In this document: positions 1 through 64,000 of the stretch, piece after piece
Layout of the letters: each line of letters starts with the position of its first letter
Numbering within the stretch: position 1 is the stretch's first letter
Origin: Marinobacter sp. F3R11
Lineage (GTDB): Bacteria > Pseudomonadota > Gammaproteobacteria > Pseudomonadales > Oleiphilaceae
Reading direction: 5' to 3'
Assembly (NCBI RefSeq): GCF_003318275.1
Contig: NZ_QOCH01000015.1
Coordinates: forward strand, 850,516 to 914,515
Length of the DNA: 64,000 nucleotides
Program-made: the position numbers and the translations under genes
Notes under the pieces: generated by a model
Databases searched by the model: none
What the model was told of the DNA's origin: nothing
The model's input: the letters and a program-made list of their open reading frames with translations, nothing else

Positions 1-340
1 CTGCGTAGGAATACTGGTAATTAGTCAGCGAGTCGACTCGACGGGAATGGGGGGTATCCCACAATGCCCTGGTTAATTCCGCTACTGCCAATAAAGTGCG
101 CTGGTCCAGCTGGTGGTCAGCCGGTGGTGCAATGGCAATAAAGAGCGTCTCATTCTTTGTGAATTTTTCTTCGAGTCGGTCAATTTCCTGAACATCAGGA
201 TGGTTCTCACCCAAATAGACCCTGAAATCAGTACTGAAGCGAAGACTCAGCATTCCCAGAGCAGCTACCAGGAAAGCGGCGATTGAGCAGACAATTATGA
301 GGTTAGCGCGGGCTTTTACCCACGAAGTGTAGCGATCCAT
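1..340 (-). CDS. RND/MMPL-family exporter, N-terminal fragment
   Basis: The 113 codons present start at ATG (complement of 338-340) behind a GGAG ribosome binding site and run off the left edge, so only the N-terminus is seen. It begins MDRYTSWVKARANLIIV, followed by one hydrophobic helix (about residues 13-33) ending in a GMLSLRFSTDFRVYLG stretch. A single N-terminal helix followed by a periplasmic segment reading FSTDFRVYL..HP is typical of RND-superfamily MMPL-type exporters, often of hopanoid or lipid type. The substrate cannot be told from this fragment. The gene is divergent from cheV, with a 360-base gap between them. Confidence 0.7.
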   Translation of the reverse strand, partial: MDRYTSWVKARANLIIVCSIAAFLVAALGMLSLRFSTDFRVYLGENHPDVQEIDRLEEKFTKNETLFIAIAPPADHQLDQRTLLAVAELTRALWDTPHSRRVDSLTNYQYSYA

Positions 341-703
341 CCGGGTACTCCATTACCTTTGAGATCAACCACCATGTTGATCTTTTATATACAAGCCACT
401 CTTGTTTACTCAGACCCATATCCATTGATATGCTTCATTTGTGCAACAGTTCACATTCTCAGACAAAAGATTGCCGAACGTTACTCTGCCAGTCAAGTAT
501 ATATTTAACATTTTTTTACAATTCGATGCCGGCCAATTCTGGTTACCACCACGACGACGCGGAATACGATTCGTTACCAAAGTTGTCACAGCAACGGATG
601 ATAACCGCCCGTAAGCTTGCTATCTTCAGTCCCTATCGCATTTGACTACCCTTTCGCGAAAGCCCCTGCTTTCCCGGAAGGCTATGTTCGCAAGGACCGG
701 GTT
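341..703. other. Intergenic region between the divergent MMPL exporter and cheV
   Basis: No convincing gene here. It is AT-richer than its flanks (for example around 380-430 and 490-530), as expected for a promoter region serving both divergent genes. An open frame at 430-645 has no ribosome binding site, no recognisable protein features and runs into the cheV leader, so it was not called. Confidence 0.5.
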
Positions 704-1591
704 ATGACCAGCAAAACAAAACAATCCCAGAAACTCCTTCTGTTCCGCTTGTCCGGCACCCGGCTGTTCGGCATAGGCACACTGAAAATCCGTGAAATAC
801 TGCCTCTGAAGCCACTTGCCCGGCTGCCTCACAGCCATCAAGCGGTTATCGGAACTACCAGTTTCCGCGGCGCCACCGTCCCGGTAATTGATATGGCAGC
901 GGCGGTCGGTTACCGGCCGTTATCGTCAGAAGAAATGACGGGGGCTTCAATCATCATTACGGATGTTCAGCGTCAGGAAATCGGCTTCTTGGTGAGGGGC
1001 GTAGATAAAATCATTGAAGCTGACTGGAAGAAGGTAAAAGCACCACCGGCAGCACTGGGGGACAAAGCATTTATAACCGGCCTGCTGGAGGCAGAAGGCG
1101 ACATCGTTCAGCTGTTGGATGTTGAACTGCTATTGGCAAATGTATACCCCGACTCTCTGGATTCCGGGGATGTAGCACTTACGGATGTGCAGAGTGAGGT
1201 TCTGAAAGCACTCAATATACTGCTGGTGGATGATTCCCGCGTTGCCCGCAAACAACTCTGTGACGTGCTGGATGCAAAGGATATCCCCTACAAGGTTACC
1301 ACCAATGGTGACGACGCTCTGCAGATACTCCTGAGCGACAATGAGCTCGGACAACCTGTTGATATTCTGGTGAGCGATATTGAGATGCCCGGCCTGGACG
1401 GCTACGAGCTGGCATTCGATGTGCGGGACAATAGCGCGCTGAAACAGCCTTACATCATCCTGCACACATCCCTGAACAGTGAAATGAGCCTGAGTTACGC
1501 CAATCAGGTAGGTGCCAACGACGCTCTCACCAAGTTTGATGCCGACGAGCTTTTGCATGCCATGTTAAGAGGCACCATGCAACCGGCCTAA
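704..1591 (+). CDS. cheV: Chemotaxis coupling protein CheV (CheW-REC)
   Basis: 295-residue protein with a CheW domain (about residues 10-155) fused to a receiver domain (about 175-290). CheV couples chemoreceptors to the CheA kinase and its receiver can be phosphorylated, which is thought to tune signalling. Receiver landmarks are the acidic pocket in LLVDDSRVAR, the phospho-acceptor Asp in LVSDIEMPGLDG, the Thr/Ser of LHTS and the Lys of LTKFD. The frame is open from 617, but the ATG at 704 has AAGGA eight bases upstream and gives the normal CheV N-terminus (MTSKTKQSQKLLLF). No other chemotaxis gene lies nearby, so it is an orphan. Confidence 0.9.
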   Translation: MTSKTKQSQKLLLFRLSGTRLFGIGTLKIREILPLKPLARLPHSHQAVIGTTSFRGATVPVIDMAAAVGYRPLSSEEMTGASIIITDVQRQEIGFLVRGVDKIIEADWKKVKAPPAALGDKAFITGLLEAEGDIVQLLDVELLLANVYPDSLDSGDVALTDVQSEVLKALNILLVDDSRVARKQLCDVLDAKDIPYKVTTNGDDALQILLSDNELGQPVDILVSDIEMPGLDGYELAFDVRDNSALKQPYIILHTSLNSEMSLSYANQVGANDALTKFDADELLHAMLRGTMQPA

Positions 1592-1623
1592 AAGGAAGGC
1601 CGGCGCGCACCAAGGGTGCGCCC
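1583..1623. terminator. Hairpins between convergent cheV and mqo
   Basis: Two adjacent stems sit just after the cheV stop codon: CCGGCC/GGCCGG (1583-1588 with 1598-1603) and GCGCACC-AAG-GGTGCGC (1605-1621). Neither is followed by a clear T run, so they may be weak or Rho-assisted terminators between convergent genes. Confidence 0.4.
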
Positions 1624-1654
1624 GTACCTTACCGGTTCAGATCAACCGGAACTC

Positions 1655-3136
1655 TCAGTTCAGCTTCAGGGTAGAGAGCGTTCTTTCACGCACTTTGGTC
1701 AAAAGAGCTTCATCGTTCACCAGTGACTGGCCGTATGAAGGCACCATCTGTTTCATGCGTTCCTGCCACTCAGGCGTCTGGATTTTCTTGGGGAAGCAAC
1801 GCTCAATCACACTGAGCATGGCGTTCGCTGCAGTAGACGCACCAGGTGAGGCCCCGAGCAAAGCAGCCAGAGTGCCATCTTTTGATGCCACTATTTCCGT
1901 TCCGAATTCCAGCTTCCCACCGCCGCCTTTGGCCTGTTTGATAATCTGAACTCGCTGACCGGCATTACGCAGCTCCCAGTTACCTTCCCGGGCTTCCGGG
2001 AAGAAGTTACGCAGTGCCTCTACACGATCACTGTGTGACTGGAACACTTCACCAATCAGGTAGCGGGTAAGATCCATATTGCTCTTGCTCACTGACAACA
2101 TAGGCTTCAGGTTGCTGGTGCGCACGGAGCCAAACAGATCGAAGATGGAACCCTGTTTGAGGAAACGGGTGGTAAACCCTGCAAACGGGCCAAACAGAAG
2201 GGCCGGTTCACCGTTGATAATACGGGTATCCAGATGAGGCACCGACATGGGTGGCGCGCCAATAGGAGCCTTACCGTATACCTTGGAGTGGTGCTTTTTC
2301 ACCACTTCCGGGTCACGGCATACCAGCCACTGACCGCTGACGGGAAACCCGCCATAGCCACGGGCTTCATCAATTCCGGATTTCTGCAGCATAGGCAAAG
2401 CGCCACCGCCAGCACCCAGAAATACAAATTCCGTTTCCAGCTTGGTGAGCTCACCCGTATGCTGATTTTTAACCCGGACTTTCCAACGACCGTTATCGCG
2501 TTGGTCAATGTAATGCACCGGGCAGCCCAGCATCAGTTCGAAGTTAGGCTGGCTTTGCAGATAATCAACCATATTGCGGGTCAAAGAACCAAAATCCACG
2601 TCCGAACCATGGCGGATACGGGTAGCAGCAACACGTTGCATAGGATCCCGGCCCTGAACAATCAGAGGCATCCACTCTTCCAGGTCCCGGGGCGACTCAG
2701 TGTATTCCATATCACGGAACAGGTGATGGGCACTCAGACGCTCGTAGCGGCGTTTGAGGAATGCCACATCATCTTCACCCCAGACAAAACTCTGATGCGG
2801 TGTGCGATTGATAAATTTTGAAGGCTCGGGCAGCATGCCCTGCTCTACCAGATGCGACCAGAACTGCAGGGACACCTCAAATTGCGCATTGATCTGAAGC
2901 GCACGCTCAATTGCCACGTCGCCGTCGTCGGTCTCGGGCGTGTAGTTGAGTTCACAGTATCCCGCATGTCCGGTTCCTGCATTATTCCACCCGTCTGTAC
3001 TCTCATGCGCAACGTGATCAAGACGTTCCAGCATGACAATGTTCAACGACGGGTCCAACTGTCTTAGCATCATGCCGAGGGTAGCGCTCATGACACCACC
3101 TCCGACCAACACTACGTCTGCCTGTTTTACGGCCAT
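1655..3136 (-). CDS. mqo: Malate:quinone oxidoreductase
   Basis: 493 residues, the normal length for this membrane-associated FAD enzyme, which oxidises malate to oxaloacetate and passes electrons to quinone in the TCA cycle. The N-terminal FAD-binding segment is VVLVGGGVMSATLG, and the Mqo-specific segments STDGWNNAGTGHAGYCELN and LGASPGASTAANAML are visible. The start at 3136 is an ATG with an AAGGTGAAG ribosome binding site. It stands alone, convergent with cheV. A separate fumC lies 6 kb away. Confidence 0.96.
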   Translation of the reverse strand: MAVKQADVVLVGGGVMSATLGMMLRQLDPSLNIVMLERLDHVAHESTDGWNNAGTGHAGYCELNYTPETDDGDVAIERALQINAQFEVSLQFWSHLVEQGMLPEPSKFINRTPHQSFVWGEDDVAFLKRRYERLSAHHLFRDMEYTESPRDLEEWMPLIVQGRDPMQRVAATRIRHGSDVDFGSLTRNMVDYLQSQPNFELMLGCPVHYIDQRDNGRWKVRVKNQHTGELTKLETEFVFLGAGGGALPMLQKSGIDEARGYGGFPVSGQWLVCRDPEVVKKHHSKVYGKAPIGAPPMSVPHLDTRIINGEPALLFGPFAGFTTRFLKQGSIFDLFGSVRTSNLKPMLSVSKSNMDLTRYLIGEVFQSHSDRVEALRNFFPEAREGNWELRNAGQRVQIIKQAKGGGGKLEFGTEIVASKDGTLAALLGASPGASTAANAMLSVIERCFPKKIQTPEWQERMKQMVPSYGQSLVNDEALLTKVRERTLSTLKLN

Positions 3137-3631
3137 TGGTTCTTCACCTTAGCTAGTATGAACCTTTCGCCCCTCCACGATCAGCGGAGAGGTCTGTCGG
3201 ATGCCGGCATATCGCAAGGTAAAAGGCGTTACCGTGAGCATCCGTTCTGAATGTGCGCGTAATTATCCGGATTTTCGCAGAAATATAAATTGCGATTATA
3301 AACAATCCCGAACCGGTATATGGGCTGTGCCCTAGTCTAGCGGTTATTGCTTTAGCATACGAACAGCGACTTGTACCGGGTATAGGTAATCATCCGGGTC
3401 TGTCGTGAAGTGACAAGCGACTCCAAATTCTCCCTTCTTTAGGAGGCAATATCACCGCAACTTTAGTCTCATGCCCTGCTCTGACTACAATAATACCACT
3501 TCATCCGAAAGGGGCTGACCTCAAAGGCCCTTATGCGGTATCTTTCACACCTTCCTGGCGCAGACACCTCCGTTTTTTCCCCTGGGGTGCAGGCGCCTGC
3601 TTTGCAGAAGATACCTGACTGAGGTTTATCT
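3137..3631. other. Long intergenic region between mqo and the antiporter gene
   Basis: Almost 500 bases between divergent genes. It should hold the mqo promoter and the antiporter promoter. A 15-codon frame (3471-3518) was examined, but the only nearby AGGAGG (3441-3446) is 25 bases upstream, too far to serve it. A CTTTAGT-centred inverted repeat lies at 3457-3470. No RNA gene or riboswitch was recognised. Confidence 0.5.
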
Positions 3632-4615
3632 ATGGTAATGGCTACTGGCGCAATCATCGCCGGCCTTGTATTGCTGGTCTGGAGCGCAGACAAATTCGTG
3701 GAAGGGGCGGCTGCAACAGCCAAACACCTGGGAATGCCCACACTCCTGATCGGCATGGTGATTATCGGTTTTGGTACTTCGGCGCCGGAACTTGCTGTTT
3801 CAGCCATGGCAGCCGCCGACGGCAATCCCGGGCTCGCACTGGGTAACGGGTATGGCTCCAATATTACCAACATAGCGCTGATTGTAGGCCTGACGGCGGT
3901 GATAGCCCCTATCGCCGTTCACTCCCAGGTTATCCGGAAAGAACTTCCCTTGCTTGTGGTGCTTACTCTGATTGCTGGCGCCCAGTTGCTGGATGGTGAG
4001 CTCTCACGGATTGATGGCTGGGTATTGCTGGGCGTGTTTACTGCCGTTATGGGCTGGTCAATATTCCAGGGTATGCGAAGTAAAGGTGATTCTCTGACAT
4101 CTGAAGCCGAAGCCCAGATCGGCCCGGAGCTCATGCCAATGAAAACAGCCATAATATGGCTGATTATTGGCCTTATCCTGCTGGTTGCCAGCTCCCGCCT
4201 ATTGGTCTGGGGCGCAGTCACTATTGCCCAAAGCCTTGGAGTCAGTGATCTGGTCATAGGTCTGACCATCGTCGCTATTGGCACATCTCTGCCAGAGCTG
4301 GCCTCAGCCCTGGCTGCCGTCCGCAAAAATGAACACGATCTGATTCTGGGTAACATTCTCGGTTCAGGCATCTTCAACACCCTTGCAGTTGTCGGCCTCG
4401 CCGCTGTTATCCAGCCGCTGTCCGTGGACCCGGAAGTGCTGTACCGGGACTGGACACTGATGCTGGTTCTGACCCTGAGCCTGCTGGTTATGGGTTTTGG
4501 AATGACTGGCTGGCGAAAAATCATCAGCCGGTTTGACGGTTCCATTCTGCTGCTGGTTTACGTTGCGTACACCGGGTACCTGCTATCCACAGTTGTTGCC
4601 GCCACCACTGGCTGA
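3632..4615 (+). CDS. Calcium/sodium antiporter, CaCA family (YrbG type)
   Basis: 327-residue inner-membrane protein with about ten hydrophobic helices in two homologous halves. Each half carries the alpha-repeat signature of cation/Ca exchangers: GFGTSAPELAVSAMAA (about residues 48-63) and AIGTSLPELASALAA (about 213-227), with N-rich partner segments GNGYGSNITNIAL and GNILGSGIFNTLAV. The acidic residue of each PEL motif is the expected cation ligand. The likely role is Na+ or H+ dependent Ca2+ extrusion. The start at 3632 has a GAGG ribosome binding site. The tail after residue 150 is typical, and no truncation is seen. Confidence 0.9.
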   Translation: MVMATGAIIAGLVLLVWSADKFVEGAAATAKHLGMPTLLIGMVIIGFGTSAPELAVSAMAAADGNPGLALGNGYGSNITNIALIVGLTAVIAPIAVHSQVIRKELPLLVVLTLIAGAQLLDGELSRIDGWVLLGVFTAVMGWSIFQGMRSKGDSLTSEAEAQIGPELMPMKTAIIWLIIGLILLVASSRLLVWGAVTIAQSLGVSDLVIGLTIVAIGTSLPELASALAAVRKNEHDLILGNILGSGIFNTLAVVGLAAVIQPLSVDPEVLYRDWTLMLVLTLSLLVMGFGMTGWRKIISRFDGSILLLVYVAYTGYLLSTVVAATTG

Positions 4616-4655
4616 CAACAAAGCCTGTCCCTCAACCTCGTCGATACCGCTTGAA

Positions 4656-4675
4656 CGGGCGTATGAATACGCCCG
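4656..4675. other. Perfect hairpin downstream of the antiporter gene
   Basis: CGGGCGTA-TGAA-TACGCCCG, an eight-base-pair stem with a four-base loop, 40 bases after the antiporter stop codon. It is followed by AAAAA on the + strand, not T, so it does not look like a normal intrinsic terminator. It may protect mRNA ends or act with Rho. Confidence 0.4.
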
Positions 4676-4711
4676 AAAAAGTGTTGCTCATTATTCAACC
4701 ATCGCCTATAC

Positions 4712-4727
4712 GTTATAAGGATATAAC
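4712..4727. promoter_or_regulatory. Inverted repeat upstream of the sulfite dehydrogenase gene
   Basis: GTTATA-AGGA-TATAAC, a six-base inverted repeat about 60 bases before the sorA start codon. It could be an operator or part of the promoter. No regulator is identifiable from the neighbours. Confidence 0.3.
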
Positions 4728-4786
4728 CTGCGCCTTCCGGAGCAGGCCTGCACCGTCCAACCACAAATCCAATAAGGAGACGGATC

Positions 4787-6013
4787 ATGAAACAGGAAAC
4801 ATCTCTGGAGCAGGGCCCCGATGATCAGGGCCTTGAAAACCCCAATCGCCGAAAACTTCTGATCGGAAGCGCCGGCGCCATGGCAGCCGTGAGCCTGCTG
4901 GGCTTTACCCCTCTCGCAAAAGCCGATGAGCCGAAAACACTTCCGGATTATGCTGCCTGGAAAGAACGCAACGCGCTGATTGTACACAGTACCAACACCA
5001 TGGAAACCCAGCGCGGTGCCATTGGCAACGGGGTTATTACAGCAAGCGACCGCCTGTTCGTTCGCAACAATTTACCCGCCCCTCCCGCCTCGGTTACCGA
5101 AAACCCGGATGCGTGGGAGCTACATATCGAAGGCGTCAGGAATCCACGCACGCTGACGGTGCGGGAATTGAAGAATATGGGGGTTACGACTGTTGCCTCC
5201 GTGCTCCAGTGCTCGGGTAATGGCCGGGCATTTTTCCCTCACGGTGCCAGCGGAACCCAATGGTCGGTTGGCGCTGCAGGTTGTGTCATGTGGACCGGCG
5301 TACCGCTGAAGGATGTTGTCGAAGCCCTCGGAGGCCCCGTCGAAGGAGCCAGGTACATCACCAGTACCGGAGGCGAATCCCTGCCTGAAGGTCTTGACCC
5401 CAAAACCATCATGGTGGAGCGATCCGTGCCAACCAGGGCAATGGAAAGCGCGCTTCTAGCCTGGGAAATGAATGACGAACCCCTGCCCCATACCCACGGT
5501 GGCCCCCTGCGAATGGTCGTACCAGGTTACTACGGCGTAAATAACGTCAAATACGTGAAAAACATCGCCTTTACCAGGGAACAAACCGACGCAAAAATCC
5601 AGGCCTCTGGCTACCGGATACGGGATGTCGGCGTGAAAGGCGCACCAGACCAGCCGTCCATGTGGGAAATGAACGTCAAATCCTGGATAACTGCGCCGCT
5701 GGGAAGCGGTCGAAGTGGCAGGAACATGATCTACGGCGTGGCTTTTGGCGGAACAACAGCCCTGGAAAAGGTTGAGGTTTCCGTGGATGGTGGCAAAACC
5801 TGGAAACAGGCTCGGTTCCTGGGTCCCGATCTCGGCCCCTATGCCTGGCGCCCCTTCGTTCTGTCCGCAGATCTGCCGGCCGGACAGCATCAAATTGCCA
5901 GCCGGGCTACCGACGTTCTGGGCAACAGCCAGCCTGAGGGCCGGACCGAGAACGAGCGTGGTTACGGCCACAATGGCTGGAGCGACCACGGAGTTACGGT
6001 CACACTCAGTTAA
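4787..6013 (+). CDS. sorA: Periplasmic molybdopterin sulfite dehydrogenase (SorA-like)
   Basis: 408 residues. A Tat signal (NRRKLLIGSAGAMAAVSLLG, then a cleavage site near ALAKA) directs a folded, cofactor-loaded enzyme to the periplasm. The sulfite-oxidase-type molybdopterin domain includes the cysteine expected to ligate Mo in VLQCSGNGR, followed by a C-terminal Mo-co dimerisation domain (VEVSVDGGKTWKQARF). Together with the cytochrome encoded next it would oxidise sulfite to sulfate and reduce cytochrome c, as in the SorAB enzyme. SoxC-like activity is the main alternative, but no other sox cluster gene is adjacent. A GGAG ribosome binding site precedes the ATG. Confidence 0.88.
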   Translation: MKQETSLEQGPDDQGLENPNRRKLLIGSAGAMAAVSLLGFTPLAKADEPKTLPDYAAWKERNALIVHSTNTMETQRGAIGNGVITASDRLFVRNNLPAPPASVTENPDAWELHIEGVRNPRTLTVRELKNMGVTTVASVLQCSGNGRAFFPHGASGTQWSVGAAGCVMWTGVPLKDVVEALGGPVEGARYITSTGGESLPEGLDPKTIMVERSVPTRAMESALLAWEMNDEPLPHTHGGPLRMVVPGYYGVNNVKYVKNIAFTREQTDAKIQASGYRIRDVGVKGAPDQPSMWEMNVKSWITAPLGSGRSGRNMIYGVAFGGTTALEKVEVSVDGGKTWKQARFLGPDLGPYAWRPFVLSADLPAGQHQIASRATDVLGNSQPEGRTENERGYGHNGWSDHGVTVTLS

Positions 6014-6019
6014 CAACAG

Positions 6020-6050
6020 GTGGGGCTGCCAGGGAATAACGCAGCCCCAC
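6020..6050 (+). other. Strong intercistronic hairpin between sorA and sorB
   Basis: GTGGGGCTGC (6020-6029) pairs perfectly with GCAGCCCCAC (6041-6050) across an 11-base loop. No T run follows, so it is more likely an mRNA stability or expression-ratio element than a terminator. Confidence 0.55.
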
Positions 6051-6071
6051 TGTCCGTCCGGAATGCAAAAT

Positions 6072-6392
6072 ATGAGAAAAACGGCAGTACTGCTGGCTGT
6101 ATCTCTGGCTGGCCTATCGTCCCTTGCTCACGCCAGTGATACCGAAAAGGGAAAGCTGGTTTTCACACAGGAAGCCCAGCCCTCCTGCACGCTGTGTCAC
6201 ACACTTGCGGATGCAGGTTCGGCCGGAGAAATCGGCCCTGATCTGGACGAGCTGAAACCATCCCGGGAACAGGTTATCAACGCAGTTACAAGCGGCGTCG
6301 GCATCATGCCGCCATTCGGTGAATTGTTGTCTTCAGACCAGATTCAGGCAGTCGCTCGCTACGTAACCAGCGTAACGGGCGGGGAAAACTAG
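6072..6392 (+). CDS. sorB: Monohaem cytochrome c, SorB-like
   Basis: 106-residue exported cytochrome. A signal peptide (MRKTAVLLAVSLAGLSSLAHA) is followed by one haem-binding CTLCH motif and an axial methionine candidate in GIMPPFGELL. Its place right after sorA, in the same direction, indicates that it accepts electrons from the sulfite dehydrogenase. An in-frame ATG at 6063 is possible, but the CGGAA just upstream is properly spaced only from the ATG at 6072. The TAG stop overlaps the msrB stop on the other strand. Confidence 0.85.
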   Translation: MRKTAVLLAVSLAGLSSLAHASDTEKGKLVFTQEAQPSCTLCHTLADAGSAGEIGPDLDELKPSREQVINAVTSGVGIMPPFGELLSSDQIQAVARYVTSVTGGEN

Positions 6393-6402
6393 CCGTTTTC
6401 CC
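6382..6402. terminator. Bidirectional terminator at the sorB/msrB stop codons
   Basis: GGGAAAAC-tagcc-GTTTTCCC. The palindrome holds the stop codons of both convergent genes in its CTAG centre (6389-6392). The T-rich 3' arm in each direction fits a short bidirectional intrinsic terminator. Confidence 0.5.
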
Positions 6403-6814
6403 GAAACACCAGCGCAACAGAGTTCAGGCAATATCGCCGCCCTGTTGGGGGTGGACCGTCCGGAAATACATGCCCCAGATGGCTGTCACAACGTGGGCAC
6501 CTGACTTCAGTACGGGTCATGCCCAGACTGGTGTCCTCGATATAACGAATATGCTCTGGATCAAAGGGCTGAAAAAAGCTTGGCCAGCCGGTTCCGGAAT
6601 CAAACTTGGAACTGGAACTGAACAGGGGCAGCTCACAGAGCCGGCAGTGATAAACACCTTCGAGCTTGTTGTCCAGCAAAGTGCCACAGAAAGGATGTTC
6701 CGTTCCGTGATCCAGCAGCACCCGGCGCTCTTCCGGTGTAAGACTGGCCGCCTTCTCTTGGACTTGTGCTTCTGTCAGAGGTGTCAGGTCATAACCTGCA
6801 GCGGAACTACCCAT
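6389..6814 (-). CDS. msrB: Peptide-methionine (R)-S-oxide reductase MsrB
   Basis: 141 residues, normal length. It reduces methionine-R-sulfoxide in proteins. The zinc-binding pairs are CRLC and CPRC, the core reads HLGHVFPDGP, and the catalytic cysteine lies in RYCLNSVAL near the C-terminus. No signal peptide, so cytoplasmic. A GAGGAGATAAC ribosome binding site sits at the start. It lies 12 bases downstream of msrA in the same direction, forming a two-gene repair operon. Confidence 0.96.
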   Translation of the reverse strand: MGSSAAGYDLTPLTEAQVQEKAASLTPEERRVLLDHGTEHPFCGTLLDNKLEGVYHCRLCELPLFSSSSKFDSGTGWPSFFQPFDPEHIRYIEDTSLGMTRTEVRCPRCDSHLGHVFPDGPPPTGRRYCLNSVALVFRENG

Positions 6815-6826
6815 TTTGTTATCTCC

Positions 6827-7477
6827 TCAGGCAAGATTGTCGTCGGGGCCGGAGTACTCGGGCTTTAGCCGGCCACTAAAGTCGTCAATCAACTTTTCCA
6901 TTTTCGGGGCAGCCACCGCCATGATGTATGGCTGGTATGGGTTACGCGCCGCAAAATTCTGGTGGTGCGCCTCCGCCGGGAAAAACGCCTCCAGCGGCTC
7001 CAGTGTAGTAACTATCGGATCTGGATAGACTCCGGCCTCATCCAGCTGGCGAATGTACGACTCCGCAACCTGTTTCTGCTCAGGGGTTTCGTAAAAAATT
7101 GCAGAACGGTACTGGGTGCCCCTGTCGTTACCCTGGCGGTTAAGCTGAGTGGGATCGTGAGCTACTGAGAAAAACACCCGAAGTAATTCACCAAAACTGA
7201 TTTGAGCAGGGTCATAGTGCACGTCCACCACTTCCGCATGGCCGGTTGTGCCTGTGCACACAGCTTCGTAGTTGGCGGTCTCCGGCGCCCCACCGGCATA
7301 ACCCGACTCTACACGGGTTACACCATCCAGAGCCAGAAACACCGCCTCCACACACCAGAAGCAACCGCCGGCAAGAACGATTCTCTGCTCTGCCTCCTGT
7401 GCAGGCAGATCCTGCTTGGGCTCTGGAAAGCGGCTTCGGGCTACTTTCAGGCCCGGGATGCTGCATGATGATGCCAT
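6827..7477 (-). CDS. msrA: Peptide-methionine (S)-S-oxide reductase MsrA
   Basis: 216 residues. It reduces methionine-S-sulfoxide. The catalytic motif GGCFWCVEAVF and the family segment GYAGGAPETANYEAVCTGTTGHAE are present. The frame is open upstream to 7687, but the start chosen is the ATG at 7477, preceded by AGAGGT at good spacing and giving the usual short leader (MASSCSIPG). The region before it lacks MsrA similarity. It is the first gene of the msrA-msrB operon and divergent from the metallophosphoesterase gene. Confidence 0.95.
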   Translation of the reverse strand: MASSCSIPGLKVARSRFPEPKQDLPAQEAEQRIVLAGGCFWCVEAVFLALDGVTRVESGYAGGAPETANYEAVCTGTTGHAEVVDVHYDPAQISFGELLRVFFSVAHDPTQLNRQGNDRGTQYRSAIFYETPEQKQVAESYIRQLDEAGVYPDPIVTTLEPLEAFFPAEAHHQNFAARNPYQPYIMAVAAPKMEKLIDDFSGRLKPEYSGPDDNLA

Positions 7478-7697
7478 AATGACCTCTACTACGAATATGA
7501 ATGTCGACAGACTACAGAGTGTGGCCGCAAAACCAGTTTTTTTCCAACCAACGGCGACATGTCGGTGTGAATGGCCCTCCCGGCAGGAGATACGCACAAG
7601 TGCCAACCAGGTTGCATCGTTTCTGCCGCCTATCATAATGTGAGAGCAGGCTTGGCAAAACAATGCACCAGACCAGCCTGAAACCAAAGGACAACAG

Positions 7698-8675
7698 ATG
7701 ACCTCACCGGCCCGAACACCAGAACATCAGGATGAGCTTCTGGAGTATCGCCTGAGTCTGAGACTTGGGCCGGTTCATGCTCGTCAGCGCCTTGGCATTG
7801 AGCGAGAGACCGAAGCCAGGGTATTCGGCCGGGATCACGCTTCGTTTCATATGGAGAACCTGACATCCGCGCCCGGTTTTATCCGTTTCTGTCTGAGAAT
7901 TGCAGGGTTACTCGGGCGTGGGCAGGCTAATAGCCGGCGGCTGAAAACAGCTTACAACAGCTTTCACTTACCGGATCTGCCAGCTTCATTCGAAGGCTTT
8001 CGTATCCTCCACCTGACGGATCTCCACGTGGATATGGATGAAGCCAATCTCGAAGCGGTTATAAGGCAGATATCTCCGCTGGATTATGACCTGTGTGTAC
8101 TTACAGGCGATTACCGCAAGCAGACCTGGGGACCGGTTGAAGCGGCTCTTGGCGGCATGATGCGGCTACGGGAGGCCATTCGCGGGCCAGCCTATGCCGT
8201 TCTTGGCAACCACGACAGTGTACGCATGGTGCCTGCACTGGAAGATATGGGCTTCGCCCTGCTGATGAACGAAATGATTCCCATAGAACGGGATGGCGAG
8301 TGCCTTTACCTGGCCGGGGTTGATGATCCGCATTTTTACAAGGTTCACAACCTGCAACGGGCCGGAGATGATATTCCCCCCGGAGGCATCAGCCTGCTTC
8401 TCAGTCATACACCTGAAATCTGGAGGGAAGCCTCCCACGCCGGCTACGACATGTTCCTGTGTGGCCATACCCACGGTGGCCAGATCTGCCTGCCCGGAGG
8501 TATTCCGTTAACACTGGACGCCGACTGCCCGCGCCATCTGGGCCGCGGCTACTGGCAGACAAACGGCATGCAGGGGTATACCTCTCCCGGAGCGGGTACA
8601 TCAGTTGTTAATGTTCGCCTTAATTGCCCGCCGGAAGTAACCATTCACACCCTGACCCGCGGCCCGTCTCAGTGA
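7698..8675 (+). CDS. Metallophosphoesterase (YkuE-like)
   Basis: 325 residues. All five blocks of the calcineurin-like metallophosphoesterase fold are visible: LTDLHVD, LTGDYR, GNHDSVR, LLLSHTPE and CGHTHGGQ, which together bind two metal ions. The first 90 residues are extra, without a clear signal peptide, although a weakly hydrophobic stretch (FIRFCLRIAGLLG) may associate with the membrane. The best-known relatives (YkuE) act on cell envelope phosphoesters, but the substrate here is unknown. An AAGGAC ribosome binding site supports the start. The end overlaps the convergent neighbour by seven bases. Confidence 0.85.
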   Translation: MTSPARTPEHQDELLEYRLSLRLGPVHARQRLGIERETEARVFGRDHASFHMENLTSAPGFIRFCLRIAGLLGRGQANSRRLKTAYNSFHLPDLPASFEGFRILHLTDLHVDMDEANLEAVIRQISPLDYDLCVLTGDYRKQTWGPVEAALGGMMRLREAIRGPAYAVLGNHDSVRMVPALEDMGFALLMNEMIPIERDGECLYLAGVDDPHFYKVHNLQRAGDDIPPGGISLLLSHTPEIWREASHAGYDMFLCGHTHGGQICLPGGIPLTLDADCPRHLGRGYWQTNGMQGYTSPGAGTSVVNVRLNCPPEVTIHTLTRGPSQ

Positions 8676-9151
8676 GGGTGGCGCCGGATGCCCAGGCGGT
8701 ATAGCAGAGGCGATACCCACATATTTGACAGCGTAAAAAACACGACAATAAACAAGGCAGTCCAGACTTCAGCAAGACCCCACCCCACGGCCAGCACTAC
8801 CGGAAATGCCGCCTCGGGCACCTGGTCCAGCCAGGGCATACGCGCGCTGGATTTCAGCCCGAGCCTGCGTTTGATAAAACTGCTGAACAGATCGCCGGCA
8901 AGGGCCAGCAAACCAAACAACAGCCCGAAGCCAAACCCGTGCCCGGCAGCCTGGGCAAACAACGCCGAACAAAGGGCACCAAATACAATTCCCCGCCACG
9001 TTTTGGTTTTACCCAGTAACGGACGACCATCAAACCAGTTCAGCCCGGCGTCCACCGGCGCTGACCAGTGTTGCCCAAAAACCTTTGCAGCAACTACTGG
9101 TGCGCCGTTCGCCAGTACGAGCATCACAAACAATTCCAGGGATATCAGCAA
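8669..9151 (-). CDS. CDP-archaeol-synthase-like membrane protein
   Basis: 160 residues with about four or five hydrophobic helices. The middle holds GKTKTWRGIVFG and LAGDLFSSFIKRRLGLKSS, the hallmark of CDP-archaeol synthase (CarS) and of CDP-diglyceride synthases generally, where the acidic residue and nearby basic residues bind CTP and lipid phosphate. Archaeol lipids are not expected in this organism, so the real lipid substrate is unknown. Translation probably begins at TTG 9151, because AGGAG lies nine bases before it and starting at the later ATG (9124) would remove part of the first helix. Confidence 0.75.
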   Translation of the reverse strand: MLISLELFVMLVLANGAPVVAAKVFGQHWSAPVDAGLNWFDGRPLLGKTKTWRGIVFGALCSALFAQAAGHGFGFGLLFGLLALAGDLFSSFIKRRLGLKSSARMPWLDQVPEAAFPVVLAVGWGLAEVWTALFIVVFFTLSNMWVSPLLYRLGIRRHPH

Positions 9152-9176
9152 ACGCCGGTACTCCTGATTGACTCTG

Positions 9177-10553
9177 TTATGCGTTCCCGCCCCGGGTCAG
9201 CTTCAGCGGGTCCATCAACTGTTCCAGCCGGTCGCGGGGCAAACCGCTTCTTTCCTCGGCAACATCAATAACAGGGCGCCCCGTTTTATATGCTTCCTTT
9301 GCAATATCTGAAGCCAGACTGTAGCCAATTTCCGGGTTCAGCGCCGTCACCAGCACCGGGTTGCGACCAACGCTGGCATTCAGTGTGTCAGTATTTACAG
9401 TAAAGTCCCGGATGGCCTTGTCCGCCAGCATACCGGTTACATTGCCAAGCAGGTCAATCATATCCAGAAGGTTGGAACCAATAAGCGGCAGCATCACGTT
9501 AAGCTGAAAGTTACCCGACTGTCCCGCAATGGCATTGGCGCTATCCAGCCCCATTACCTGTGCGCCTACCATAGCGACAGACTCTGGAATAACCGGGTTA
9601 ACCTTGCCTGGCATAATGCTGCTGCCCGGCTGCAGTGCCGGCAAACTGATCTCTGCAAGCCCGTGTATCGGGCCGCTGTTCATCCAGCGCAGATCATTGG
9701 CGATTTTAGTGAGCACAATACCCAGGCCACGCAATTGTGAGGAGAGCGCAACCGGAGCATCTACTGCACTCTGCCCTGTGAACTTGTGCTCCATGGAACG
9801 GAATGGGTGGCCGGTATTGGACTTCAGGAACTTCACAAACTGGCCTGCAAACTCAGGCAATGCGTTTACCCCTGTTCCTACCGCCGTTCCACCCTGAGGC
9901 AGTGCAAGCAGGTCATCAGCTGCGGCTTCAAGCCGCTTTTCCGCAGCAAGTATCTGTTCACGCCAGGTGCGCAGTTCCTGGCCGAGGGTAATCGGCATGG
10001 CATCCATAAGATGAGTACGGCCAGTTTTGACCTGCCCGGAAAAAGCTGCCTCACGCCCGTATATCACCCCTCGCAAATGGGTCAATGCGGGAATAAGCCT
10101 CTCCTTCACGCCAATCACGGAACTTACGTGAATGGCCGTTGGAATCACATCGTTGGAGCTCTGGCTCATATTCACATGATCGTTGGGATGAACCTCTACA
10201 CCCTTCGTTGCGGCAATAGCGGCAACCACCTCATTTACATTCATGTTAGTGCTGGTTCCCGAGCCGGTCTGGTAACGATCGACTGGAAACTGATCGGCAT
10301 ATTCTCCACGAACAAGCGCCCGACAAGCAGCGGTAATAGCTTCACAACTGCGATTATCCAGAAGCCCAAGGCTGGCATTAGCTTCGGCTGCTGCCTGTTT
10401 GACATGTGCCACTGCCGAGATGAAAGCGGGCGGCATAGGCAAGCCACTGACCGGGAAGTTATCGACGGCGCGCTGGGTCTGAGCGCCCCAGAGTGCTCCG
10501 GCGGGCACACGAACCTCGCCCAGGCTATCTGTTTCTGTTCTGAACTCGCTCAT
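9177..10553 (-). CDS. fumC: Class II fumarate hydratase
   Basis: 458 residues, standard length for the iron-free, oxygen-stable fumarase of the TCA cycle. Visible are TGSGTSTNMNVNEV, the HPNDHVNMSQSSND block and the superfamily signature GSSIMPGKVNPVIPE. A GGAGGAATC ribosome binding site precedes the ATG. Its order next to ercS is probably incidental, as about 170 bases separate them. Confidence 0.97.
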   Translation of the reverse strand: MSEFRTETDSLGEVRVPAGALWGAQTQRAVDNFPVSGLPMPPAFISAVAHVKQAAAEANASLGLLDNRSCEAITAACRALVRGEYADQFPVDRYQTGSGTSTNMNVNEVVAAIAATKGVEVHPNDHVNMSQSSNDVIPTAIHVSSVIGVKERLIPALTHLRGVIYGREAAFSGQVKTGRTHLMDAMPITLGQELRTWREQILAAEKRLEAAADDLLALPQGGTAVGTGVNALPEFAGQFVKFLKSNTGHPFRSMEHKFTGQSAVDAPVALSSQLRGLGIVLTKIANDLRWMNSGPIHGLAEISLPALQPGSSIMPGKVNPVIPESVAMVGAQVMGLDSANAIAGQSGNFQLNVMLPLIGSNLLDMIDLLGNVTGMLADKAIRDFTVNTDTLNASVGRNPVLVTALNPEIGYSLASDIAKEAYKTGRPVIDVAEERSGLPRDRLEQLMDPLKLTRGGNA

Positions 10554-10720
10554 GATTCCTCCATAAGGTGCACCAATACGCAGCGGAACTTTTCCATGTT
10601 GATGGCCCAGTGTAGCTCTTTAAAGTACCGGGATTCATGGCAGATAGGTAGATTCCACAGGCCAGAACCTCATGGAGCACTACCAGCCCACGCCATCCGG
10701 TTCAGCTTACGGTCTCAGAC

Positions 10721-12466
10721 TCAGGACAAAAGGCTCGTTAACAGGGCTCGCAGGCGATTGGGCTTCACTGGTTTGTTAAGAACAGGAAGGTGCTGAACCC
10801 GCATTTTCTTGCGCGTCTCAGCACTGTGGTCTGCAGTAATCAGAGCAGCAGGCACCTCCTGACCCAGATTTTTCCGGATAGCATGAATGGCATCCGAACC
10901 TGTTTGCCCCTGATCAAGATGATAATCTGCCAGAATAGCCGCCGGCGGACGGTCCGCACTCTCCAGATACGCAAGGGCAGCCGTTTCACTCGATGCCGTT
11001 GCGACGGAGCAATCCCAGCGTTCAAGTAAAAGTTTCATACTTTCGAGTACCGCCAGGTCGTTATCGACGACCAGTATGCTCGCGCCCGAAAAGCCCTGAG
11101 CAAAGGTTTGTGTCACATCTGCCACAGACTGTGCAGCATTCTGTTTGCCTGTCATTTCCATAGGCAGAATCACTGTAAATCGAGACCCTCGCCCCGGGCG
11201 TGAAACAACATCTATCTGGCATTCAAGAACCCGCACCATCCGTTCAACAATCGCCAGACCAAGCCCTGCACCCTGGCGGCCACCGGGGCCCTGGGGAATG
11301 AGCTGATGAAACTCGGTGAAAATTTCCCGCAATTTGCTTTTTTCAATGCCCGGGCCGGTATCCCATACTTCAATACGCAGAGCATTTTTCCGCGCTCGTA
11401 AGGCCAGAAGGATGCGACCATGGGAAGTATAACGAAAGGCATTACTCAGCAGGTTTCTGAGAATGCGGCTGAGCATGCGCTGATCCGTCCTGACCATGGC
11501 CGGTACTGTGCGAACACGGAAATTAAGGCCGGCATTCGCGGCCACTGCATCAAACTCCTCACCCAGCCCTTTGGCCAGAGCGGCCACATCCGTCATTACC
11601 AGATCCGGCTGCATGGCTTTCTGGTCAAGCTTTGAAATGTCCAGCAGGTCCGCCAGCAAGTCTTCCGCACCTTCAAGCGCACGATGTACCTGCTGAACCA
11701 TCCGGGTCTCTTCGGGAGGCAACACACTTTCCTGAAGCGCAGAGACCATAAGCCGGGCGGCGTTCAGTGGCTGCAAAAGGTCGTGGCTGGCAGCCGCCAG
11801 GTACTTGTCCTTGCTGCGGTTCGCGTCCCTGGCGGCCTTCACCGCAACCACCAGTTCGCGTTTCACCTTCTCACGCTCTTCAATCTGGTAGCGCAGACCA
11901 ACATTGGCATCCTGCAGTGCCGTTGTGCGGTCTTCGACTCTGCGTTCAAGATCGGCATTCATCTGCATCAGCTTTTCCCGGGACTGCACCCTTTCAGTAA
12001 TGTCCGCCACAAAAGCTTCCACCACTTCGGGCCCAAGATCCGGGCGGCGCAGCAACGTTATAGCAACATGAACCGGAGCTCCGTCTGCACGCCGCAGCCG
12101 GATTTCACGAGCACTGAGGCTGCCATTATCAAGCAATTCCTGGCGCAGACTGTCGAACTCACTGGCACTGCAAAAAAGCTGCTCCCGCAGCCGGATTACA
12201 CGTTTCTGCAAATCTTCCGGGCCCGGATAACCACAGATTTTCGCCATTGCCGGGTTACACGCCAGGAATCCGCCCCTTAAATTGCCCTGAAAAATGCCAT
12301 GCAACGCATTTTCAAACAGCCACTTATAGCGGTTGCGTTCCAGTTCAAGCTCTTCAATACGTTCCTGAAGTGCCGGGTAATAGTTTTTCCGGACTGACTG
12401 GCTACCAAAACCCAACAGATCGCCGATTCCATAGCTGTCGGCCTGTTCATCAGAGGGCTTCTTCAT
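10721..12466 (-). CDS. ercS: Hybrid sensor histidine kinase, ErcS-like
   Basis: 581 residues: a short coiled N-terminus, one PAS domain (about 45-165) with PAC, a coiled coil, a HisKA domain with the H-box AASHDLLQPLNAAR, a HATPase domain (WDTGPGIEKSK, GAGLGLAIVERM) and a C-terminal receiver (ILVVDNDLAVLES, phospho-Asp in ILADYHLDQGQTGSD). No membrane helices, so a cytoplasmic sensor. Its coupling to an iron alcohol dehydrogenase gene mirrors ercA-ercS beside the P. aeruginosa ethanol oxidation cluster, where these genes influence exa expression. The ATG at 12466 is chosen over a TTG two codons earlier. It overlaps ercA by 17 bases. Confidence 0.85.
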   Translation of the reverse strand: MKKPSDEQADSYGIGDLLGFGSQSVRKNYYPALQERIEELELERNRYKWLFENALHGIFQGNLRGGFLACNPAMAKICGYPGPEDLQKRVIRLREQLFCSASEFDSLRQELLDNGSLSAREIRLRRADGAPVHVAITLLRRPDLGPEVVEAFVADITERVQSREKLMQMNADLERRVEDRTTALQDANVGLRYQIEEREKVKRELVVAVKAARDANRSKDKYLAAASHDLLQPLNAARLMVSALQESVLPPEETRMVQQVHRALEGAEDLLADLLDISKLDQKAMQPDLVMTDVAALAKGLGEEFDAVAANAGLNFRVRTVPAMVRTDQRMLSRILRNLLSNAFRYTSHGRILLALRARKNALRIEVWDTGPGIEKSKLREIFTEFHQLIPQGPGGRQGAGLGLAIVERMVRVLECQIDVVSRPGRGSRFTVILPMEMTGKQNAAQSVADVTQTFAQGFSGASILVVDNDLAVLESMKLLLERWDCSVATASSETAALAYLESADRPPAAILADYHLDQGQTGSDAIHAIRKNLGQEVPAALITADHSAETRKKMRVQHLPVLNKPVKPNRLRALLTSLLS

Positions 12467-13613
12467 AAACAACCTGAACGTCCCTTAGTGATGATTTCCG
12501 GGGGTTGGTCAGAATGCAGGGATCCTGAAGCGCAAACCCCGAGAGATAAGGAATATCGGATATGCTGACGCCGAGGTTGGCCAGACTGTCAGCCAGACCG
12601 ACCCGTCGCTTAAGCTGGACAATGCGGTTCAACAGACGCTTCTGGATCTCAGGCTTGCTCATCCCCCGTGTGTCTATATCCATAGCTTCGGCTACACGAC
12701 GAAAGCGGTCTTCTGCAGACCGGAAATTGTATGCCACCACATGTTCCAGAAGCAGTGCGTTGCAGAGCCCGTGAGGCAGGTCCAGAAAACCACCCAGACT
12801 ATGGGACATGGCGTGAACAGCGCCCAGTATGGCGTTGGAGAAAGCAAGCCCGGCCTGCATGGAGGCCAGCATAATCTGCTCGCGCAGAAACGGGTCAGCT
12901 GTGTTATCAACCAGCGGCTCCAGATTGCGGTTGATCAGCCGGATGGCTTCAAGCGCATGGGAGTCTGTCAGCGGCCCACTGCCCGTAGAAACAAATGCCT
13001 CTATCGCGTGCACCAGCGCATCAACACCCGTACAGGCCGTAAGGAACGGACTCATGGTTTCGGTCACTTCCGGATCAATCAACGAAACATCCGGTACCAC
13101 CGCCTTGCTTATAATGGAAAACTTGAATCGTCGCTTCTGGTCGGAAATGATGGCGAACTGTGAGACATCGGCAGAGGTGCCTGCTGTCGTCGGGATGAAA
13201 ATCAGGGGAGGCGGAGGGTTAGCAATAGTGTCAACGCCTTCGAAATCAAGGATGTGACGGCCATTGCTGGCAATAATCCCGATGCCCTTGGCACAATCCA
13301 TGGGGCTACCGCCCCCGATGGAGACAATGACATCGCATTCAGAGGCCTTATAAAGCTCTGCACCGGCCATCACCTCATCCACACGAGGATTGGCTGACAC
13401 ACCGGTAAAAACCGTTGACCGTAAACCTGCATCCGTTAACAAGGTAACGATTTCACCAACCCAGCCTGCGGCGGCAACACCCGGGTCAGATACCAGAAAT
13501 ACGTGCTTTGCACCAAGATTGCTTGCGAAGTTGGCAACAGACCTTCGAGCCCCCGCACCGAAAACAATCTCCGGCGATACGAACTTTCTCAGTTCCGATA
13601 CGTCATGACTCAT
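12450..13613 (-). CDS. ercA: Iron-containing alcohol dehydrogenase, ErcA-like
   Basis: 387 residues of the group III (Fe-dependent, NAD(P)) alcohol dehydrogenase family. The nucleotide-binding loop GGGSPMDCAKG and the metal ligand segments GVDALVHAIEAF (Asp, His) and AVHAMSHSLGGFLDLPHG (two His) are intact, so an active enzyme is expected. Homologues beside PQQ clusters (ErcA, or YiaY in P. putida ped) have been linked to regulation of ethanol oxidation rather than bulk catabolism. Translation is coupled to ercS by a short overlap. It is transcribed in the same direction as the pqq genes. Confidence 0.9.
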   Translation of the reverse strand: MSHDVSELRKFVSPEIVFGAGARRSVANFASNLGAKHVFLVSDPGVAAAGWVGEIVTLLTDAGLRSTVFTGVSANPRVDEVMAGAELYKASECDVIVSIGGGSPMDCAKGIGIIASNGRHILDFEGVDTIANPPPPLIFIPTTAGTSADVSQFAIISDQKRRFKFSIISKAVVPDVSLIDPEVTETMSPFLTACTGVDALVHAIEAFVSTGSGPLTDSHALEAIRLINRNLEPLVDNTADPFLREQIMLASMQAGLAFSNAILGAVHAMSHSLGGFLDLPHGLCNALLLEHVVAYNFRSAEDRFRRVAEAMDIDTRGMSKPEIQKRLLNRIVQLKRRVGLADSLANLGVSISDIPYLSGFALQDPCILTNPRKSSLRDVQVVYEEAL

Positions 13614-13681
13614 GGGAATGCACTCGTCGTTACGTTTTTTTATAGGTATACCCGACAGTTTAACTCAAGTTTTCCGGAGGT

Positions 13682-15553
13682 TCATGGCTTTAGTCCATGC
13701 TTGTTGTAAAACTCATGGAGCGCATCCAGCATTCTTGCCTGGTTTTGTTGCTGAACAAACCCATGCCCCTCCGTCGGAAACCAGTGCAGTTCGGGTGCCT
13801 GTCCCAGCATTTCCATAGCCCTGACCATATCTCTGGTCTGCTCAGGTACAACAACCCGGTCCAATCCACCCTGAAAAAAAACAAGAGGTGTGTTTATAGC
13901 TGCGGCCTGCAATCTGGGGGTGCGGGCATTCCAGCGCTCAGAATACTGGCGGGGGTCCCCGAGCAACCAATCCAGATACCCGGACTCAAAGCGATGGGTC
14001 ATACGCCGGAGCTGCATCGGATCGGTAACACCGTACAGACTGGCACCACCGGCGTAGCGACAACTTCCGATCAGAGCCATTAACGCCGTATAACCTCCGG
14101 AACTGCGACCCTGAATAAATAACCGGCGATCATCAGCAAGGCCGGCCGCAACCAGATAGTCTGCGGCCTGCGCCATATCCGTTACGTCAGCTTCTCCCCA
14201 CCGGCCCGCCAGTGAAAGCCTGAAATCCCGGCCAAAACCACTGCTTCCACGATAGTTCACTTCAGCTACTGCAAAGCCCCGCTGGCACCAGAACTGAATG
14301 TGCGGGTTAAATACAGGGTAAGCCGCTGACGTTGGTCCACCGTGTGCCACAAGAATAAGGGGCGGCGCCTTTTCAGCATGAACAACCGGAGGATAGTAGA
14401 AACCTTCAGAGGGGGAGGTGTCGCCATGGCACGCCGGGATCTGAAATGTCCGGGGCAATGACACCTGATATCCCGGCAGTGCTTCTTCACCTCCGGCGAC
14501 AACGCGGACACAGCCAGTGTCAGGATCCACCTGCAGCACTGCGTCCAGATGCCCGGGAGATCTGGCAATCACATAAAGATAGCTACCAACCGCACACAGA
14601 GAACGGAAATCGCTATAACTTCTGGCGACCCTTACGCTCCCGCCTGCGCCTTGCTCTGAAATCCATAATTCACCGGTACCATTGCGATAACACACCCGGG
14701 CCCATCGGGAATGGGGTAAGGGGCAATGATAAGACTCCCCCAGTTGCCAGGGCGCATTTGCATGGTCCAGCGGAGGCACCTGACTGCCAATCAGCCAATG
14801 CTCCGACACGTCGTGGTGATCAACCTGCCAGGGTTGCCACCAGCCTTCGTGGTCGGACATCACCCAAAGAGTCTGACCGGCAAAAACAGGCTGCTGAACT
14901 GCGCCATCTTTGGGTGCTTCACGAACCCGGCAATGCATCAATTTGCCGTCACGTCCTATGTTCGCTGTCCACAGGCGGGTTCGCACCCAGGGCATGTCAG
15001 GCAATCGCCAGCTTACCCAGGCGATGCTGCATCCATCTGCTGAGAGTGCGGGCGCGCTGTAAAAGTCCTCTCCACAATGCAGAACTTCCAGCTCACCCTC
15101 CAGGCCAACAGCCACCAGCTCCTGCCGGCCCTGAACCGGGCCTGTTTCAGCTTCGGCCGTCTCCCGGACAGCCAGCACACGATCCCTTAGCGGGTCGGCA
15201 ACAAGCCCACCATAGGAAGCCTCATCGCTTGTGAGCGCCCGGCCATAACCATCTTCGTGACGCAAGAAATGGATTCGCTGGCGATCACTGACGACAAACG
15301 TACCCGTTGATGAGGCCGCGATAGCGCCACCACCATAGCCATTGACGCGGCTACGGATGCTGAGGTCGGCATTATGCAGCTGAGCGGTTCCGTTGCCCCC
15401 TTGAGGAAGGTGCCATAACCGGTTAGCACCCGTATGAGGTTCGCTCTGCAACCAGAACAGACCAGACTCGCAGGCAACGAGACTGGCGCGCTGGATGTAG
15501 CCTTCACAGGCTTCACTGGCGCTAAGTACCCGGAACTCAGGAACCTCCGGCAT
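13682..15553 (-). CDS. pqqH: Prolyl-oligopeptidase-family peptidase of the pqq operon (PqqH type)
   Basis: 623 residues: an N-terminal beta-propeller-like region (to about 370) and a C-terminal alpha/beta hydrolase domain of peptidase family S9. The catalytic serine lies in IQGRSSGGYTALM, the Asp in FQGGLDRVVVPEQ and the His in PTEGHGF. It has no clear signal peptide, so cytoplasmic. It starts two bases after the pqqE stop. Its location matches PqqH of P. aeruginosa, a candidate for trimming the modified PqqA peptide or its leader, in place of the zinc protease PqqF, which is absent here. That role is inference. Confidence 0.85.
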   Translation of the reverse strand: MPEVPEFRVLSASEACEGYIQRASLVACESGLFWLQSEPHTGANRLWHLPQGGNGTAQLHNADLSIRSRVNGYGGGAIAASSTGTFVVSDRQRIHFLRHEDGYGRALTSDEASYGGLVADPLRDRVLAVRETAEAETGPVQGRQELVAVGLEGELEVLHCGEDFYSAPALSADGCSIAWVSWRLPDMPWVRTRLWTANIGRDGKLMHCRVREAPKDGAVQQPVFAGQTLWVMSDHEGWWQPWQVDHHDVSEHWLIGSQVPPLDHANAPWQLGESYHCPLPHSRWARVCYRNGTGELWISEQGAGGSVRVARSYSDFRSLCAVGSYLYVIARSPGHLDAVLQVDPDTGCVRVVAGGEEALPGYQVSLPRTFQIPACHGDTSPSEGFYYPPVVHAEKAPPLILVAHGGPTSAAYPVFNPHIQFWCQRGFAVAEVNYRGSSGFGRDFRLSLAGRWGEADVTDMAQAADYLVAAGLADDRRLFIQGRSSGGYTALMALIGSCRYAGGASLYGVTDPMQLRRMTHRFESGYLDWLLGDPRQYSERWNARTPRLQAAAINTPLVFFQGGLDRVVVPEQTRDMVRAMEMLGQAPELHWFPTEGHGFVQQQNQARMLDALHEFYNKHGLKP

Positions 15554-15555
15554 GA

Positions 15556-16713
15556 TCAGCTCTTGAAGAACAATCTGGAGTTTTCAGCGTTGCGATAGGT
15601 CAGTTCGGCAATACCAGGTGCGGCATGGTCTGCGGCTTTACGGGCAGCCAGAATACGGTCGTGATAAGACGACTTGCTGCAAACCGGATCTGCATTATCT
15701 GCATTCCCTGTGAGCAGAAAAGCCTGGCAACGGCAGCCGCCGAAATCCTTATCCTTCTCATCACATGAACGGCAGGGTTCTGGCATCCACGCATCACCAC
15801 GATAGTGATTAAAGCCGGGGCTCTCGTACCAGATGGATTTCAGGCTTGTGCCCCGAACATTCGGGAAGTCGATTGGCAACAGACGGGCACTGTGACAGGG
15901 CAAGGCGGTGCCATCCGGGGCAACCGTCAGAAACAGATTGCCCCATCCGTTCATACAGGCTTTGGGGCGCTCTTCATAATAGTCCGGCGTTACGAAAATA
16001 AGCTTCATAGCGGAGCCCGACGCCTCAAGCTCTCCACGGTATTCATTCACCTCAAGCTCTGCCTGTTCGAGTTGCGCTCCGGATGGCATCAGCCCTTCGC
16101 GATTTTCGAGTGCCCAGCCGTAATACTGGCAGGTCGCAAGCTCTACAAAGTCGGCACCCAGGCGTTCGCACAACGCCATTATGTCCTTCATCTGGTGGAT
16201 ATTATGGCGATGAATCACAAAGTTGAGCACCATCGGATAACCCGCGTCCTTTACAGCGCGGGCCATTTTCAGCTTCTGCTCAAACGCTTTTCGCGAACCG
16301 GCTATGGCATTGTTGAGTTCGGGGTCCGACGCCTGAAAGCTTACCTGAATGTGATCCAGACCTGCTTCCGCAAAGGCCTGTACTTTTGCTTCTGTCAGGC
16401 CCAGACCAGAGGTAATCAGGTTGGTGTAATACCCCAGCGACCCGGCCTCAGCGATAAGTTCCTCCAGATCCTGCCGCACCAGCGGTTCGCCGCCGGAAAA
16501 CCCCAGCTGTGCCGCTCCCATTTCCCGCCCCTGCCGCAGTACCTGAACCCATTCATCCGTAGTGAGCTCGCGTTCTGTCTGGGCAAAGTCCAGTGGATTC
16601 GAGCAATAGGGGCACTGAAGCGGGCAACGATAGGTCAACTCCGCCAGCAGCCAAAGCGGTGGTCCGATACTCACATCAGCCTTGCCTGTTGCGACCGGTG
16701 AAGAAGGCGTCAT
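15556..16713 (-). CDS. pqqE: PqqA peptide cyclase (radical SAM)
   Basis: 385 residues. The enzyme forms the carbon-carbon bond between the Glu and Tyr side chains of PqqA, the first step of PQQ synthesis. The radical SAM cluster motif is CPLQCPYC (CxxxCxxC, about residues 34-41), followed by GFSGGEP for SAM binding. The C-terminal SPASM-type cysteines that bind auxiliary clusters are present ([28 protein letters not shown]). The start overlaps the pqqD stop by four bases (ATGA). Confidence 0.97.
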
Positions 16714-16985
16714 GACAGCTCCAGCCAGTGTTGACTAAATGCATGGTCGAGAAACTCGCACACATCATCTTTCAATCCCCCGGCTTCCGGGAATTTCTGT
16801 TCGAGCGCCGAAATAAGGTCTGCAACACTGCGCTGGCCATCCACTTCACTGAGAATGGCACCCGCGCTGTCGTTCAGCTTCACCATCCCTTCGGGATACA
16901 GGAGGACGTGGCACTGCTGCGCCGGCTCCCACTGAAACCGGAATCCGCGCCTGAACCGAAGTACGCTTATCATGTCGACTCCCAT
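16710..16985 (-). CDS. pqqD: PqqD peptide chaperone
   Basis: 91-residue chaperone that binds PqqA and presents it to PqqE. The family core [23 protein letters not shown] and the C-terminal winged-helix part ([13 protein letters not shown]) are present. Translation probably starts at the ATG whose first base is 16985, overlapping the pqqC stop by one base (TGATG). A second ATG four codons later is an alternative. It is separate from pqqC, not fused as in some methylotrophs. Confidence 0.95.
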
Positions 16986-17740
16986 CAAAGCCCCCGGTGC
17001 CAGACTTGCTGGTCAGTAACGGTATGAAAGGGTGGTGTTTCATGGCTATACGCCATGGTGAGGGCATCCAGCATGGACCACAGAATGTCCAGCTTGAACT
17101 GAAGAATATCGAGAGCCCGGGCCTGCTGGGTTTGCGTAGTAAAGTGGTCCAGTGTGATCGTCAGACCATGTTCTACATCACGCCGCGCTTCTGACAGCCG
17201 CTTACGAAAATAGCTGTAGCCTCCCTCTTCTATCCAGGGATAATGCAGGGGCCAGCTATCGAGCCGGGACTGGTGTATTTCGGGCGCAAACAGTTCTGTC
17301 AGGGATGAGCAGGCAGCCTCCTGCCAGGTCGCACGGCGGGCAAAGTTCAGATAGGCGTCTACCGCAAACCTTACTCCTGGCAATACATGGCGCTGGTCAA
17401 TCACCTCGTCCCGACTCAGCCCTACCGACTCAGCGAGGCACAACCAGGCTTCAATGCCACCACAATCCCCATCATGGCCGTCATGGTCAAGAATGCGTTG
17501 CAGCCACAGCTGACGAACACCCGCATCCGGGCAGTTAGCCATAATGGCAGCATCCTTCCGGGGGATCATGATCTGGTAGTAGTATCGGTTGGCAACCCAG
17601 CCCCGGATCTGTTCCGGGGTGCATTGCCCGCTGTACATGGCTTTATGATACGGGTGATGGATATGGTAGAAACGCCCTTTATCCCGCAAAGCCTGCTCGA
17701 AATCCGACCGGTTCATGACAGTATTGGCAATGGCGTTCAT
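16985..17740 (-). CDS. pqqC: Pyrroloquinoline-quinone synthase
   Basis: 251 residues. PqqC carries out the final ring closure and oxidation that yields PQQ, using molecular oxygen without a metal. Family segments visible are [25 protein letters not shown] and [16 protein letters not shown], including several of the conserved active-site His, Tyr and Arg positions. The ATG at 17740 overlaps the pqqB stop (ATGA), and the twelve codons that could extend it upstream lack similarity. Confidence 0.97.
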
Positions 17741-18666
17741 GGCTGCTCCACAAGTTCGATCTGCATCCCGTCCCAAGCCACTTCAATACCGTGCTGCGAC
17801 AATGTCGCACGTTCGGGGGAGTCTTCGTTCAGGATCGGGTTGGTGTTATTTATATGGATCAGGATTTTGCGTCTGGCCGGCATGGCATCAAGCACTTCAA
17901 TCATGCCCCCCGGCCCACTCTGCGCCAGATGGCCCATATCCTGGCCGGTTTTGGTGCCGACCTTCTGGCGAATCATTTCATCGTCGTGCCACACGGTTCC
18001 GTCAACCAGTAATACATCGGCCTTTCGCATCCATGAGAGAATGCGCGAATCCATCTGCCCCAGGCCGGGTGCGTAAAGCACACTCTGTCCGGTTCGGGTG
18101 TCTTCGATAAAAATACCAATGTTGTCACCGGGATGCGGGTTATCACGACGTGGAGAATAAGGTGGCGCATTGCTTAGCAGAGGAATTGCTGTCAGGTTCA
18201 GTGTCGGCGCACAGGGAATGGTAAACACGGCAGACTCAGAGGCCTGCACTTCCTGCCAGTTAAGCCCTCCGTTCCAGTGTTTCAGCATAGTGAACAGAGG
18301 GAAGCCGGAACTCAGATCGTCTTTTACCTGGGCGGTACACCACACGTCCAGTGGCAAGCCTTCTCTCAGGGTCAGCAGACCGGTGGTGTGGTCAACCTGG
18401 CTGTCAAACAGTAAAACAGCGTTAATGCCGGTATCCCGCAGTGCCCGGGCCGGTTGCATGGCAGGGCAGGAAGCCAGCTGAGCGCGAATGTCCGGTGAAG
18501 CATTAAACAGTATCCAGCGCTCACCATCCTCACTGACAGCAATGGAAGACTGTGTTCGTGCACGGGCATTCAGAGTGCCTTTACGAAAGCCGTCACAGTT
18601 AGCGCAATTGCAGTTCCACTGCGGAAAACCGCCTCCAGCAGCAGAACCAAGAATATGGATGTACAT
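17737..18666 (-). CDS. pqqB: PQQ biosynthesis protein PqqB
   Basis: 309-residue metallo-beta-lactamase-fold protein. PqqB is believed to hydroxylate the tyrosine of the processed Glu-Tyr precursor. The N-terminus ([18 protein letters not shown]) carries the family cysteine cluster that binds zinc, and [13 protein letters not shown] is the metal-site region. Start ATG at 18666 has a GGAG ribosome binding site, and it leaves a 56-base gap after pqqA. The extra upstream frame to 18792 overlaps pqqA and was rejected. Confidence 0.96.
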
Positions 18667-18722
18667 GGGCAGAAGCTCCGGAAGTAAAACGGTCAGCGTT
18701 ATCACACTGACCGTTTCAGCCT

Positions 18723-18794
18723 TCAGCGGTTGGCGAAGTACATAGTGACTTCGAAACCGATACGCAGATCTTCGTAAGCTGGTTTGGTCCACAT
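18723..18794 (-). CDS. pqqA: PQQ precursor peptide PqqA
   Basis: 23-residue ribosomally made peptide, [20 protein letters not shown] then ANR. Glu15 and Tyr19 (motif EVTMY) are the two residues that PqqE joins to build PQQ. A strong AGAGGTGA ribosome binding site precedes the ATG. It is first in the pqqABCDE-pqqH operon. PqqA is often transcribed in excess over pqqB; no strong stem was spotted in the short gap to pqqB. Confidence 0.97.
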
Positions 18795-19145
18795 AATGCT
18801 CACCTCTTTTGTCATGATTATTTGTGCATTAAGAGCGGATCGGCGGCATTGCCGATGCCCCACAATCCATCCTAAAGACAGACACCGGGGGCCCATATGG
18901 TACTTTCGCACTGTTTTGGCAAGGCCATAAGTTGTATTGGAGACGAGCCCGATACCAAAGCCAGAATCAGAAGTGGCGACAGGAAAGGCAAAAACAAAAA
19001 AAGGCCCGTGAAGGGCCAAAAGAGAGTGATACAACAATCCCGACTCTCAGCAAAGTATTCCCCGGAAGTTCCAGGAAAAAGTGCACGTCCTTTGTGCAAG
19101 ATCACAGGCCAGCCTGTGTGAAGGAGCCGGCCTGTGACACTTCTG
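18795..19145. promoter_or_regulatory. pqqA upstream region
   Basis: Holds the exaC terminator (described separately) and, closer to pqqA, the likely pqq promoter. Seen here are an inverted repeat ATCGGC-ggcatt-GCCGAT (18839-18856) in the probable leader and a CTTTGGTATC element (18951-18960, minus strand), similar to elements before exaC and both alcohol dehydrogenase genes. Further up, alternative stems (TCACAGGCC at 19102-19110 with GGCCTGTGA at 19129-19137) lie just after the exaC stop. Confidence 0.5.
18996..19017 (-). terminator. Intrinsic terminator downstream of exaC
   Basis: On the minus strand the order is GGCCC-TTCAC-GGGCC followed by TTTTTTTGTTTTT, a textbook rho-independent terminator. 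It ends the aldehyde dehydrogenase transcript, so the pqq operon must use its own promoter. Confidence 0.85.
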
Positions 19146-20666
19146 TCAGAAAAAGCCTAGCGGATTGCTGTCATAGCTGGTCAGCAGGCACTTGGTTTGC
19201 TGGTAGTGATCCAGGGCAAGCTTGTGGGTTTCCCGGCCAATACCCGACTTTTTGTAGCCGCCAAATGCAGCATGAGCCGGGTACGCGTGATAGCAGTTCA
19301 TCCATACCCTGCCAGCCTGTATGCTGCGGCCCATACGATAAGCCCGGTTGGTATCGCGGGTCCAGACACCGGCCCCAAGACCAAATTCGGTATCGTTGGC
19401 AATCGCCAGAGCTTCTTCCTCGGTTTTGAAAGTGGTCACACCAACAACCGGGCCAAAGATCTCCTCCTGGAATACCCGCATGTTGTTGTCGCCCTTGAAC
19501 AACGTGGGCTGGATATAGAAGCCGTTGTTGAATTCGTCACCAACGTCTTCGCGGTCACCACCGGTGAGAACAACCGCACCCTCATCCTTACCAATCTGGA
19601 GATAGGACATGATCTTGTCGTACTGTTCTTTACTGGCTTGCGCACCAACCTGAACATCGGTATCCAGCGGGTTACCGCGCTTGATTGCCTTGGTCCGTTC
19701 AACAACCTTCTGCATGAATTCTTCGAACATATCTTCCTGAACCAGAGCACGGGACGGACATGTGCAGACCTCCCCCTGGTTAAAGAATGCGAGAACCAGA
19801 CCTTCAACACATTTATCTACGAATTCAGGCTCGGCCTTCATAACATCAGAGAAATAGATGTTCGGGGACTTGCCGCCCAGCTCTACCGTTGAAGGAATAA
19901 TGTTTTCGGCGGCACATTTGAGAATGTGGGAGCCAACTGGTGTAGAACCTGTAAATGCAATCTTGGCGATACGCTTGCTGGTCGCAAGAGCCTGGCCTGC
20001 TTCAATACCGTAACCATTCACAATGTTAAGAACACCCGGCGGCAACAGATCGCCAATGATCTCCATCAGAACCAGAATGCTTGCAGGTGTCTGCTCAGCT
20101 GGCTTCAATACGGTGCAGTTACCTGCAGCCAGGCATGGCCCCAGTTTCCAGGCAGCCATCAGAATCGGGAAGTTCCAGGGAATGATCTGACCAACAACGC
20201 CCAGTGGCTCGTGGAAGTGATAAGCCACTGTGTTGTGATCAATCTCACCCATATGCCCTTCCTGGGCACGAATGCAGCCGGCAAAATAGCGGAAGTGGTC
20301 TGCAGCCAATGGAATATCTGCGTTCAGCGTCTCGCGTACAGCCTTGCCGTTATCCCAGGTCTCTGCAACTGCAAGTGCTTCGAGGTTGGCTTCAATACGA
20401 TCAGCAATTTTCAGGAGAATGTTGGAGCGTTCTGCTGCTGACGTACGCCCCCACGCCGGAGCTGCCTTGTGCGCCGCATCCAGAGCCAGATCGATATCTT
20501 CCGCCGTAGAGCGAGGAATTTCACAGATTACATCACCCGTCACAGGGGTAATATTCTCAAAGTACTGCCCTTTAACCGGGGCAACCCACTCGCCGCCAAT
20601 ATAGTTCCCATAACGGGATTTGAATGAGACGACGGATCCGTCCTTGCCTGGTTGTGCGTAGATCAT
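19146..20666 (-). CDS. exaC: NAD-dependent aldehyde dehydrogenase, ExaC/PedI type
   Basis: 506 residues, standard for the family that oxidises acetaldehyde and other aldehydes to acids. The glutamate loop [12 protein letters not shown] and the catalytic cysteine in [14 protein letters not shown] are present, as is the NAD-binding GSTPVGSHI. It lies between the pqq operon and a quinoprotein dehydrogenase gene, the same place as pedI/exaC in Pseudomonas. It would clear the aldehyde made by the periplasmic enzymes after uptake to the cytoplasm. It has its own terminator and a 190-base upstream region. Confidence 0.95.
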
Positions 20667-20782
20667 GAGTTAGACCTCTTGTTGTGTTTGACGCTGAACA
20701 ACGCATTTCTAGCGTTTACCTGATAACTGTAGACCCGAAAACGCACTCCTGAAATAATTCCTTCGGTGCGTAACACTCGTTA

Positions 20783-20792
20783 TTTGGTATTA
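20783..20792 (+). promoter_or_regulatory. TTTGGTATTA element upstream of exaC
   Basis: TTTGGTATTA on the + strand, in the 190-base gap between exaC and the next dehydrogenase gene. It resembles CTTGGTAGTA elements before the two quinoprotein dehydrogenase genes. A shared regulator site is inferred only. Confidence 0.3.
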
Positions 20793-20857
20793 GATGAACA
20801 ACCTCAGCTGTTACGCAAAGAAGGCCGCATGGCGACCCTCTCCGCTGTTTGTCACAA

Positions 20858-22633
20858 TTACCGGCTGACTACCCGGTCCTTAGGCAATTTGAAGGTCCAT
20901 ACCATTCCGCCCTGGTTGAAGTTTTTTACAACCTTGGCAACTTCGCCCCCCCAGAGTGGAACCGCACCGCCCCAGCCGGATGCAACAGAAACGTACTGCT
21001 CTCCGTTCATGGTCCAGGTAACCGGCGTACCGACCACACCCGAGCCGGTATTGAACTTGTACAGCTCTTCACCGGTTCTGGCATCAAATGCCTTGAGATA
21101 ACCCTCCGGTGTACCAGTGAAGACCAGGTTGCCCGCTGTCGTCATCACCCCACCCCAAAGTGGTGCCGGGTTGTTATAACGCCAGACTTCCTTACCGGTT
21201 TTCGGGTCCATGGCACGCAAGACACCAATGAACTTGTCATTGGTCGGTTTAATGGTGAAACCCGCGCCCAGGAAGGCAGCGCCTTTCTTATAAGATACAG
21301 GTTCGTTCCAGATATCCATGGACCACTCATTGGAAGGCACATAGAACAACCCGGTGTCCTGGCTGTAAGCCATGGGCTGCCAGTTCTTGCCACCAAGGAA
21401 AGCGGGCTGGGCAACGACACTTTCGCCTTTGTCACCTTCAGCCTTGGACGGGTCGCCAGGACGGCCATCTTTGGTGTTGTAAACCGGACGTCCGTTTTTA
21501 TCCAGGCCGGTAGCCCAGGTGATCTTGTCTACAAACGGAAACCCACGAATGAACTTGCCACTGGTACGGTCCAGCACATAGAAAAAACCGTTTCTGTCAG
21601 CAGTTGCGGCCGCCTTGACCGTCTTGCCGTTTTCCTTGTAATCGAAAGAAATCAGTTCATTGACACCGTCATAGTCCCAGCCATCATGTGGCGTGGTCTG
21701 GAAATGCCACTTGATGCTGCCGTCATCCGGATCAATCGCCAGACGCGAGGAAGAGAAGAGGTTGTCACCGGGGCGCAGATGCGAGTTCCAGGGTGCGGGG
21801 TTACCGGTACCGAAGAACAGCGAATCGGTATCGGCGTCATAGGTTCCACCCAGCCAGGTCGCCGCACCACCGTTTTTCCACATATCCCCGGGCCATGTGA
21901 GCCCCGCCTTGCCACCGGAAATACCATTTTCTACTGCCTTGCCGTCTTTGTAGACATAGCCCATATGGCCTTCTACGGTAGGTCTTGTCCAGACCAGGTC
22001 ACCGGTTTTGGCGTCATAGGCTTCAACTTTACCGACAATACCGAATTCACCGCCGGAGACACCGGTGATGATTTTGCCTTTGACGACGATTGGCGCAGCA
22101 GTAATCGCGTAACCTGCCTGATAGTCCGCCACTTTTTTGATCCAGACGACCTTGCCTGTGTCTTTGTTCAGAGCAACCAGCTTGGCATCCAGCGTGCCAA
22201 AAACCACCAGATCGTCATACAGGGCGACACCCCGGTTGACCACATCGCAACACGGCATGATGCCGTCGGGGAGGCGAGCATCGTACTGCCAGATTTCTTC
22301 ACCTGTCATCGCATCAATGGCGTAAACCCGGGAATATGAAGCGCTCACATACATGACGCCATCTTTAATCATTGGCTGGGATTCCTGCCCACGCATTTTT
22401 TCGCTACCAAACGAAAATGCCCAGGCCGGCTGCAGGCTTTTAACGTTGCTGGTATTCAGCGTATCAATAGGGCTATAGCGCTGCCCCTGCAAACCCATAC
22501 CGTAGCTGACAACGTCATCAGCTGTGTCCTGGTCATTGAGGATGTCCTGGTCGGTGACTGCCTGGGCACCGAACGAAACAGCCAGGGCAAGTGCACTGGC
22601 TGCAAACTGTTTACCGATCCTGTTCGATCTCAT
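20858..22633 (-). CDS. pedH: Quinoprotein alcohol dehydrogenase, lanthanide type (PedH/ExaF-like)
   Basis: 591 residues with signal peptide (cleavage near FGAQA). An eight-bladed PQQ propeller oxidises primary alcohols in the periplasm and passes electrons to a cytochrome c. Adjacent cysteines in [10 protein letters not shown] (128-129) form the ring-shaped disulfide stacking on PQQ. The metal site reads [11 protein letters not shown]: Asp320 is followed two residues later by Asp322, the extra acidic ligand that marks lanthanide-dependent enzymes such as XoxF and PedH. The Ca-type paralogue at 26375 has Ser there. The ATG at 22633 has GGAGAG upstream; a TTG five codons earlier is unlikely. 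Confidence 0.93.
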
Positions 22634-22761
22634 GGTTGCGCTCTCCAAAGTCTCTTGTTTTCAGTTTTGGCGGCGAGCCGGGAAATCTTCCCGACCCTGA
22701 ACCAATTCTTGGACGTCTCGCAGTTTGCAACAATGGCTCCCCCGACCAACTTCTCTCATCA

Positions 22762-22771
22762 CTTGGTAGTA
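22762..22771 (+). promoter_or_regulatory. CTTGGTAGTA element upstream of the lanthanide-type dehydrogenase gene
   Basis: CTTGGTAGTA on the + strand about 130 bases before the start codon. The identical ten bases occur upstream of the calcium-type dehydrogenase (26138-26147). An opposed ACCAA lies 14 bases away (22745-22749), so the site may be an inverted repeat. Candidate binding site for the cluster's LuxR-type regulators. Confidence 0.4.
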
Positions 22772-22789
22772 ATACTCTTCCGGAACAAA

Positions 22790-22819
22790 AAAACCCGCAG
22801 CTTGCAGACTGCGGGTTTT
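22790..22819 (-). terminator. Intrinsic terminator after the SoxH-like hydrolase gene
   Basis: AAAACCCGCAG and CTGCGGGTTTT pair as an 11-base stem with an eight-base loop. On the minus strand it is followed by a run of seven T. It separates the hydrolase/carrier transcript from the downstream dehydrogenase gene. Confidence 0.88.
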
Positions 22820-22843
22820 GACATCACGAAATTGCAGCGACAA

Positions 22844-23794
22844 CTACCTCATCGCGGATTCAAGCGACGCTTTCTCATAATGTGAGTAGAGGTGGGTGAC
22901 TGTTCGAATCAACTCATACTGGCTTTCCGCAACGGTATCGAAACGTGAAGGCACTGGCTGGCCCATCACTTCGCTGAGGGTCAGCCCCTGACGGGCCGAC
23001 TCGGTCATCATACTGTCCAGCCAGGTGATGTAGTCTTTCATCTGGGCAAAGGCCGTTCCGTCATAAACAACCGGGCCATGGCCAGGTACAAGCCGGTCAA
23101 AATCAAGTGTCTCCAGCTGTTCCAGCTCTGAAGCCCAGACTTTCAGGCCCGGAGATTGGGGGGTTGTGAGTGCACGGTTGAAGAACACCATGTCAGAAGC
23201 AAACAGTGTCTTGCTGGTCTCATCAAACACCACCAGATCGGCACCTGTATGTCCGGTAAAGGCCATCAGCTGGAAACGGTGATCGCCTACCACCAACTCG
23301 CCCGGAACCGCCTCGCGGGTTGGCAGAACAACCTCTGTTCCACGCATCCAGTCGCCGATCATTCGATACATGTTGTCTGAGAATGCCTCCCCGTCCGACG
23401 CCAGCTGTTCACGGGTCGCCGGAAGTGCGTATAGCGTCGAGGGATCAAACGCCTGGTTGCCAAACACATGATCCGGATGGTGGTGGGTCAGCAGCACGTG
23501 GGTAACCGGCTGATCGGTATGGGCTGCAATCGCAGCACGCAACTCCTCCCCATACTGGCGGGACGGCCCCGTATCAATGACCACAACGCCGGCACTGGTA
23601 ATCACAAAAGCCGTATTGACGATATTGCCACCGTTGATACGGGAAAAATTCTCAGTACGACCTTCAACCACCCAGACACCCGGAGCGATTTCCACCGGCT
23701 TGAGTCCATATCTGAGCTCTGCCGCCTGGACAGCCGGGAACAGCGGGATGAGGATTAACAGGACAAGAGCAGTGAGCCGGTGCCGGGCATTCAT
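22844..23794 (-). CDS. SoxH-like metallo-beta-lactamase, quinoprotein relay type
   Basis: 316 residues with an N-terminal signal peptide (to about ALQAAEL region, VQAAELRYG), so periplasmic. Metallo-beta-lactamase metal ligands are seen in LLTHHHPDHVFG (HxHxDH), in TGHTGADLVVFD and in LVPGHGPV. It resembles SoxH and the family described as quinoprotein relay system zinc metallohydrolase, found with PQQ alcohol dehydrogenases. Its substrate is not known; a thioester or persulfide on the adjacent carrier is an attractive guess. The start overlaps the carrier gene stop by four bases, and a strong terminator follows. Confidence 0.88.
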   Translation of the reverse strand: MNARHRLTALVLLILIPLFPAVQAAELRYGLKPVEIAPGVWVVEGRTENFSRINGGNIVNTAFVITSAGVVVIDTGPSRQYGEELRAAIAAHTDQPVTHVLLTHHHPDHVFGNQAFDPSTLYALPATREQLASDGEAFSDNMYRMIGDWMRGTEVVLPTREAVPGELVVGDHRFQLMAFTGHTGADLVVFDETSKTLFASDMVFFNRALTTPQSPGLKVWASELEQLETLDFDRLVPGHGPVVYDGTAFAQMKDYITWLDSMMTESARQGLTLSEVMGQPVPSRFDTVAESQYELIRTVTHLYSHYEKASLESAMR

Positions 23795-24588
23795 TGGGCA
23801 CCCCCTGTGTTCTCACCGAGGTTGTGCTCAAAGACATTGCCGTTATTGTCACGCATCCACAGGGTCAGATCCGGGTCGTTGCCTTCCAGTTCAAAAACGA
23901 ACATAGGGTTCTCGGATGCCGACTCCGACAGGTTCATTGCAAGCAATGGCTCAGCCTTCTCTGCCTGCTTCAACTGCACCTGCTCGATATGGAAAACAGG
24001 AATATTCCCGACCATGCCGGAATCCATCGGGTGCATGACATTAACCTTGAAGCGAATGTGGTCCGCCCGGGAAAATGCACCACTGCGAATCTGGCCGAAT
24101 TCCTTTTCCCAGTCAGGATTACCGGCGGTCATACTGGGTGCCGTACAGCCACCACCGGCAGCATCAACAAAAGCGCCACCGACGTGCCATACCCCGTCGC
24201 TGTCGAGCACTGCAGCTCTGACAGTAGTGGCCTGCTGAACCCGAAAATTCAGTGCAATGACCTCCGCCAGGCGTTCACCCGGCTCGTAGGTAAACAGGTG
24301 TGGAATCGGGTTCAGGTCAACCCAGGTCACTACCTTGCGGACAGTGCCGGAAAAAGATTCCAGATTCAGGGTCAAAGGTACCTGGGCTGAATCCTCCGCA
24401 AAAGGTGGCACTTCAAGGCGCACGTTGGGGTCGATCACAACACTGAGATTGTCACCCAGATACTTGTTGAGGTTGTACGTCCACATGGGTGAGTCGAACG
24501 GGTCGTCGGGAATGCCCGCCTGCGAAACTACAGACCAAACCATACCGAGCACTGCAAACAGAGCTGTTCTTGCCGAGAGTTGTGTCAT
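23791..24588 (-). CDS. Fused SoxYZ-like carrier protein associated with quinoprotein dehydrogenase
   Basis: 265 residues with a signal peptide (cut near VVSQA), so periplasmic. The first part (about 30-155) resembles SoxY and contains GGGCTAP with Cys148, corresponding to the swinging-arm cysteine that carries the substrate in SoxY. The second part (about 160-265) resembles SoxZ. In the Sox system this cysteine holds sulfur intermediates; here no other sox genes are present and the cargo is unknown. An AGGAGGAG ribosome binding site lies in the end of the upstream gene, so translation is coupled. Confidence 0.87.
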   Translation of the reverse strand: MTQLSARTALFAVLGMVWSVVSQAGIPDDPFDSPMWTYNLNKYLGDNLSVVIDPNVRLEVPPFAEDSAQVPLTLNLESFSGTVRKVVTWVDLNPIPHLFTYEPGERLAEVIALNFRVQQATTVRAAVLDSDGVWHVGGAFVDAAGGGCTAPSMTAGNPDWEKEFGQIRSGAFSRADHIRFKVNVMHPMDSGMVGNIPVFHIEQVQLKQAEKAEPLLAMNLSESASENPMFVFELEGNDPDLTLWMRDNNGNVFEHNLGENTGGAQ

Positions 24589-24594
24589 ATCAAC

Positions 24595-25521
24595 TTACTC
24601 CTCCTGAACACCCAGAATCTCATCATAGTAGGCGGGTATCGTGTATCTCAGGCCATAGCGACCGAACAGAGCCTCCATCTCACCATTGCGAACCATCTGG
24701 TCAATAATGGCTTCTATCGCATAACCCAGTTGCCGATGGGTATGTTTGACTGCCACCCCGACATCCCAGACTTGCTTGCCAATGCCGGGAAACCCATTGG
24801 ATGCCACTTTCAATCCGCTGCCGGTGCGCTGCTGCATTTCAAAATCAATTTCGGCCCGCATTCCCATCACAGCACTAATCTCTCCGGCTTCCAGTTTATC
24901 GAACGCGGCCGCCACGTTCGGAAAGTGGTGAACCTGATTTCTTAACCGACCACCAAGGGTCGAGCTGAGATAGAAATCAGGCAGCGTATCGATCTCAACG
25001 CCAATCGGGTGGTACTGAAACAGGGCAATGGTCGAGACATCCCCGATCTTTTCCGGGTTGAACCCTATCTGCCACTGCTCCTGCTGGTACGGGCCGAACA
25101 GCACCACCTGCTCGTTCATGTACTCTCCGGTGGAATCCTGCATGTAGGCAAATTTTTTGTCGTAGGGCACACGCATCATCACATCTGCCAGACGGCGTTT
25201 GGCCAGGTAATGGCCTTTCCACACATTGTTGCGAAGGTCGTCACCCAGAGTTTCGTCCGGCACGATCCAGTGGGGCCGGAACTCGACCCTCAGCTCTTTG
25301 GCAATATATCTGCCGATATCCGCATCAATGCCCCTGGCGACACCATCCTGCTCAAATGAATAAGGCGGGAAATTTTCGTACATACCTACTTTCAGGAACC
25401 CTGAGGCCACTACGATGTCGTAGGTTCGCTCCGGGGGCCGGTCGAGCACCCCCTCCTGAGCGGCCACAAAGCTGGCGAAAAAAGACAACACCAATGCCAT
25501 CAAATATCGAGTGATTCTCAC
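24595..25521 (-). CDS. Periplasmic binding protein associated with quinoprotein dehydrogenase
   Basis: About 308 residues with a signal peptide ending near FVAAQ. The fold is that of family 3 solute-binding proteins (KVGMYENFPPYSFEQDGVARGIDADIGRYIAKEL), but no ABC permease or ATPase of the amino-acid type is adjacent, so it may work as a periplasmic ligand carrier or help the dehydrogenase. Similar proteins next to methanol and ethanol dehydrogenases (MxaJ/XoxJ-like) are implicated in enzyme maturation. A GTG at 25521 with AGAAGGGG is preferred as start; the ATG at 25539 has no good ribosome binding site. Confidence 0.85.
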   Translation of the reverse strand: MRITRYLMALVLSFFASFVAAQEGVLDRPPERTYDIVVASGFLKVGMYENFPPYSFEQDGVARGIDADIGRYIAKELRVEFRPHWIVPDETLGDDLRNNVWKGHYLAKRRLADVMMRVPYDKKFAYMQDSTGEYMNEQVVLFGPYQQEQWQIGFNPEKIGDVSTIALFQYHPIGVEIDTLPDFYLSSTLGGRLRNQVHHFPNVAAAFDKLEAGEISAVMGMRAEIDFEMQQRTGSGLKVASNGFPGIGKQVWDVGVAVKHTHRQLGYAIEAIIDQMVRNGEMEALFGRYGLRYTIPAYYDEILGVQEE

Positions 25522-25579
25522 TGTAACCCCTTCTGACATTCGCCCTGAGGATTATGTTCCGGCCTGCACCAACGACTGC

Positions 25580-26008
25580 TTATTCAGGTGCAGGGAGAGA
25601 TTCCACATAGGTTCTGATGGCCCAGATGGCAGTCTGTCCAAGATTGCTCTTGAAAGAAGGCATACCCCGGTCAGTTCCGTTCATGACCCGACCGATAAAG
25701 TACTCATCGTCCCAGGGCGAGAGCTCGCGCAGATCCGGTGTCAGGCCGCCCGACATAGCCTGGATGCCATGACAACCCGCACAGTTCCCTGCATAACCAC
25801 TCTCACCGATAGCTATAGCCTGGGCATTCAGGTCACCCTCGGTACTGCCCTCCCGAAACGGATTCTCTGCCAGGGGCTCTGTGCCCAGATCCGGCAGGTC
25901 CCCGGTATCAACAGGTTGGGGCGTTACATTACCGTGTGCCATTACCAGTCCAGCCATGCTGAACAGCGTGGCTGCCAATAGTGTTTTCACAGAAAAGGAC
26001 GTTGTCAT
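25580..26008 (-). CDS. pedF: Cytochrome c550, PedF/ExaB-like
   Basis: 142-residue exported cytochrome: signal peptide to about GLVMA, one haem motif CAGCH and an axial methionine candidate in DRGMPSF. It is the expected direct electron acceptor of the quinoprotein alcohol dehydrogenases, handing electrons to the terminal oxidase chain. It is divergent from the calcium-type dehydrogenase gene with a shared 366-base control region. The ATG at 26008 with AGAGGTAC is chosen over a frame open to 26047. The binding protein, carrier and hydrolase genes follow in the same direction. Confidence 0.92.
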   Translation of the reverse strand: MTTSFSVKTLLAATLFSMAGLVMAHGNVTPQPVDTGDLPDLGTEPLAENPFREGSTEGDLNAQAIAIGESGYAGNCAGCHGIQAMSGGLTPDLRELSPWDDEYFIGRVMNGTDRGMPSFKSNLGQTAIWAIRTYVESLPAPE

Positions 26009-26137
26009 TGTTAGTACCTCTTTGTTCGAATTCTGACGCTTAGGCATTGGGGTTTATCAAACACCAGCCTGCTTGTCTCAAGTCTAGAAACCCCGCAGCC
26101 TGATCCGAATGCCACTTTGGGGGTTTTGGTGTAGTTC

Positions 26138-26147
26138 CTTGGTAGTA
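26138..26147 (+). promoter_or_regulatory. CTTGGTAGTA element upstream of the calcium-type dehydrogenase gene
   Basis: Ten bases identical to the element before the lanthanide-type gene (22762-22771). A partial copy (TTTGGTGTAG) precedes it by about 14 bases in the same orientation. Candidate site for an ErbR/PedR-type regulator. Confidence 0.4.
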
Positions 26148-26226
26148 GACGGTCAGAGCAAGGGCTAAAGCATGAGAGCCTGAAGCGCTTGCGAAAAATC
26201 CCCTACTTCTCAGCGACAAGCGATAC

Positions 26227-26250
26227 AACCGGGAACTTTTCCCGGTTTTT
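26227..26250 (+). terminator. Terminator-like hairpin inside the dehydrogenase control region
   Basis: AACCGGGAA-CTT-TTCCCGGTT followed by TTT on the + strand, a perfect nine-base stem with a T tail, 125 bases before the dehydrogenase start codon. No coding gene ends here, so it may attenuate a leader transcript or end a small RNA. Confidence 0.55.
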
Positions 26251-26374
26251 AGCGGCATTTTCCCGTATTTATCATGATTTTTTCCGTCGCTAACCCTTGG
26301 CTGCAACGCTAATACTCATTGCGTCGACGTCAGAAGCAGGACGTTGTGGTCACAACAAAAATCAAGGGGAAACC

Positions 26375-28228
26375 ATGAAAACCACCATAGAAAAACACCC
26401 GCTTGTACGCGGAATAGGCCTGGCCCTGATGCTGGGCTCATCAGTCGCATTATCATTACAGGCACAGGCAAAAGACGTTACCTGGGACGATATCGCCAAG
26501 GATGCGGAAACAACGGAAAACGTTCTTGGCTATGGCATAGGCCCCAAGGCACAGCGCTACAGCCCGATGACGACTATCAACCGTGACAACGTTGAGCGAC
26601 TGGTCCCTGCCTGGTCATTCTCGTTCGGTGATGAAAAACAACGTGGCCAGGAATCCCAGGCTCTCATTCACGATGGCATTGTCTATGTGACAGGCTCGTA
26701 TTCGCGCATCTACGCTCTGGACGCCAAAACCGGCGACAAACTCTGGGAATACAATCACCGCCTGCCGGATGGTATCCGGCCATGCTGCGACGTTGTTAAC
26801 CGCGGCGCAGCCATCTTCGGAGATAAAGTTTTCTTCGGTACTCTGGATGCGGGCATTGTTGCCCTGAACAAAGACACAGGGAAAGTTGTGTGGCGGGAAA
26901 AGTTCGGCGACCACGAAGCTGGCTATACCATGACCGGAGCACCCACCCTGGCTAAAGACCAGAAAACCGGCAAGGTTCTCCTGATTCACGGCTCCTCCGG
27001 CGACGAATTCGGCGTTGTGGGCAAGCTGTTTGCCCGTGACCCTGATACCGGCGAAGAGATCTGGATGCGTCCGTTTGTGGAAGGTCATTATGGCCGTCTG
27101 AACGGCAAGAAAAGCACTCCGACCGGCGACCCCCGCGCGCCAAGCTGGCCCGATGACCCAAATACTGAAACCGGAAAAGTCGAAGCTTGGAGCCAGGGCG
27201 GAGGCGCGCCCTGGCAGAGTGCCAGTTTCGATGCCGAGACCAACACAATCATCGTCGGCGCCGGCAACCCGGCTCCCTGGAATACCTGGAAACGAACGTC
27301 ACCTGGCGGTGACCCGGCTGACTATGACAACCTCTATACGTCTGGTCAGGTGGGTGTCGACCCCTCTACCGGCGAAGTGAAGTGGTTTTATCAGCACACA
27401 CCCAATGACGCCTGGGATTTCTCCGGCAACAACGAACTCGTTCTTTTTGAATACGACGAGAACGGGGAGACTGTAAAAGCTACGGCTCACGCTGACCGTA
27501 ACGGCTTCTTCTACGTAGTTGACCGCACCAGCGGAGAATTCAAAAAGGGCTTTCCGTTCGTGGACAACATCACCTGGGCTAAAGGAATCGGCGAAGACGG
27601 GCGCCCCATCGAAGTAGAAGGGCAGCGTCCACCACCAGTAGCCGAGGGTGAGACCCGAGGCGAAACTATTGAGGTTTCACCCCCCTTCCTCGGAGGCAAA
27701 AACTGGAACCCCATGGCCTATAGCCAGGACACCGGCCTGTTCTACATTCCAGCCAACCACTGGAAAGAGGACTACTGGACCGAAGAAGTCACTTACAAAA
27801 AAGGTGCTGCCTACCTCGGCCAGGGCTTCCGCATCAAGCGCATGTATGACGACCACGTGGGCATACTGCGAGCCATGAATCCGGTCACCGGGGAAATTGA
27901 ATGGGAGCATAAGGAAAACATGCCTCTGTGGGCGGGCGTTCTCGCCACCAAAGGCGGTCTGGTGTTTACCGGCACAGGTGACGGCTTCCTCAAGGCTTTC
28001 GATGCTGAAACCGGTGAAGAACTCTGGAAGTTCCAGACTGGCTCGGGAATCATTTCTCCCCCCATCACCTGGGAACTGGATGGTGAGCAATATATCGGTG
28101 TCGCATCCGGTTACGGCGGCGCAGTGCCACTCTGGGGCGGCGACATGGCCGAGCTGACCAAGCCCATTTCTCAGGGCGGGTCATTCTGGGTCTTCAAGAT
28201 GCCATCCTGGGCACAGGCCTCCAAATAA
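26375..28228 (+). CDS. exaA: Quinoprotein ethanol dehydrogenase, calcium type (ExaA/PedE-like)
   Basis: 617 residues with a signal peptide cleaved near LQAQA. A PQQ-dependent periplasmic alcohol dehydrogenase with the stacked Cys-Cys in [10 protein letters not shown] (137-138) and the metal region HTPNDAWDFSGNNE, where Asp348 is followed by Ser350, the pattern of calcium-dependent enzymes. The propeller runs through AVPLWGGDMAEL near the C-terminus, and no haem domain is fused, so cytochrome PedF is the partner. AAGGGGAAACC precedes the ATG at 26375; the frame open from 26297 lacks a signal peptide and was not used. A strong terminator follows. Confidence 0.96.
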   Translation: MKTTIEKHPLVRGIGLALMLGSSVALSLQAQAKDVTWDDIAKDAETTENVLGYGIGPKAQRYSPMTTINRDNVERLVPAWSFSFGDEKQRGQESQALIHDGIVYVTGSYSRIYALDAKTGDKLWEYNHRLPDGIRPCCDVVNRGAAIFGDKVFFGTLDAGIVALNKDTGKVVWREKFGDHEAGYTMTGAPTLAKDQKTGKVLLIHGSSGDEFGVVGKLFARDPDTGEEIWMRPFVEGHYGRLNGKKSTPTGDPRAPSWPDDPNTETGKVEAWSQGGGAPWQSASFDAETNTIIVGAGNPAPWNTWKRTSPGGDPADYDNLYTSGQVGVDPSTGEVKWFYQHTPNDAWDFSGNNELVLFEYDENGETVKATAHADRNGFFYVVDRTSGEFKKGFPFVDNITWAKGIGEDGRPIEVEGQRPPPVAEGETRGETIEVSPPFLGGKNWNPMAYSQDTGLFYIPANHWKEDYWTEEVTYKKGAAYLGQGFRIKRMYDDHVGILRAMNPVTGEIEWEHKENMPLWAGVLATKGGLVFTGTGDGFLKAFDAETGEELWKFQTGSGIISPPITWELDGEQYIGVASGYGGAVPLWGGDMAELTKPISQGGSFWVFKMPSWAQASK

Positions 28229-28241
28229 TCAGCCTCCGGCC

Positions 28242-28271
28242 AGGGCCTGGCATCATGCCAGGCCCTCTTTT
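28242..28271 (+). terminator. Intrinsic terminator after the calcium-type dehydrogenase
   Basis: AGGGCCTGGCA-TCA-TGCCAGGCCCT, an eleven-base perfect stem with a three-base loop, followed by CTTTT. The pentapeptide gene downstream could be reached by read-through or have its own promoter. Confidence 0.85.
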
Positions 28272-28297
28272 CGAACATTCGTTCGGGAGTAAATATC

Positions 28298-28951
28298 ATG
28301 AAATCAGTAGTAGCCGCCTCCCTGATTACCCTGTGCTCACCAGTACTCGCCGGTGACTACCTCGCCGGCAAGGATGAAGCGCCGGTCATCAACGGTTGCG
28401 TTCTTGAGCAGGAAGCCCGCTGTGCCGGCATGGACCTGCAGGGTGCTGACCTGTCCAACATGGATCTGCGTTCCGCAGACTTCAAAGGGGCCAACCTCTC
28501 GGGAGCCAACCTCAGCCATACCAACCTAAGGGGCGCCAATCTGGATGGTGCAAACCTGGACAACGCCACGGGTTACCGTTTGCAGGCATACCGGGCAAGC
28601 ATGCGGGGAGCATCATTGAGGAACGTGAATTTTCAGGGCATGCAGGCGGAATACCTGTTTGCCCAGGGGTCGGATTTTAGCGGCGCAGACCTTACAGGCG
28701 CCAACTTCGGCTTCTCAAGGTTCTCAGGAGCATCCTTGCCGAACGCCAATCTGGCATTCACCAGTTTCGAGATTTCATGGATGCCAAAAGCCAACCTGAA
28801 AGGTGCCAGTTTACTCGGAGCCAACCTTCAGGAAGCCAAGCTCGGGCATGCCAACCTGGCGGATGCTGACCTGACCGGAGCCCGGATACACTACGCCACC
28901 TTTGTAGGCACCTTCATGGAAGGCTGCACAAACTGCCCCTTTGACTGGTAA
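28298..28951 (+). CDS. Exported pentapeptide-repeat protein
   Basis: 217 residues with a signal peptide (cleaved near VLAGDY). From about residue 45 it consists of A(D/N)LxX pentapeptide repeats (for example ANLSGANLSHTNLRGANLDG), which fold as a right-handed quadrilateral beta-helix. Three cysteines occur near the start (CVLEQEARCAG) and two near the end (CTNCPF), perhaps disulfides. A protein of this type follows the pedE gene in P. putida as well. Its role is unknown; it probably assists the periplasmic dehydrogenase. GGGAG precedes the ATG. Confidence 0.85.
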   Translation: MKSVVAASLITLCSPVLAGDYLAGKDEAPVINGCVLEQEARCAGMDLQGADLSNMDLRSADFKGANLSGANLSHTNLRGANLDGANLDNATGYRLQAYRASMRGASLRNVNFQGMQAEYLFAQGSDFSGADLTGANFGFSRFSGASLPNANLAFTSFEISWMPKANLKGASLLGANLQEAKLGHANLADADLTGARIHYATFVGTFMEGCTNCPFDW

Positions 28952-28963
28952 CCGTTGGCGGGT

Positions 28964-29620
28964 TTACACCCGCTGACCCTCACCCAGCTGGCCGTAGCGA
29001 ATCAGCCCCGCATCCACGGCCAGGTGAATCAGCTCTACGGATGAAGATACCTGGAGCTTGTTTTTCAGCACCGCCAGGTGGTTGGAAACCGTTTTGTTAC
29101 TGACGCACAAGCGGCCGGCAATACCGGGAATACTCTCACCGCGGGCATACATCAACAGAACCTCCATCTCCCTCTGGGTAATATCACGCAGGCGATGATC
29201 CACCGGCCGTTCCACATTCATGGCCAGCCGCGTCGCGATAGGGTGTTCGATATAAGGCTGACCCGCGGCTACTCTCTTTACCGCTTCCGCCAGCTCCTCC
29301 GGGGCGCAGCTCTTGGATACAAACCCCAGCCCGCCCACATCCAGCGCCTGCCGGACCATAGGCAGTTCATCATGCATGGTGAAAAACAATATCGCGGCTC
29401 CACGCCAACGCTGGCGGATCCGACGTCCGGCTTCCAGCCCGGAAATATCCGGTAGTCCCATATCCAGCAGCACCACGTCGGGTTGCAGTTCCCCGTAACG
29501 GGCCACAGCATCCTGCCCGGTCTCGACCTCGACAATAGCGATGGCAGGGATCATGGAACGCAACAGGCTGGCAATTCCCTGACGTACAACCTGATGGTCA
29601 TCAACAAGCAACAATTTCAC
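28964..29620 (-). CDS. pedR2: LuxR-type response regulator, PedR2-like
   Basis: 218 residues: a receiver domain (1-120; acidic pair LLVDDHQ, phospho-Asp in VVLLDMGLPD, Lys in FVSKSC) and a LuxR/NarL helix-turn-helix (about 145-205, GIAGRLCVSNKTVSNHLAVLKNKL). It is translated from an ATG overlapping the stop of the kinase gene, so the two form a pair. By position it matches PedR2, which in P. putida controls the calcium/lanthanide switch between PedE and PedH. That assignment is by synteny and inference. Confidence 0.88.
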   Translation of the reverse strand: MKLLLVDDHQVVRQGIASLLRSMIPAIAIVEVETGQDAVARYGELQPDVVLLDMGLPDISGLEAGRRIRQRWRGAAILFFTMHDELPMVRQALDVGGLGFVSKSCAPEELAEAVKRVAAGQPYIEHPIATRLAMNVERPVDHRLRDITQREMEVLLMYARGESIPGIAGRLCVSNKTVSNHLAVLKNKLQVSSSVELIHLAVDAGLIRYGQLGEGQRV

Positions 29621-30855
29621 AATGAACCTCCGGAACCTGAACCAGAATTGGGTAGAGGTACTGCCAGACAGATGCAGGTACCCTCTCCAGCCTTACTGAA
29701 AAACTGCACTTTACCGCCAAGACAGCGAGCCCGTTCCCGCATGGAGCGCAGACCAAGACCTGCTTTTTCCGGGAGGTTGTCGTTGCCTTCTCCGTCATCA
29801 CGGATCTCTACCCGCAAGCCATGGGTGTTTCCGGCTACCGCAAGGGTCGCACAGTTGGCCCTGGCATGGCGGGAGATGTTATTGAGAGCCTCCTGGAGAA
29901 AGCGATAGAGATGGGTCTGCTGTTCATCCGTCAATTGGGGTAAACGGTCATCCATATCCAGTCGGCAGTCCAGCCCACTCAGCTGCTGCCACTGTTCGGT
30001 AAGGTGACGGATAGCGCTACCCATCCCCAGCTGCTCCATCACCAGCGGGTGCAGATCCTGCAACAAATGACGGAAATGCTGATGCAGGGTTTCGCAATGC
30101 CCGGCCATGTCTCTGGCCTGTTGTTTGTGCTGCTCATCAAGTTCCGGGTCATACACCCAGCTCCGCGCCTGGGCGCGGATTCCGGTGAGATACTGGCCCA
30201 GATCATCGTGCAAAACACGGGCAATATGAGAGCGCTCACGATCCTGTAACTGGAGTAATTCGTTCAGCAGATGGCTAACGGTTTTCTGTTCGTTTTCCAG
30301 AGCTACGGCCATGGCATTGAACCGCCCGGCCAGCGTATCCAGTTCCCGGATATCCTGACGTGGAAGCCTGGAGGTAAGCTTGCCGCCTTCCACAGCCTCC
30401 AGACCCGAAGCCAGGGCTTCCAGAGGCCGGAGACCTTGCCGCACAGCACCATAGAGCGCCATAAAGCACAAAATCATACCCACGGTGTATGAAAAAGAGA
30501 TCAGCAGGAAGCCTTCCCAGATTTCCTCTGTTTCATCAGAAGGATCAATCCGCCAGCCATTGACCGGAGGGAAGGAGACATCCCCCGCAATCATGGATGA
30601 AAACCAGTTTGGCACGCCGGCACTGCCCTCGGCGGCGCCAGCAGTTCCAGCCAATGGGCGCATGTGGCGCATGTTCTCAACCACGCGTGCAGGCAGGTTT
30701 CCGGGGCTGCCCAGACTATCCGCCAGGCCTTGCACGCCAACGAGTTCACGCTGCACATCATAACGGGCCTGGCCGATGTAAAGTACGGCGCCCAACAGAT
30801 AGACAATGATGAACACTGCCAGCATTGTCAGGGAAATCTTCCGGTATGCCGTCAT
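29617..30855 (-). CDS. pedS2: Membrane sensor histidine kinase, PedS2-like
   Basis: 412 residues. Two transmembrane helices (about 7-28 and 117-140) enclose a periplasmic sensor of about 90 residues, followed by a HAMP domain, a HisKA_3 dimerisation domain with phospho-His in ARVLHDDLGQYL, and a HATPase domain (EALNNISRHARA, GLGLRSMRERA). The small periplasmic domain is placed to sense metal or another periplasmic signal. In P. putida, PedS2 responds to lanthanides. The C-terminus has a Gly/Ser-rich tail. AGGATAG precedes the ATG. Confidence 0.88.
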   Translation of the reverse strand: MTAYRKISLTMLAVFIIVYLLGAVLYIGQARYDVQRELVGVQGLADSLGSPGNLPARVVENMRHMRPLAGTAGAAEGSAGVPNWFSSMIAGDVSFPPVNGWRIDPSDETEEIWEGFLLISFSYTVGMILCFMALYGAVRQGLRPLEALASGLEAVEGGKLTSRLPRQDIRELDTLAGRFNAMAVALENEQKTVSHLLNELLQLQDRERSHIARVLHDDLGQYLTGIRAQARSWVYDPELDEQHKQQARDMAGHCETLHQHFRHLLQDLHPLVMEQLGMGSAIRHLTEQWQQLSGLDCRLDMDDRLPQLTDEQQTHLYRFLQEALNNISRHARANCATLAVAGNTHGLRVEIRDDGEGNDNLPEKAGLGLRSMRERARCLGGKVQFFSKAGEGTCICLAVPLPNSGSGSGGSL

Positions 30856-30925
30856 GGGTTTCTATCCTGTTCGAGGCATCAGCCACCTGTATAACCATGC
30901 TAAAGGCATCATCTTTGACAGGAAT

Positions 30926-30939
30926 AGTTCTTTAGTACC
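30926..30939. promoter_or_regulatory. CTTTAGT-centred inverted repeat between pedS2 and the transport operon
   Basis: AGTTCT-TT-AGTACC in the 165-base gap between the divergent kinase gene and the binding-protein gene. Its shape (six-base half sites around TT) resembles sites of NarL/LuxR-type regulators. Similar sites occur at 34752 and 39836. Confidence 0.3.
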
Positions 30940-31020
30940 GCCACTTTCCTACTTTCTGAATATTTCCGGGACTTTTTCCCTTCTCTAAGCTGAAGGCACA
31001 ACAATAAACCGGAGAGTTCC

Positions 31021-32193
31021 ATGTCAGTCTTGTTCAGGGCTGCAGCCGCCATACTGCTAATGCTACTCAACTCGGCACCACTGCAGGCCGAATCGCTGGA
31101 GGTCCGCGTCGGCTACGTGCAATGGCATCCAGATCAGGGCCCGGTGCTGTCCAACGTTCTCCCCGAACCGGAGGACGCAGGCCTGAAAGGCGCTGAGCTG
31201 GCCATACAGGACAACAGCGCCACCGGTAAATTCCTTGGCCAGACCTACACCCTCCAAAGCATCCTCGCCAGCTCTGAAGCAGAAGCCATAACAGCCTTCG
31301 AGACCATGCTCGGGCAGGGTATCGAGCTGTTCGTGATAAATGCTCCGGCACAGACTCTGGAAACAATCATCTCCAGAGGGAAGGAAACAACGCTGTTCTT
31401 CAACGCCGGAAGCAGAGACGACAAACTTCGTACCCACGAGTGCAACGTCAACCTGCTACACAACATGCCGAGCTACGCCATGCTGACGGATGCACTGGCT
31501 CAGTGGCTGAACCAGCGTCGCTGGGATGAGGTTTTCCTGATCGCCGGGCCGACAGATGCCGACAAAGGCTGGGCCGGTGCTTTCCGCCGCTCGGCCAAAC
31601 GCTTCGGGCTGAAAATTGTTGAAGACAAACCCTGGACCTTCGATGCAGATCTCCGCAGGACAGCTTCAAAGGAGCTGCCTCTGTTCACCCAGGCCAGCAA
31701 TTATGACGCCGTCGTAGTGGCCGATGTTCGCGGTGATTTCGGCGAGTACGTCCCCTTCAATACCTGGCTGCCGCGCCCGGTTGTCGGCACACAGGGTATG
31801 TCCCCAGTAGCCTGGCACCGGGTAGTGGAGAGCTGGGGAGCTGCACAGCTGCAGAGCCGCTTCCGCAAGCTCGCCAGCCGCGATATGAACAGTGAGGACT
31901 ACGCTGCCTGGGCCGCCATCCGCTCGATTGGCACAGCGGTGACAGGCATCAACAGCGGGGATCCGGCCAAAATCCGGAGCTTCCTGTATAGCGACAGGTT
32001 CCAGCTGGCTGCTTTCAAAGGTCGCAAGCTCAACTACCGCGACTGGAACGGGCAACTCAGACAGCCAGTACCTCTGGTACATCCCCGGGGTCTGGTAGCC
32101 CGGGCACCGTTTGAGGGGTTTCTGCACCCAAACTCAGATATGGACACGCTCGGCTTCGACAAGCCCGAGAGCAACTGTCGCATTAACGGCTGA
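31021..32193 (+). CDS. Periplasmic binding protein of the PQQ-linked ABC system (PedA-like)
   Basis: 390 residues, signal peptide cleaved near PLQAES. The fold is that of the branched-chain amino-acid type (family 6) binding proteins, with an N-terminal VRVGYVQW strand and the two-lobe arrangement. It heads an operon with a beta-propeller, an ATPase and an ABC-2 type permease. Families of this kind were defined by their link to PQQ alcohol dehydrogenases. From memory, the P. putida equivalent (PedA1A2BC) is required for growth that depends on rare earth elements. The ligand is unknown. CGGAGAG precedes the ATG. Confidence 0.85.
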   Translation: MSVLFRAAAAILLMLLNSAPLQAESLEVRVGYVQWHPDQGPVLSNVLPEPEDAGLKGAELAIQDNSATGKFLGQTYTLQSILASSEAEAITAFETMLGQGIELFVINAPAQTLETIISRGKETTLFFNAGSRDDKLRTHECNVNLLHNMPSYAMLTDALAQWLNQRRWDEVFLIAGPTDADKGWAGAFRRSAKRFGLKIVEDKPWTFDADLRRTASKELPLFTQASNYDAVVVADVRGDFGEYVPFNTWLPRPVVGTQGMSPVAWHRVVESWGAAQLQSRFRKLASRDMNSEDYAAWAAIRSIGTAVTGINSGDPAKIRSFLYSDRFQLAAFKGRKLNYRDWNGQLRQPVPLVHPRGLVARAPFEGFLHPNSDMDTLGFDKPESNCRING

Positions 32194-32235
32194 CAGCCTT
32201 GACTGCAGTTACTTGAAACAAGAAGGAGTTATCCC

Positions 32236-33210
32236 ATGAAATCCTTACTCAAAAAGACAGCCCTGGCCGCTATGATCGGGCTGTCTGCGCCAGCGCTGGC
32301 CAGCCTTGCATATGTGTCCAACGAGAAAGACAACACGCTGTCGGTTATTGATATCGAATCCATGGAGGTAATCGACACTATTGATGTCGGTGCACGACCC
32401 CGGGGGATTCTGCTTTCCAAGGATCACACCAGACTTTACATCTGCGCCAGCGACGACGACACAGTGCAGGTACTGGACCTGGCCACCCGCAAGATCATCG
32501 ATGATCTGCCATCCGGTGAAGACCCGGAGCAGTTCTCCCTGCACCCAAATAACAAGCACCTGTACATCGCTAACGAAGACGATGCGATCGTGACGGTAGT
32601 GGATGTAACCAACAAAGATGTGCTGGCCCAGATTGATGTAGGCATTGAACCGGAAGGTATGGCTGTGAGCCCGGACGGTAAATGGGCAGTAAATACGTCC
32701 GAAACCACCAGCATGCTGCACTGGATCAATACAGAAACCTTCGAGATAGAGAAGAACATCGTGATCGGGCAGCGCCCCCGCCATGTGGAATTCAGCAAAG
32801 ACAGCAAGATTGCCTGGGCCTCCTCGGAAATCGGCGGCACCGTGCACATCATTGATGTGGACAGTCTGGAGCAGATCCATGAGATGTCCTTCAAGGTGCG
32901 CGGCGTTAACCAGGACCGTGTTCAGCCCGTAGGTATCAAGCTGACGTCCGACGGCAAATATGCGTTCGTGGCCCTGGGACCAGCCAACCATGTTGCAGTA
33001 GTGGATGCCCAAACCTATGAGGTGCTTGATTACCTGCTTGTTGGCAGCCGGGTCTGGCAACTGGACCTGGACAAGGATGAAAAGCGCCTGTTCACGACCA
33101 ATGGTGTATCCGGAGATGTATCCGTTGTTGACGTGGACGCCATGAAGGTGATCAAAACCATCAAGGTAGGCCGCTACCCCTGGGGTGTGGTCATAGATCC
33201 GTCTTCGTGA
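32236..33210 (+). CDS. Exported YVTN beta-propeller protein of the PQQ-linked ABC system
   Basis: 324 residues with a signal peptide cleaved near APALAS. It consists of about seven repeats of the YVTN type (for example LAYVSNEKDNTLSVIDIE, GARPRGILLSKD, HLYIANEDDAIVTVVDV, GIEPEGMAVSPDGK), forming a periplasmic propeller that usually acts as a binding scaffold. AGAAGGAG precedes the ATG. Its stop overlaps the GTG of the ATPase gene, so the four proteins are likely made together. It contains many surface Asp residues, which could bind metal; this is speculative. Confidence 0.88.
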   Translation: MKSLLKKTALAAMIGLSAPALASLAYVSNEKDNTLSVIDIESMEVIDTIDVGARPRGILLSKDHTRLYICASDDDTVQVLDLATRKIIDDLPSGEDPEQFSLHPNNKHLYIANEDDAIVTVVDVTNKDVLAQIDVGIEPEGMAVSPDGKWAVNTSETTSMLHWINTETFEIEKNIVIGQRPRHVEFSKDSKIAWASSEIGGTVHIIDVDSLEQIHEMSFKVRGVNQDRVQPVGIKLTSDGKYAFVALGPANHVAVVDAQTYEVLDYLLVGSRVWQLDLDKDEKRLFTTNGVSGDVSVVDVDAMKVIKTIKVGRYPWGVVIDPSS

Positions 33211-33935
33211 CAATTCAGGCGAACCGCATAAGCTTTCGCTATGGCGACAAGCTTGTGCTCAGGGATGTCAGCTTCGGCCTGACCCCGGGGTGCTTCCACG
33301 CTCTCCTCGGCCCCAATGGAGCGGGTAAATCCACGTTGTTCGGGCTGTTGACGAGACTTCTGGCACTGCAGCAGGGCGATATCCAGCTGGCCGGCAAATC
33401 CCTGAAAAAACAACCGGCCGAAGCCATGCGCAGGCTCGGTGTCGTGTTTCAGCACAACGCCCTTGATCTGGACCTGACCGTGCGTCAGAACCTGCAGTAT
33501 CACGCTGCGCTGCACGGTCTATCCCGCGGGGAGGCACGTGCACGGGGCGATCGCGAGCTGGAGCGGTTTGAGTTGCTGGATCGCGCAAACGATGCTGTGC
33601 GCAACCTCAATGGCGGTCACCGCCGGCGGGTGGAAATAGCCCGCGCCCTGCTCCATGAACCCTCACTGCTTTTGTTGGATGAGCCCACGGCGGGCCTGGA
33701 TGTTGCCAGCCGCCAGGCCCTCAACAGGCATGTGCGGGCCCTGTGTGAGAACGAAGGGCTGGCCGTACTCTGGGCCACACACCTGATTGAGGAAGTACAT
33801 GAGGATGATCGGGTGCTTATCCTGCACAAGGGTCAGTTACTGGCTGACGGCGCAGGGCGCGCCATCTGCGAAGCTGAGGGTACGCGTGATCTGGCAGAAA
33901 CCTTCCACTCTCTGACCGGAGCCGGATCAACATGA
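33207..33935 (+). CDS. pedB: ABC transporter ATPase of the PQQ-linked system (PedB-like)
   Basis: 242 residues. Walker A is GPNGAGKST, Walker B LLLLDEPTAGLD, and the switch His lies in WATHLIEE. The ABC signature is unusual: NLNGGHRRR replaces the common LSGGQ(K/R), with Asn in place of Ser. It is closest to ATPases that pair with ABC-2 exporters. Translation begins at GTG 33207, overlapping the propeller stop (GTGA), and ends overlapping the permease start (ATGA). Confidence 0.92.
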   Translation: MTIQANRISFRYGDKLVLRDVSFGLTPGCFHALLGPNGAGKSTLFGLLTRLLALQQGDIQLAGKSLKKQPAEAMRRLGVVFQHNALDLDLTVRQNLQYHAALHGLSRGEARARGDRELERFELLDRANDAVRNLNGGHRRRVEIARALLHEPSLLLLDEPTAGLDVASRQALNRHVRALCENEGLAVLWATHLIEEVHEDDRVLILHKGQLLADGAGRAICEAEGTRDLAETFHSLTGAGST

Positions 33936-34753
33936 AAGTCGCGCATTACTGGCACTGCTTTGTGGGTATACAGGCCCGGGAATGGCTGCGTTTCTGGCAG
34001 CAAAGAACCCGGTTCTTCAGCGCGCTGATCAGGCCGCTGTTATGGCTGGTGGTCTTTGCTGCGGGTTTTCGGGCGGTTCTGGGGGTATCCATTATCCCGC
34101 CCTACCAGACCTACATCACCTATGAGACCTATATCGCCCCCGGGCTATGCGGCATGATCGTTCTGTTCAACAGTATGCAGGGTGCGCTATCCATGGTCTA
34201 CGACCGCGAACTGGGCAGCATGCGGGTGTTACTGATGAGTCCGTTGCCACGGCCCTTTCTGCTGATCACCAAACTGCTCTCCATGGGCATCGTATCGATC
34301 GGACAGGTGTATCTGTTCCTTCTGGTAGCCCGGCTTCTGGACGTTGAACCGCCCGCATGGGGTTACCTCGCGGTGCTGCCCGCGGTGCTGCTGGTTTCGC
34401 TGATGCTGGGCGCATTCGGCCTGCTGATTGCGACCTGGGTAAAGCAGCTCGAAAATTTCGCTGGTGTGATGAATTTTGTCATTTTCCCGATGTTCTTCTT
34501 GTCCTCGGCTCTGTATCCGCTCTGGAAAATGCAGGAAGCCAGCCCCTGGTTGTACTGGCTATGCCAGTTCAACCCCTTTACCCATGCCGTCGAAGCGATC
34601 CGGTTTGCCCTCTACCTGCAATGGAACCCAGCGGCATTCGGTATTACCGCAACAGTCACTCTGGTGCTTGCCACGCTGGCAACGGCTGGATTCCGGCCTC
34701 AGCGAACCCGGATCCTTGCCTCTCGTCCATCATCGCCGCAAGCACAAGAATAG
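33932..34753 (+). CDS. pedC: ABC-2 type permease of the PQQ-linked system (PedC-like)
   Basis: 273-residue inner-membrane protein with six hydrophobic helices and the ABC-2 motif region RELGSMRVLLMSPLPRPFLLITK. ABC-2 permeases mostly export, which is at odds with the binding-protein-like first gene. In P. putida the corresponding PedC is needed for growth on alcohols with lanthanides. The cargo may be a metal chelator, a cofactor or an alcohol-derived compound; nothing in the sequence settles it. Confidence 0.9.
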   Translation: MKVAHYWHCFVGIQAREWLRFWQQRTRFFSALIRPLLWLVVFAAGFRAVLGVSIIPPYQTYITYETYIAPGLCGMIVLFNSMQGALSMVYDRELGSMRVLLMSPLPRPFLLITKLLSMGIVSIGQVYLFLLVARLLDVEPPAWGYLAVLPAVLLVSLMLGAFGLLIATWVKQLENFAGVMNFVIFPMFFLSSALYPLWKMQEASPWLYWLCQFNPFTHAVEAIRFALYLQWNPAAFGITATVTLVLATLATAGFRPQRTRILASRPSSPQAQE

Positions 34754-34765
34754 TACTTTAGTGCT
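34752..34765. promoter_or_regulatory. CTTTAGT-centred inverted repeat before the CXXXCW gene
   Basis: AGTACT-TT-AGTGCT, an almost perfect inverted repeat, begins at the end of the permease gene and lies about 90 bases before the next gene. It resembles sites at 30926 and 39836. The 100-base gap suggests a second promoter for the CXXXCW protein and regulator genes. Confidence 0.35.
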
Positions 34766-34852
34766 TCTTTTTTGGTGCGATGGTCTCATTCACCTGACCC
34801 GCGACATACCGTGTAATGGCAGCATCACAATAATAAATCGAGGTTTAATCCA

Positions 34853-35455
34853 GTGTTCAGGCCCTTAGCCAAGCCAGCATTGTCTATTCCGCTCGCGCTG
34901 CTCCTGCTGTCGCTTATCGCCGGGAATACCGCTGCAAGTACTGATCCGCAATCTGCCGGGCTGTTTTCCGATGCGGGTTATCGTGTAGACCGATACCGGA
35001 GCCCGACGCCCGGGCAGGCCACCGGAGCCACTACTGTCAACACCAGCACCATGCAGACTCTGATCAGGGACGAGCCGGCTCTGGTGATCATCGATGTTAT
35101 CAATCTTGAGTTCCGCCACAACCGTTTCCTGCAAACGGAACCCCACCAGTCCTTACCCTCAGCTCACTGGTTACCCAACACCGGACAAGGTGAACTGAAC
35201 AAGGACTGGCACGATTACCTGATCAACAATGTTCGCCAGCTCACGGACAACAACCAGGATCAGCCGGTCGCAGTCTTGTGCAAGTCCGACTGCTGGCTCT
35301 CCTGGAACGCGGTGAAACGCCTTTCCGAAGCTGGATTTAAAACACTGTATTGGTATAAAGATGGCGTCGACAGCTGGCAAAATGCAGGCCTTCCGACACA
35401 ACCGGCCGACCCGATACAGCCTGAATTCACTACTCAGCACCAAAATAACAAATGA
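34853..35455 (+). CDS. Rhodanese-like PQQ-associated CXXXCW protein
   Basis: 200 residues with a signal peptide (cut near NTAAS), so periplasmic. The rhodanese-like fold has an active-site loop VAVLCKSDCWLSWNAVKR: the cysteine takes the position of the rhodanese catalytic Cys, followed by a second Cys and Trp (CKSDCW). Members of this family co-occur with PQQ alcohol dehydrogenase clusters. The function is unknown; sulfur relay or thiol oxidation is possible, which would fit the SoxYZ-like carrier and hydrolase in the same cluster. Start is GTG at 34853 with GAGG upstream. Confidence 0.85.
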   Translation: MFRPLAKPALSIPLALLLLSLIAGNTAASTDPQSAGLFSDAGYRVDRYRSPTPGQATGATTVNTSTMQTLIRDEPALVIIDVINLEFRHNRFLQTEPHQSLPSAHWLPNTGQGELNKDWHDYLINNVRQLTDNNQDQPVAVLCKSDCWLSWNAVKRLSEAGFKTLYWYKDGVDSWQNAGLPTQPADPIQPEFTTQHQNNK

Positions 35456-35464
35456 GGGATATAT

Positions 35465-36229
35465 ATGCTGACTGCAACTATCGACTCAAAAAAAAGCTAT
35501 GCTGACAGTGACAACCAACCACCGGCGCAAAGCGAATCACAGATGATGGAAACTCCGGAAACAACCTACAAAATCCTTATCGCGGACGATCATCCGTTGT
35601 TCCGGGAAGCGATTACCAGCGTAATCGAATCCGGCTTTGCCGGCAGTGACGTAATCGAAACCGCAGATCTTGAAAGTGCGATTGAGCTGACCCGGGAACA
35701 CGACGATCTGGACCTGATTCTGCTCGACCTGAACATGCCCGGCATGCATGGCCTGAACGGCCTGATCGCCCTGCGCAATGAAGCACCCACGATTCCGGTG
35801 GTGATTGTATCCGCTGAAGAAGACAAACAGGTGGTATTGCAGGCCATCACCTACGGGGCCATAGGGTTCATTACCAAATCCTCACCTCGCGCCCAGATGA
35901 CCGAGGCGATACAGCAGATCCTCAACGGCAACGTCTACCTGCCATCCGACATTATCCGGACCGGCAAGGAAAGCCAGCGCCGCCATCGCAGTGACAGCAA
36001 TCCGATCTCTCCGGAACTTCTGAATTCCCTCACACGGCGCCAACTGCTCGTGCTTGAACGCATGTCCAAAGGCGAGTCCAACAAACAGATTGCCTATAAC
36101 CTCAACATTGCCGAAACCACAGTCAAGGCCCACGTTTCTGCGATTCTGCGCAAGCTATCGGTTCACAATCGGGTACAGGCCATTCTTGCCGCCGGTGATG
36201 TTGACTTCAGCCAGTATCTCAAGCGTTGA
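35465..36229 (+). CDS. erbR: LuxR-type response regulator, ErbR/AgmR-like
   Basis: 254 residues with a 35-residue extra N-terminus, then a receiver ([14 protein letters not shown], phospho-Asp in [13 protein letters not shown], Lys in ITKSS) and a C-terminal LuxR helix-turn-helix ([25 protein letters not shown]). It matches ErbR/AgmR (PedR1), the activator of the exa, ped and pqq genes in Pseudomonas. It lies 9 bases after the CXXXCW gene, with GAGGGA before the ATG, and is convergent with the hybrid kinase next door, a likely partner. An ATG at residue 27 or 28 would remove the extra N-terminus. Confidence 0.9.
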
Positions 36230-36252
36230 CAGATTTCATGCCCACAGGTTGC

Positions 36253-38517
36253 TTACTGGCCACGGAGCAGATGATTGAGGGCACTTCGCAGTTTTAGGGG
36301 CCTTACCGGCTTGTTCATCAGCAGGTAGCCCAACTCCCGGATATGCTGCTTCAGCTCATTGGTGTAATTGGCAGTAATCATCACAACCGGCGCGGGCTTC
36401 TCACGTCGGCTGTTTATAGCTGACACGGCATCAACGCCGTTTTCTTCGTTATCCAGATGGTAGTCTGCCAGTATCACATCTACCTGGGCCCGGGCCGGAT
36501 TCAACTGCCCTTCCAGATCTTCCAGAGAAACCGCCGTGGTGACCTGACAATCCCAGCCTTCAAGCAAGGTCTTCATTCCCTCACAAATTGCACGGTCATT
36601 GTCGATCACCCAGATTCTGGCGCCGCCAAGCCCTTGCTCATTCGTTGCCGTTTGGTTTTTTTCCACTGATTCAAGCCGGGGTTTCAATTGACCCATTGGC
36701 ACCCGGACACTGAACACCGAACCCCGGCCTTCTACCGATGACACGCTGACCTCATGGCCCAGCATGCGGGAAATCTTGTCTACAATGGCCAGCCCCAAAC
36801 CAAGGCCTTTATCCGAATGAGCGCCCGATGGCTGGATACGCTTGAATTCCTGGAATATTTCATTGAGTTTGTCTGCAGGAATGCCTGGGCCTGTGTCCCA
36901 CACCTGCAACAGTATTGAGTCTTTTTCTCGCCTGCACCCCAGCAGGACCCTGCCTGCCTCTGTGTAGCGAAGAGCATTGGTCAGGAAATTCCGGAGAATC
37001 CGGGCAAGCAACTGGGAATCCGACTCAATAATGGCCGAACTGGCTACAAAATCGAGCTGAAGCCCTTCTGCCAGAGCCATCTGGCGAAACTCACGAGCAA
37101 TATTATTGAGCAGGTCCCGCAAATCAAACGCCGTTACATCTGGCTGAATCACTCCCGCATCAAGTTTGGAAATATCCACCAGAGTGCCAAGAAGGTTTTC
37201 AACATCATCAAGTGACGTGCTTACCGAACGAACCAGCCCTTCGGCTTTGGGACCAAAAGACTGCTCCAGCAAAGCACTGGTAAAGAGCCTGGCCGCGTTC
37301 AGGGGCTGCAAAAGATCATGGCTGACAGCTGCGAGAAACTTGGTTTTGGAGAGGTTTGCCTGTTCCGCTTCGCGCTTTGCATCACGCAGGCGAGCTTCCG
37401 CTGCAGCCCGCTCTTCAATTTCCGTACGCAGCTGGCTGTTGGCATCCGTCAGTGCGGCTGTACGCTCTTTAACACGACGTTCCAGACTGCCATATGCCTG
37501 CTCCAGTGCCAGCGCAGTCTTGCGCCTGTCTGTGATATCGCGGATCAATACAAAAAATCCGACAATGTCTCCCTGCTCATTAAAATTGGGCACATAGGAA
37601 CGCAGCATATAGCGCTCCTGCCCCATCTCTCCGGTTTCTCCGAATTCAAAGGTAACATTGCGCCCCGACAGCACCTCAAGAATATGGGGCAGAAGACGTT
37701 TGTAGAGTTCAGGCGGGTGCACTCTATCCAGACTCTTGCCCAGCGGTGACTCACCATTGCGACCATACCAGGTTGCATAAACCTGATTACAAAACTGGAT
37801 ACTGAGGTCTGCTCCCACATAGGCAATCAGGGCCGGAACGTGATCGGTAACAACGCGAATCCAGCGTTCGCTTTCCTCTAGCGCGCGAATACGCCGCGCC
37901 ATCTCGCTGTTTTTAACGTCTGTAATATCAGAGTACAGCACCACCAGACCACCTTCACGGGTAGGCCTTTCAGTCATCTGTACCCAACGGTTATTGGACA
38001 GCAGGAACACTTCTCCCTCGGAACCCGGCTCACTGTGCTCTTCAACAATCAGACCGGAAGCCACCGCCAGCGCTCGCACTTCACTGATATGCGCGCCCGG
38101 GGCCGGCATAGGGGCACCAGCATGACGCCAGTAACTTCGAAAACGACTATTGCTCTGGATTAACTCATGCTGACGATCAAAAAGCACAAATCCATCAGCA
38201 ATACTCTCAATAGCATCGTTGAGTCGCTGACGGGAGGTCTCCGCTTCTTCGCGGGCACGACTCAGGGCTTTGTTGCTGGTTTTCAGCTCATCCATTGTCA
38301 GGCTGAGAGCTTCTGTACGCTCTCGCACCTGCTCCGCCAGAACAACAGAATGCTCGAAAGCCGCATAGGGTTCAGGTTTGTGCGCATCACCAGACTCAAC
38401 CCGGACAATCAGTGCATCACGAATCTTCCGAAGGCGATCATTTTCTGCCTCCAGCTCTGCAACCCGTTGCTCAAGGCAAGAGTTCGCCAGGGGCTTGTCA
38501 CTACCCGGAACAGGCAT
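36253..38517 (-). CDS. nahK: Hybrid sensor histidine kinase, NahK/ErcS'-like
   Basis: 754 residues: N-terminal coiled coil, two or three PAS domains (about 90-210 and 235-355), a coiled linker, HisKA (AAVSHDLLQPLNAARLF), HATPase (WDTGPGIPADK, GLGLGLAIVDKI) and a C-terminal receiver (IWVIDNDRAICEG, VILADYHLDNEENG). No membrane helix. In P. aeruginosa the equivalent kinase works with the NO sensor NosP, feeds the HptB phosphorelay and has been tied to denitrification and ethanol oxidation control. The ATG at 38517 overlaps the nosP stop by 17 bases; a longer upstream frame lies inside nosP and was discarded. Confidence 0.88.
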   Translation of the reverse strand: MPVPGSDKPLANSCLEQRVAELEAENDRLRKIRDALIVRVESGDAHKPEPYAAFEHSVVLAEQVRERTEALSLTMDELKTSNKALSRAREEAETSRQRLNDAIESIADGFVLFDRQHELIQSNSRFRSYWRHAGAPMPAPGAHISEVRALAVASGLIVEEHSEPGSEGEVFLLSNNRWVQMTERPTREGGLVVLYSDITDVKNSEMARRIRALEESERWIRVVTDHVPALIAYVGADLSIQFCNQVYATWYGRNGESPLGKSLDRVHPPELYKRLLPHILEVLSGRNVTFEFGETGEMGQERYMLRSYVPNFNEQGDIVGFFVLIRDITDRRKTALALEQAYGSLERRVKERTAALTDANSQLRTEIEERAAAEARLRDAKREAEQANLSKTKFLAAVSHDLLQPLNAARLFTSALLEQSFGPKAEGLVRSVSTSLDDVENLLGTLVDISKLDAGVIQPDVTAFDLRDLLNNIAREFRQMALAEGLQLDFVASSAIIESDSQLLARILRNFLTNALRYTEAGRVLLGCRREKDSILLQVWDTGPGIPADKLNEIFQEFKRIQPSGAHSDKGLGLGLAIVDKISRMLGHEVSVSSVEGRGSVFSVRVPMGQLKPRLESVEKNQTATNEQGLGGARIWVIDNDRAICEGMKTLLEGWDCQVTTAVSLEDLEGQLNPARAQVDVILADYHLDNEENGVDAVSAINSRREKPAPVVMITANYTNELKQHIRELGYLLMNKPVRPLKLRSALNHLLRGQ

Positions 38518-39775
38518 CAGGCTGTCCAATGACGACCCCCGTAAACGTCTGGTTGATATGCATTCCGTTAAACTGCTCCCCGTAGCTATTGAACCCGACA
38601 ACCTTGTGATAGCGAAGGAACTCTGACACCGAGTCTGACTCCCCGATAAGCTCGGCCTCCAGGCGACGCAGGAAACAGTCACAGCCAATGGTAACAAGAG
38701 GCCGTCCTACAACACGCTCCGAAGCCTCAAGCTGGGTGCGCACGGTATCAAGCAATGATCCGGGCTCCATTCCCGTCATGACAATTCCGGTTTCTACCGC
38801 ACAATAGAAGGTCAGGCTTTTATCCGGATTAACACGCTGTATCGAGCGAATGAAATAATGATCACCTATCTTTACGCCCAGGGGCCGGAGTGCAAATATC
38901 TCCCTGTCCAGCGCCTCAACCGTTGAACCGACAGCCCGGGCATAGGCTTCAGCAGCAGGTTCTGCATTGAGTTCGTATACGGTCCGGGTGTCTGCACAGG
39001 CTTTGGTGACAACCAGCTTCTCGTTGCCTTCGGCCATGTGGTGCGTGGAAAAAACACGGAAATCCAGAGGGGTGTTTACTAACAGAACCGTTGCTGCACC
39101 TGAATGAAAGCGGCCGCCATGGAATACATGGGTATTTGTCAGACGTTCATCGTCACCAGCAGACCCTCCGAACTGCGGAATACTGCCCAGCGCTGCATTC
39201 AGTGTAGCCAGTACCAGCTCCTCCCGGCTCGACAAACCATCGAGAAGCGTTATGGCGAAGGTATTACCTTTGATCGGTGCCAGTCTTGCGCCACGGCAAT
39301 GGGACAACAATCCGTCTATGACGTTCTGGGCATCCTGCAACGTAAAACGATCCATTTCCCGGATCAGTGCACAATCAATCGAGAAATAACGACGGTCAAA
39401 ACCGATGGCAGAAATACATCCGCGATCATATCCACGGGAGGTTATCTCGCCGGCCGAGGTACACCCGGAAACAGTGACACCCGGAAACTCTTTTTCCAGT
39501 GCCTCACCAAGGCGTGCAAGGTCATATTCAGCAGAACAGAAAAACAGCACAAACCCCAGGTATGGGTGCTGGAGTTCGGCGGCAAGATGAGCCGCAGCCA
39601 TAGCCGGATCGCGAGTACCAGAACTTGCAACTCGAACCGCAGGCTGGGGCATCACTGACTGCATAGAAGACGATTCCACAGAAAAAGGGCTTCCCGGTAA
39701 TTCTACGGCATCCGAATATCCCGCCAATGCGACTTCAGTGCTTTTCACAGGAGCGCCAAAGTTTTCATAAGCCAT
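38501..39775 (-). CDS. nosP: FIST-domain protein, NosP-like NO sensor
   Basis: 424 residues: an N-terminal FIST domain (about 60-250, with SGCTSAGEI) and a FIST C-terminal domain (about 270-410). Proteins of this kind next to NahK-type kinases bind haem and sense nitric oxide, then inhibit or stimulate the kinase. No signal peptide. The stop lies within the kinase gene start, indicating coupled translation. Haem ligand assignment cannot be made by eye. Confidence 0.87.
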   Translation of the reverse strand: MAYENFGAPVKSTEVALAGYSDAVELPGSPFSVESSSMQSVMPQPAVRVASSGTRDPAMAAAHLAAELQHPYLGFVLFFCSAEYDLARLGEALEKEFPGVTVSGCTSAGEITSRGYDRGCISAIGFDRRYFSIDCALIREMDRFTLQDAQNVIDGLLSHCRGARLAPIKGNTFAITLLDGLSSREELVLATLNAALGSIPQFGGSAGDDERLTNTHVFHGGRFHSGAATVLLVNTPLDFRVFSTHHMAEGNEKLVVTKACADTRTVYELNAEPAAEAYARAVGSTVEALDREIFALRPLGVKIGDHYFIRSIQRVNPDKSLTFYCAVETGIVMTGMEPGSLLDTVRTQLEASERVVGRPLVTIGCDCFLRRLEAELIGESDSVSEFLRYHKVVGFNSYGEQFNGMHINQTFTGVVIGQPDACSG

Positions 39776-39835
39776 TGATTATATTACTCCTACATCAATA
39801 GTTGATGACGCGCCCATCCTGGGCACGACAAAACC

Positions 39836-39849
39836 GGCACTTTAGTCTT
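39836..39849. promoter_or_regulatory. CTTTAGT-centred inverted repeat before nosP
   Basis: GGCACT-TT-AGTCTT about 60 bases upstream of the nosP start. It resembles sites at 30926 and 34752, though one half is weaker. The intergenic region is 130 bases. Confidence 0.25.
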
Positions 39850-39905
39850 ACAAATACGTCGATTTGGGGGTGACACGGAAAGGCTCCGGCCACCCCACAC
39901 CAGGA

Positions 39906-41009
39906 TCAGAACATCACGATCGCCCCGAGAGCGATTGTGTCCGCATCCGTGGTGGTTACGCCGGTTGAACGGTTTTTGTCCTCGTACATGCTGTACTCGG
40001 CAACAACTTTGAAATTGCTGTTGATATCGTGAAACAAACCGATGGTCGTGTTTTCAGTCTCCAGGTTCAGAATTTCCGCATCGGTTTCACCGTAGGAAAG
40101 CACCACACGATTGGCCCCAAAGGTATAAGAGCCCTGAACCAGATATCCATCAGCATCGTCTTCAGTCAAAGGGCCGTTAACAATGAGCACTGGGTTATCA
40201 CCCTTGGATGAGAAGCCCGATGCCGCCAATGTAAGGCCTGCGACTGAAGCTTTCAGGCCGTAGCCAACAGCCGTGCTGTCAACTGTTGTGGCTCCGCTCT
40301 CGGCAGACTGATAGCGGCCATTCACCCAGCCAGTCAGGGCCAGGTTGTTCAGGTTAGTGCTGTAAGTAACCTCGGATTCAAATCGTGGCGCCGAATTCTC
40401 ATCAGCCACGCCCGTAACTGTATCGGCCGGGTCCAGAGCACCCACAGCGATCTGTAAACCACTCATGTCGGGAGAGCGGTAGGTAATCTGCGCCGAAGGC
40501 GTCGGGTAAGCGTAACCGGTCCGGATATTACCGAAGGAAACACCACCCGGACTGCCACCCGGGGAACCAAAACCCATAAGGATTTCATCCAGGAAGATAT
40601 TGGAGCGGGCATACAGGCCAAAATCCTTACCGATAAGGACCTGACCGAAACTACCGTCAACAGTGGCGTAGAACTGACGCACATCAATAGCGGTATCGGT
40701 TGGAGAATCAAGACTGTCGTTGATGGTTGTCCAGAAGGATGAACGGCCACCCAGGGTCAGATCGCCCATTTCCTTACTGAAATTAAACCCGATAGTGTTG
40801 GGCAAAAACCCCATCTTGATACGGGAATCCCGGGTGTCAGACACATCTTCACTCCGGTTTACATAAAACGCGTTAAAGTAGCCATCTACAGAAAAGGACG
40901 TCCCATCCTGGTTGTATAACTCGACGGCAGCATTTGCTCCCGCACTGGCACACAGAGCACCGGCCATCGCGATAGCCATGCCTGTTTTTCTGAAATTGTT
41001 GTTGTTCAT
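39906..41009 (-). CDS. Gram-negative general porin
   Basis: 367 residues with a signal peptide (cut near AGANAAVELY) and alternating beta strands ending in an aromatic residue (AIVMF), the usual outer-membrane C-terminal signal. It belongs to the 16-strand Gram-negative porin type and would pass small solutes into the periplasm. GGGGGAAC precedes the ATG at 41009; the longer frame to 41051 lacks a signal peptide. About 130 bases separate its stop from the nosP start, so the two are probably separate units. Confidence 0.88.
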   Translation of the reverse strand: MNNNNFRKTGMAIAMAGALCASAGANAAVELYNQDGTSFSVDGYFNAFYVNRSEDVSDTRDSRIKMGFLPNTIGFNFSKEMGDLTLGGRSSFWTTINDSLDSPTDTAIDVRQFYATVDGSFGQVLIGKDFGLYARSNIFLDEILMGFGSPGGSPGGVSFGNIRTGYAYPTPSAQITYRSPDMSGLQIAVGALDPADTVTGVADENSAPRFESEVTYSTNLNNLALTGWVNGRYQSAESGATTVDSTAVGYGLKASVAGLTLAASGFSSKGDNPVLIVNGPLTEDDADGYLVQGSYTFGANRVVLSYGETDAEILNLETENTTIGLFHDINSNFKVVAEYSMYEDKNRSTGVTTTDADTIALGAIVMF

Positions 41010-41180
41010 AGTTCCCCCGATTGTTTTTGAAATTCTGGTTTGGGGTACCAATACTTCTGGCTACCCCAGGCGTGGTCTGTCGCCTGAGTTTCATCTTCTG
41101 TTAGGGGGAAGAGCGGGGGAATCAGCCAAGGGGGCTGGTTTTGTGCTCATTTGGGAGGGAGGCAAAACAGAACTTTGGGA

Positions 41181-42560
41181 TTACGACCCTCCCGGGAATT
41201 GAGACAACTCCTGCAAACAGTCTTGCAGAAAATCTTCCGGGTCGGCCAGAATCGCGTCATCTGCGACTACACCGAACTGAACCTGCCCGGCATAACTGAC
41301 AATGCTGATACCCAAGCCGATATTACCGGCCTGAGGCACCCAAAACATCTGTTCGTTAATCCGGCAGCCAGCGATATAGCGCACCTCGGGAGTACCGGGA
41401 ACGTTCGACACGACAGCACTGGCTTTACGGTAAAAGATATCTGAAAGCGGCTGGCGCAGGGGCTCAGGAATCAGGGTTGAACAGGCCGATAAACTCCAGG
41501 CGATTCCGGGCTGCCAGCTCTTTTTCAACCGTCGGGTTTCCTGCTTTATGCGATAAAGCCGTTCCAGGGCACTCTCACCATCCACCGGCAACGGAACAAA
41601 CACCGTGCCGAAGTAATTGCCAAGAGCACCCGGTTCAGGCCGCAAGTCATCAGGCAGACGACTGCGAATATCAACAGGAACGGCAGCATGCATAACGGCA
41701 TCATCCAGAGTTGTACCGGAAATACCAAGGCGCGGGCGAACCGCTGCAGCCACACAGCTGAGCAATACATCATTGATGGTTACCCTGGTTGCTCTGGCGA
41801 TAGACCGGAACCGCTCCAGTGGAACAGGCTCAGACCAACGGCAATGCCGACGGCCTGACAGCGGGCGTTTGAGGTCAGACGGCGTATCTTCCGGCTCAGC
41901 CAGAAAATCGCTGAATTCATTCACCAGTTTCAGGCCATTGCGTGCCAGTTGATCCAGCAATGCACCTGCTTGCTCCCACTGAGTTCCTGACTCCGCCTGA
42001 ACCTCGTCAGTGGCAGTTTCCGACACCGGATCACAACCGAACAACTGCTCAATATGGCTTTTGGCTGCAGATACCCAGGGAGATAATCCGCCGGTTTGCC
42101 GGGCGCCATAAACCGCTGGATGCTGCTGCGGGGAAACAGGACAAAGATGGTCAAAAATACCCGTCAGCGACACCCCGTCTGCATAGCAGTGATGCAGGCG
42201 TAACAGCAATACCGAGCCGCCCTCTGCATTCGGTGCCAGCCAGAATTTCCACAGGGGCCGGTAAAAAGGCAGGGGCTGATTCAGGCGGGCAGAAACCCAG
42301 TCCTGTAGTTCGGCTTCCGTAAAACGATTAAGCACCACATCCAGGTGATGCCCGAGATCAAAATCCGGATCCGGTTCCCACCACCACGCAGCAGCCCGTT
42401 TGACCGGCATATACCGGAAGCGCTCCCAGGCCATCCAGTAAACCCGCAGAAACTCCCGGAGCCGGGGCGCAGTCAGGCCATCCACCCGCATCATGACGGT
42501 AATCGCCATTGGGTCCCGGGGGTTCTCCAGAGCCAGCCAGGCTGAATCCGCAGGAAGCAT
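41181..42560 (-). CDS. Wax ester synthase/diacylglycerol acyltransferase (WS/DGAT)
   Basis: 459 residues in the bacterial bifunctional WS/DGAT family, which esterifies fatty alcohols or diacylglycerol with acyl-CoA to make storage lipid. The catalytic HHxxxDG motif is LHHCYADGVSL (about residues 126-136), with C-terminal family motifs NVPGTPEVRYIAG and GLGISIVSYAG. Marinobacter is well known for wax esters and several paralogues. Start at ATG 42560 gives the family N-terminus (MLPADSAWLALEN); an upstream TTG at 42584 has no ribosome binding site. It is divergent from a hydrolase gene. Confidence 0.9.
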   Translation of the reverse strand: MLPADSAWLALENPRDPMAITVMMRVDGLTAPRLREFLRVYWMAWERFRYMPVKRAAAWWWEPDPDFDLGHHLDVVLNRFTEAELQDWVSARLNQPLPFYRPLWKFWLAPNAEGGSVLLLRLHHCYADGVSLTGIFDHLCPVSPQQHPAVYGARQTGGLSPWVSAAKSHIEQLFGCDPVSETATDEVQAESGTQWEQAGALLDQLARNGLKLVNEFSDFLAEPEDTPSDLKRPLSGRRHCRWSEPVPLERFRSIARATRVTINDVLLSCVAAAVRPRLGISGTTLDDAVMHAAVPVDIRSRLPDDLRPEPGALGNYFGTVFVPLPVDGESALERLYRIKQETRRLKKSWQPGIAWSLSACSTLIPEPLRQPLSDIFYRKASAVVSNVPGTPEVRYIAGCRINEQMFWVPQAGNIGLGISIVSYAGQVQFGVVADDAILADPEDFLQDCLQELSQFPGGS

Positions 42561-42783
42561 GGGATGCGTTTGCTCGTGACTCAAACCCGAAGGTCCCCGG
42601 AAGTGGTGGAGTTGAAAAAAGTGTGATCAGCATTGTGCCAGACATACACTACCGGCTCCACAAAGCCTCTGGCAGGGTGTATTACAAAAAAACTACACTC
42701 CGACACCCCCTCACTTCTATACTGACTATAGACTTGATCATCCAGCCCCAAAACGACTATGGCCGGGCCGGGAGGAATGCAGT

Positions 42784-43707
42784 ATGAAAGCAAGCCACAT
42801 CCGCAAACTGATAAAACCGATCAACAGCGCCTACTCTGAGATGTTTTCGGGGCGGGTCTATCGTGTAGGTGAAGGGGCAGTTTCTGTTCGCAATCACAGC
42901 GGTGAGGCAAAGCAAACGGTGATTGGCGTACACGGCTTTCTGGAAAATCACTGCTACTTTACCCAGACCTATGACGCGCCGACCACTGAGCTGATCCTTC
43001 TGACCTGCAGCAACTACCATATCCCGGTAAACGGTGTAACGCCGGAAACACCGGAATGGGAGGTGCCGATCAAGCATCTGGAAGGCACCGTTGAATACGA
43101 TGCCTGCATCCTTAACCAGGCACTGACAAATCTGCCCAGCACCCGCAACATAAGAATTCACGGCCATTCACGGGGCGGCGCCGTGATTCTTGAAGCAATT
43201 GCACACCGGCCGGAGCTCTACGAAAACGTAGAAGTGGTTCTTGAAGCGCCGGCCCTGCCCCAGGGCAAGGTTTACCCATTGGTTTCAACCATTCTGGAAC
43301 CCGTCAGCCACGGCATGTGGCCCTGGGTAGTCCGGCTGATCAACAGCGCACCGGCTTCAGCATACGGGCAGACTTTCTTTGGCAAGATGAACCCGAGAAA
43401 AAAACAGCTGCTCAGCAAACTGTTTTACGCTACCCGCGACCATCTCACTATTGTCCGCAATATCGAAAACCTGCTTGAGTGGATGTCGCGAACCCCCACA
43501 GATATCTACAGCCATGTGCGCCACGGTACCTTCCTGATTCCTGGCGTGGATCACATTCTGGACCGCCCGGCCATGCTCGCCAGCGCACAGCAAAGTCCGA
43601 CGACAATGCGCATTATCGAAACCAGTGCTCCAAGCCACTTTATTACCCTGGACAGCAAGGAATGGCTACCAGGCTTCGAGTCACTGACAGCTGCCTCCCA
43701 AGGCTGA
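42784..43707 (+). CDS. Alpha/beta hydrolase
   Basis: 307 residues. The nucleophile elbow is IHGHSRGGAVI (Ser in GHSRG), an oxyanion segment lies in VIGVHGFLE, and a candidate catalytic His near the end in APSHFITL. No signal peptide, so cytoplasmic. Divergent from the WS/DGAT gene, which suggests a lipase or esterase in storage lipid turnover, but the substrate is unknown. A GGGAGGAA ribosome binding site supports the start. Confidence 0.85.
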   Translation: MKASHIRKLIKPINSAYSEMFSGRVYRVGEGAVSVRNHSGEAKQTVIGVHGFLENHCYFTQTYDAPTTELILLTCSNYHIPVNGVTPETPEWEVPIKHLEGTVEYDACILNQALTNLPSTRNIRIHGHSRGGAVILEAIAHRPELYENVEVVLEAPALPQGKVYPLVSTILEPVSHGMWPWVVRLINSAPASAYGQTFFGKMNPRKKQLLSKLFYATRDHLTIVRNIENLLEWMSRTPTDIYSHVRHGTFLIPGVDHILDRPAMLASAQQSPTTMRIIETSAPSHFITLDSKEWLPGFESLTAASQG

Positions 43708-43842
43708 AATCCGAACCTGTATACCCGGGCATAGTTCGCAAACAAAAATCCGACAACTGCCAGGTATACTGCACCCGCGCTTTTCCTCCGGTAAACTACC
43801 CGCGCTAATCAAACTCTACCTGGTTTTATCGGAGCTGCCCCC

Positions 43843-44592
43843 ATGTACCGTGAGCGCCTTACTGACACAGAAGTGCGCTCAGAGAGCGCCCGCCGCTTGC
43901 AGCAGCTGTTACTGGATTATCACGATTTCCGGCATGCCAAAGCCGGCCACCGGCTTCTCGAAAGCACTCATGACATCGCAGGCTGGCAAGCCAGCCGCCT
44001 CAAACTGACGCATCAGGATCTCTATCAGCAACCGGCCTACCAGGCTGGCCTTCAGTTTCTGCTCACTGATCTATACGCTCCCGCCAGCATGACCCGGCGT
44101 GACGACAATATAGACCGGGTCTTCCCGAAGATGGTCAAATGGCTACCAGATCACCTGCTGGAAACGCTTTCCGGGCTTGTAGAGCTGAACCTGATCACCC
44201 AACAGCTGGATCTTGAACTGGCTGAACGTCTTGACGAGCGTGATATACAAGCGTCATTTCTGACCACTGAGCAGTACTGCAAGGCGTATCGGGCCAGCCA
44301 GAAACTGGAACAACGCAAAAAACAGGTGATGCTCGTAGCCGATGTGGGACAACAGCTTGACCGCTACGTTCGTAATCGCACACTGGGCTGGCTGTTATCC
44401 ATGAGCCGGACCCCGGCGGAAATGGCCAACCTCAGCGACCTGCACGACTTCCTCCACAGAGGTTATTCCGCTTTCCGGAAAATGGATAAAGTGGACTTGC
44501 TGATTGACAGGCTGGTGGCGCGGGAGCAACGGGTCATGGAGAATATCATCAACGGCCATCCGGAACCCTTCACCCTCCCGGACGACCTGTAA
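43843..44592 (+). CDS. FFLEELY-motif-like conserved protein
   Basis: 249 residues, mostly helical, without signal peptide or membrane segment. The N-terminal part fits a family named after an FFLEELY motif; here the corresponding stretch is LQFLLTDLYAPASMTRRDDNIDR broken by substitutions (FLLTDLY). Function unknown. Its close neighbour across the convergent boundary is a PHA-system protein, and homologues sit near ubiE in Pseudomonas and relatives. GGAG lies about ten bases before the ATG. Confidence 0.7.
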   Translation: MYRERLTDTEVRSESARRLQQLLLDYHDFRHAKAGHRLLESTHDIAGWQASRLKLTHQDLYQQPAYQAGLQFLLTDLYAPASMTRRDDNIDRVFPKMVKWLPDHLLETLSGLVELNLITQQLDLELAERLDERDIQASFLTTEQYCKAYRASQKLEQRKKQVMLVADVGQQLDRYVRNRTLGWLLSMSRTPAEMANLSDLHDFLHRGYSAFRKMDKVDLLIDRLVAREQRVMENIINGHPEPFTLPDDL

Positions 44593-44593
44593 T

Positions 44594-44613
44594 AAAAACC
44601 TGCGTGGCAGGTT
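44594..44613 (-). terminator. Terminator after the PHA-system gene
   Basis: AACCTGC-gtg-GCAGGTT. On the minus strand the stem is followed by TTTTTATT, so it ends the transcript of the small PHA-system gene, whose stop codon lies within the stem. Confidence 0.65.
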
Positions 44614-44890
44614 ACGCCTTCAGAATCTTATCAAGCTGGCTGTTAATCTCCTGCTCAATCCTCGATTTGAAAGGCCGCAGAAGCATACCCAGCTCCAGAT
44701 GCACGTGCAGATCTTCACCGGTAATGTTCAGATGGCCTTTGGCGCCAGAGCGTTTGAACGTCAGATGATCACCTTCCCACTGGTAGTTCACATCAAACTG
44801 GCTGGAGAGATCCTGAGCAAGCGATTCCGCTGCTTCGAGGGCATGATCTTTATCAAGAGAGTGAGTGCGATGTACATCGATTACGGACAT
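44612..44890 (-). CDS. Small polyhydroxyalkanoic acid system protein
   Basis: 92 residues, matching the PHA granule-associated regulator-like family (a small protein encoded next to pha genes and ubiE in Pseudomonas). N-terminus SVIDVHRTHSLDKDHALEAAESLAQDL, then an acidic beta-strand region (GEDLHVHLELGMLLRPFKSRIEQEI). No pha synthase or depolymerase gene is in the window. AAGAGA precedes the ATG. Cytoplasmic; function not established. Confidence 0.85.
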   Translation of the reverse strand: MSVIDVHRTHSLDKDHALEAAESLAQDLSSQFDVNYQWEGDHLTFKRSGAKGHLNITGEDLHVHLELGMLLRPFKSRIEQEINSQLDKILKA

Positions 44891-44958
44891 GAATCAGTTT
44901 TCTCTTCAAAATTGAACAGTTTTTATAGTGTAAGGCGGTATTAAACGACTAGCCACCC

Positions 44959-44994
44959 TTGTAGCAACCCCGTCAACCGTTAGAATACGGGGTT
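44959..44994 (+). promoter_or_regulatory. Promoter with overlapping inverted repeat before ubiE
   Basis: TTGTAG (44959-44964) and TAGAAT (44981-44986) are spaced 16 bases, a plausible sigma-70 promoter 30-60 bases before ubiE. The -10 box lies in the loop of an inverted repeat AACCCCGT (44966-44973) and ACGGGGTT (44987-44994), which could be an operator. Confidence 0.45.
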
Positions 44995-45017
44995 CAGATT
45001 CTGACAGGACATGCCCC

Positions 45018-45800
45018 ATGAGCGAGCAACAAACGCCAGCCAGCCCCGGCAACGGCCAGGACGACGTAACCCACTTTGGTTTCAGCAACGTACCAAAGAG
45101 CCAGAAAGCTGGCCAGGTAGCGGAAGTGTTTCACAGTGTCGCGGGCAAATACGACCTCATGAATGATCTGATGTCCATGGGTGTCCACCGGTTATGGAAA
45201 CGTTTTACCATTGAGCTTTCCGGCGTGCGGCCGGGCCATCAGGTTCTGGACATTGCCGGCGGAACCGGCGACCTGACAATGAAGTTTTCCGATCTGGTGG
45301 GAAGTGAAGGCAAGGTGATTCTCGCCGACATCAACGCCTCCATGCTGCAGGTTGGCCGCAGCCGCCTGACCGATCGTGGTTACGCAGGCAATATTGAGTA
45401 TGTACAGGCAGATGCCGAACACCTTCCGTTCCCGGACAACAACTTCAACGCTGTATCCATTGCCTTCGGTCTGCGTAACGTAACCGACAAGGATCAGGCT
45501 TTACGTGACATGACCCGCGTACTGAAGCCCGGTGGCAAACTGATGGTGCTTGAGTTTTCCAAGCCTACCAATCCGCTGCTCAGCAAAGTCTATGACGCCT
45601 ATTCATTCAAAGCACTGCCACTGATGGGCCAGCTCATTGCAGGCGATAGTGAGAGCTACAAATATCTTGCCGAGTCTATCCGCATGCACCCGGATCAGGA
45701 CACACTCAAAAGCATGATGGAAGACGCAGGTCTGGTGAACTGCAAATACTACAATATGACCGGCGGCATTGTTGCCCTGCACGTGGGAATCAAACCCTGA
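45018..45800 (+). CDS. ubiE: Ubiquinone/menaquinone C-methyltransferase UbiE
   Basis: 260 residues. A SAM-dependent enzyme that methylates the benzoquinol ring in ubiquinone synthesis. The SAM site is [15 protein letters not shown], and the UbiE signature [18 protein letters not shown] and MVLEFSKPT are present. First gene of ubiE-ubiJ-ubiB with overlapping ends, as in other gammaproteobacteria. Supplies quinone for the malate and alcohol oxidation chains in this window. Confidence 0.97.
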
Positions 45801-46441
45801 TGTTCCCCGGCCCGACCCTGCTTACGGCGGTAACCGCCATAATCGAGCGGGCACTGAACGAGGCCCTGGAACTGGATCCCGCCGGGCAACAGGCGCTACT
45901 GGATGCTCTTGAGGGGCCGGTACAGTTCCGCATCACAGAGCCGGTTTCACTAACCCTGTCTCTGCACCGCGCCGGCCAGCGTGTACAGGTACACGGCCAG
46001 CCAGCAGAAGAGCCATCCCTTGAAATCAGCGGCAGGCCCCTGGCTTTTGCGGCACTGGCCACCGGTGACAACCGCGTGTTCACAGACAAGCGGCTCGAAG
46101 TTACCGGTGATACAGGCCTCGCACACCAGTTTCAGCGCGCTCTGGATCAACTGAACCCGGACTGGGAAGCCTCCATGGCAGGGCATATTGGTGATATACC
46201 AGCCCATTTTATCGGCAAGCGCATTCGCAATGCCGTGAGCTGGAGCCGACAGGCTATCCGTACTTTGAACGCCAATATCGAAGAATACCTGCATGAGGAA
46301 AGCCGCGCGCTGCCCGGCCGTCGTGAACTGGAAGCCACATTCGAAGATATCGACATGCTCAGCCTGCGCACAGAGCGCCTGGAAGCTCGCATAAGCCTGA
46401 TCACAAATCGTGGCACCACTGACAAACCGGAGACTCCGTGA
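45800..46441 (+). CDS. ubiJ: Ubiquinone biosynthesis accessory factor UbiJ
   Basis: 213 residues with an N-terminal SCP2-type lipid-binding domain (about 10-115) and a C-terminal helical part. UbiJ organises the soluble Ubi complex and binds ubiquinone intermediates through its SCP2 domain. Its ATG overlaps the ubiE stop by one base (TGATG), and its end overlaps the GTG of ubiB. Position and size identify it. Confidence 0.9.
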
Positions 46442-48081
46442 CCCGTCTGCAACGCCTGTTCCGAATTGCCTGGGTATTCTGCCGTTACCGGCTTGACACC
46501 TTTCTGCCTCTGGCAGAGCTTCCCGGGCCGTTAAAGATCTTCTTCCTGCTTGCGCCCTGGCACCTGTTTCCTCAACCAAAACTCAGCCGTGGCGATCGCC
46601 TGCGCCTGGCTCTGGAAGAACTCGGGCCGGTATTCGTCAAGTTTGGCCAGATTCTGTCTACCCGTCGTGATCTCCTGCCTGACGACATGGCGGAATCACT
46701 CAAAACCCTCCAGGATCGCGTCCCGCCCTTCCCCAGTGACGCAGCCCGTAACATTATTGAAACCTCCCTGGGCGCTCCGGTATCTGAACTGTTCAAAGAG
46801 TTCAGCGCAGACCCCATGGCATCCGCCTCGGTAGCCCAGGTTCATGCTGCCACCCTGTTGAACGGCCAGGAAGTTGTTGTAAAGGTGCTACGCCCGGGCA
46901 TAGAAAAAGTGATCCGGCAGGATCTCGCCCTGATGTACCTGATGGCCAATCTGCTGGAGAAATACTGGACAGAAGGCAAGCGCCTGCACCCGGTAGAAGT
47001 GGTTGAAGATTATGACGCTACTATCCACGACGAACTGGACCTGCAGCGCGAAGCCGCCAATGCCAGCCAGTTACGCCGGAATTTCGAAAACTCTTCGCTG
47101 ATATACATTCCCTTTATCGACTGGGACTATACCCGCAAGTCAGTCTTGGTGATGGAGCGTATCCACGGCATCCCCATTGCCGATGTTCCTGCCCTGAAAG
47201 CGGCGGGAGTCAACCTGAAGGTTCTGGCCGAGAAAGGGGTTGAGATCTTCTTTACCCAGGTATTCCGTGACAGCTTCTTCCACGCAGACATGCACCCGGG
47301 GAACATCTTTGTAGACGTCAGCAACCCTGCCGACCCGAAATACATTGCCATTGATTTCGGTATTGTCGGCACCCTTGCACCGGACGACCAGAGCTATCTG
47401 GCGCGTAATCTGCTGGCTTTCTTCCGCAGGGACTACAGGCAAGTAGCGCAGCTTCATATCCAGTCTGGCTGGGTACCACCCGATACCCGGGTAAACGAGT
47501 TTGAAGCCGCTATCCGCACCGTATGTGAGCCGATTTTTGAAAAACCCCTCAAGGATATTTCCTTCGGCCACTTCCTGCTCCGGCTGTTTCAAACCGCCCG
47601 CCGGTTCAACATGGAAGTCCAGCCGCAACTGGTGTTGCTGCAAAAAACCCTGCTGAATGTGGAAGGCCTCGGCCGCCAGCTGTATCCGGAACTCGACCTC
47701 TGGAGCACTGCCCAGCCATTCCTGGAAAGCTGGATGCACAAACGAATCGGACCCTCAGGCCTGATCAAATCCCTTCAGACCCACTTACCCTCGTGGCTGG
47801 AACAATCACCGGAAATGCCGCAACTGGTCCACGATGCCCTGCTACAGTTGCGCAGCTCCGGCCCCACCGAAAAACAGAACCAGGATGCACTGGCGCTACT
47901 GCGGGAACAGCAACACCGAACGGATCGGCGCTGGCGCCGCGGGATTACTGCTATGGTACTGGTTGCTGCCGCCATCATAGGGACTCAGCCAGAAGCCCTC
48001 ACATGGGTACAAAGTGTACCCCTCTGGAGCTGGGCGCTGTTGGTTGCCGCCGGGGGGTTGGTCTTGCGGGGTGGCCGCTGA
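46438..48081 (+). CDS. ubiB: UbiB atypical kinase for ubiquinone biosynthesis
   Basis: 547 residues. The ABC1/ADCK kinase-like core has [16 protein letters not shown] (KxGQ), [11 protein letters not shown] in place of a normal glycine-rich loop, and HADMHPGN and IDFG for ATP and metal binding. Two C-terminal hydrophobic helices (about 500-520 and 525-543) anchor it to the membrane. It supports ubiquinone synthesis, probably as an ATPase. Translation starts at GTG 46438, overlapping the ubiJ stop. Confidence 0.96.
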
Positions 48082-48208
48082 GCCATGCTTTAAACACAAC
48101 CGGGGGAAATTCAGGCAACTGATGGTTTCATTATGCTCAGCCCTGAATATAATCAATCCTTGAGCCCGACCCCCAAAACCATCCTCGTATTAGAAGTGGA
48201 GTTCATTT

Positions 48209-48589
48209 ATGCAGCCAAAAGACATCGTGGCTCAGTTCATCGCTGAGATACATGCCCAGCGTTTTGACAACGCAAAGACCTTACTGGTTGCAGAAGGTTT
48301 TGAGTATGTGGGCCCGAATATGCGCTTCCTGAGCCCGGATGACATGATGTCTTATCAGTTCGGTATGGCGGCCATACAGAAAGACCTGATTCTTCGCCAG
48401 CTCAGCGCCGACGGCGAACACGTATTCGCGATTCTGGACTATCAGACCAACTTTGAACCGATCGGAGATGTGCGGCTGGCACTCTGGTTCCGTGTCCAGG
48501 ATGATAAAATCCAGACGATTGAAGCTTTCTATAATGCCGCAGTGGTTGAAAACATGCTGGGGGGTAACCTGCCTTCAGCAGTAAAATAA
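48209..48589 (+). CDS. NTF2-like (SnoaL-fold) small protein
   Basis: 126 residues with the pattern of the NTF2/SnoaL fold: an N-terminal helix pair (MQPKDIVAQFIAEIHAQRFDNAKTLL starts it), then strands ending FRVQDDKIQTIEAFYNAA. Such proteins bind or convert small molecules, but the function here is unknown. It stands alone between ubiB and hisI. GGAG lies upstream of the ATG. Confidence 0.7.
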   Translation: MQPKDIVAQFIAEIHAQRFDNAKTLLVAEGFEYVGPNMRFLSPDDMMSYQFGMAAIQKDLILRQLSADGEHVFAILDYQTNFEPIGDVRLALWFRVQDDKIQTIEAFYNAAVVENMLGGNLPSAVK

Positions 48590-48756
48590 TCCCTGCCCGG
48601 GCCCGATAAACCTGCCAGCACAATATTGTTCAGCGATGACGGCTTAACCATGTCAGAATTACCAGCTTCAGGGTTCTGAACAGCGCCAATGTTTCTGCTG
48701 CCGTTCACTCGGGAAAACCTGAGAAAACAGCGTTCACACGCTCAGGATTCATAAAA

Positions 48757-49173
48757 ATGAAAGATGTACCAGATAATCTGGCCAACCTCGACTGGCTTGA
48801 AGCCATTCAATGGACTGCTGATGGGCTGGTTCCGGCAATTGCCCAGGATGCAGCCAGCGGCGACATTCTGATGATGGCCTGGATGAACCGTGAATCGCTT
48901 CAATTAACCGCCGAGGAAGGTCAGGCGGTTTACTGGTCGCGGTCACGGGGTAAACTATGGCGCAAAGGTGAAACCTCCGGGCACCAGCAAATAGTAAAAG
49001 ATATTCGCCTCGACTGTGATGCAGATGTGATATTACTGAAAGTTGAGCAAAAAGGCGGGATTGCCTGCCATACGGGCCGGCGTAGCTGTTTTTATCGTTC
49101 TTTGACAGACGGCCAGTGGGTCAGTATTGAACCCGTTATCAAAGATCCGGATGCCATCTATGGCAAAAACTGA
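48757..49173 (+). CDS. hisI: Phosphoribosyl-AMP cyclohydrolase
   Basis: 138 residues. Third step of histidine synthesis. Metal-binding and active-site segments [38 protein letters not shown] and [11 protein letters not shown] are visible. It is followed closely by hisE as separate genes, unlike the fused HisIE of enterobacteria. Confidence 0.96.
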
Positions 49174-49185
49174 GGAGTGAGTGCA

Positions 49186-49515
49186 TTGAGCAATGTCCTG
49201 GAAGATCTGACACGGGTTCTGGAAGCCCGGAAATCAGCCGACCCGGAGAAATCCTACGTTGCCAGCCTCCATTCCAAAGGTCTGAACAAGATACTGGAAA
49301 AGGTTGGTGAAGAGTGTACCGAGACTCTGCTGGCCGCCAAAGATGCCGAGCACTCGGGCGACACCCGCGCGGTGATTGGCGAAACTGCGGATCTCTGGTT
49401 TCACAGCATGGTGATGCTTTCTAATCTGGGGCTGACCTCTCAGGATATTCTTGACGAGCTTGCTCGCCGGTTTGACCTTTCCGGCCTGGAAGAAAAAGCC
49501 TCCCGGAGCCAGTAA
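49186..49515 (+). CDS. hisE: Phosphoribosyl-ATP pyrophosphatase
   Basis: 109 residues. Second step of histidine synthesis, a MazG-like all-helical NTP pyrophosphatase ([28 protein letters not shown]). The start is probably TTG 49186, which has GAGGAG eight bases before it; a GTG at 49177 overlaps that ribosome binding site. 12 bases after hisI. Confidence 0.94.
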
Positions 49516-49605
49516 GGCTGCAAGCCCCCTGATGAGGGTTTCCGCCAAACGTCTCCGGTAGCGTACAATACAAATGAACCGACACTTTACATTGAGGAAC
49601 CCATG

Positions 49606-49842
49606 ATGGGCGGCATAGGTATCTGGCAACTTCTTATCGTTCTGGGCATCGTTATTCTGTTGTTCGGAACAAAAAAACTGCGCAACATCGGCACCGATCT
49701 TGGTGGTGCCATTCGCGGCTTCAAAAAGTCCATGAATGACGAAGACAGCAAACCCGAAAATCCGGATTCTCTGGAAGGTCAGGCCGAAGAACAGACCCGG
49801 CAGGCAGCAGAAGAGAAACCCAAGGATAAAGCCAGCAGCTGA
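49606..49842 (+). CDS. tatA: Sec-independent translocase subunit TatA
   Basis: 78 residues. Single N-terminal membrane helix ([17 protein letters not shown]) followed by the [10 protein letters not shown] hinge, an amphipathic helix and an acidic tail. TatA forms the pore for folded proteins. A GAGGAA ribosome binding site is better spaced from the second of two adjacent ATGs (49603 and 49606). First gene of tatABC. Its known cargo here includes the Tat-signal sulfite dehydrogenase at 4787. Confidence 0.95.
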
Positions 49843-49853
49843 GACCAGACAGA

Positions 49854-50264
49854 ATGTTTGATATCGGCTTCCTGGAATTGCTGATCTGCGGCGTTATTGC
49901 GTTGTTGGTACTTGGCCCTGAACGGCTACCAACGGCTGCGCGTGCGGCTGGGCGCTGGATCGGCGGTGCCCGCCGCATGGTGAACCAGTTTACGTCAGAG
50001 CTCGACAACCAGTTGAAGGCCGAAGAGTTCAGGAATGAGCTGCGTAAAGCAGGAGATGTTGGCCTTGATGATGTTCAGAAAACCGTGCGCGGAGCTCTGG
50101 ACGAAGCCAAAAAGTACGAGCATATGATCTTGTCGGGCAAGCCAGAGACCGACAACCAAACTGCGACTGACCACAGCACAGAGGGCGACACCACCGCAGC
50201 CTTGGGTGAGAACAGGCCCGACGAGTCAGACGCCGCGCAAAAACCGTCGGATAAGCCTTCATGA
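49854..50264 (+). CDS. tatB: Sec-independent translocase subunit TatB
   Basis: 136 residues. N-terminal helix with MFDIGFLELLICGVIALLVL and GPERLP, the TatB hallmark, then an amphipathic helix and a long charged tail. It forms the signal-peptide receptor with TatC. It starts 11 bases after tatA and overlaps tatC by four bases. Confidence 0.95.
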   Translation: MFDIGFLELLICGVIALLVLGPERLPTAARAAGRWIGGARRMVNQFTSELDNQLKAEEFRNELRKAGDVGLDDVQKTVRGALDEAKKYEHMILSGKPETDNQTATDHSTEGDTTAALGENRPDESDAAQKPSDKPS

Positions 50265-51073
50265 ATGCAAAAACAGATGGTAAAGAACCGGGCCATCAGA
50301 GTAACAACCAGAGCAGCAATTCCCAGCAACCCGAGATGCCTCTGGTTGAGCATCTTCTGGAACTTCGCAACCGCCTGCTGAAAATGGTTCTGGCTGTGAT
50401 TATCTGCTTTGCAGCCATTTACCCCTTCGCTAACGAACTGTATCTCTGGCTGTCCGAGCCCATCCGCACACTGCTGCCAATCGGCCAGACCATGATTGCA
50501 ACAGACATTACCTCGCCGTTTTTCGCGCCCCTGAAACTGGCCCTGTTCCTCTCGGTGTTTGCCGCGATCCCGGTCATCCTTTATCAGCTCTGGAGCTTCA
50601 TCGCGCCCGGCCTTTATGCCCATGAAAAGCGCCTGGCCTTCCCGCTGCTGTTTACTTCGGTCATTCTGTTCTATCTGGGTGCCGCGTTTGCGTATTACGT
50701 GGTGTTTCCACTGGTATTCGGATTTTTTACCGCCATTGGCCCGGAAGGCATTGTTGAATTGCCGGACATCAGCAGTTATCTGAATTTTGTGCTGAAAATG
50801 TTCTTTGCATTCGGGGTCGCCTTTGAGATCCCTATCGCCACCATTCTGCTTATCCTCAGCGGCATAACAACGCCAGCAGACCTGGCAGCCAAACGGCCTT
50901 ACGTTGTGGTCGCCTGTTTCATCATCGGCATGATGCTGACACCGCCAGACATTATCTCCCAGACGCTTCTGGCCGTCCCCATGTGGATACTGTTTGAGTT
51001 GGGCATTCTGTTCGGCCGGCTGGCCTCCCGTGAGGTATCCGGGCAGGAAGCCGACGAGCCACCAGCCGGATGA
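50261..51073 (+). CDS. tatC: Sec-independent translocase subunit TatC
   Basis: 270 residues, six membrane helices. The N-terminal signal-binding segment MPLVEHLLELRNRLLK is intact, with the loop TSPFFAPLKL and the conserved PPDIISQ near the fifth to sixth helix. The gene overlaps rsmE (ATGA at the end). Confidence 0.97.
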   Translation: MNAKTDGKEPGHQSNNQSSNSQQPEMPLVEHLLELRNRLLKMVLAVIICFAAIYPFANELYLWLSEPIRTLLPIGQTMIATDITSPFFAPLKLALFLSVFAAIPVILYQLWSFIAPGLYAHEKRLAFPLLFTSVILFYLGAAFAYYVVFPLVFGFFTAIGPEGIVELPDISSYLNFVLKMFFAFGVAFEIPIATILLILSGITTPADLAAKRPYVVVACFIIGMMLTPPDIISQTLLAVPMWILFELGILFGRLASREVSGQEADEPPAG

Positions 51074-51789
51074 ATATAGCGTTACTGTTTGATGAGGATT
51101 TTGTTGCGGAAAATCGCGTGGTGCTTCGCGGGCGCAGGCTGGAACACATCAAATCGGTACTTGGTGCATCCTCTGGCGACCAGTTGCCGGTAGGCCGAGT
51201 AAACGGCCAGATGGGGTTGGGTGAGGTGGTAAACCTCACCGATTCCAAAGCAGAACTGATAGTTGTACTGAATCAGCAACCACCGGCCCCACTGCCCCTC
51301 ACGCTCATAATCGCCATGCCCCGCCCAAAAATGTTTCGCCGCATTCTGCAAACCAGCACGACACTGGGCGTAAAGGACATCTGGCTGATCAACAGCTACA
51401 AGGTCGAGAAAAGCTTCTGGCAAACGCCCTGGCTGTCCGATGAAAACCTGCGGGAAAACATGACTCTCGGGCTGGAGCAGGCAAAAGACACGGTTATGCC
51501 TCGCCTGCACACTCGCAAGCTTTTCAAACCATTCGTGGAAGATGAGTTACCCGCACTACTGCAAGGCAAGCGAGCTCTGGTTGCCCACCCTGGCACTTCC
51601 ACACCCTGCCCTGTCCACGTGAACTGCCCCACGGCGCTGTGCGTCGGCCCGGAAGGCGGTTTCACCCCCTATGAAGTGGACAAGCTGGAAGAAGCGGGGT
51701 GCCAGAGCGTTCATCTGGGGCCGCGTATTCTCCGGATGGAAACGGCTGTTCCTGTTCTCATCAGCCGGCTGTTTGACGCCTGCCTCTGA
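51070..51789 (+). CDS. rsmE: 16S rRNA (uracil-1498-N3)-methyltransferase
   Basis: 239 residues: N-terminal PUA-like domain and a C-terminal SPOUT (knotted) methyltransferase domain with CVGPEGGFTPYEVDKLEEAG and LGPRILRMETAV, the family motifs. It methylates 16S rRNA. The last gene of the tat run, ending one base before the stop of the convergent yedI-like gene. Confidence 0.95.
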   Translation: MNIALLFDEDFVAENRVVLRGRRLEHIKSVLGASSGDQLPVGRVNGQMGLGEVVNLTDSKAELIVVLNQQPPAPLPLTLIIAMPRPKMFRRILQTSTTLGVKDIWLINSYKVEKSFWQTPWLSDENLRENMTLGLEQAKDTVMPRLHTRKLFKPFVEDELPALLQGKRALVAHPGTSTPCPVHVNCPTALCVGPEGGFTPYEVDKLEEAGCQSVHLGPRILRMETAVPVLISRLFDACL

Positions 51790-51790
51790 C

Positions 51791-52711
51791 TCAGGAAGCG
51801 CCGGACCTGCGCTCCCACATCCGCAACAATGGCGTAATCACCACAACCAGCAACGCACCAGCCAGCAAGCCAAACAGGCCATTTGCCAGTGTGGGCACCA
51901 CTGCTGAGGAAACGCCCCCCAAATCCACCGAAAAATGATGGATGGCATCGTAAACCGGCGTTATACCGTGAACCAGGATGCCACCGCCCACCAGGAACAT
52001 GGCAATCGTGCCGAGAATTGACAGGGTTTTCATCAGATAGGGTGCCAGCCAGAGGATACCCCGACCGGTTTTCTGTGCAATAACACCTTCTCTCTGGCTC
52101 AGGTACAGGCCAGCGTCATCCAGTTTCACAATACCGGCAACCAAACCGTAAACCACGACTGTGATCATCGCTGCCACCACGGCCAGTACCACAAACTGCA
52201 TGCCGATACTCTCTCCGGTTACCACGCCGAGGGTTATGGCTATGATCTCAGCGGAAAGGATAAAATCCGTCCGGATAGCGCCTTTTATCTTCTGTTTTTC
52301 CAGCACTTTAAGGTCGGCCCCTGGCTTTTTCAACGCCTCCCTCAGCTCTTCCCTATGCTGCTCATCCTCTTCCGTGTGCAGAAACTTGTGGGCAAGCTTT
52401 TCCGCTCCCTCAAAACACAGAAAAGCCCCACCAAGCATCAATAGTGGTGTAACAAGCCAGGGGACAAAAAAACTGATCGCCACGGCAGCCGGTACAAGGA
52501 TTGCTTTATTAACCATTGAACCTTTGGCCACCGCCCAGACCACTGGCAGCTCACGCGCCGGTTTCACACCGGTTACCTGTTGTGCATTCAGCGCAAGGTC
52601 ATCTCCCAGTACGCCAGCAGTTTTTTTTGTAGCAGCTTTTGTCATCAGGGAGACATCGTCGAGAAGTGTCGCAATGTCATCGAGAAGCGCAAGCAGACTG
52701 GTTCCTGCCAT
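51791..52711 (-). CDS. yedI: YedI-type (DUF808) inner-membrane protein
   Basis: 306 residues. N-terminal helical segment LLALLDDIATLLDDVSLMTKAATKKTAG then several membrane helices, typical of the DUF808/YedI family. Function is unknown; a membrane transport role has been suggested. AAGGAACTGC precedes the ATG. Confidence 0.9.
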   Translation of the reverse strand: MAGTSLLALLDDIATLLDDVSLMTKAATKKTAGVLGDDLALNAQQVTGVKPARELPVVWAVAKGSMVNKAILVPAAVAISFFVPWLVTPLLMLGGAFLCFEGAEKLAHKFLHTEEDEQHREELREALKKPGADLKVLEKQKIKGAIRTDFILSAEIIAITLGVVTGESIGMQFVVLAVVAAMITVVVYGLVAGIVKLDDAGLYLSQREGVIAQKTGRGILWLAPYLMKTLSILGTIAMFLVGGGILVHGITPVYDAIHHFSVDLGGVSSAVVPTLANGLFGLLAGALLVVVITPLLRMWERRSGAS

Positions 52712-52740
52712 CAGTGCAGTTCCTTCATTTTGATAGGGAT

Positions 52741-53964
52741 TTAAGTAATAAGACCCATGGCCTCTGCCGCAATACGGTTTTTAACCGGAGCAACCCCGTC
52801 AAGCCAGCGCATACCGGTATTTCTGAGCCACCTAAACGGCAATTCATCACGGCCGAATAACTGTTTAAAGCCTTCCATGGCAAGCATCATGCTCAGATTG
52901 TCACCCTTACGGCGACGTTGATAACGCGCCAGGACCAGTTCATGCGCAGGACTCAAACCAGAATTCCTTGCCCGGGCCAGTTCTTCCAGTAAAACCCGTA
53001 CATCACCGTATCCCAGGTTGGCACCTTGCCCTGCGAGGGGATGGATGGTGTGGGCAGCATCACCTATCAACACGACACCCTGTGCAACGTAGTCTTTGGC
53101 ATGACGCTGTCTGAGCGGAAACGCAAAACGCCGGGAAACAGCTTCAATGGTGCCGAGCTCGCTTTCAATTGCCTGCTCAAGTTCCGAAACGAAGGCAGTA
53201 TCATCCAACGTCATCAGACGCCGGGCCTCTATAGTGTCCTGTGACCAGACGATAGAGCTGAAATGCTCATCGCCACTTTCCGCAGATAGTGGCAGGAACG
53301 CCAGTGGTCCGGTCTGAGAAAATCGCTGCCAGGCAGTGTACTGGTGGGGCTGAGTTGTACGTACAGTGCAGACAATGGCCTCCTGGTCATAATCCCACTC
53401 ACGGGTTGGCAGCCCGACCCACTGGCGCAATCTGGAGTTGGCTCCGTCGGCAGCAACCACAAGCCGGGCACCGGGCGTGCGACCATCAGAAAGCTCAAGG
53501 TTGCATTGATTGCCATTCAGCGAACACCCCGTAACCTGCACCTTGTCGATCAACTCGACAGAGCTGTTTTCCACAACTTCGAACAGCGCTCTGACCAGAC
53601 TACGGTTTTCAACAATCGTTCCCAGCGCACGGGCCTGCAATTCTGCTGCATCAAAATGGATACGGCCGGTACCGTCTCCGTCCCATACGGTCATCCCCTG
53701 ATAGGGACAATGACGTCCGGCAGCGACACTTTGCCAGGCTCCCAATGATTCCAGCAGCTGCTGACTGGCAACGGAAATAGCACTGACCCGCGGCTCAAAA
53801 TCCGCCACATCTGCTGCCGCAGACGGAGCTTGTAACAGATCTGCGCGATCAGCCGCTTCGATCAGGCCCGTTTTCCACCCCTGCCGGGACAGACCAATAG
53901 CCAGCGCGGTCCCAGTCATGCCCCCGCCTACAACAAGAATGTCGAACACTTCGGGATCATTCAT
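52741..53964 (-). CDS. ubiI: Ubiquinone biosynthesis hydroxylase UbiI
   Basis: 407 residues. A flavin monooxygenase (FAD-binding VVGGGMTGTALAIGL, VVAADGANSRLRQW and GDAAHTIHPLAGQGANLGYGD) that hydroxylates the C5 position in ubiquinone synthesis. It is the second of two related hydroxylases with overlapping ends (ubiH stop/ubiI start ATGA), as in the visC-ubiH arrangement of other gammaproteobacteria. Assignment between UbiI and a close paralogue rests on gene order. Confidence 0.9.
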   Translation of the reverse strand: MNDPEVFDILVVGGGMTGTALAIGLSRQGWKTGLIEAADRADLLQAPSAAADVADFEPRVSAISVASQQLLESLGAWQSVAAGRHCPYQGMTVWDGDGTGRIHFDAAELQARALGTIVENRSLVRALFEVVENSSVELIDKVQVTGCSLNGNQCNLELSDGRTPGARLVVAADGANSRLRQWVGLPTREWDYDQEAIVCTVRTTQPHQYTAWQRFSQTGPLAFLPLSAESGDEHFSSIVWSQDTIEARRLMTLDDTAFVSELEQAIESELGTIEAVSRRFAFPLRQRHAKDYVAQGVVLIGDAAHTIHPLAGQGANLGYGDVRVLLEELARARNSGLSPAHELVLARYQRRRKGDNLSMMLAMEGFKQLFGRDELPFRWLRNTGMRWLDGVAPVKNRIAAEAMGLIT

Positions 53965-55226
53965 ATTTTATCGCTTACCGACAGCCCGTTAATGACTGCC
54001 CTGCGTCCGCCGGTGCCCATGGCTTTGCGGGCAAACAGTCGCTTGGCACCAGGGAACAGATCCAGACCCACCAGCCCGGCATCACGGGCTACGGCCATTG
54101 GTGCCGGCGATTTACCAAAGATACGGATCAGAGAGTCCGAGAATTGTACAGTTTGCTTCCAGTCCGGGCGGTGCAACTCATGGTAACGGCGCAAAATCTG
54201 AAAGTCGCCCGGCGACCGGCCCTGTTCAGCAGCCAGCCGGAACTGCTCTGCCAGAGTCATCAGCCCCCGCAACGCCAGGTTAAAGCCCTGCCCGGCAACC
54301 GGATGCAAAGCGTGCGCGGCATTACCTACAAGTGCTACGCCTGGCCGTACCGGCTCATCAACCGTGGTCAGTGTCAGAGGGTAGTGATTACATTCACCAA
54401 TCCGCGTAAACCGGCCCAGTCTCCAGCCAAACCTATCCTGAAGCCGCTGACATTTGTCCCCATCGGACATTGCCAGAACTTCTTCAAGTTCCTTATCACT
54501 CAGTGTCCAGACCAGTGTCGACTGCTGACCGGCACGAGACGGTGAGCCGTGAGGCAACAGGGCCATAGGCCCGGCATCGGTAAAGCGCTCGAATGCGGTG
54601 AACTGATGGCTGTCGCTGGTGGAGACGTTCGCAATCAGAGCATTCTGCTCATAGCCATGATGCCTGGGCTGGAACCCGAGTTTCTCTCTCAGCCCGGAAC
54701 GACCACCATCTGCAACAATCAGACATTGACCAGTGATTGTGCAAGTTCCATCGCCAGTCTTTACGGCAACGCTCACACTTTGCGGGCAAGACTCCATACC
54801 AGTGACCTCCGCCGGCGCCTGCCACTGGGTATTCGTGTCCAGCAACGCCCGCATCAGGCACAAGCCCATCCACCGATTATCCACCACATAACCCAGGGCC
54901 TGCTGCCCGTATTCACTGGCTGCCAGGCGGGTGGCACCAAAGTGGCCCCGGTCGGAGACGTGAATATGCCGGATAGGCGTTGCATGCTCAGATAACCGTG
55001 TCCAGAGCCCCAGCTCTTCGAATACCAGCCGCGAGCCCCAGGCCAGCGCTGTAGAACGAGCGTCATAGCTGGGCTGGTAGGCATCGGGCAAGGCATCTGC
55101 AGACAATGGAAAAGCCTCGACCACGGTCACCCTCAACGCTGGCGCAGTTCTGGCAAGAGCCAGGGCCAGTGTCGCACCGGCAAGTCCGCCGCCAGCAATG
55201 ATCACATCGGTATCGGAGTGTGTCAC
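53961..55226 (-). CDS. ubiH: 2-octaprenyl-6-methoxyphenol hydroxylase UbiH
   Basis: 421 residues. Flavin monooxygenase with an N-terminal IIAGGGLAGATLALAL FAD motif, IVADGGRSGLREKLG in the middle and the C-terminal GNAAHALHPVAGQGFNLALR. It hydroxylates the C1 position in ubiquinone synthesis. Starts four bases after the pepP stop. YDARSTALAWGSRL early in the protein is typical of UbiH. Confidence 0.93.
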   Translation of the reverse strand: MTHSDTDVIIAGGGLAGATLALALARTAPALRVTVVEAFPLSADALPDAYQPSYDARSTALAWGSRLVFEELGLWTRLSEHATPIRHIHVSDRGHFGATRLAASEYGQQALGYVVDNRWMGLCLMRALLDTNTQWQAPAEVTGMESCPQSVSVAVKTGDGTCTITGQCLIVADGGRSGLREKLGFQPRHHGYEQNALIANVSTSDSHQFTAFERFTDAGPMALLPHGSPSRAGQQSTLVWTLSDKELEEVLAMSDGDKCQRLQDRFGWRLGRFTRIGECNHYPLTLTTVDEPVRPGVALVGNAAHALHPVAGQGFNLALRGLMTLAEQFRLAAEQGRSPGDFQILRRYHELHRPDWKQTVQFSDSLIRIFGKSPAPMAVARDAGLVGLDLFPGAKRLFARKAMGTGGRRAVINGLSVSDKI

Positions 55227-55230
55227 AGGC

Positions 55231-56550
55231 TCATCCCGCCATCAGTGCTTCGATCTCATCAACCGTTTTAGGCACGCCGTTTGTCAGTACCCGGCAACCC
55301 TCTTTGGTCACCACTACGTCGTCTTCAATACGGATTCCAATACCACGCCATTTTTCGTCCACATCGGTATTATTCGGCGCGATATACAGGCCTGGCTCAA
55401 CCGTCAACACCATACCCGGCTCAAGCAACCGCCAGGCTTCACCAACTTTGTAATCGCCTACATCGTGCACATCCAGCCCCAACCAGTGGCCAGTACGGTG
55501 CATGAAGAAGGGTTTGAAGGCTTCGCTGGCAATGGCATCATCAACTGTGCCCGTCAAAATACCCAGATCAATCAACCCTGCAGTCAGCACTCTCAAGGCT
55601 GCTTCGTGGGGATGGTTCCAGTGATTACCGGGGCGAACCGCATCAATGGCCGCATACTGGGACTCCAGCACCACGTCGTAGACTGCCCGCTGTTCAGGGC
55701 TGAACTTGCCGCTGACAGGGAAGGTCCGGGTGATGTCAGATGCGTAGCATTCCACTTCACAGCCTGCATCAATCAGTACCAGATCGCCCTCATGCAGAGG
55801 CGCTGTATTCTCGATGTAATGCAGGATGCAGCCATTGGCACCACTACCAACAATGGACGGGTAAGCCGTAGACCGGGCCCCATGCTCCATGAAAGTATGA
55901 ATCAGCTCGGCCTCAAGGTTATATTCATTACCACCCTTCCTGGCACGCTTCATCGCACGGACATGGGCTTCGGCACTGATTTCACCGGCGCGCGCCATAG
56001 CTTTGATCTCGTTCGCACTCTTGTATAGGCGCAGATCGTGCAGCAGATGCTCCAGCGATACGAACTCACCCGGCGGATGGGCACCGCTTTTTACCTTGCT
56101 GCGAAGAACCTTGACCCAGTCCATAACCCGGGTATCGAAACCCTGGTCTTTGCCCAGCGGGTAATACACCCGGCTGCGCCCTTCGATCATACCCGGCAGG
56201 ATGTCATCGATATCGGATACCGGGAAGGCGTCGTCCAGTCCGTAACCTTCGATTGCCCCCTCGGGGCCTACAAGAAACCCATCCCATAGTTCCTTTTCGG
56301 GGTCTTTCTCTTTGCAGAACAGTACCGACTCCCCGTACTCCCGGCCCGGAATCAGTGCTAATACCGCCTCAGGCTCGCCAAAACCGGTCAGGTACTGGAA
56401 ATCACTGTCCTGACGGAATGGGTGCAACACATCCCGGTTCCGGACACGTTCAGGCGCAGCCGGAATAATGGCTATGCTGTCTGGTGCCATGCGTTCCATC
56501 AGTTTGCGACGGCGCTCGGCAAATTCTTTGACGGGTATAATAGATGACAT
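55231..56550 (-). CDS. pepP: Xaa-Pro aminopeptidase PepP
   Basis: 439 residues. Removes N-terminal residues ahead of proline. N-terminal domain plus a creatinase-like metal-binding domain; the metal ligands are seen in LIDAGCEVECYASDITRTFP (two Asp), FMHRTGHWLGLDVHDVG (His), LTVEPGLYI (Glu) and RIEDDVVV (Glu). Cytoplasmic. In the ygfB-pepP-ubiH-ubiI order of gammaproteobacteria. Confidence 0.96.
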   Translation of the reverse strand: MSSIIPVKEFAERRRKLMERMAPDSIAIIPAAPERVRNRDVLHPFRQDSDFQYLTGFGEPEAVLALIPGREYGESVLFCKEKDPEKELWDGFLVGPEGAIEGYGLDDAFPVSDIDDILPGMIEGRSRVYYPLGKDQGFDTRVMDWVKVLRSKVKSGAHPPGEFVSLEHLLHDLRLYKSANEIKAMARAGEISAEAHVRAMKRARKGGNEYNLEAELIHTFMEHGARSTAYPSIVGSGANGCILHYIENTAPLHEGDLVLIDAGCEVECYASDITRTFPVSGKFSPEQRAVYDVVLESQYAAIDAVRPGNHWNHPHEAALRVLTAGLIDLGILTGTVDDAIASEAFKPFFMHRTGHWLGLDVHDVGDYKVGEAWRLLEPGMVLTVEPGLYIAPNNTDVDEKWRGIGIRIEDDVVVTKEGCRVLTNGVPKTVDEIEALMAG

Positions 56551-56577
56551 GGATTCTCCCGCAGTATGTGAGGTGCT

Positions 56578-57168
56578 TTAGTGCAGCGTTGGCGCTAGCG
56601 GTGCCGGTTTTTCCGGAGGATTGAACTCGGTGAATACGGCCAGAGCCCCGAGCCGGATGTACTCCGTTATCTCCATCAGCTGCTGCTCGCTTTCCTGGTC
56701 AGATTCCTGGTCTTCCGAAACCTGGCTGATAGCCACCATGTCTTCGATCAGCTCACGAATTTCTTCCGGAGCTTCGCCCAGGGATTCCCCCGCAGCCAGG
56801 GCCATACCTTCAAGAAAACCACGCACCCAGGCCACCAGGGCTTCCAGGCGTTGATCGATCGCATAGTCATCATCAGGCAGCAGTGGATGGAAGCTCATAT
56901 CCGCTGACTTCAGGAAATTCAGTGTTTGTCCGTAGGCCTCGTTCATGAATACGGACAAGTCACTGGATTCTCCGGCCGCACTCTCGGGCAGCCCCATGTG
57001 TTCGCAAACCATGGCCAGCCACTCATCTTCCTCTATGCGTGATCCGGCCGCCAGGCGACCGCAAAGTGCACCGTGCAGTTCGGAAGGATGACTGAAGGCT
57101 TTATGAACGCTGAATACGTTGGCCCAGCGCTCGAATTCTGCGGCATAAGCAGTGTCGGTTTCTGACAT
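56578..57168 (-). CDS. ygfB: UPF0149 family protein YgfB
   Basis: About 196 residues, mostly helical. The segment ELHGALCGRLAAGS near the start and WVRGFLEGMALA are typical of YgfB/UPF0149. In P. aeruginosa YgfB has been reported to affect ampDh3 expression and beta-lactam resistance; its role here is unknown. It is first in the ygfB-pepP-ubiH-ubiI unit. ATG at 57168 is used; the frame also opens at TTG 57180, but that start sits directly on the ribosome binding site. Confidence 0.93.
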   Translation of the reverse strand: MSETDTAYAAEFERWANVFSVHKAFSHPSELHGALCGRLAAGSRIEEDEWLAMVCEHMGLPESAAGESSDLSVFMNEAYGQTLNFLKSADMSFHPLLPDDDYAIDQRLEALVAWVRGFLEGMALAAGESLGEAPEEIRELIEDMVAISQVSEDQESDQESEQQLMEITEYIRLGALAVFTEFNPPEKPAPLAPTLH

Positions 57169-57266
57169 GAACCAAGACAATCCTGTGTTGTGGAGTATGA
57201 GGGCTATCCTAGCATTCAGGCGCCATCAAGGCACTCGCCAGTTGATTTTCACAGAGCAAGGGAGGA

Positions 57267-57282
57267 ATATGTTATAACATAT
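57267..57282. promoter_or_regulatory. Zur box before the histidine-rich zinc protein gene
   Basis: ATATGTTATAACATAT is a perfect 16-base palindrome that matches the core of gammaproteobacterial Zur sites (consensus with GTTATAAC-type centre). It lies 25 bases before the zrgA start codon, so Zur with zinc would block transcription. Confidence 0.8.
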
Positions 57283-57306
57283 CAATCACCTCTACAGGAC
57301 AGCGAG

Positions 57307-57966
57307 ATGTTCCCTAAAAAGCTCTTGGCATCATCCATTGTATCGGCACTTCTCACCGCGACCGTCAGCTCACACGTTATAGCCGCAGACAATCCTGGCG
57401 CGCATCAGCACGGGCACGCCGATATGCAGCTTGCATTCAGTGCTGATGAGGTTGAAGTCCTGCTGCAATCAGCAGCTGGAAACCTGCTTGGTTTTGAACA
57501 CCTTCCGCGCACGCCAGAGGATCACCAGGCGATAGAGAAGCTTACCAACTGGCTTGAAGAAACCCCGCTGATTAACACGCCGGAATCAACCTGCATCGTG
57601 AAAACCACGACGGTTCAGCATGAAGTTACCGGCGGCCATCATGATGACCATGACCACGATGAGCACGAGCATCACGACCACGATGACCATGACGAACATG
57701 ACCATGATGAACATGAGCATGACGAACACGAGCATGACGAACACGAGCATGACGAACACGAGCATGACCATGAAAGCCAGCATACCGATATCACAGTAAC
57801 CCAGACGTTAAGCTGCCAGGGGCTCGACAAGGCATCCGCTCTGACCACACCGCTCACCACCCGTTTTTCTGGCATCGAAGATCTCGATGTTGCCTGGGCC
57901 GGTCCGGATGGACAGGGTGCATCGCGCCTGGAGCACGGAGAGAGCTCATTCAAACTCGGGCTCTAG
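57307..57966 (+). CDS. zrgA: ZrgA-like exported histidine-rich zinc uptake protein (DUF2796)
   Basis: 219 residues with a signal peptide (cut near SSHVIAADN), so periplasmic. Ahead of the tail is GAHQHGHADMQLAF, then a run of His/Asp/Glu repeats (HDDHDHDEHEHHDHDDHDEHD and similar) at about residues 112-155 that should bind zinc. It fits the ZrgA family of V. cholerae-type zinc import. Frame opens at 57190, but the ATG at 57307 gives the signal peptide and lies after the Zur box. A neighbouring ABC pair and a DUF3299 gene complete the locus. Confidence 0.88.
   Translation: MFPKKLLASSIVSALLTATVSSHVIAADNPGAHQHGHADMQLAFSADEVEVLLQSAAGNLLGFEHLPRTPEDHQAIEKLTNWLEETPLINTPESTCIVKTTTVQHEVTGGHHDDHDHDEHEHHDHDDHDEHDHDEHEHDEHEHDEHEHDEHEHDHESQHTDITVTQTLSCQGLDKASALTTPLTTRFSGIEDLDVAWAGPDGQGASRLEHGESSFKLGL
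57715..57768 (+). repeat. Tandem repeat in the zinc-binding segment
   Basis: GAGCATGACGAACAC repeats in tandem three times and a partial fourth, coding EHDEH units of the histidine-rich region. A 15-base period keeps the reading frame, so copy number could vary without a frameshift. Confidence 0.85.
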
Positions 57967-57968
57967 GG

Positions 57969-58499
57969 TTATTCCCTGTAGGGCGTGACCGCTTCTGCCG
58001 TCATTGAATAGGAGGACGTACCTATGTCGGTTTCCGTACGATCGATAACCAGTGTACCTTCAACCCAGACGGGATCGTACAGAGCCTCGAGCTTGAACCC
58101 CTCCTTGTACTTGATGTGAATAATCTGGTTAGGCGGCGGGGGCGGCACATGGATACAGGCGCCATAATAGGGCACCAGAAAAAATTCCAGAATGAGCATG
58201 TCTTTGGTTGTTTTGAGTGGCACTACAAAACCGGGGATCCGGCCTTGAACGCTAGCCATCTCCGGAACAACCCTCCCGGTCATTATTTCGTCCGGCAGCA
58301 AAGGCGGGCCGTCGCCCTCGTGCTCAAGTTCTGGCATATTTTCAAGCAAAGCAAGATCTTCGGCAGGCATCAGGTCCAGCCAGTCGATTTCGCGCAATTC
58401 CTGCTTCGTTTCTGAGTGTGCCGGAAGGGTTGCACTCAGCAGCGCAACCAGCAGAACCGGAAAGAGCACCCCTGCAGGGCAACGTAAGGACTGGATCAT
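57969..58499 (-). CDS. DUF3299 lipoprotein-like exported protein of the Zrg locus
   Basis: 176 residues with a signal peptide (cut near LPAHS). The family segment MLILEFFLVPYYGACIHVPPPPPNQIIHIKY, with a Cys-His pair in ACIHVPPPPPNQ, suggests metal binding. Homologues are found with ZrgA and ABC genes in Vibrio-type zinc systems. Start ATG at 58499 has GGAGAG upstream; the frame open to 58559 overlaps the divergent ABC promoter and was not used. It is convergent with zrgA, with one base pair between stop codons. Confidence 0.83.
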   Translation of the reverse strand: MIQSLRCPAGVLFPVLLVALLSATLPAHSETKQELREIDWLDLMPAEDLALLENMPELEHEGDGPPLLPDEIMTGRVVPEMASVQGRIPGFVVPLKTTKDMLILEFFLVPYYGACIHVPPPPPNQIIHIKYKEGFKLEALYDPVWVEGTLVIDRTETDIGTSSYSMTAEAVTPYRE

Positions 58500-58585
58500 C
58501 AGTAAAACTCTCCGAAAAACTGACAGCGAAGTATACGCCGGCGAATCTATGCCAGACATAATACACGGGGCGGGTAAGGATCAAC

Positions 58586-59302
58586 ATGAATAGCCAGTCA
58601 GAATCCAGTACGCAAAGACCTGCAGATGAAACCGCGGCCATTGAAGTCAAAGACCTCACATTCCGCTGGGACAAACATCAGCCGGCACTTACATTCCCGG
58701 ATTTACGCCTGCCACAAGGCGAGCACCTTTTCCTTCACGGCCCCAGCGGAACCGGAAAGAGTACGTTTCTGAGCCTGCTGGCAGGCATGCTTCCGCCAGC
58801 AACTGGCAGCATCAGCCTGTTGGGAACAGCCATTCAGAAACTGGGTGCAGGTAAACGTGACCGATTCCGGGCTGACCATATTGGCGTTATCTTCCAGCAG
58901 TTCAATCTGGTGCCTTATCTCACGACCGAAGCCAACGTAACCTTGCCCTGCAGGCTCTCGCGAACGCGCAAGGCCTCAACAGGCGAGACTCCGGCTAGCT
59001 CCGCCCACCGGTTGCTGACCGCACTCGCCATTCCGGAAAGCCACTGGCAAAGAAAAGTCACGCAACTGAGTATTGGCCAGCAACAACGCATTGCCGCCGC
59101 CCGCGCGCTGATCGGAGCGCCTGAGATAATTCTGGCAGACGAACCCACATCTGCTCTGGACAGTGACAATCGTGACCGTTTCATCAATCTGTTGCTGACA
59201 CTGGCTGAAGAACGCAACACCTCCGTGTTGTTTGTGAGCCATGACCGTTCTCTGGCTCAGCGTTTCCACCATCAGATTCAACTCGGGCAGGTACCGGCAT
59301 GA
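58586..59302 (+). CDS. ABC transporter ATPase of the Zrg-like system
   Basis: 238 residues. Walker A GPSGTGKST, Walker B ILADEPTSALD, signature QLSIGQQQR (Ile instead of the usual Gly), switch His in FVSHDRS. LolD/MacB type. It pairs with the FtsX-like permease that overlaps it by four bases. In Zrg-type loci such a pair supports zinc uptake. AAGGATC precedes the ATG. Confidence 0.88.
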   Translation: MNSQSESSTQRPADETAAIEVKDLTFRWDKHQPALTFPDLRLPQGEHLFLHGPSGTGKSTFLSLLAGMLPPATGSISLLGTAIQKLGAGKRDRFRADHIGVIFQQFNLVPYLTTEANVTLPCRLSRTRKASTGETPASSAHRLLTALAIPESHWQRKVTQLSIGQQQRIAAARALIGAPEIILADEPTSALDSDNRDRFINLLLTLAEERNTSVLFVSHDRSLAQRFHHQIQLGQVPA

Positions 59303-60573
59303 AGGCTCGTCTGGCAATCTCACTGGCAACCGCGAGCCTCTGGCACAGACGTAAAGTACTGGCTCTGGTGTGCCTCACCCTCACTCTGAGCGTCACCTTA
59401 CTGCTCGGCATCCAGTATCTGCGCACAGAAGTAAAACAGTCCTTTACCAGCACTATCAGCGATACAGACCTGATCATCGGTGCCCGCAGCGGTCAAATCA
59501 ACTTGTTGCTGTACACGGTATTTCATATCGGCGATGCAACAAATAACATCCGGTGGTCTACATTTCAGGAACTCAAACAAGATACCCGCATTGACTGGCT
59601 GATCCCCATTTCGCTGGGCGACAGTTACAAAGGGTTTCGGGTTGTCGGCACAGACGAAAGCTTTGGCAAGCACTTCCGGTTCGGGCGTGGGCAGCCTCTG
59701 ACTCTGGCGAGTGGCCAGTGGTTTGACGGAGTATTCGACGTGGTTCTGGGGGCGGGCGTGGCCAAAAAACTGAATCATGCCCTTGATGACAAAATTATAC
59801 TTTCCCACGGCGGCGGCAGTACCAGCTTCTCCAACCACACAAATACACCGTTCACCGTGACCGGCATCCTTGAACCCACAGGGACACCGGTGGACCAGGC
59901 GGTCTATATCAGCCTGCAAGGAATGGAAGCCATACATGTAGGCTGGGAGTCCGGCGTTGCCATTCCGGGCCGTACACTCACGCCAGAACAAGCTGAGGGC
60001 CGGAATTTTACACCCAGCGCCATTACCGCCGTGTTCGCCGGACTGGATCGCAAGATCCTCACATTCCGCGTGCAGCGCGACCTGAATCAATACACGGGTG
60101 AACCTCTCTCTGCGATTCTGCCTGGCGTCGCCCTGAGCGAACTCTGGCGGCTGATGAGTCAGTTTGAGCGTGCGCTGCTGGGTATAACCGGTTTCGTGGT
60201 CATTACCAGCCTGATCGGATTAATTGCGGTTCTCCTCACACTGCAAACCCAGCGGGCTCATGAAATAGCAATCCTGCGGGCCACAGGCGCCTCCCCGGGC
60301 CTGATCGCAAGCCTGTACATCATTGAGTGCCTGGCCCTTGCAGTGGTGGCCTGCGTGATTTCACTGGCCTTGAGCACCTTCGTGGTTTCAATGCTGGGCC
60401 CCTGGCTACTCACCAATTACGGGCTTCAGGTTCAGCTCCGCCCACTGAACATTGAGGAATGGGCTCTCCTGGCGTCTGTGCCTCTGGCCGCCGTAGTGGT
60501 AGCGCTGATTCCTGCATTCAGTGCCTGGCAACAGAGCCGTTCACAAGGTTTTGGAAGCCCCGGCGAATCGTGA
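59299..60573 (+). CDS. FtsX-like ABC permease of the Zrg-like system
   Basis: 424 residues: an N-terminal membrane helix, a periplasmic MacB-like core of about 250 residues and three C-terminal helices with ILRATGASPGLIASLYIIE, the FtsX/MacB domain. Such permeases usually move lipoproteins, peptides or ligands across the inner membrane rather than classic import. The precise role in zinc supply is unknown. Confidence 0.87.
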   Translation: MKARLAISLATASLWHRRKVLALVCLTLTLSVTLLLGIQYLRTEVKQSFTSTISDTDLIIGARSGQINLLLYTVFHIGDATNNIRWSTFQELKQDTRIDWLIPISLGDSYKGFRVVGTDESFGKHFRFGRGQPLTLASGQWFDGVFDVVLGAGVAKKLNHALDDKIILSHGGGSTSFSNHTNTPFTVTGILEPTGTPVDQAVYISLQGMEAIHVGWESGVAIPGRTLTPEQAEGRNFTPSAITAVFAGLDRKILTFRVQRDLNQYTGEPLSAILPGVALSELWRLMSQFERALLGITGFVVITSLIGLIAVLLTLQTQRAHEIAILRATGASPGLIASLYIIECLALAVVACVISLALSTFVVSMLGPWLLTNYGLQVQLRPLNIEEWALLASVPLAAVVVALIPAFSAWQQSRSQGFGSPGES

Positions 60574-60706
60574 TGCACGTCTCGCGGGCGAGCAAAAACA
60601 GCTAACAGTGCCTGATGAGATCTCTTATGACAGCCATGTAAATTGACCGTCATGGCGTGCACACTTATAGTTAGGCGCAATACCTTCAACCTATGCTGGG
60701 CACGTC

Positions 60707-60913
60707 ATGGAACAGTCCGAAGTACAAGCATTAGCGGACAAGCTGGACAAGCTGATCGAACACTGTCAGAAACTGGAGCAGGACAACGCCACTCTGAGGC
60801 AGCTGCAGGATGACTGGAACCGGGAACGGTCCCAGCTTATGCACAAAAATGATCTTGCCAAAAACAAGATCGAAGCCATGATCGGCCGCCTTCGGGCGCT
60901 GGAGCATCACTGA
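60707..60913 (+). CDS. ZapB-like coiled-coil protein (TIGR02449 type)
   Basis: 68 residues, almost wholly a coiled coil: VQALADKLDKLIEHCQKLEQ then DNATLRQLQDDWNRERSQL. Proteins of this type sit just before zapA in gammaproteobacteria and are thought to assist cell division. Its stop overlaps the zapA start by one base (TGATG), indicating coupling. Confidence 0.88.
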   Translation: MEQSEVQALADKLDKLIEHCQKLEQDNATLRQLQDDWNRERSQLMHKNDLAKNKIEAMIGRLRALEHH

Positions 60914-61209
60914 TGTCTAAGCAAGCCACTACCGTTGAGGTCAAAATTCTCGACAAGGAATACCTGGTCTCCTGCCCCCCGGAAGAACAGGAAGCCCTCA
61001 TTCGTGCAGCCAGACACCTGGATAATAAAATGCGCGAAATACGCACCAGCGGTAAGGTATTCGGAACTGAGCGCATTGCCGTGATGGCAGCCCTGAACAT
61101 GACCCACGAACTGCTTGAGCGGGATACCATGTCTGACGCCACCAGCAGCTTGTTAAAAGCCATGGACAGCAAGCTGGAAAACGCCCTCGGAAAGCCCTCC
61201 AGCCACTGA
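60913..61209 (+). CDS. zapA: Cell division protein ZapA
   Basis: 98 residues. ZapA crosslinks FtsZ filaments. N-terminal strand region VEVKILDKEYLVSCPPEEQEAL then a long C-terminal helix for dimerisation. Overlaps the coiled-coil gene start and precedes 6S RNA, the conserved order in this group. Confidence 0.94.
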   Translation: MSKQATTVEVKILDKEYLVSCPPEEQEALIRAARHLDNKMREIRTSGKVFGTERIAVMAALNMTHELLERDTMSDATSSLLKAMDSKLENALGKPSSH

Positions 61210-61234
61210 AACTGTGAAGATTCCGCGATAGGTG

Positions 61235-61265
61235 TTGCAATCAGCCCCGGGTCTGACCCTATAAT
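61235..61265 (+). promoter_or_regulatory. Promoter for 6S RNA
   Basis: TTGCAA (61235-61240) and a perfect TATAAT (61260-61265) with a 19-base spacer, about 7 bases before the probable 6S RNA start. The spacer is longer than ideal. Confidence 0.6.
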
Positions 61266-61270
61266 GATTT

Positions 61271-61450
61271 TACTTCCTGGGCTGTTCGCTGGTCGGATTC
61301 GTCCTCGAGCCGATGCGCACTACCCAGGTGGCCACTACAGGGCATTGTGAGCATGTCCCCGTCAGGGGAAAGCCTAATATGTCACAGCGGCCACCGACCT
61401 TGAACTTTGGGTTCAAGGGCCACATCTGATAACGGCAGTCCGGGAAGTTT
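61271..61450 (+). ncRNA. ssrS: 6S RNA
   Basis: About 180 bases between zapA and fau, the conserved place of 6S RNA, which binds sigma-70 RNA polymerase and dampens transcription in stationary phase. Near the 3' part is ACCTTGAACTTTGGGTTCAA, matching the conserved hairpin of other gammaproteobacterial 6S RNAs, preceded by GAGCATGTCCCCG. The ends pair: ACTTCCTGGGCTG (5' end) with CAGTCCGGGAAGT (3' end). A TATAAT box sits just upstream. Exact ends are approximate. Confidence 0.92.
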
Positions 61451-61454
61451 CATT

Positions 61455-62087
61455 TTGAGCCAACGTATCGACTCACTCTCTTCTGAATCCGGTTTACTCT
61501 CTTTATCCCGCAACCAACTGCGCAAACAACTGCGCCAGCGCAGACGTATGTTGTCGCCCCGTGAGCAGCAACAGGCCTCTGCTTCTCTTGCCCTTAATCT
61601 GAGCCGGAATCCGGATTTACACAGAGCCAGACACATCGCCATTTATCTTCCCAACGATGGCGAGATTGATCCACACCCCTATATGGCCCTGGGGCTCCGC
61701 AAAGGCGTTAACTTCTACCTGCCGGTACTGCACCCGATTCACCCGGGGAAACTGGTGTTCAGCCCTTATTACGATGGTGTCGAATTGACAACAAATCGTT
61801 TTGGTATTCCCGAACCCTCATTCAGCAAAGGGCTCAGGAGACCGAGCTGGGCACTGGATGCCGTATTGTTCCCGCTGGTGGGATTTGATGAAAATGGTGG
61901 ACGGCTGGGAATGGGAGGCGGGTTTTACGATAGAACCTTTGCATTCAGCAGGCAGAAAGCAAGACCAGCACCAAAGCTGATAGGCTTGGCCCATGATTTC
62001 CAGAAGGTAGAAAAACTGCCCGTTGAACCCTGGGATGTGCCGCTTCACAGCATAGTGACAGACCACCGGGTTTACCGGGTTAAATGA
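61455..62087 (+). CDS. fau: 5-formyltetrahydrofolate cyclo-ligase
   Basis: 210 residues. Converts 5-formyl-THF to 5,10-methenyl-THF with ATP. Start residues RNQLRKQLRQRRR (ATP/phosphate-binding basic region) and the C-terminal GFDENGGRLGMGGGFYDRTF motif are typical. The only start giving the family N-terminus is TTG 61455, with GGAAG seven bases before it, inside the 3' end of 6S RNA. Co-transcription with 6S RNA is known for this locus in relatives. Confidence 0.92.
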   Translation: MSQRIDSLSSESGLLSLSRNQLRKQLRQRRRMLSPREQQQASASLALNLSRNPDLHRARHIAIYLPNDGEIDPHPYMALGLRKGVNFYLPVLHPIHPGKLVFSPYYDGVELTTNRFGIPEPSFSKGLRRPSWALDAVLFPLVGFDENGGRLGMGGGFYDRTFAFSRQKARPAPKLIGLAHDFQKVEKLPVEPWDVPLHSIVTDHRVYRVK

Positions 62088-62100
62088 ACCGGAAGAGATT

Positions 62101-62274
62101 TTACCGTGTCAGCGACGTTTTGAGCGTCTGCGCGGAGCTTGCCGAAACAGCGCCTTTCATTACGGTCGCAGCGGACCTGTCTTCCGACGCCTGAAGTGAA
62201 GTGAATCCGGTAATCACAAGGCCGACCGCAAAAATCAGCACAATGGCCCGGATAATATCAGGCTTACCACCCAT
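62101..62274 (-). CDS. Small one-helix membrane protein, unknown function
   Basis: 57 residues: MGGKPDIIRAIVLIFAVGLV then ITGFTSL, one hydrophobic helix (about 7-27), then a Ser/Ala/Thr-rich tail. ATG at 62274 has AGGA nine bases before it; an ATG three codons earlier sits on the AGGA. The single helix could be an uncleaved signal anchor or signal peptide (possible cleavage after LQA). No homology recognised. It is convergent with fau. Confidence 0.5.
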   Translation of the reverse strand: MGGKPDIIRAIVLIFAVGLVITGFTSLQASEDRSAATVMKGAVSASSAQTLKTSLTR

Positions 62275-62327
62275 GACACGCATTCCTGTTTCAAATTAAG
62301 GTTAAAGCTATGGAAAATCAGGGAGCT

Positions 62328-62345
62328 ATTCTTGGTTTCAAGAAT
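62328..62345. other. Inverted repeat upstream of the small membrane protein gene
   Basis: ATTCTTG-gttt-CAAGAAT, a seven-base stem with a four-base loop, 54 bases before the small gene. It may be an operator or a leader hairpin. Confidence 0.3.
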
Positions 62346-62448
62346 GTGACAAAAGACTACCACGCACTCTGATTTTTACAATTTTTAACAGGTTAAAGTT
62401 CAGTAAGATAAAGATATGAGGAAGGCAAGAGCATATTGCCAATAGAAA

Positions 62449-62476
62449 TCAGCCCGGCCATTCCTGTCCGGGCTGA
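62449..62476. terminator. Hairpin downstream of ilvA
   Basis: TCAGCCCGG (62449-62457) pairs with CCGGGCTGA (62468-62476). On the minus strand only a short T run follows (TTTC), on the + strand ctgTTTTTC. It lies 12 bases after the ilvA stop and is the likely end of that transcript, with possible activity in both directions. Confidence 0.55.
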
Positions 62477-62488
62477 CTGTTTTTCTGG

Positions 62489-64000
62489 TCAGGATGCTTT
62501 TCCGTTACCTGCTCCAAGGAAAAGCTGGTAAGCCTCATTATCCGTCATGTTTTCATAACGGAAACCGACTTTTTCCAGCATGGACTCAAAGTCTTTTACT
62601 TCATCGTCTTCCACCTGGGCACCCAGCAGCACACGGCTGTATGCCGCGCCGTGATTGCGGTAGTGGAACATGGAGATATTCCAGCGTGTTCCCAGAGACA
62701 TCAGGAATTTCAGCAGAGCTCCCGGGCGTTCGGGAAACTCGAACTGGAAGACTTTCTCGTTGGTAATCGTGGGAGCATGGCCACCGACCATGTAGCGAAT
62801 ATGCTGTTTGGCCATATCACTGTCAGTAAGATCAACAACCGAGTAGCCATTTGCACGAAGATCCTGAACCAGCTCATCCCTGCCCAGGCCACCAGTCTGG
62901 ATCTGAATACCCACGAAAATTGTGGCCTGGCTCGCATCTGAATACCGATAATTAAACTCGGTAATGCTGCGCTTGTGCAACGCATTGATGAAGGTTTTGA
63001 ACGCACCCGGCTTCTCGGGAATGGTGACTGCGAGAATGGCCTCCCGCTTCTCACCAATTTCCGTACGCTCGGAAATGTATCGCAGGCGATCAAAATTCAT
63101 ATTTGCGCCACTCAGGGTGGCGATAAGATTTTCATTCTCAATCTTTTCCCGCTCGATGTACTTCTTGATTCCGGCCACACCCAGCGCTCCGGCTGGCTCG
63201 GATATGGAGCGGGTATCTTCAAAGATATCCTTGATGGCAGCGCAGATTTCGTCGGTGGAGACGGTAATCACCTCATCCACATGATCCTTGCATATCTCCC
63301 AGGGGTGCTCGCCAATCTGTTTTACAGCTACGCCGTCAGCGAAAATGCCCACTTCGTCCAGAATCACACGCTTGCCTGCTTTCATGGCAGCCTGCAGGCA
63401 GTTGGAATCTTCCGGCTCAACGCCAATAATCTTGATTTCAGGACGCAGGTACTTGATATAGGCCGCCATGCCGGCAATCAGGCCACCACCACCCACACAG
63501 ATAAACACCGCATGGATAGGCCTGGTGAACTGCCACATCATTTCCATTGCAACTGTGCCCTGCCCGGCAATAACATCCGGATCGTCATAGGGCGGGATGT
63601 AGGTATAACCGTGCTTCTCAATCAACTCATGGGCATGAGCGGCAGCCTCATCAAAGGCATCGCCTCTGAGCACTACCTTCGCGCCATGATCACGAACGGA
63701 ACGCACTTTGATTTCCGGCGTCGTCTGCGGCATCACAATGATGGCCTTGATTCCAAGTTTCTTGGCAGCAAGAGCCACACCCTGCGCGTGGTTACCGGCA
63801 GAGGCGCAAATCACGCCCTTGGATTTCTGTTCCTCAGACAACTGAGCAATTCGGTTGTACGCGCCACGAATCTTGAAGGAAAACACCGGCTGAAGGTCCT
63901 CTCGCTTGAGCATAATATTGTTGCCAAAGCGTTTGGACAGACTGCGGGCTTCAGTGAGGGGTGTTTCGATGGCCACGTCATAGACGCGCGCATCGAGAAT
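62489..64000 (-). CDS. ilvA: Biosynthetic threonine ammonia-lyase (IlvA), N-terminus cut by the window
   Basis: 503 residues visible; the first residues lie beyond the right edge. PLP enzyme that converts threonine to 2-oxobutanoate, the first step of isoleucine synthesis. The PLP lysine is in SFKIRGAYNR, SAGNHAQGVAL and VCVGGGGLIAGM (FICVGGGGLIAG) bind PLP. Two C-terminal ACT-like regulatory regions (about the last 160 residues) suit isoleucine feedback control, which marks the biosynthetic rather than the catabolic enzyme. Codons ILDARVYDVAIETPL before a GTG at 63976 are in frame and look like IlvA, so the real start is outside. Confidence 0.95.
   Translation of the reverse strand: MLDARVYDVAIETPLTEARSLSKRFGNNIMLKREDLQPVFSFKIRGAYNRIAQLSEEQKSKGVICASAGNHAQGVALAAKKLGIKAIIVMPQTTPEIKVRSVRDHGAKVVLRGDAFDEAAAHAHELIEKHGYTYIPPYDDPDVIAGQGTVAMEMMWQFTRPIHAVFICVGGGGLIAGMAAYIKYLRPEIKIIGVEPEDSNCLQAAMKAGKRVILDEVGIFADGVAVKQIGEHPWEICKDHVDEVITVSTDEICAAIKDIFEDTRSISEPAGALGVAGIKKYIEREKIENENLIATLSGANMNFDRLRYISERTEIGEKREAILAVTIPEKPGAFKTFINALHKRSITEFNYRYSDASQATIFVGIQIQTGGLGRDELVQDLRANGYSVVDLTDSDMAKQHIRYMVGGHAPTITNEKVFQFEFPERPGALLKFLMSLGTRWNISMFHYRNHGAAYSRVLLGAQVEDDEVKDFESMLEKVGFRYENMTDNEAYQLFLGAGNGKAS

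Follow-up and report, generated by a model that had tools for sequence, protein, structure and literature searches.

The closest described counterpart of the genes analyzed here is the ped cluster of Pseudomonas putida KT2440 (PP_2675-PP_2679 plus PP_2666), in which, according to the passages of PMC12997753 on this cluster, pedF, pedG, a SoxYZ-like gene, a SoxH-like gene, and pedH follow one another and a rhodanese gene adjoins pedC. Fused SoxYZ proteins of clades S2 and S4 are described in the relevant sections of PMC11237559, a study of clam symbionts, in the company of soxH, rhodanese, and xoxF or ADH genes, and NCBIfam holds "quinoprotein relay" families (TIGR04557, TIGR04558, and TIGR04559), a name without proven function. 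Two P. putida lanthanide studies do not mention PP_2666, PP_2676, PP_2677, or PP_2678 in their main texts; a PQQ-binding proteomics study does not mention PP_26, Sox, or rhodanese, a Hyphomicrobium repressor study does not mention SoxH or XoxF, and a study of a P. putida strain with PP_2675 deleted does not mention SoxYZ. The initial annotation of the locus presented here called it an uncharacterized relay, which holds for its function but not for the set itself, already named in NCBIfam and discussed in parts of PMC12997753 and PMC11237559.

The DNA under study is a 64,000-nucleotide stretch of the genome of Marinobacter sp. F3R11 (here, the window). All three ORFs first described in it were recovered, tightly packed on the minus strand: a SoxH-like MBL-fold metallohydrolase (22844..23794; TIGR04558, 398.6 bits, cut-off 300), a fused SoxY-SoxZ-like carrier (23791..24588; TIGR04557, 189.1 bits, cut-off 140), and a PedG-like periplasmic binding protein (24595..25539; PF00497, 41.3 bits, cut-off 26.4), with match scores far above chance. 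Cytochrome c-550 PedF (25580..26047, minus strand; TIGR04494, 141.9 bits, cut-off 122) is the first gene of the run, which continues through the binding protein and the carrier to the hydrolase, with a 6-base gap between the binding-protein and carrier genes and a 4-base overlap (23791-23794) between the carrier and hydrolase genes. The binding-protein ORF has an ATG at 25539, the end given earlier (25521) being an internal GTG.

Membership in a ped cluster is indicated by PedF, two PQQ dehydrogenases, PedA1A2BC, and a rhodanese, all present in the window and all above cut-off. The PedH-like PQQ alcohol dehydrogenase (20858..22648, minus strand; TIGR03075, 799.8 bits; 6zcw_A, 1016.7 bits) carries a WDYDG motif, the DxD signature that we take to mark lanthanide use, together with a vicinal Cys133-Cys134 pair, while its PedE-like counterpart (26297..28228, plus strand; TIGR03075, 758.6 bits) has WDFSG and thus no second Asp. 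Between the hydrolase and PedH-like genes lies a terminator-like hairpin with a 12-pair stem and a T run (22790..22819, minus strand), weak when taken alone, as shuffled sequences would be expected to give 4.0 sites of this kind and the scan gave 3. On the plus strand, PedA1-PedA2-PedB-PedC-like transport genes (31021..34753; TIGR03863, TIGR03866, TIGR03864, and TIGR03861, all above cut-off) are followed by a gene absent from the initial annotation, encoding a rhodanese-fold CXXCW protein with Cys143 and Cys147 (34853..35455; TIGR03865, 180.4 bits, cut-off 128.05; PF00581, 31.5 bits, gathering score 22.2), whose nearest solved chain is 1qxn_A (E 1e-4). The same window also holds pqqB, pqqC, and pqqE.

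The carrier exceeds the TIGR04557 cut-off within one reading frame and contains a SoxZ domain (PF08770, 42.4 bits, cut-off 25). Its structural model (pLDDT 87.6) matches SoxY 2nnc_A over residues 32-144 (Z 12.4) and 1v8h_A over residues 164-259 (Z 9.5). The GGGC motif ends at Cys148 (codon 24145-24147), which the model places in a stretch of reduced confidence between the two well-modeled domains (pLDDT 70 and 63 for residues 141-160). Cys148 is the sole conserved cysteine and is kept in 72 of 72 distinct carrier rows (75 carriers, four rows being copies or near-copies, with the window included in the 72), among them L132, the protein of genome G117 (113 bits, fused, with a GGCGG motif). Loss of this cysteine among homologues, the outcome that the initial annotation had set against its own proposal, did not arise.

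The hydrolase model (pLDDT 91.7) aligns with 8d2z_B over 269 residues (Z 31.7, rmsd 2.1), and the protein falls below the cut-off of TIGR04559 (192.2 versus 280). Its likely metal ligands, H104, H106, D108, H109, H182, D201, and H239, are read from the sequence, the word zinc in its label being a family name; of the 43 distinct rows, with the window counted, 40 have the full set. In family f109 (G107, G448, and G463) the carrier-adjacent hydrolase lacks some of these ligands, so catalysis is not always kept. Foldseek placed alkylsulfatases at ranks 4-8 and 10-13. ETHE1-type persulfide dioxygenases and glyoxalase II are absent among the best 50 matches of each fold list, which excludes nothing.

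The distribution of these genes was assessed in two samples. Sample 1 comprised 229 genomes (27 carrier genomes and 202 others), with 13 carrier-less dehydrogenase genomes read, and sample 2 contributed 67 dehydrogenase genomes (33 carrier and 34 carrier-less); the carrier sets of the two samples share G000 and G107, and the carrier-less sets share G162. A carrier genome was counted only if its match was above cut-off, in one frame, and free of stops, which left out G117 and eight other genomes of sample 1, the eight having internal stops in above-cut-off matches that ran across separate soxY and soxZ genes, and seven genomes of sample 2 with internal stops; G011, whose match is partial because it lies at the end of a contig, was counted. 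The carrier search in sample 2 was run at E 1e-48, and a second search of its 34 carrier-less dehydrogenase genomes at E 0.001 gave none above cut-off and seven weaker matches that had stops or covered one half.

Carrier and hydrolase behave as one unit, as the initial annotation had supposed: hydrolase families above cut-off occur in 26 of the 27 carrier genomes and 0 of the 202 others in sample 1, a link that depends on curated cut-offs whose setting gene context may have guided, with relatives below cut-off but at E 1e-40 or better in 84 (TIGR04559) and 77 (TIGR04558) of the 229 genomes. Sample 2, where TIGR04559 alone was counted, gave 21 of 67 genomes above cut-off (21/33 carrier and 0/34 carrier-less), and relatives at the same sub-cut-off level are found there in carrier-less G392 and G365 as well. 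The rhodanese is a third member of the carrier set in many genomes, across part of its range only. In sample 2, TIGR03865 was found in 30 of 33 carrier genomes versus 0 of 34 carrier-less ones (15/18 versus 0/26 when counted by genus), but the counts for sample 1 were just 3/27 for carrier genomes and 0/202 for the others. Separately, the carrier-less genome G196 of sample 1 gave a sub-cut-off rhodanese match (95.7 bits) with an internal stop.

The unit is also biased toward genomes with a DxD dehydrogenase. These make up 25 of 27 carrier versus 5 of 13 carrier-less dehydrogenase genomes in sample 1, where up to six candidates were scored per genome, and 32 of 33 versus 18 of 34 in sample 2, where up to four were scored; with these limits, carrier-less genomes may hold more DxD enzymes. 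The dehydrogenases of the carrier genomes of sample 2 were read in part. Counted by genus, the level at which kinship was handled, the figures for sample 2 are 18/18 versus 12/26 (Fisher p 1.4e-4). The two misses in sample 1 are G200 (64% complete, no dehydrogenase found) and G070 (78% complete, only DFA); in G275 the unit is present and a DxD enzyme was not found. Three same-genus genomes of sample 2 encode a DxD PedH, 86-88% identical, with the carrier unit absent, and many other DxD genomes also lack it, so the unit is not needed for lanthanide-type enzymes in general. Unusual DxD contexts were seen in G008, G160, G365, G485, and G499.

The binding protein had been proposed as the third relay member, and a single relay of three genes was rejected because the binding protein persists where the pair is missing: by neighbor calls from BLAST and self-built HMMs, of which the binding-protein HMM drifted toward XoxJ-like proteins, it is present without the carrier in G145, G162, G279, G291, G356, G392, and G504, and the three same-genus genomes keep it with the carrier-hydrolase pair absent. 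It is a neighbor of the carrier unit and not a fixed member. The window protein belongs to the same binding-protein superfamily as XoxJ/MxaJ of methanol dehydrogenases and likewise lies beside a PQQ dehydrogenase, but it is 14-16% identical to six XoxJ-like neighbors and has no match to TIGR03870 or TIGR03871 listed up to E 10, whereas two XoxJ-like neighbors score 259.7 and 245.3 against 212.15.

The reading that we favor, with chances we put at not quite even, is that the carrier and hydrolase, often with the rhodanese, handle sulfur in the periplasm for lanthanide-type PQQ dehydrogenases; we infer that the cargo is sulfur, which way it flows, that it is released by hydrolysis, and what is gained. 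Sulfane sulfur would be moved by rhodanese Cys143, resolved by Cys147, to the carrier and its flexible internal arm, or Cys148 might itself capture a sulfur nucleophile (persulfide, sulfite, or thiosulfate). The hydrolase would then free the cargo by hydrolysis, by analogy with SoxB acting on SoxYZ, and sulfur nucleophiles could thereby be kept off the electrophilic PQQ cofactor. We count in its favor the SoxY and SoxZ folds, Cys148, the links to hydrolase and rhodanese, the DxD bias, the hampering of methanol growth of Hyphomicrobium denitrificans by thiosulfate, as told in parts of PMC12997753 and PMC11237559, and the replacement of SoxB by SoxH in Sulfurimonas CVO, as told in part of PMC11237559. 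Counted against it are the absence of TIGR03865 above cut-off from 24 of the 27 carrier genomes in sample 1, the DxD genomes that lack the unit, G275, the ligand loss in f109, the dependence of the hydrolase link on curated cut-offs, the lack of known sulfur-carrier hydrolases among the best 50 fold matches of the hydrolase in each list, and the minimal effects by RB-TnSeq on alcohols in the absence of rare earths given in the passages of PMC12997753 on these genes. The relevant sections of PMC11237559 further argue that a direct role of these carriers in sulfur metabolism is unlikely and hold it improbable that SoxH acts like SoxB where the genome also has soxB.

In a more specific form, which we consider somewhat unlikely, rhodanese, carrier, and hydrolase would be a periplasmic relay dedicated to decontamination and repair, removing sulfur nucleophiles from the lanthanide-PQQ center or keeping them at a distance. 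Lanthanide-PQQ would be expected to be attacked more readily than calcium-PQQ because the metal is the stronger Lewis acid, and we know of no system that services a bound PQQ cofactor. If true, sulfur handling would account for the conflict reported between thiosulfate and the oxidation of methanol and be relevant to the engineering of alcohol oxidation in Pseudomonas and methylotrophs; the distribution measured here sharpens a vague idea about the quinoprotein relay families into testable form.

Other roles can be weighed against the same distributions. The acyl or aldehyde adduct of the initial annotation would have Cys148 trap an aldehyde as a hemithioacetal, which is oxidized to a thioester and released as the acid by a glyoxalase-II-like hydrolase; a conserved thiol with a hydrolase is compatible with such chemistry, the genes sit among aldehyde-making alcohol dehydrogenases, and the hydrolase weakly matches the glyoxalase II model TIGR03413 (33.8 bits, cut-off 200.8). 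The idea is weakened because 46 distinct carrier-less genomes, picked for having PQQ alcohol dehydrogenases, do without the pair, and because the pair tracks the lanthanide signature and often a rhodanese, whose fold is one of sulfur transfer, both left unexplained; we regard it as distinctly unlikely, and less likely than sulfur handling. Maturation or redox upkeep of the dehydrogenase, in which the vicinal Cys-Cys disulfide would be formed or restored by the set, draws on the CXXC pair of the rhodanese and on the proposal of disulfide formation or cofactor stabilization in passages of PMC12997753, but it gives no role to a hydrolase, and the Cys-Cys motif occurs in at least one dehydrogenase of 34/34 and 13/13 carrier-less genomes, so enzymes can have the motif where the pair is absent. 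We judge this role unlikely, and disulfide formation as a general need was rejected, with the motif in every carrier-less genome read.

A role in supplying or loading lanthanide or PQQ, with sulfur-like parts recruited to a new job, would suit both the bias toward DxD dehydrogenases and the PedA1A2BC-like, XoxJ-like, or pqqBCE genes that several loci have close to the carrier, yet the same-genus genomes retain PedA-type genes and PedH without the unit, and we find this role the most doubtful. Two genes of Methylorubrum extorquens AM1, orf6 and orf7, are reported in part of PMC7391723 as needed for methanol growth with La3+, and we considered that they may be the carrier and hydrolase. At locus L174 other genes, two of them periplasmic-looking, lie between the carrier and pqqE, and these may be the match to orf6 and orf7 instead.

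Compared with the SoxYZ and SoxB of thiosulfate oxidation, the window carrier shares the SoxY and SoxZ folds and a cysteine on a mobile stretch but is fused, has its cysteine in an internal linker, and follows the pattern GGC(S/T)xP, not GGCGG. It also falls below the cut-offs for true SoxY and SoxZ (TIGR04488, 37.4 versus 125 bits; TIGR04490, 34.1 versus 76 bits). The initial annotation's statement that no other sox genes are present held within the 30 window ORFs compared with NCBIfam, partly only to E 1e-10, where the carrier's own SoxY and SoxZ matches were the only ones, and a genome search found no SoxB in the assembly, which is 82.4% complete. Clades S2 and S4, as described in PMC11237559, share with the window a fused carrier and its gene company. 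Among the NCBIfam families, the window carrier passes TIGR04557 and the hydrolase passes TIGR04558 and not TIGR04559. KT2440 has the same genes in the same order, without clear difference in the core as set out in the passages of PMC12997753 on its cluster; pqqB, pqqC, and pqqE are in the window and distal in KT2440.

The three minus-strand genes that the initial annotation had described as a periplasmic relay are present in the window: a family-3 solute-binding protein (25539-24595; PF00497) is transcribed first, a fused SoxY-SoxZ-like carrier second (24588-23791; TIGR04557, 189.1 bits, cut-off 140), and an MBL-fold hydrolase third (23794-22844; TIGR04558, 398.6 bits, cut-off 300), the latter two thus already having names in NCBIfam. 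Six bases separate the binding-protein and carrier genes, and the carrier and MBL genes overlap by 4 bases. A ped-type cluster surrounds them, encoding a PedF cytochrome, PedH-like and PedE-like PQQ dehydrogenases, a pentapeptide protein, ExaC, PqqB, PqqC, PqqE, ErcA, PedA1A2BC-like genes and a CXXCW protein of the rhodanese fold (TIGR03865). The PedH-like enzyme, whose best solved relative is 6zcw_A (1016.7 bits), carries the signature WDYDG and the PedE-like enzyme WDFSG; the second aspartate of this signature (DxD) is the mark of lanthanide use. A NosP nitric-oxide sensor and a NahK-like hybrid kinase adjoin the alcohol cluster (36253-39775), as they likewise do in Pseudomonas.

Across genomes, the carrier and the MBL hydrolase are tightly paired. 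Among 229 genomes of the window's class (the window's own counted in), 27 encode a single-frame carrier over cut-off, and an MBL over the TIGR04558 or TIGR04559 cut-off was found in 26 of these versus 0 of the 202 others (Fisher p 2e-33), the sole exception being a 78% complete genome (G070). The choice of cut-off matters for this count: an MBL relative that falls below the cut-off yet reaches E 1e-40 or better is present in 84 of the 229 genomes for TIGR04559 and in 77 for TIGR04558. When a six-frame search continues past stop codons, separate soxY and soxZ genes can exceed the TIGR04557 cut-off, and such stop-containing rows were removed ahead of the carrier counts. In a second sample, of 299 genomes of the phylum, all 33 carrier genomes encode a PQQ alcohol dehydrogenase over cut-off; 34 further genomes have the dehydrogenase without the carrier, and at a looser threshold none of these 34 yielded a carrier over cut-off. 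TIGR04559 exceeds its cut-off in 21 of the 67 dehydrogenase genomes, all 21 with a carrier, while the MBL of G000 and G107 passes TIGR04558 and a weaker match adjoins the carrier in the ten remaining carrier genomes, to which TIGR04558 was not applied. Several genomes hold three carriers apiece, and one (G119) has four different carriers (L067, L089, L124 and L129), each at a separate place.

The binding protein, by contrast, drops out of the proposed relay. Three congeneric genomes (G291, G356 and G392) keep PedF and the binding protein, followed after ~165-177 bases (measured up to the BLAST alignment start) by PedH, with neither carrier nor MBL between. The pair is absent from G279 and present at that place in its congener G283. 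The carrier and MBL behave as an optional two-gene cassette, and this patchy occurrence within one genus says that their function is conditional, whatever its nature. G392, which has no fused carrier, contains separate SoxY-like and SoxZ-like halves between two MBL relatives (C1:520553-530843), perhaps an ordinary sox cluster.

The predicted carrier model (pLDDT 87.6) has two domains in sequence, residues 32-144 with the SoxY fold (2nnc_A: Z 12.4, rmsd 2.4, 109 aligned) and residues 164-259 matching 1v8h_A (Z 9.5, rmsd 2.3, 94 aligned), an entry titled only TT0351 that we take to be a SoxZ; Pfam assigns SoxZ to this domain (42.4 bits over 25). Cys148, the proposed attachment site, is part of the linker, where the model is less certain (block values of 70 and 63), and is conserved in 72 of 72 distinct carrier rows, window included, every other cysteine column reaching 10% at most. 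SoxY proper bears its cysteine near a free C-terminus, whereas the arm here is fixed at both ends, and a partner must therefore accept a loop. One single-frame fusion below the TIGR04557 cut-off (L132:7174-7980) has the true-Sox arm VGGCGG and perhaps arose independently by the joining of ordinary soxY and soxZ.

The MBL model (pLDDT 91.7) is closest, among the matches listed, to 8d2z_B (Z 31.7, rmsd 2.1, 269 aligned), with 6uxu_A at Z 30.6 (rmsd 2.3, 274 aligned). All likely metal ligands are kept in 40 of 43 distinct rows; the incomplete rows, from G107, G448 and G463, belong to one family (f109), in which the MBLs beside the carrier (L040:3425-4573, L163:545-1507 in G448, and L178:11145-12137) read NLHPDY or HTRPEF, with Asp201 changed to Gly, and may be a non-catalytic form. 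The same three are the only carrier genomes of the second sample without a rhodanese over the TIGR03865 cut-off, which is exceeded in 30 of 33 carrier genomes versus 0 of 34 carrier-less dehydrogenase genomes. Within the window's class the figures are 3 of 27 versus 0 of 202, so most carriers there lack this family, though the MBLs examined keep their ligands, G107 excepted. In both samples the rhodanese implies the carrier but not the reverse; it accompanies the pair over only some of the genomes sampled. Two loci (L139:11469-11837, L174:11193-11564) also encode a small protein, ~123 residues long and periplasmic-looking, with cysteines common to both copies; it belongs to a cluster covering 12 carrier loci and lies between the carrier and pqqE in L174. 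The L139 copy had no match in an NCBIfam scan, and the protein may be the counterpart of orf6 or orf7 of Methylorubrum extorquens.

A lanthanide-type enzyme nearly always accompanies the carrier, but the converse fails. Of the 27 carrier genomes in the class sample, 25 yielded at least one DxD dehydrogenase, the two others being G070 (78% complete) and G200 (64% complete); in the phylum sample the figure is 32 of 33. Carrier-less genomes with a dehydrogenase over cut-off yielded one in 5 of 13 and 18 of 34 cases, respectively; by genus, in the second sample, the contrast is 18 of 18 versus 12 of 26 (p 1.4e-4). The exception in the second sample is G275, 100% complete, where no DxD enzyme was found among the dehydrogenases read. 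Its locus (L188) places carrier, MBL and rhodanese beside PedE-like and DxT dehydrogenases. The vicinal Cys-Cys motif occurs in at least one enzyme of every carrier-less genome examined and does not separate the groups.

Given the tight pairing, the MBL likely acts on the carrier's cargo, in line with that part of the relay proposal. Its suggestion of an aldehyde or acyl adduct on Cys148 fares less well: the rhodanese, a third partner in many genomes, together with the SoxY and SoxZ folds, points to sulfur more than to aldehyde, and the lanthanide bias points to the lanthanide-type enzyme as the one served. Joining these lines, we see close to an even chance, if slightly short of it, that the unit is a sulfur-handling accessory that would keep nucleophiles off the PQQ center; the sulfur cargo, the direction in which it would flow, the hydrolysis step and the benefit of the unit are what we infer.

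Protection is already in print and thus not original to this analysis. A review lists Pseudomonas putida PP_2676-PP_2678 and the rhodanese PP_2666 with a proven function given for none, reports minimal transposon phenotypes in the absence of rare earths, and proposes disulfide formation, cofactor stabilization or shielding of PQQ from sulfur nucleophiles (PMC12997753). Another paper describes fused SoxYZ genes in the vicinity of soxH, xoxF or ADH genes and names a rhodanese in a figure legend; it speculates that methanol dehydrogenase is protected from thiosulfate, and also argues that the fusions may act in carbon instead of sulfur metabolism (PMC11237559). Other publications mention a SoxYZ fusion and SoxH within an alcohol-catabolism gene ensemble (PMC11582611) and name soxH as part of the xoxF5 cluster (PMC5934484). 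What we add are counts for these associations, the finding that the binding protein lies outside the unit, and the comparison of congeneric genomes with and without the cassette; the passages covered by our literature search offered no precedent for these. The review connects these genes with dehydrogenases whose cysteines are adjacent (PMC12997753); our counts favor the DxD signature instead.
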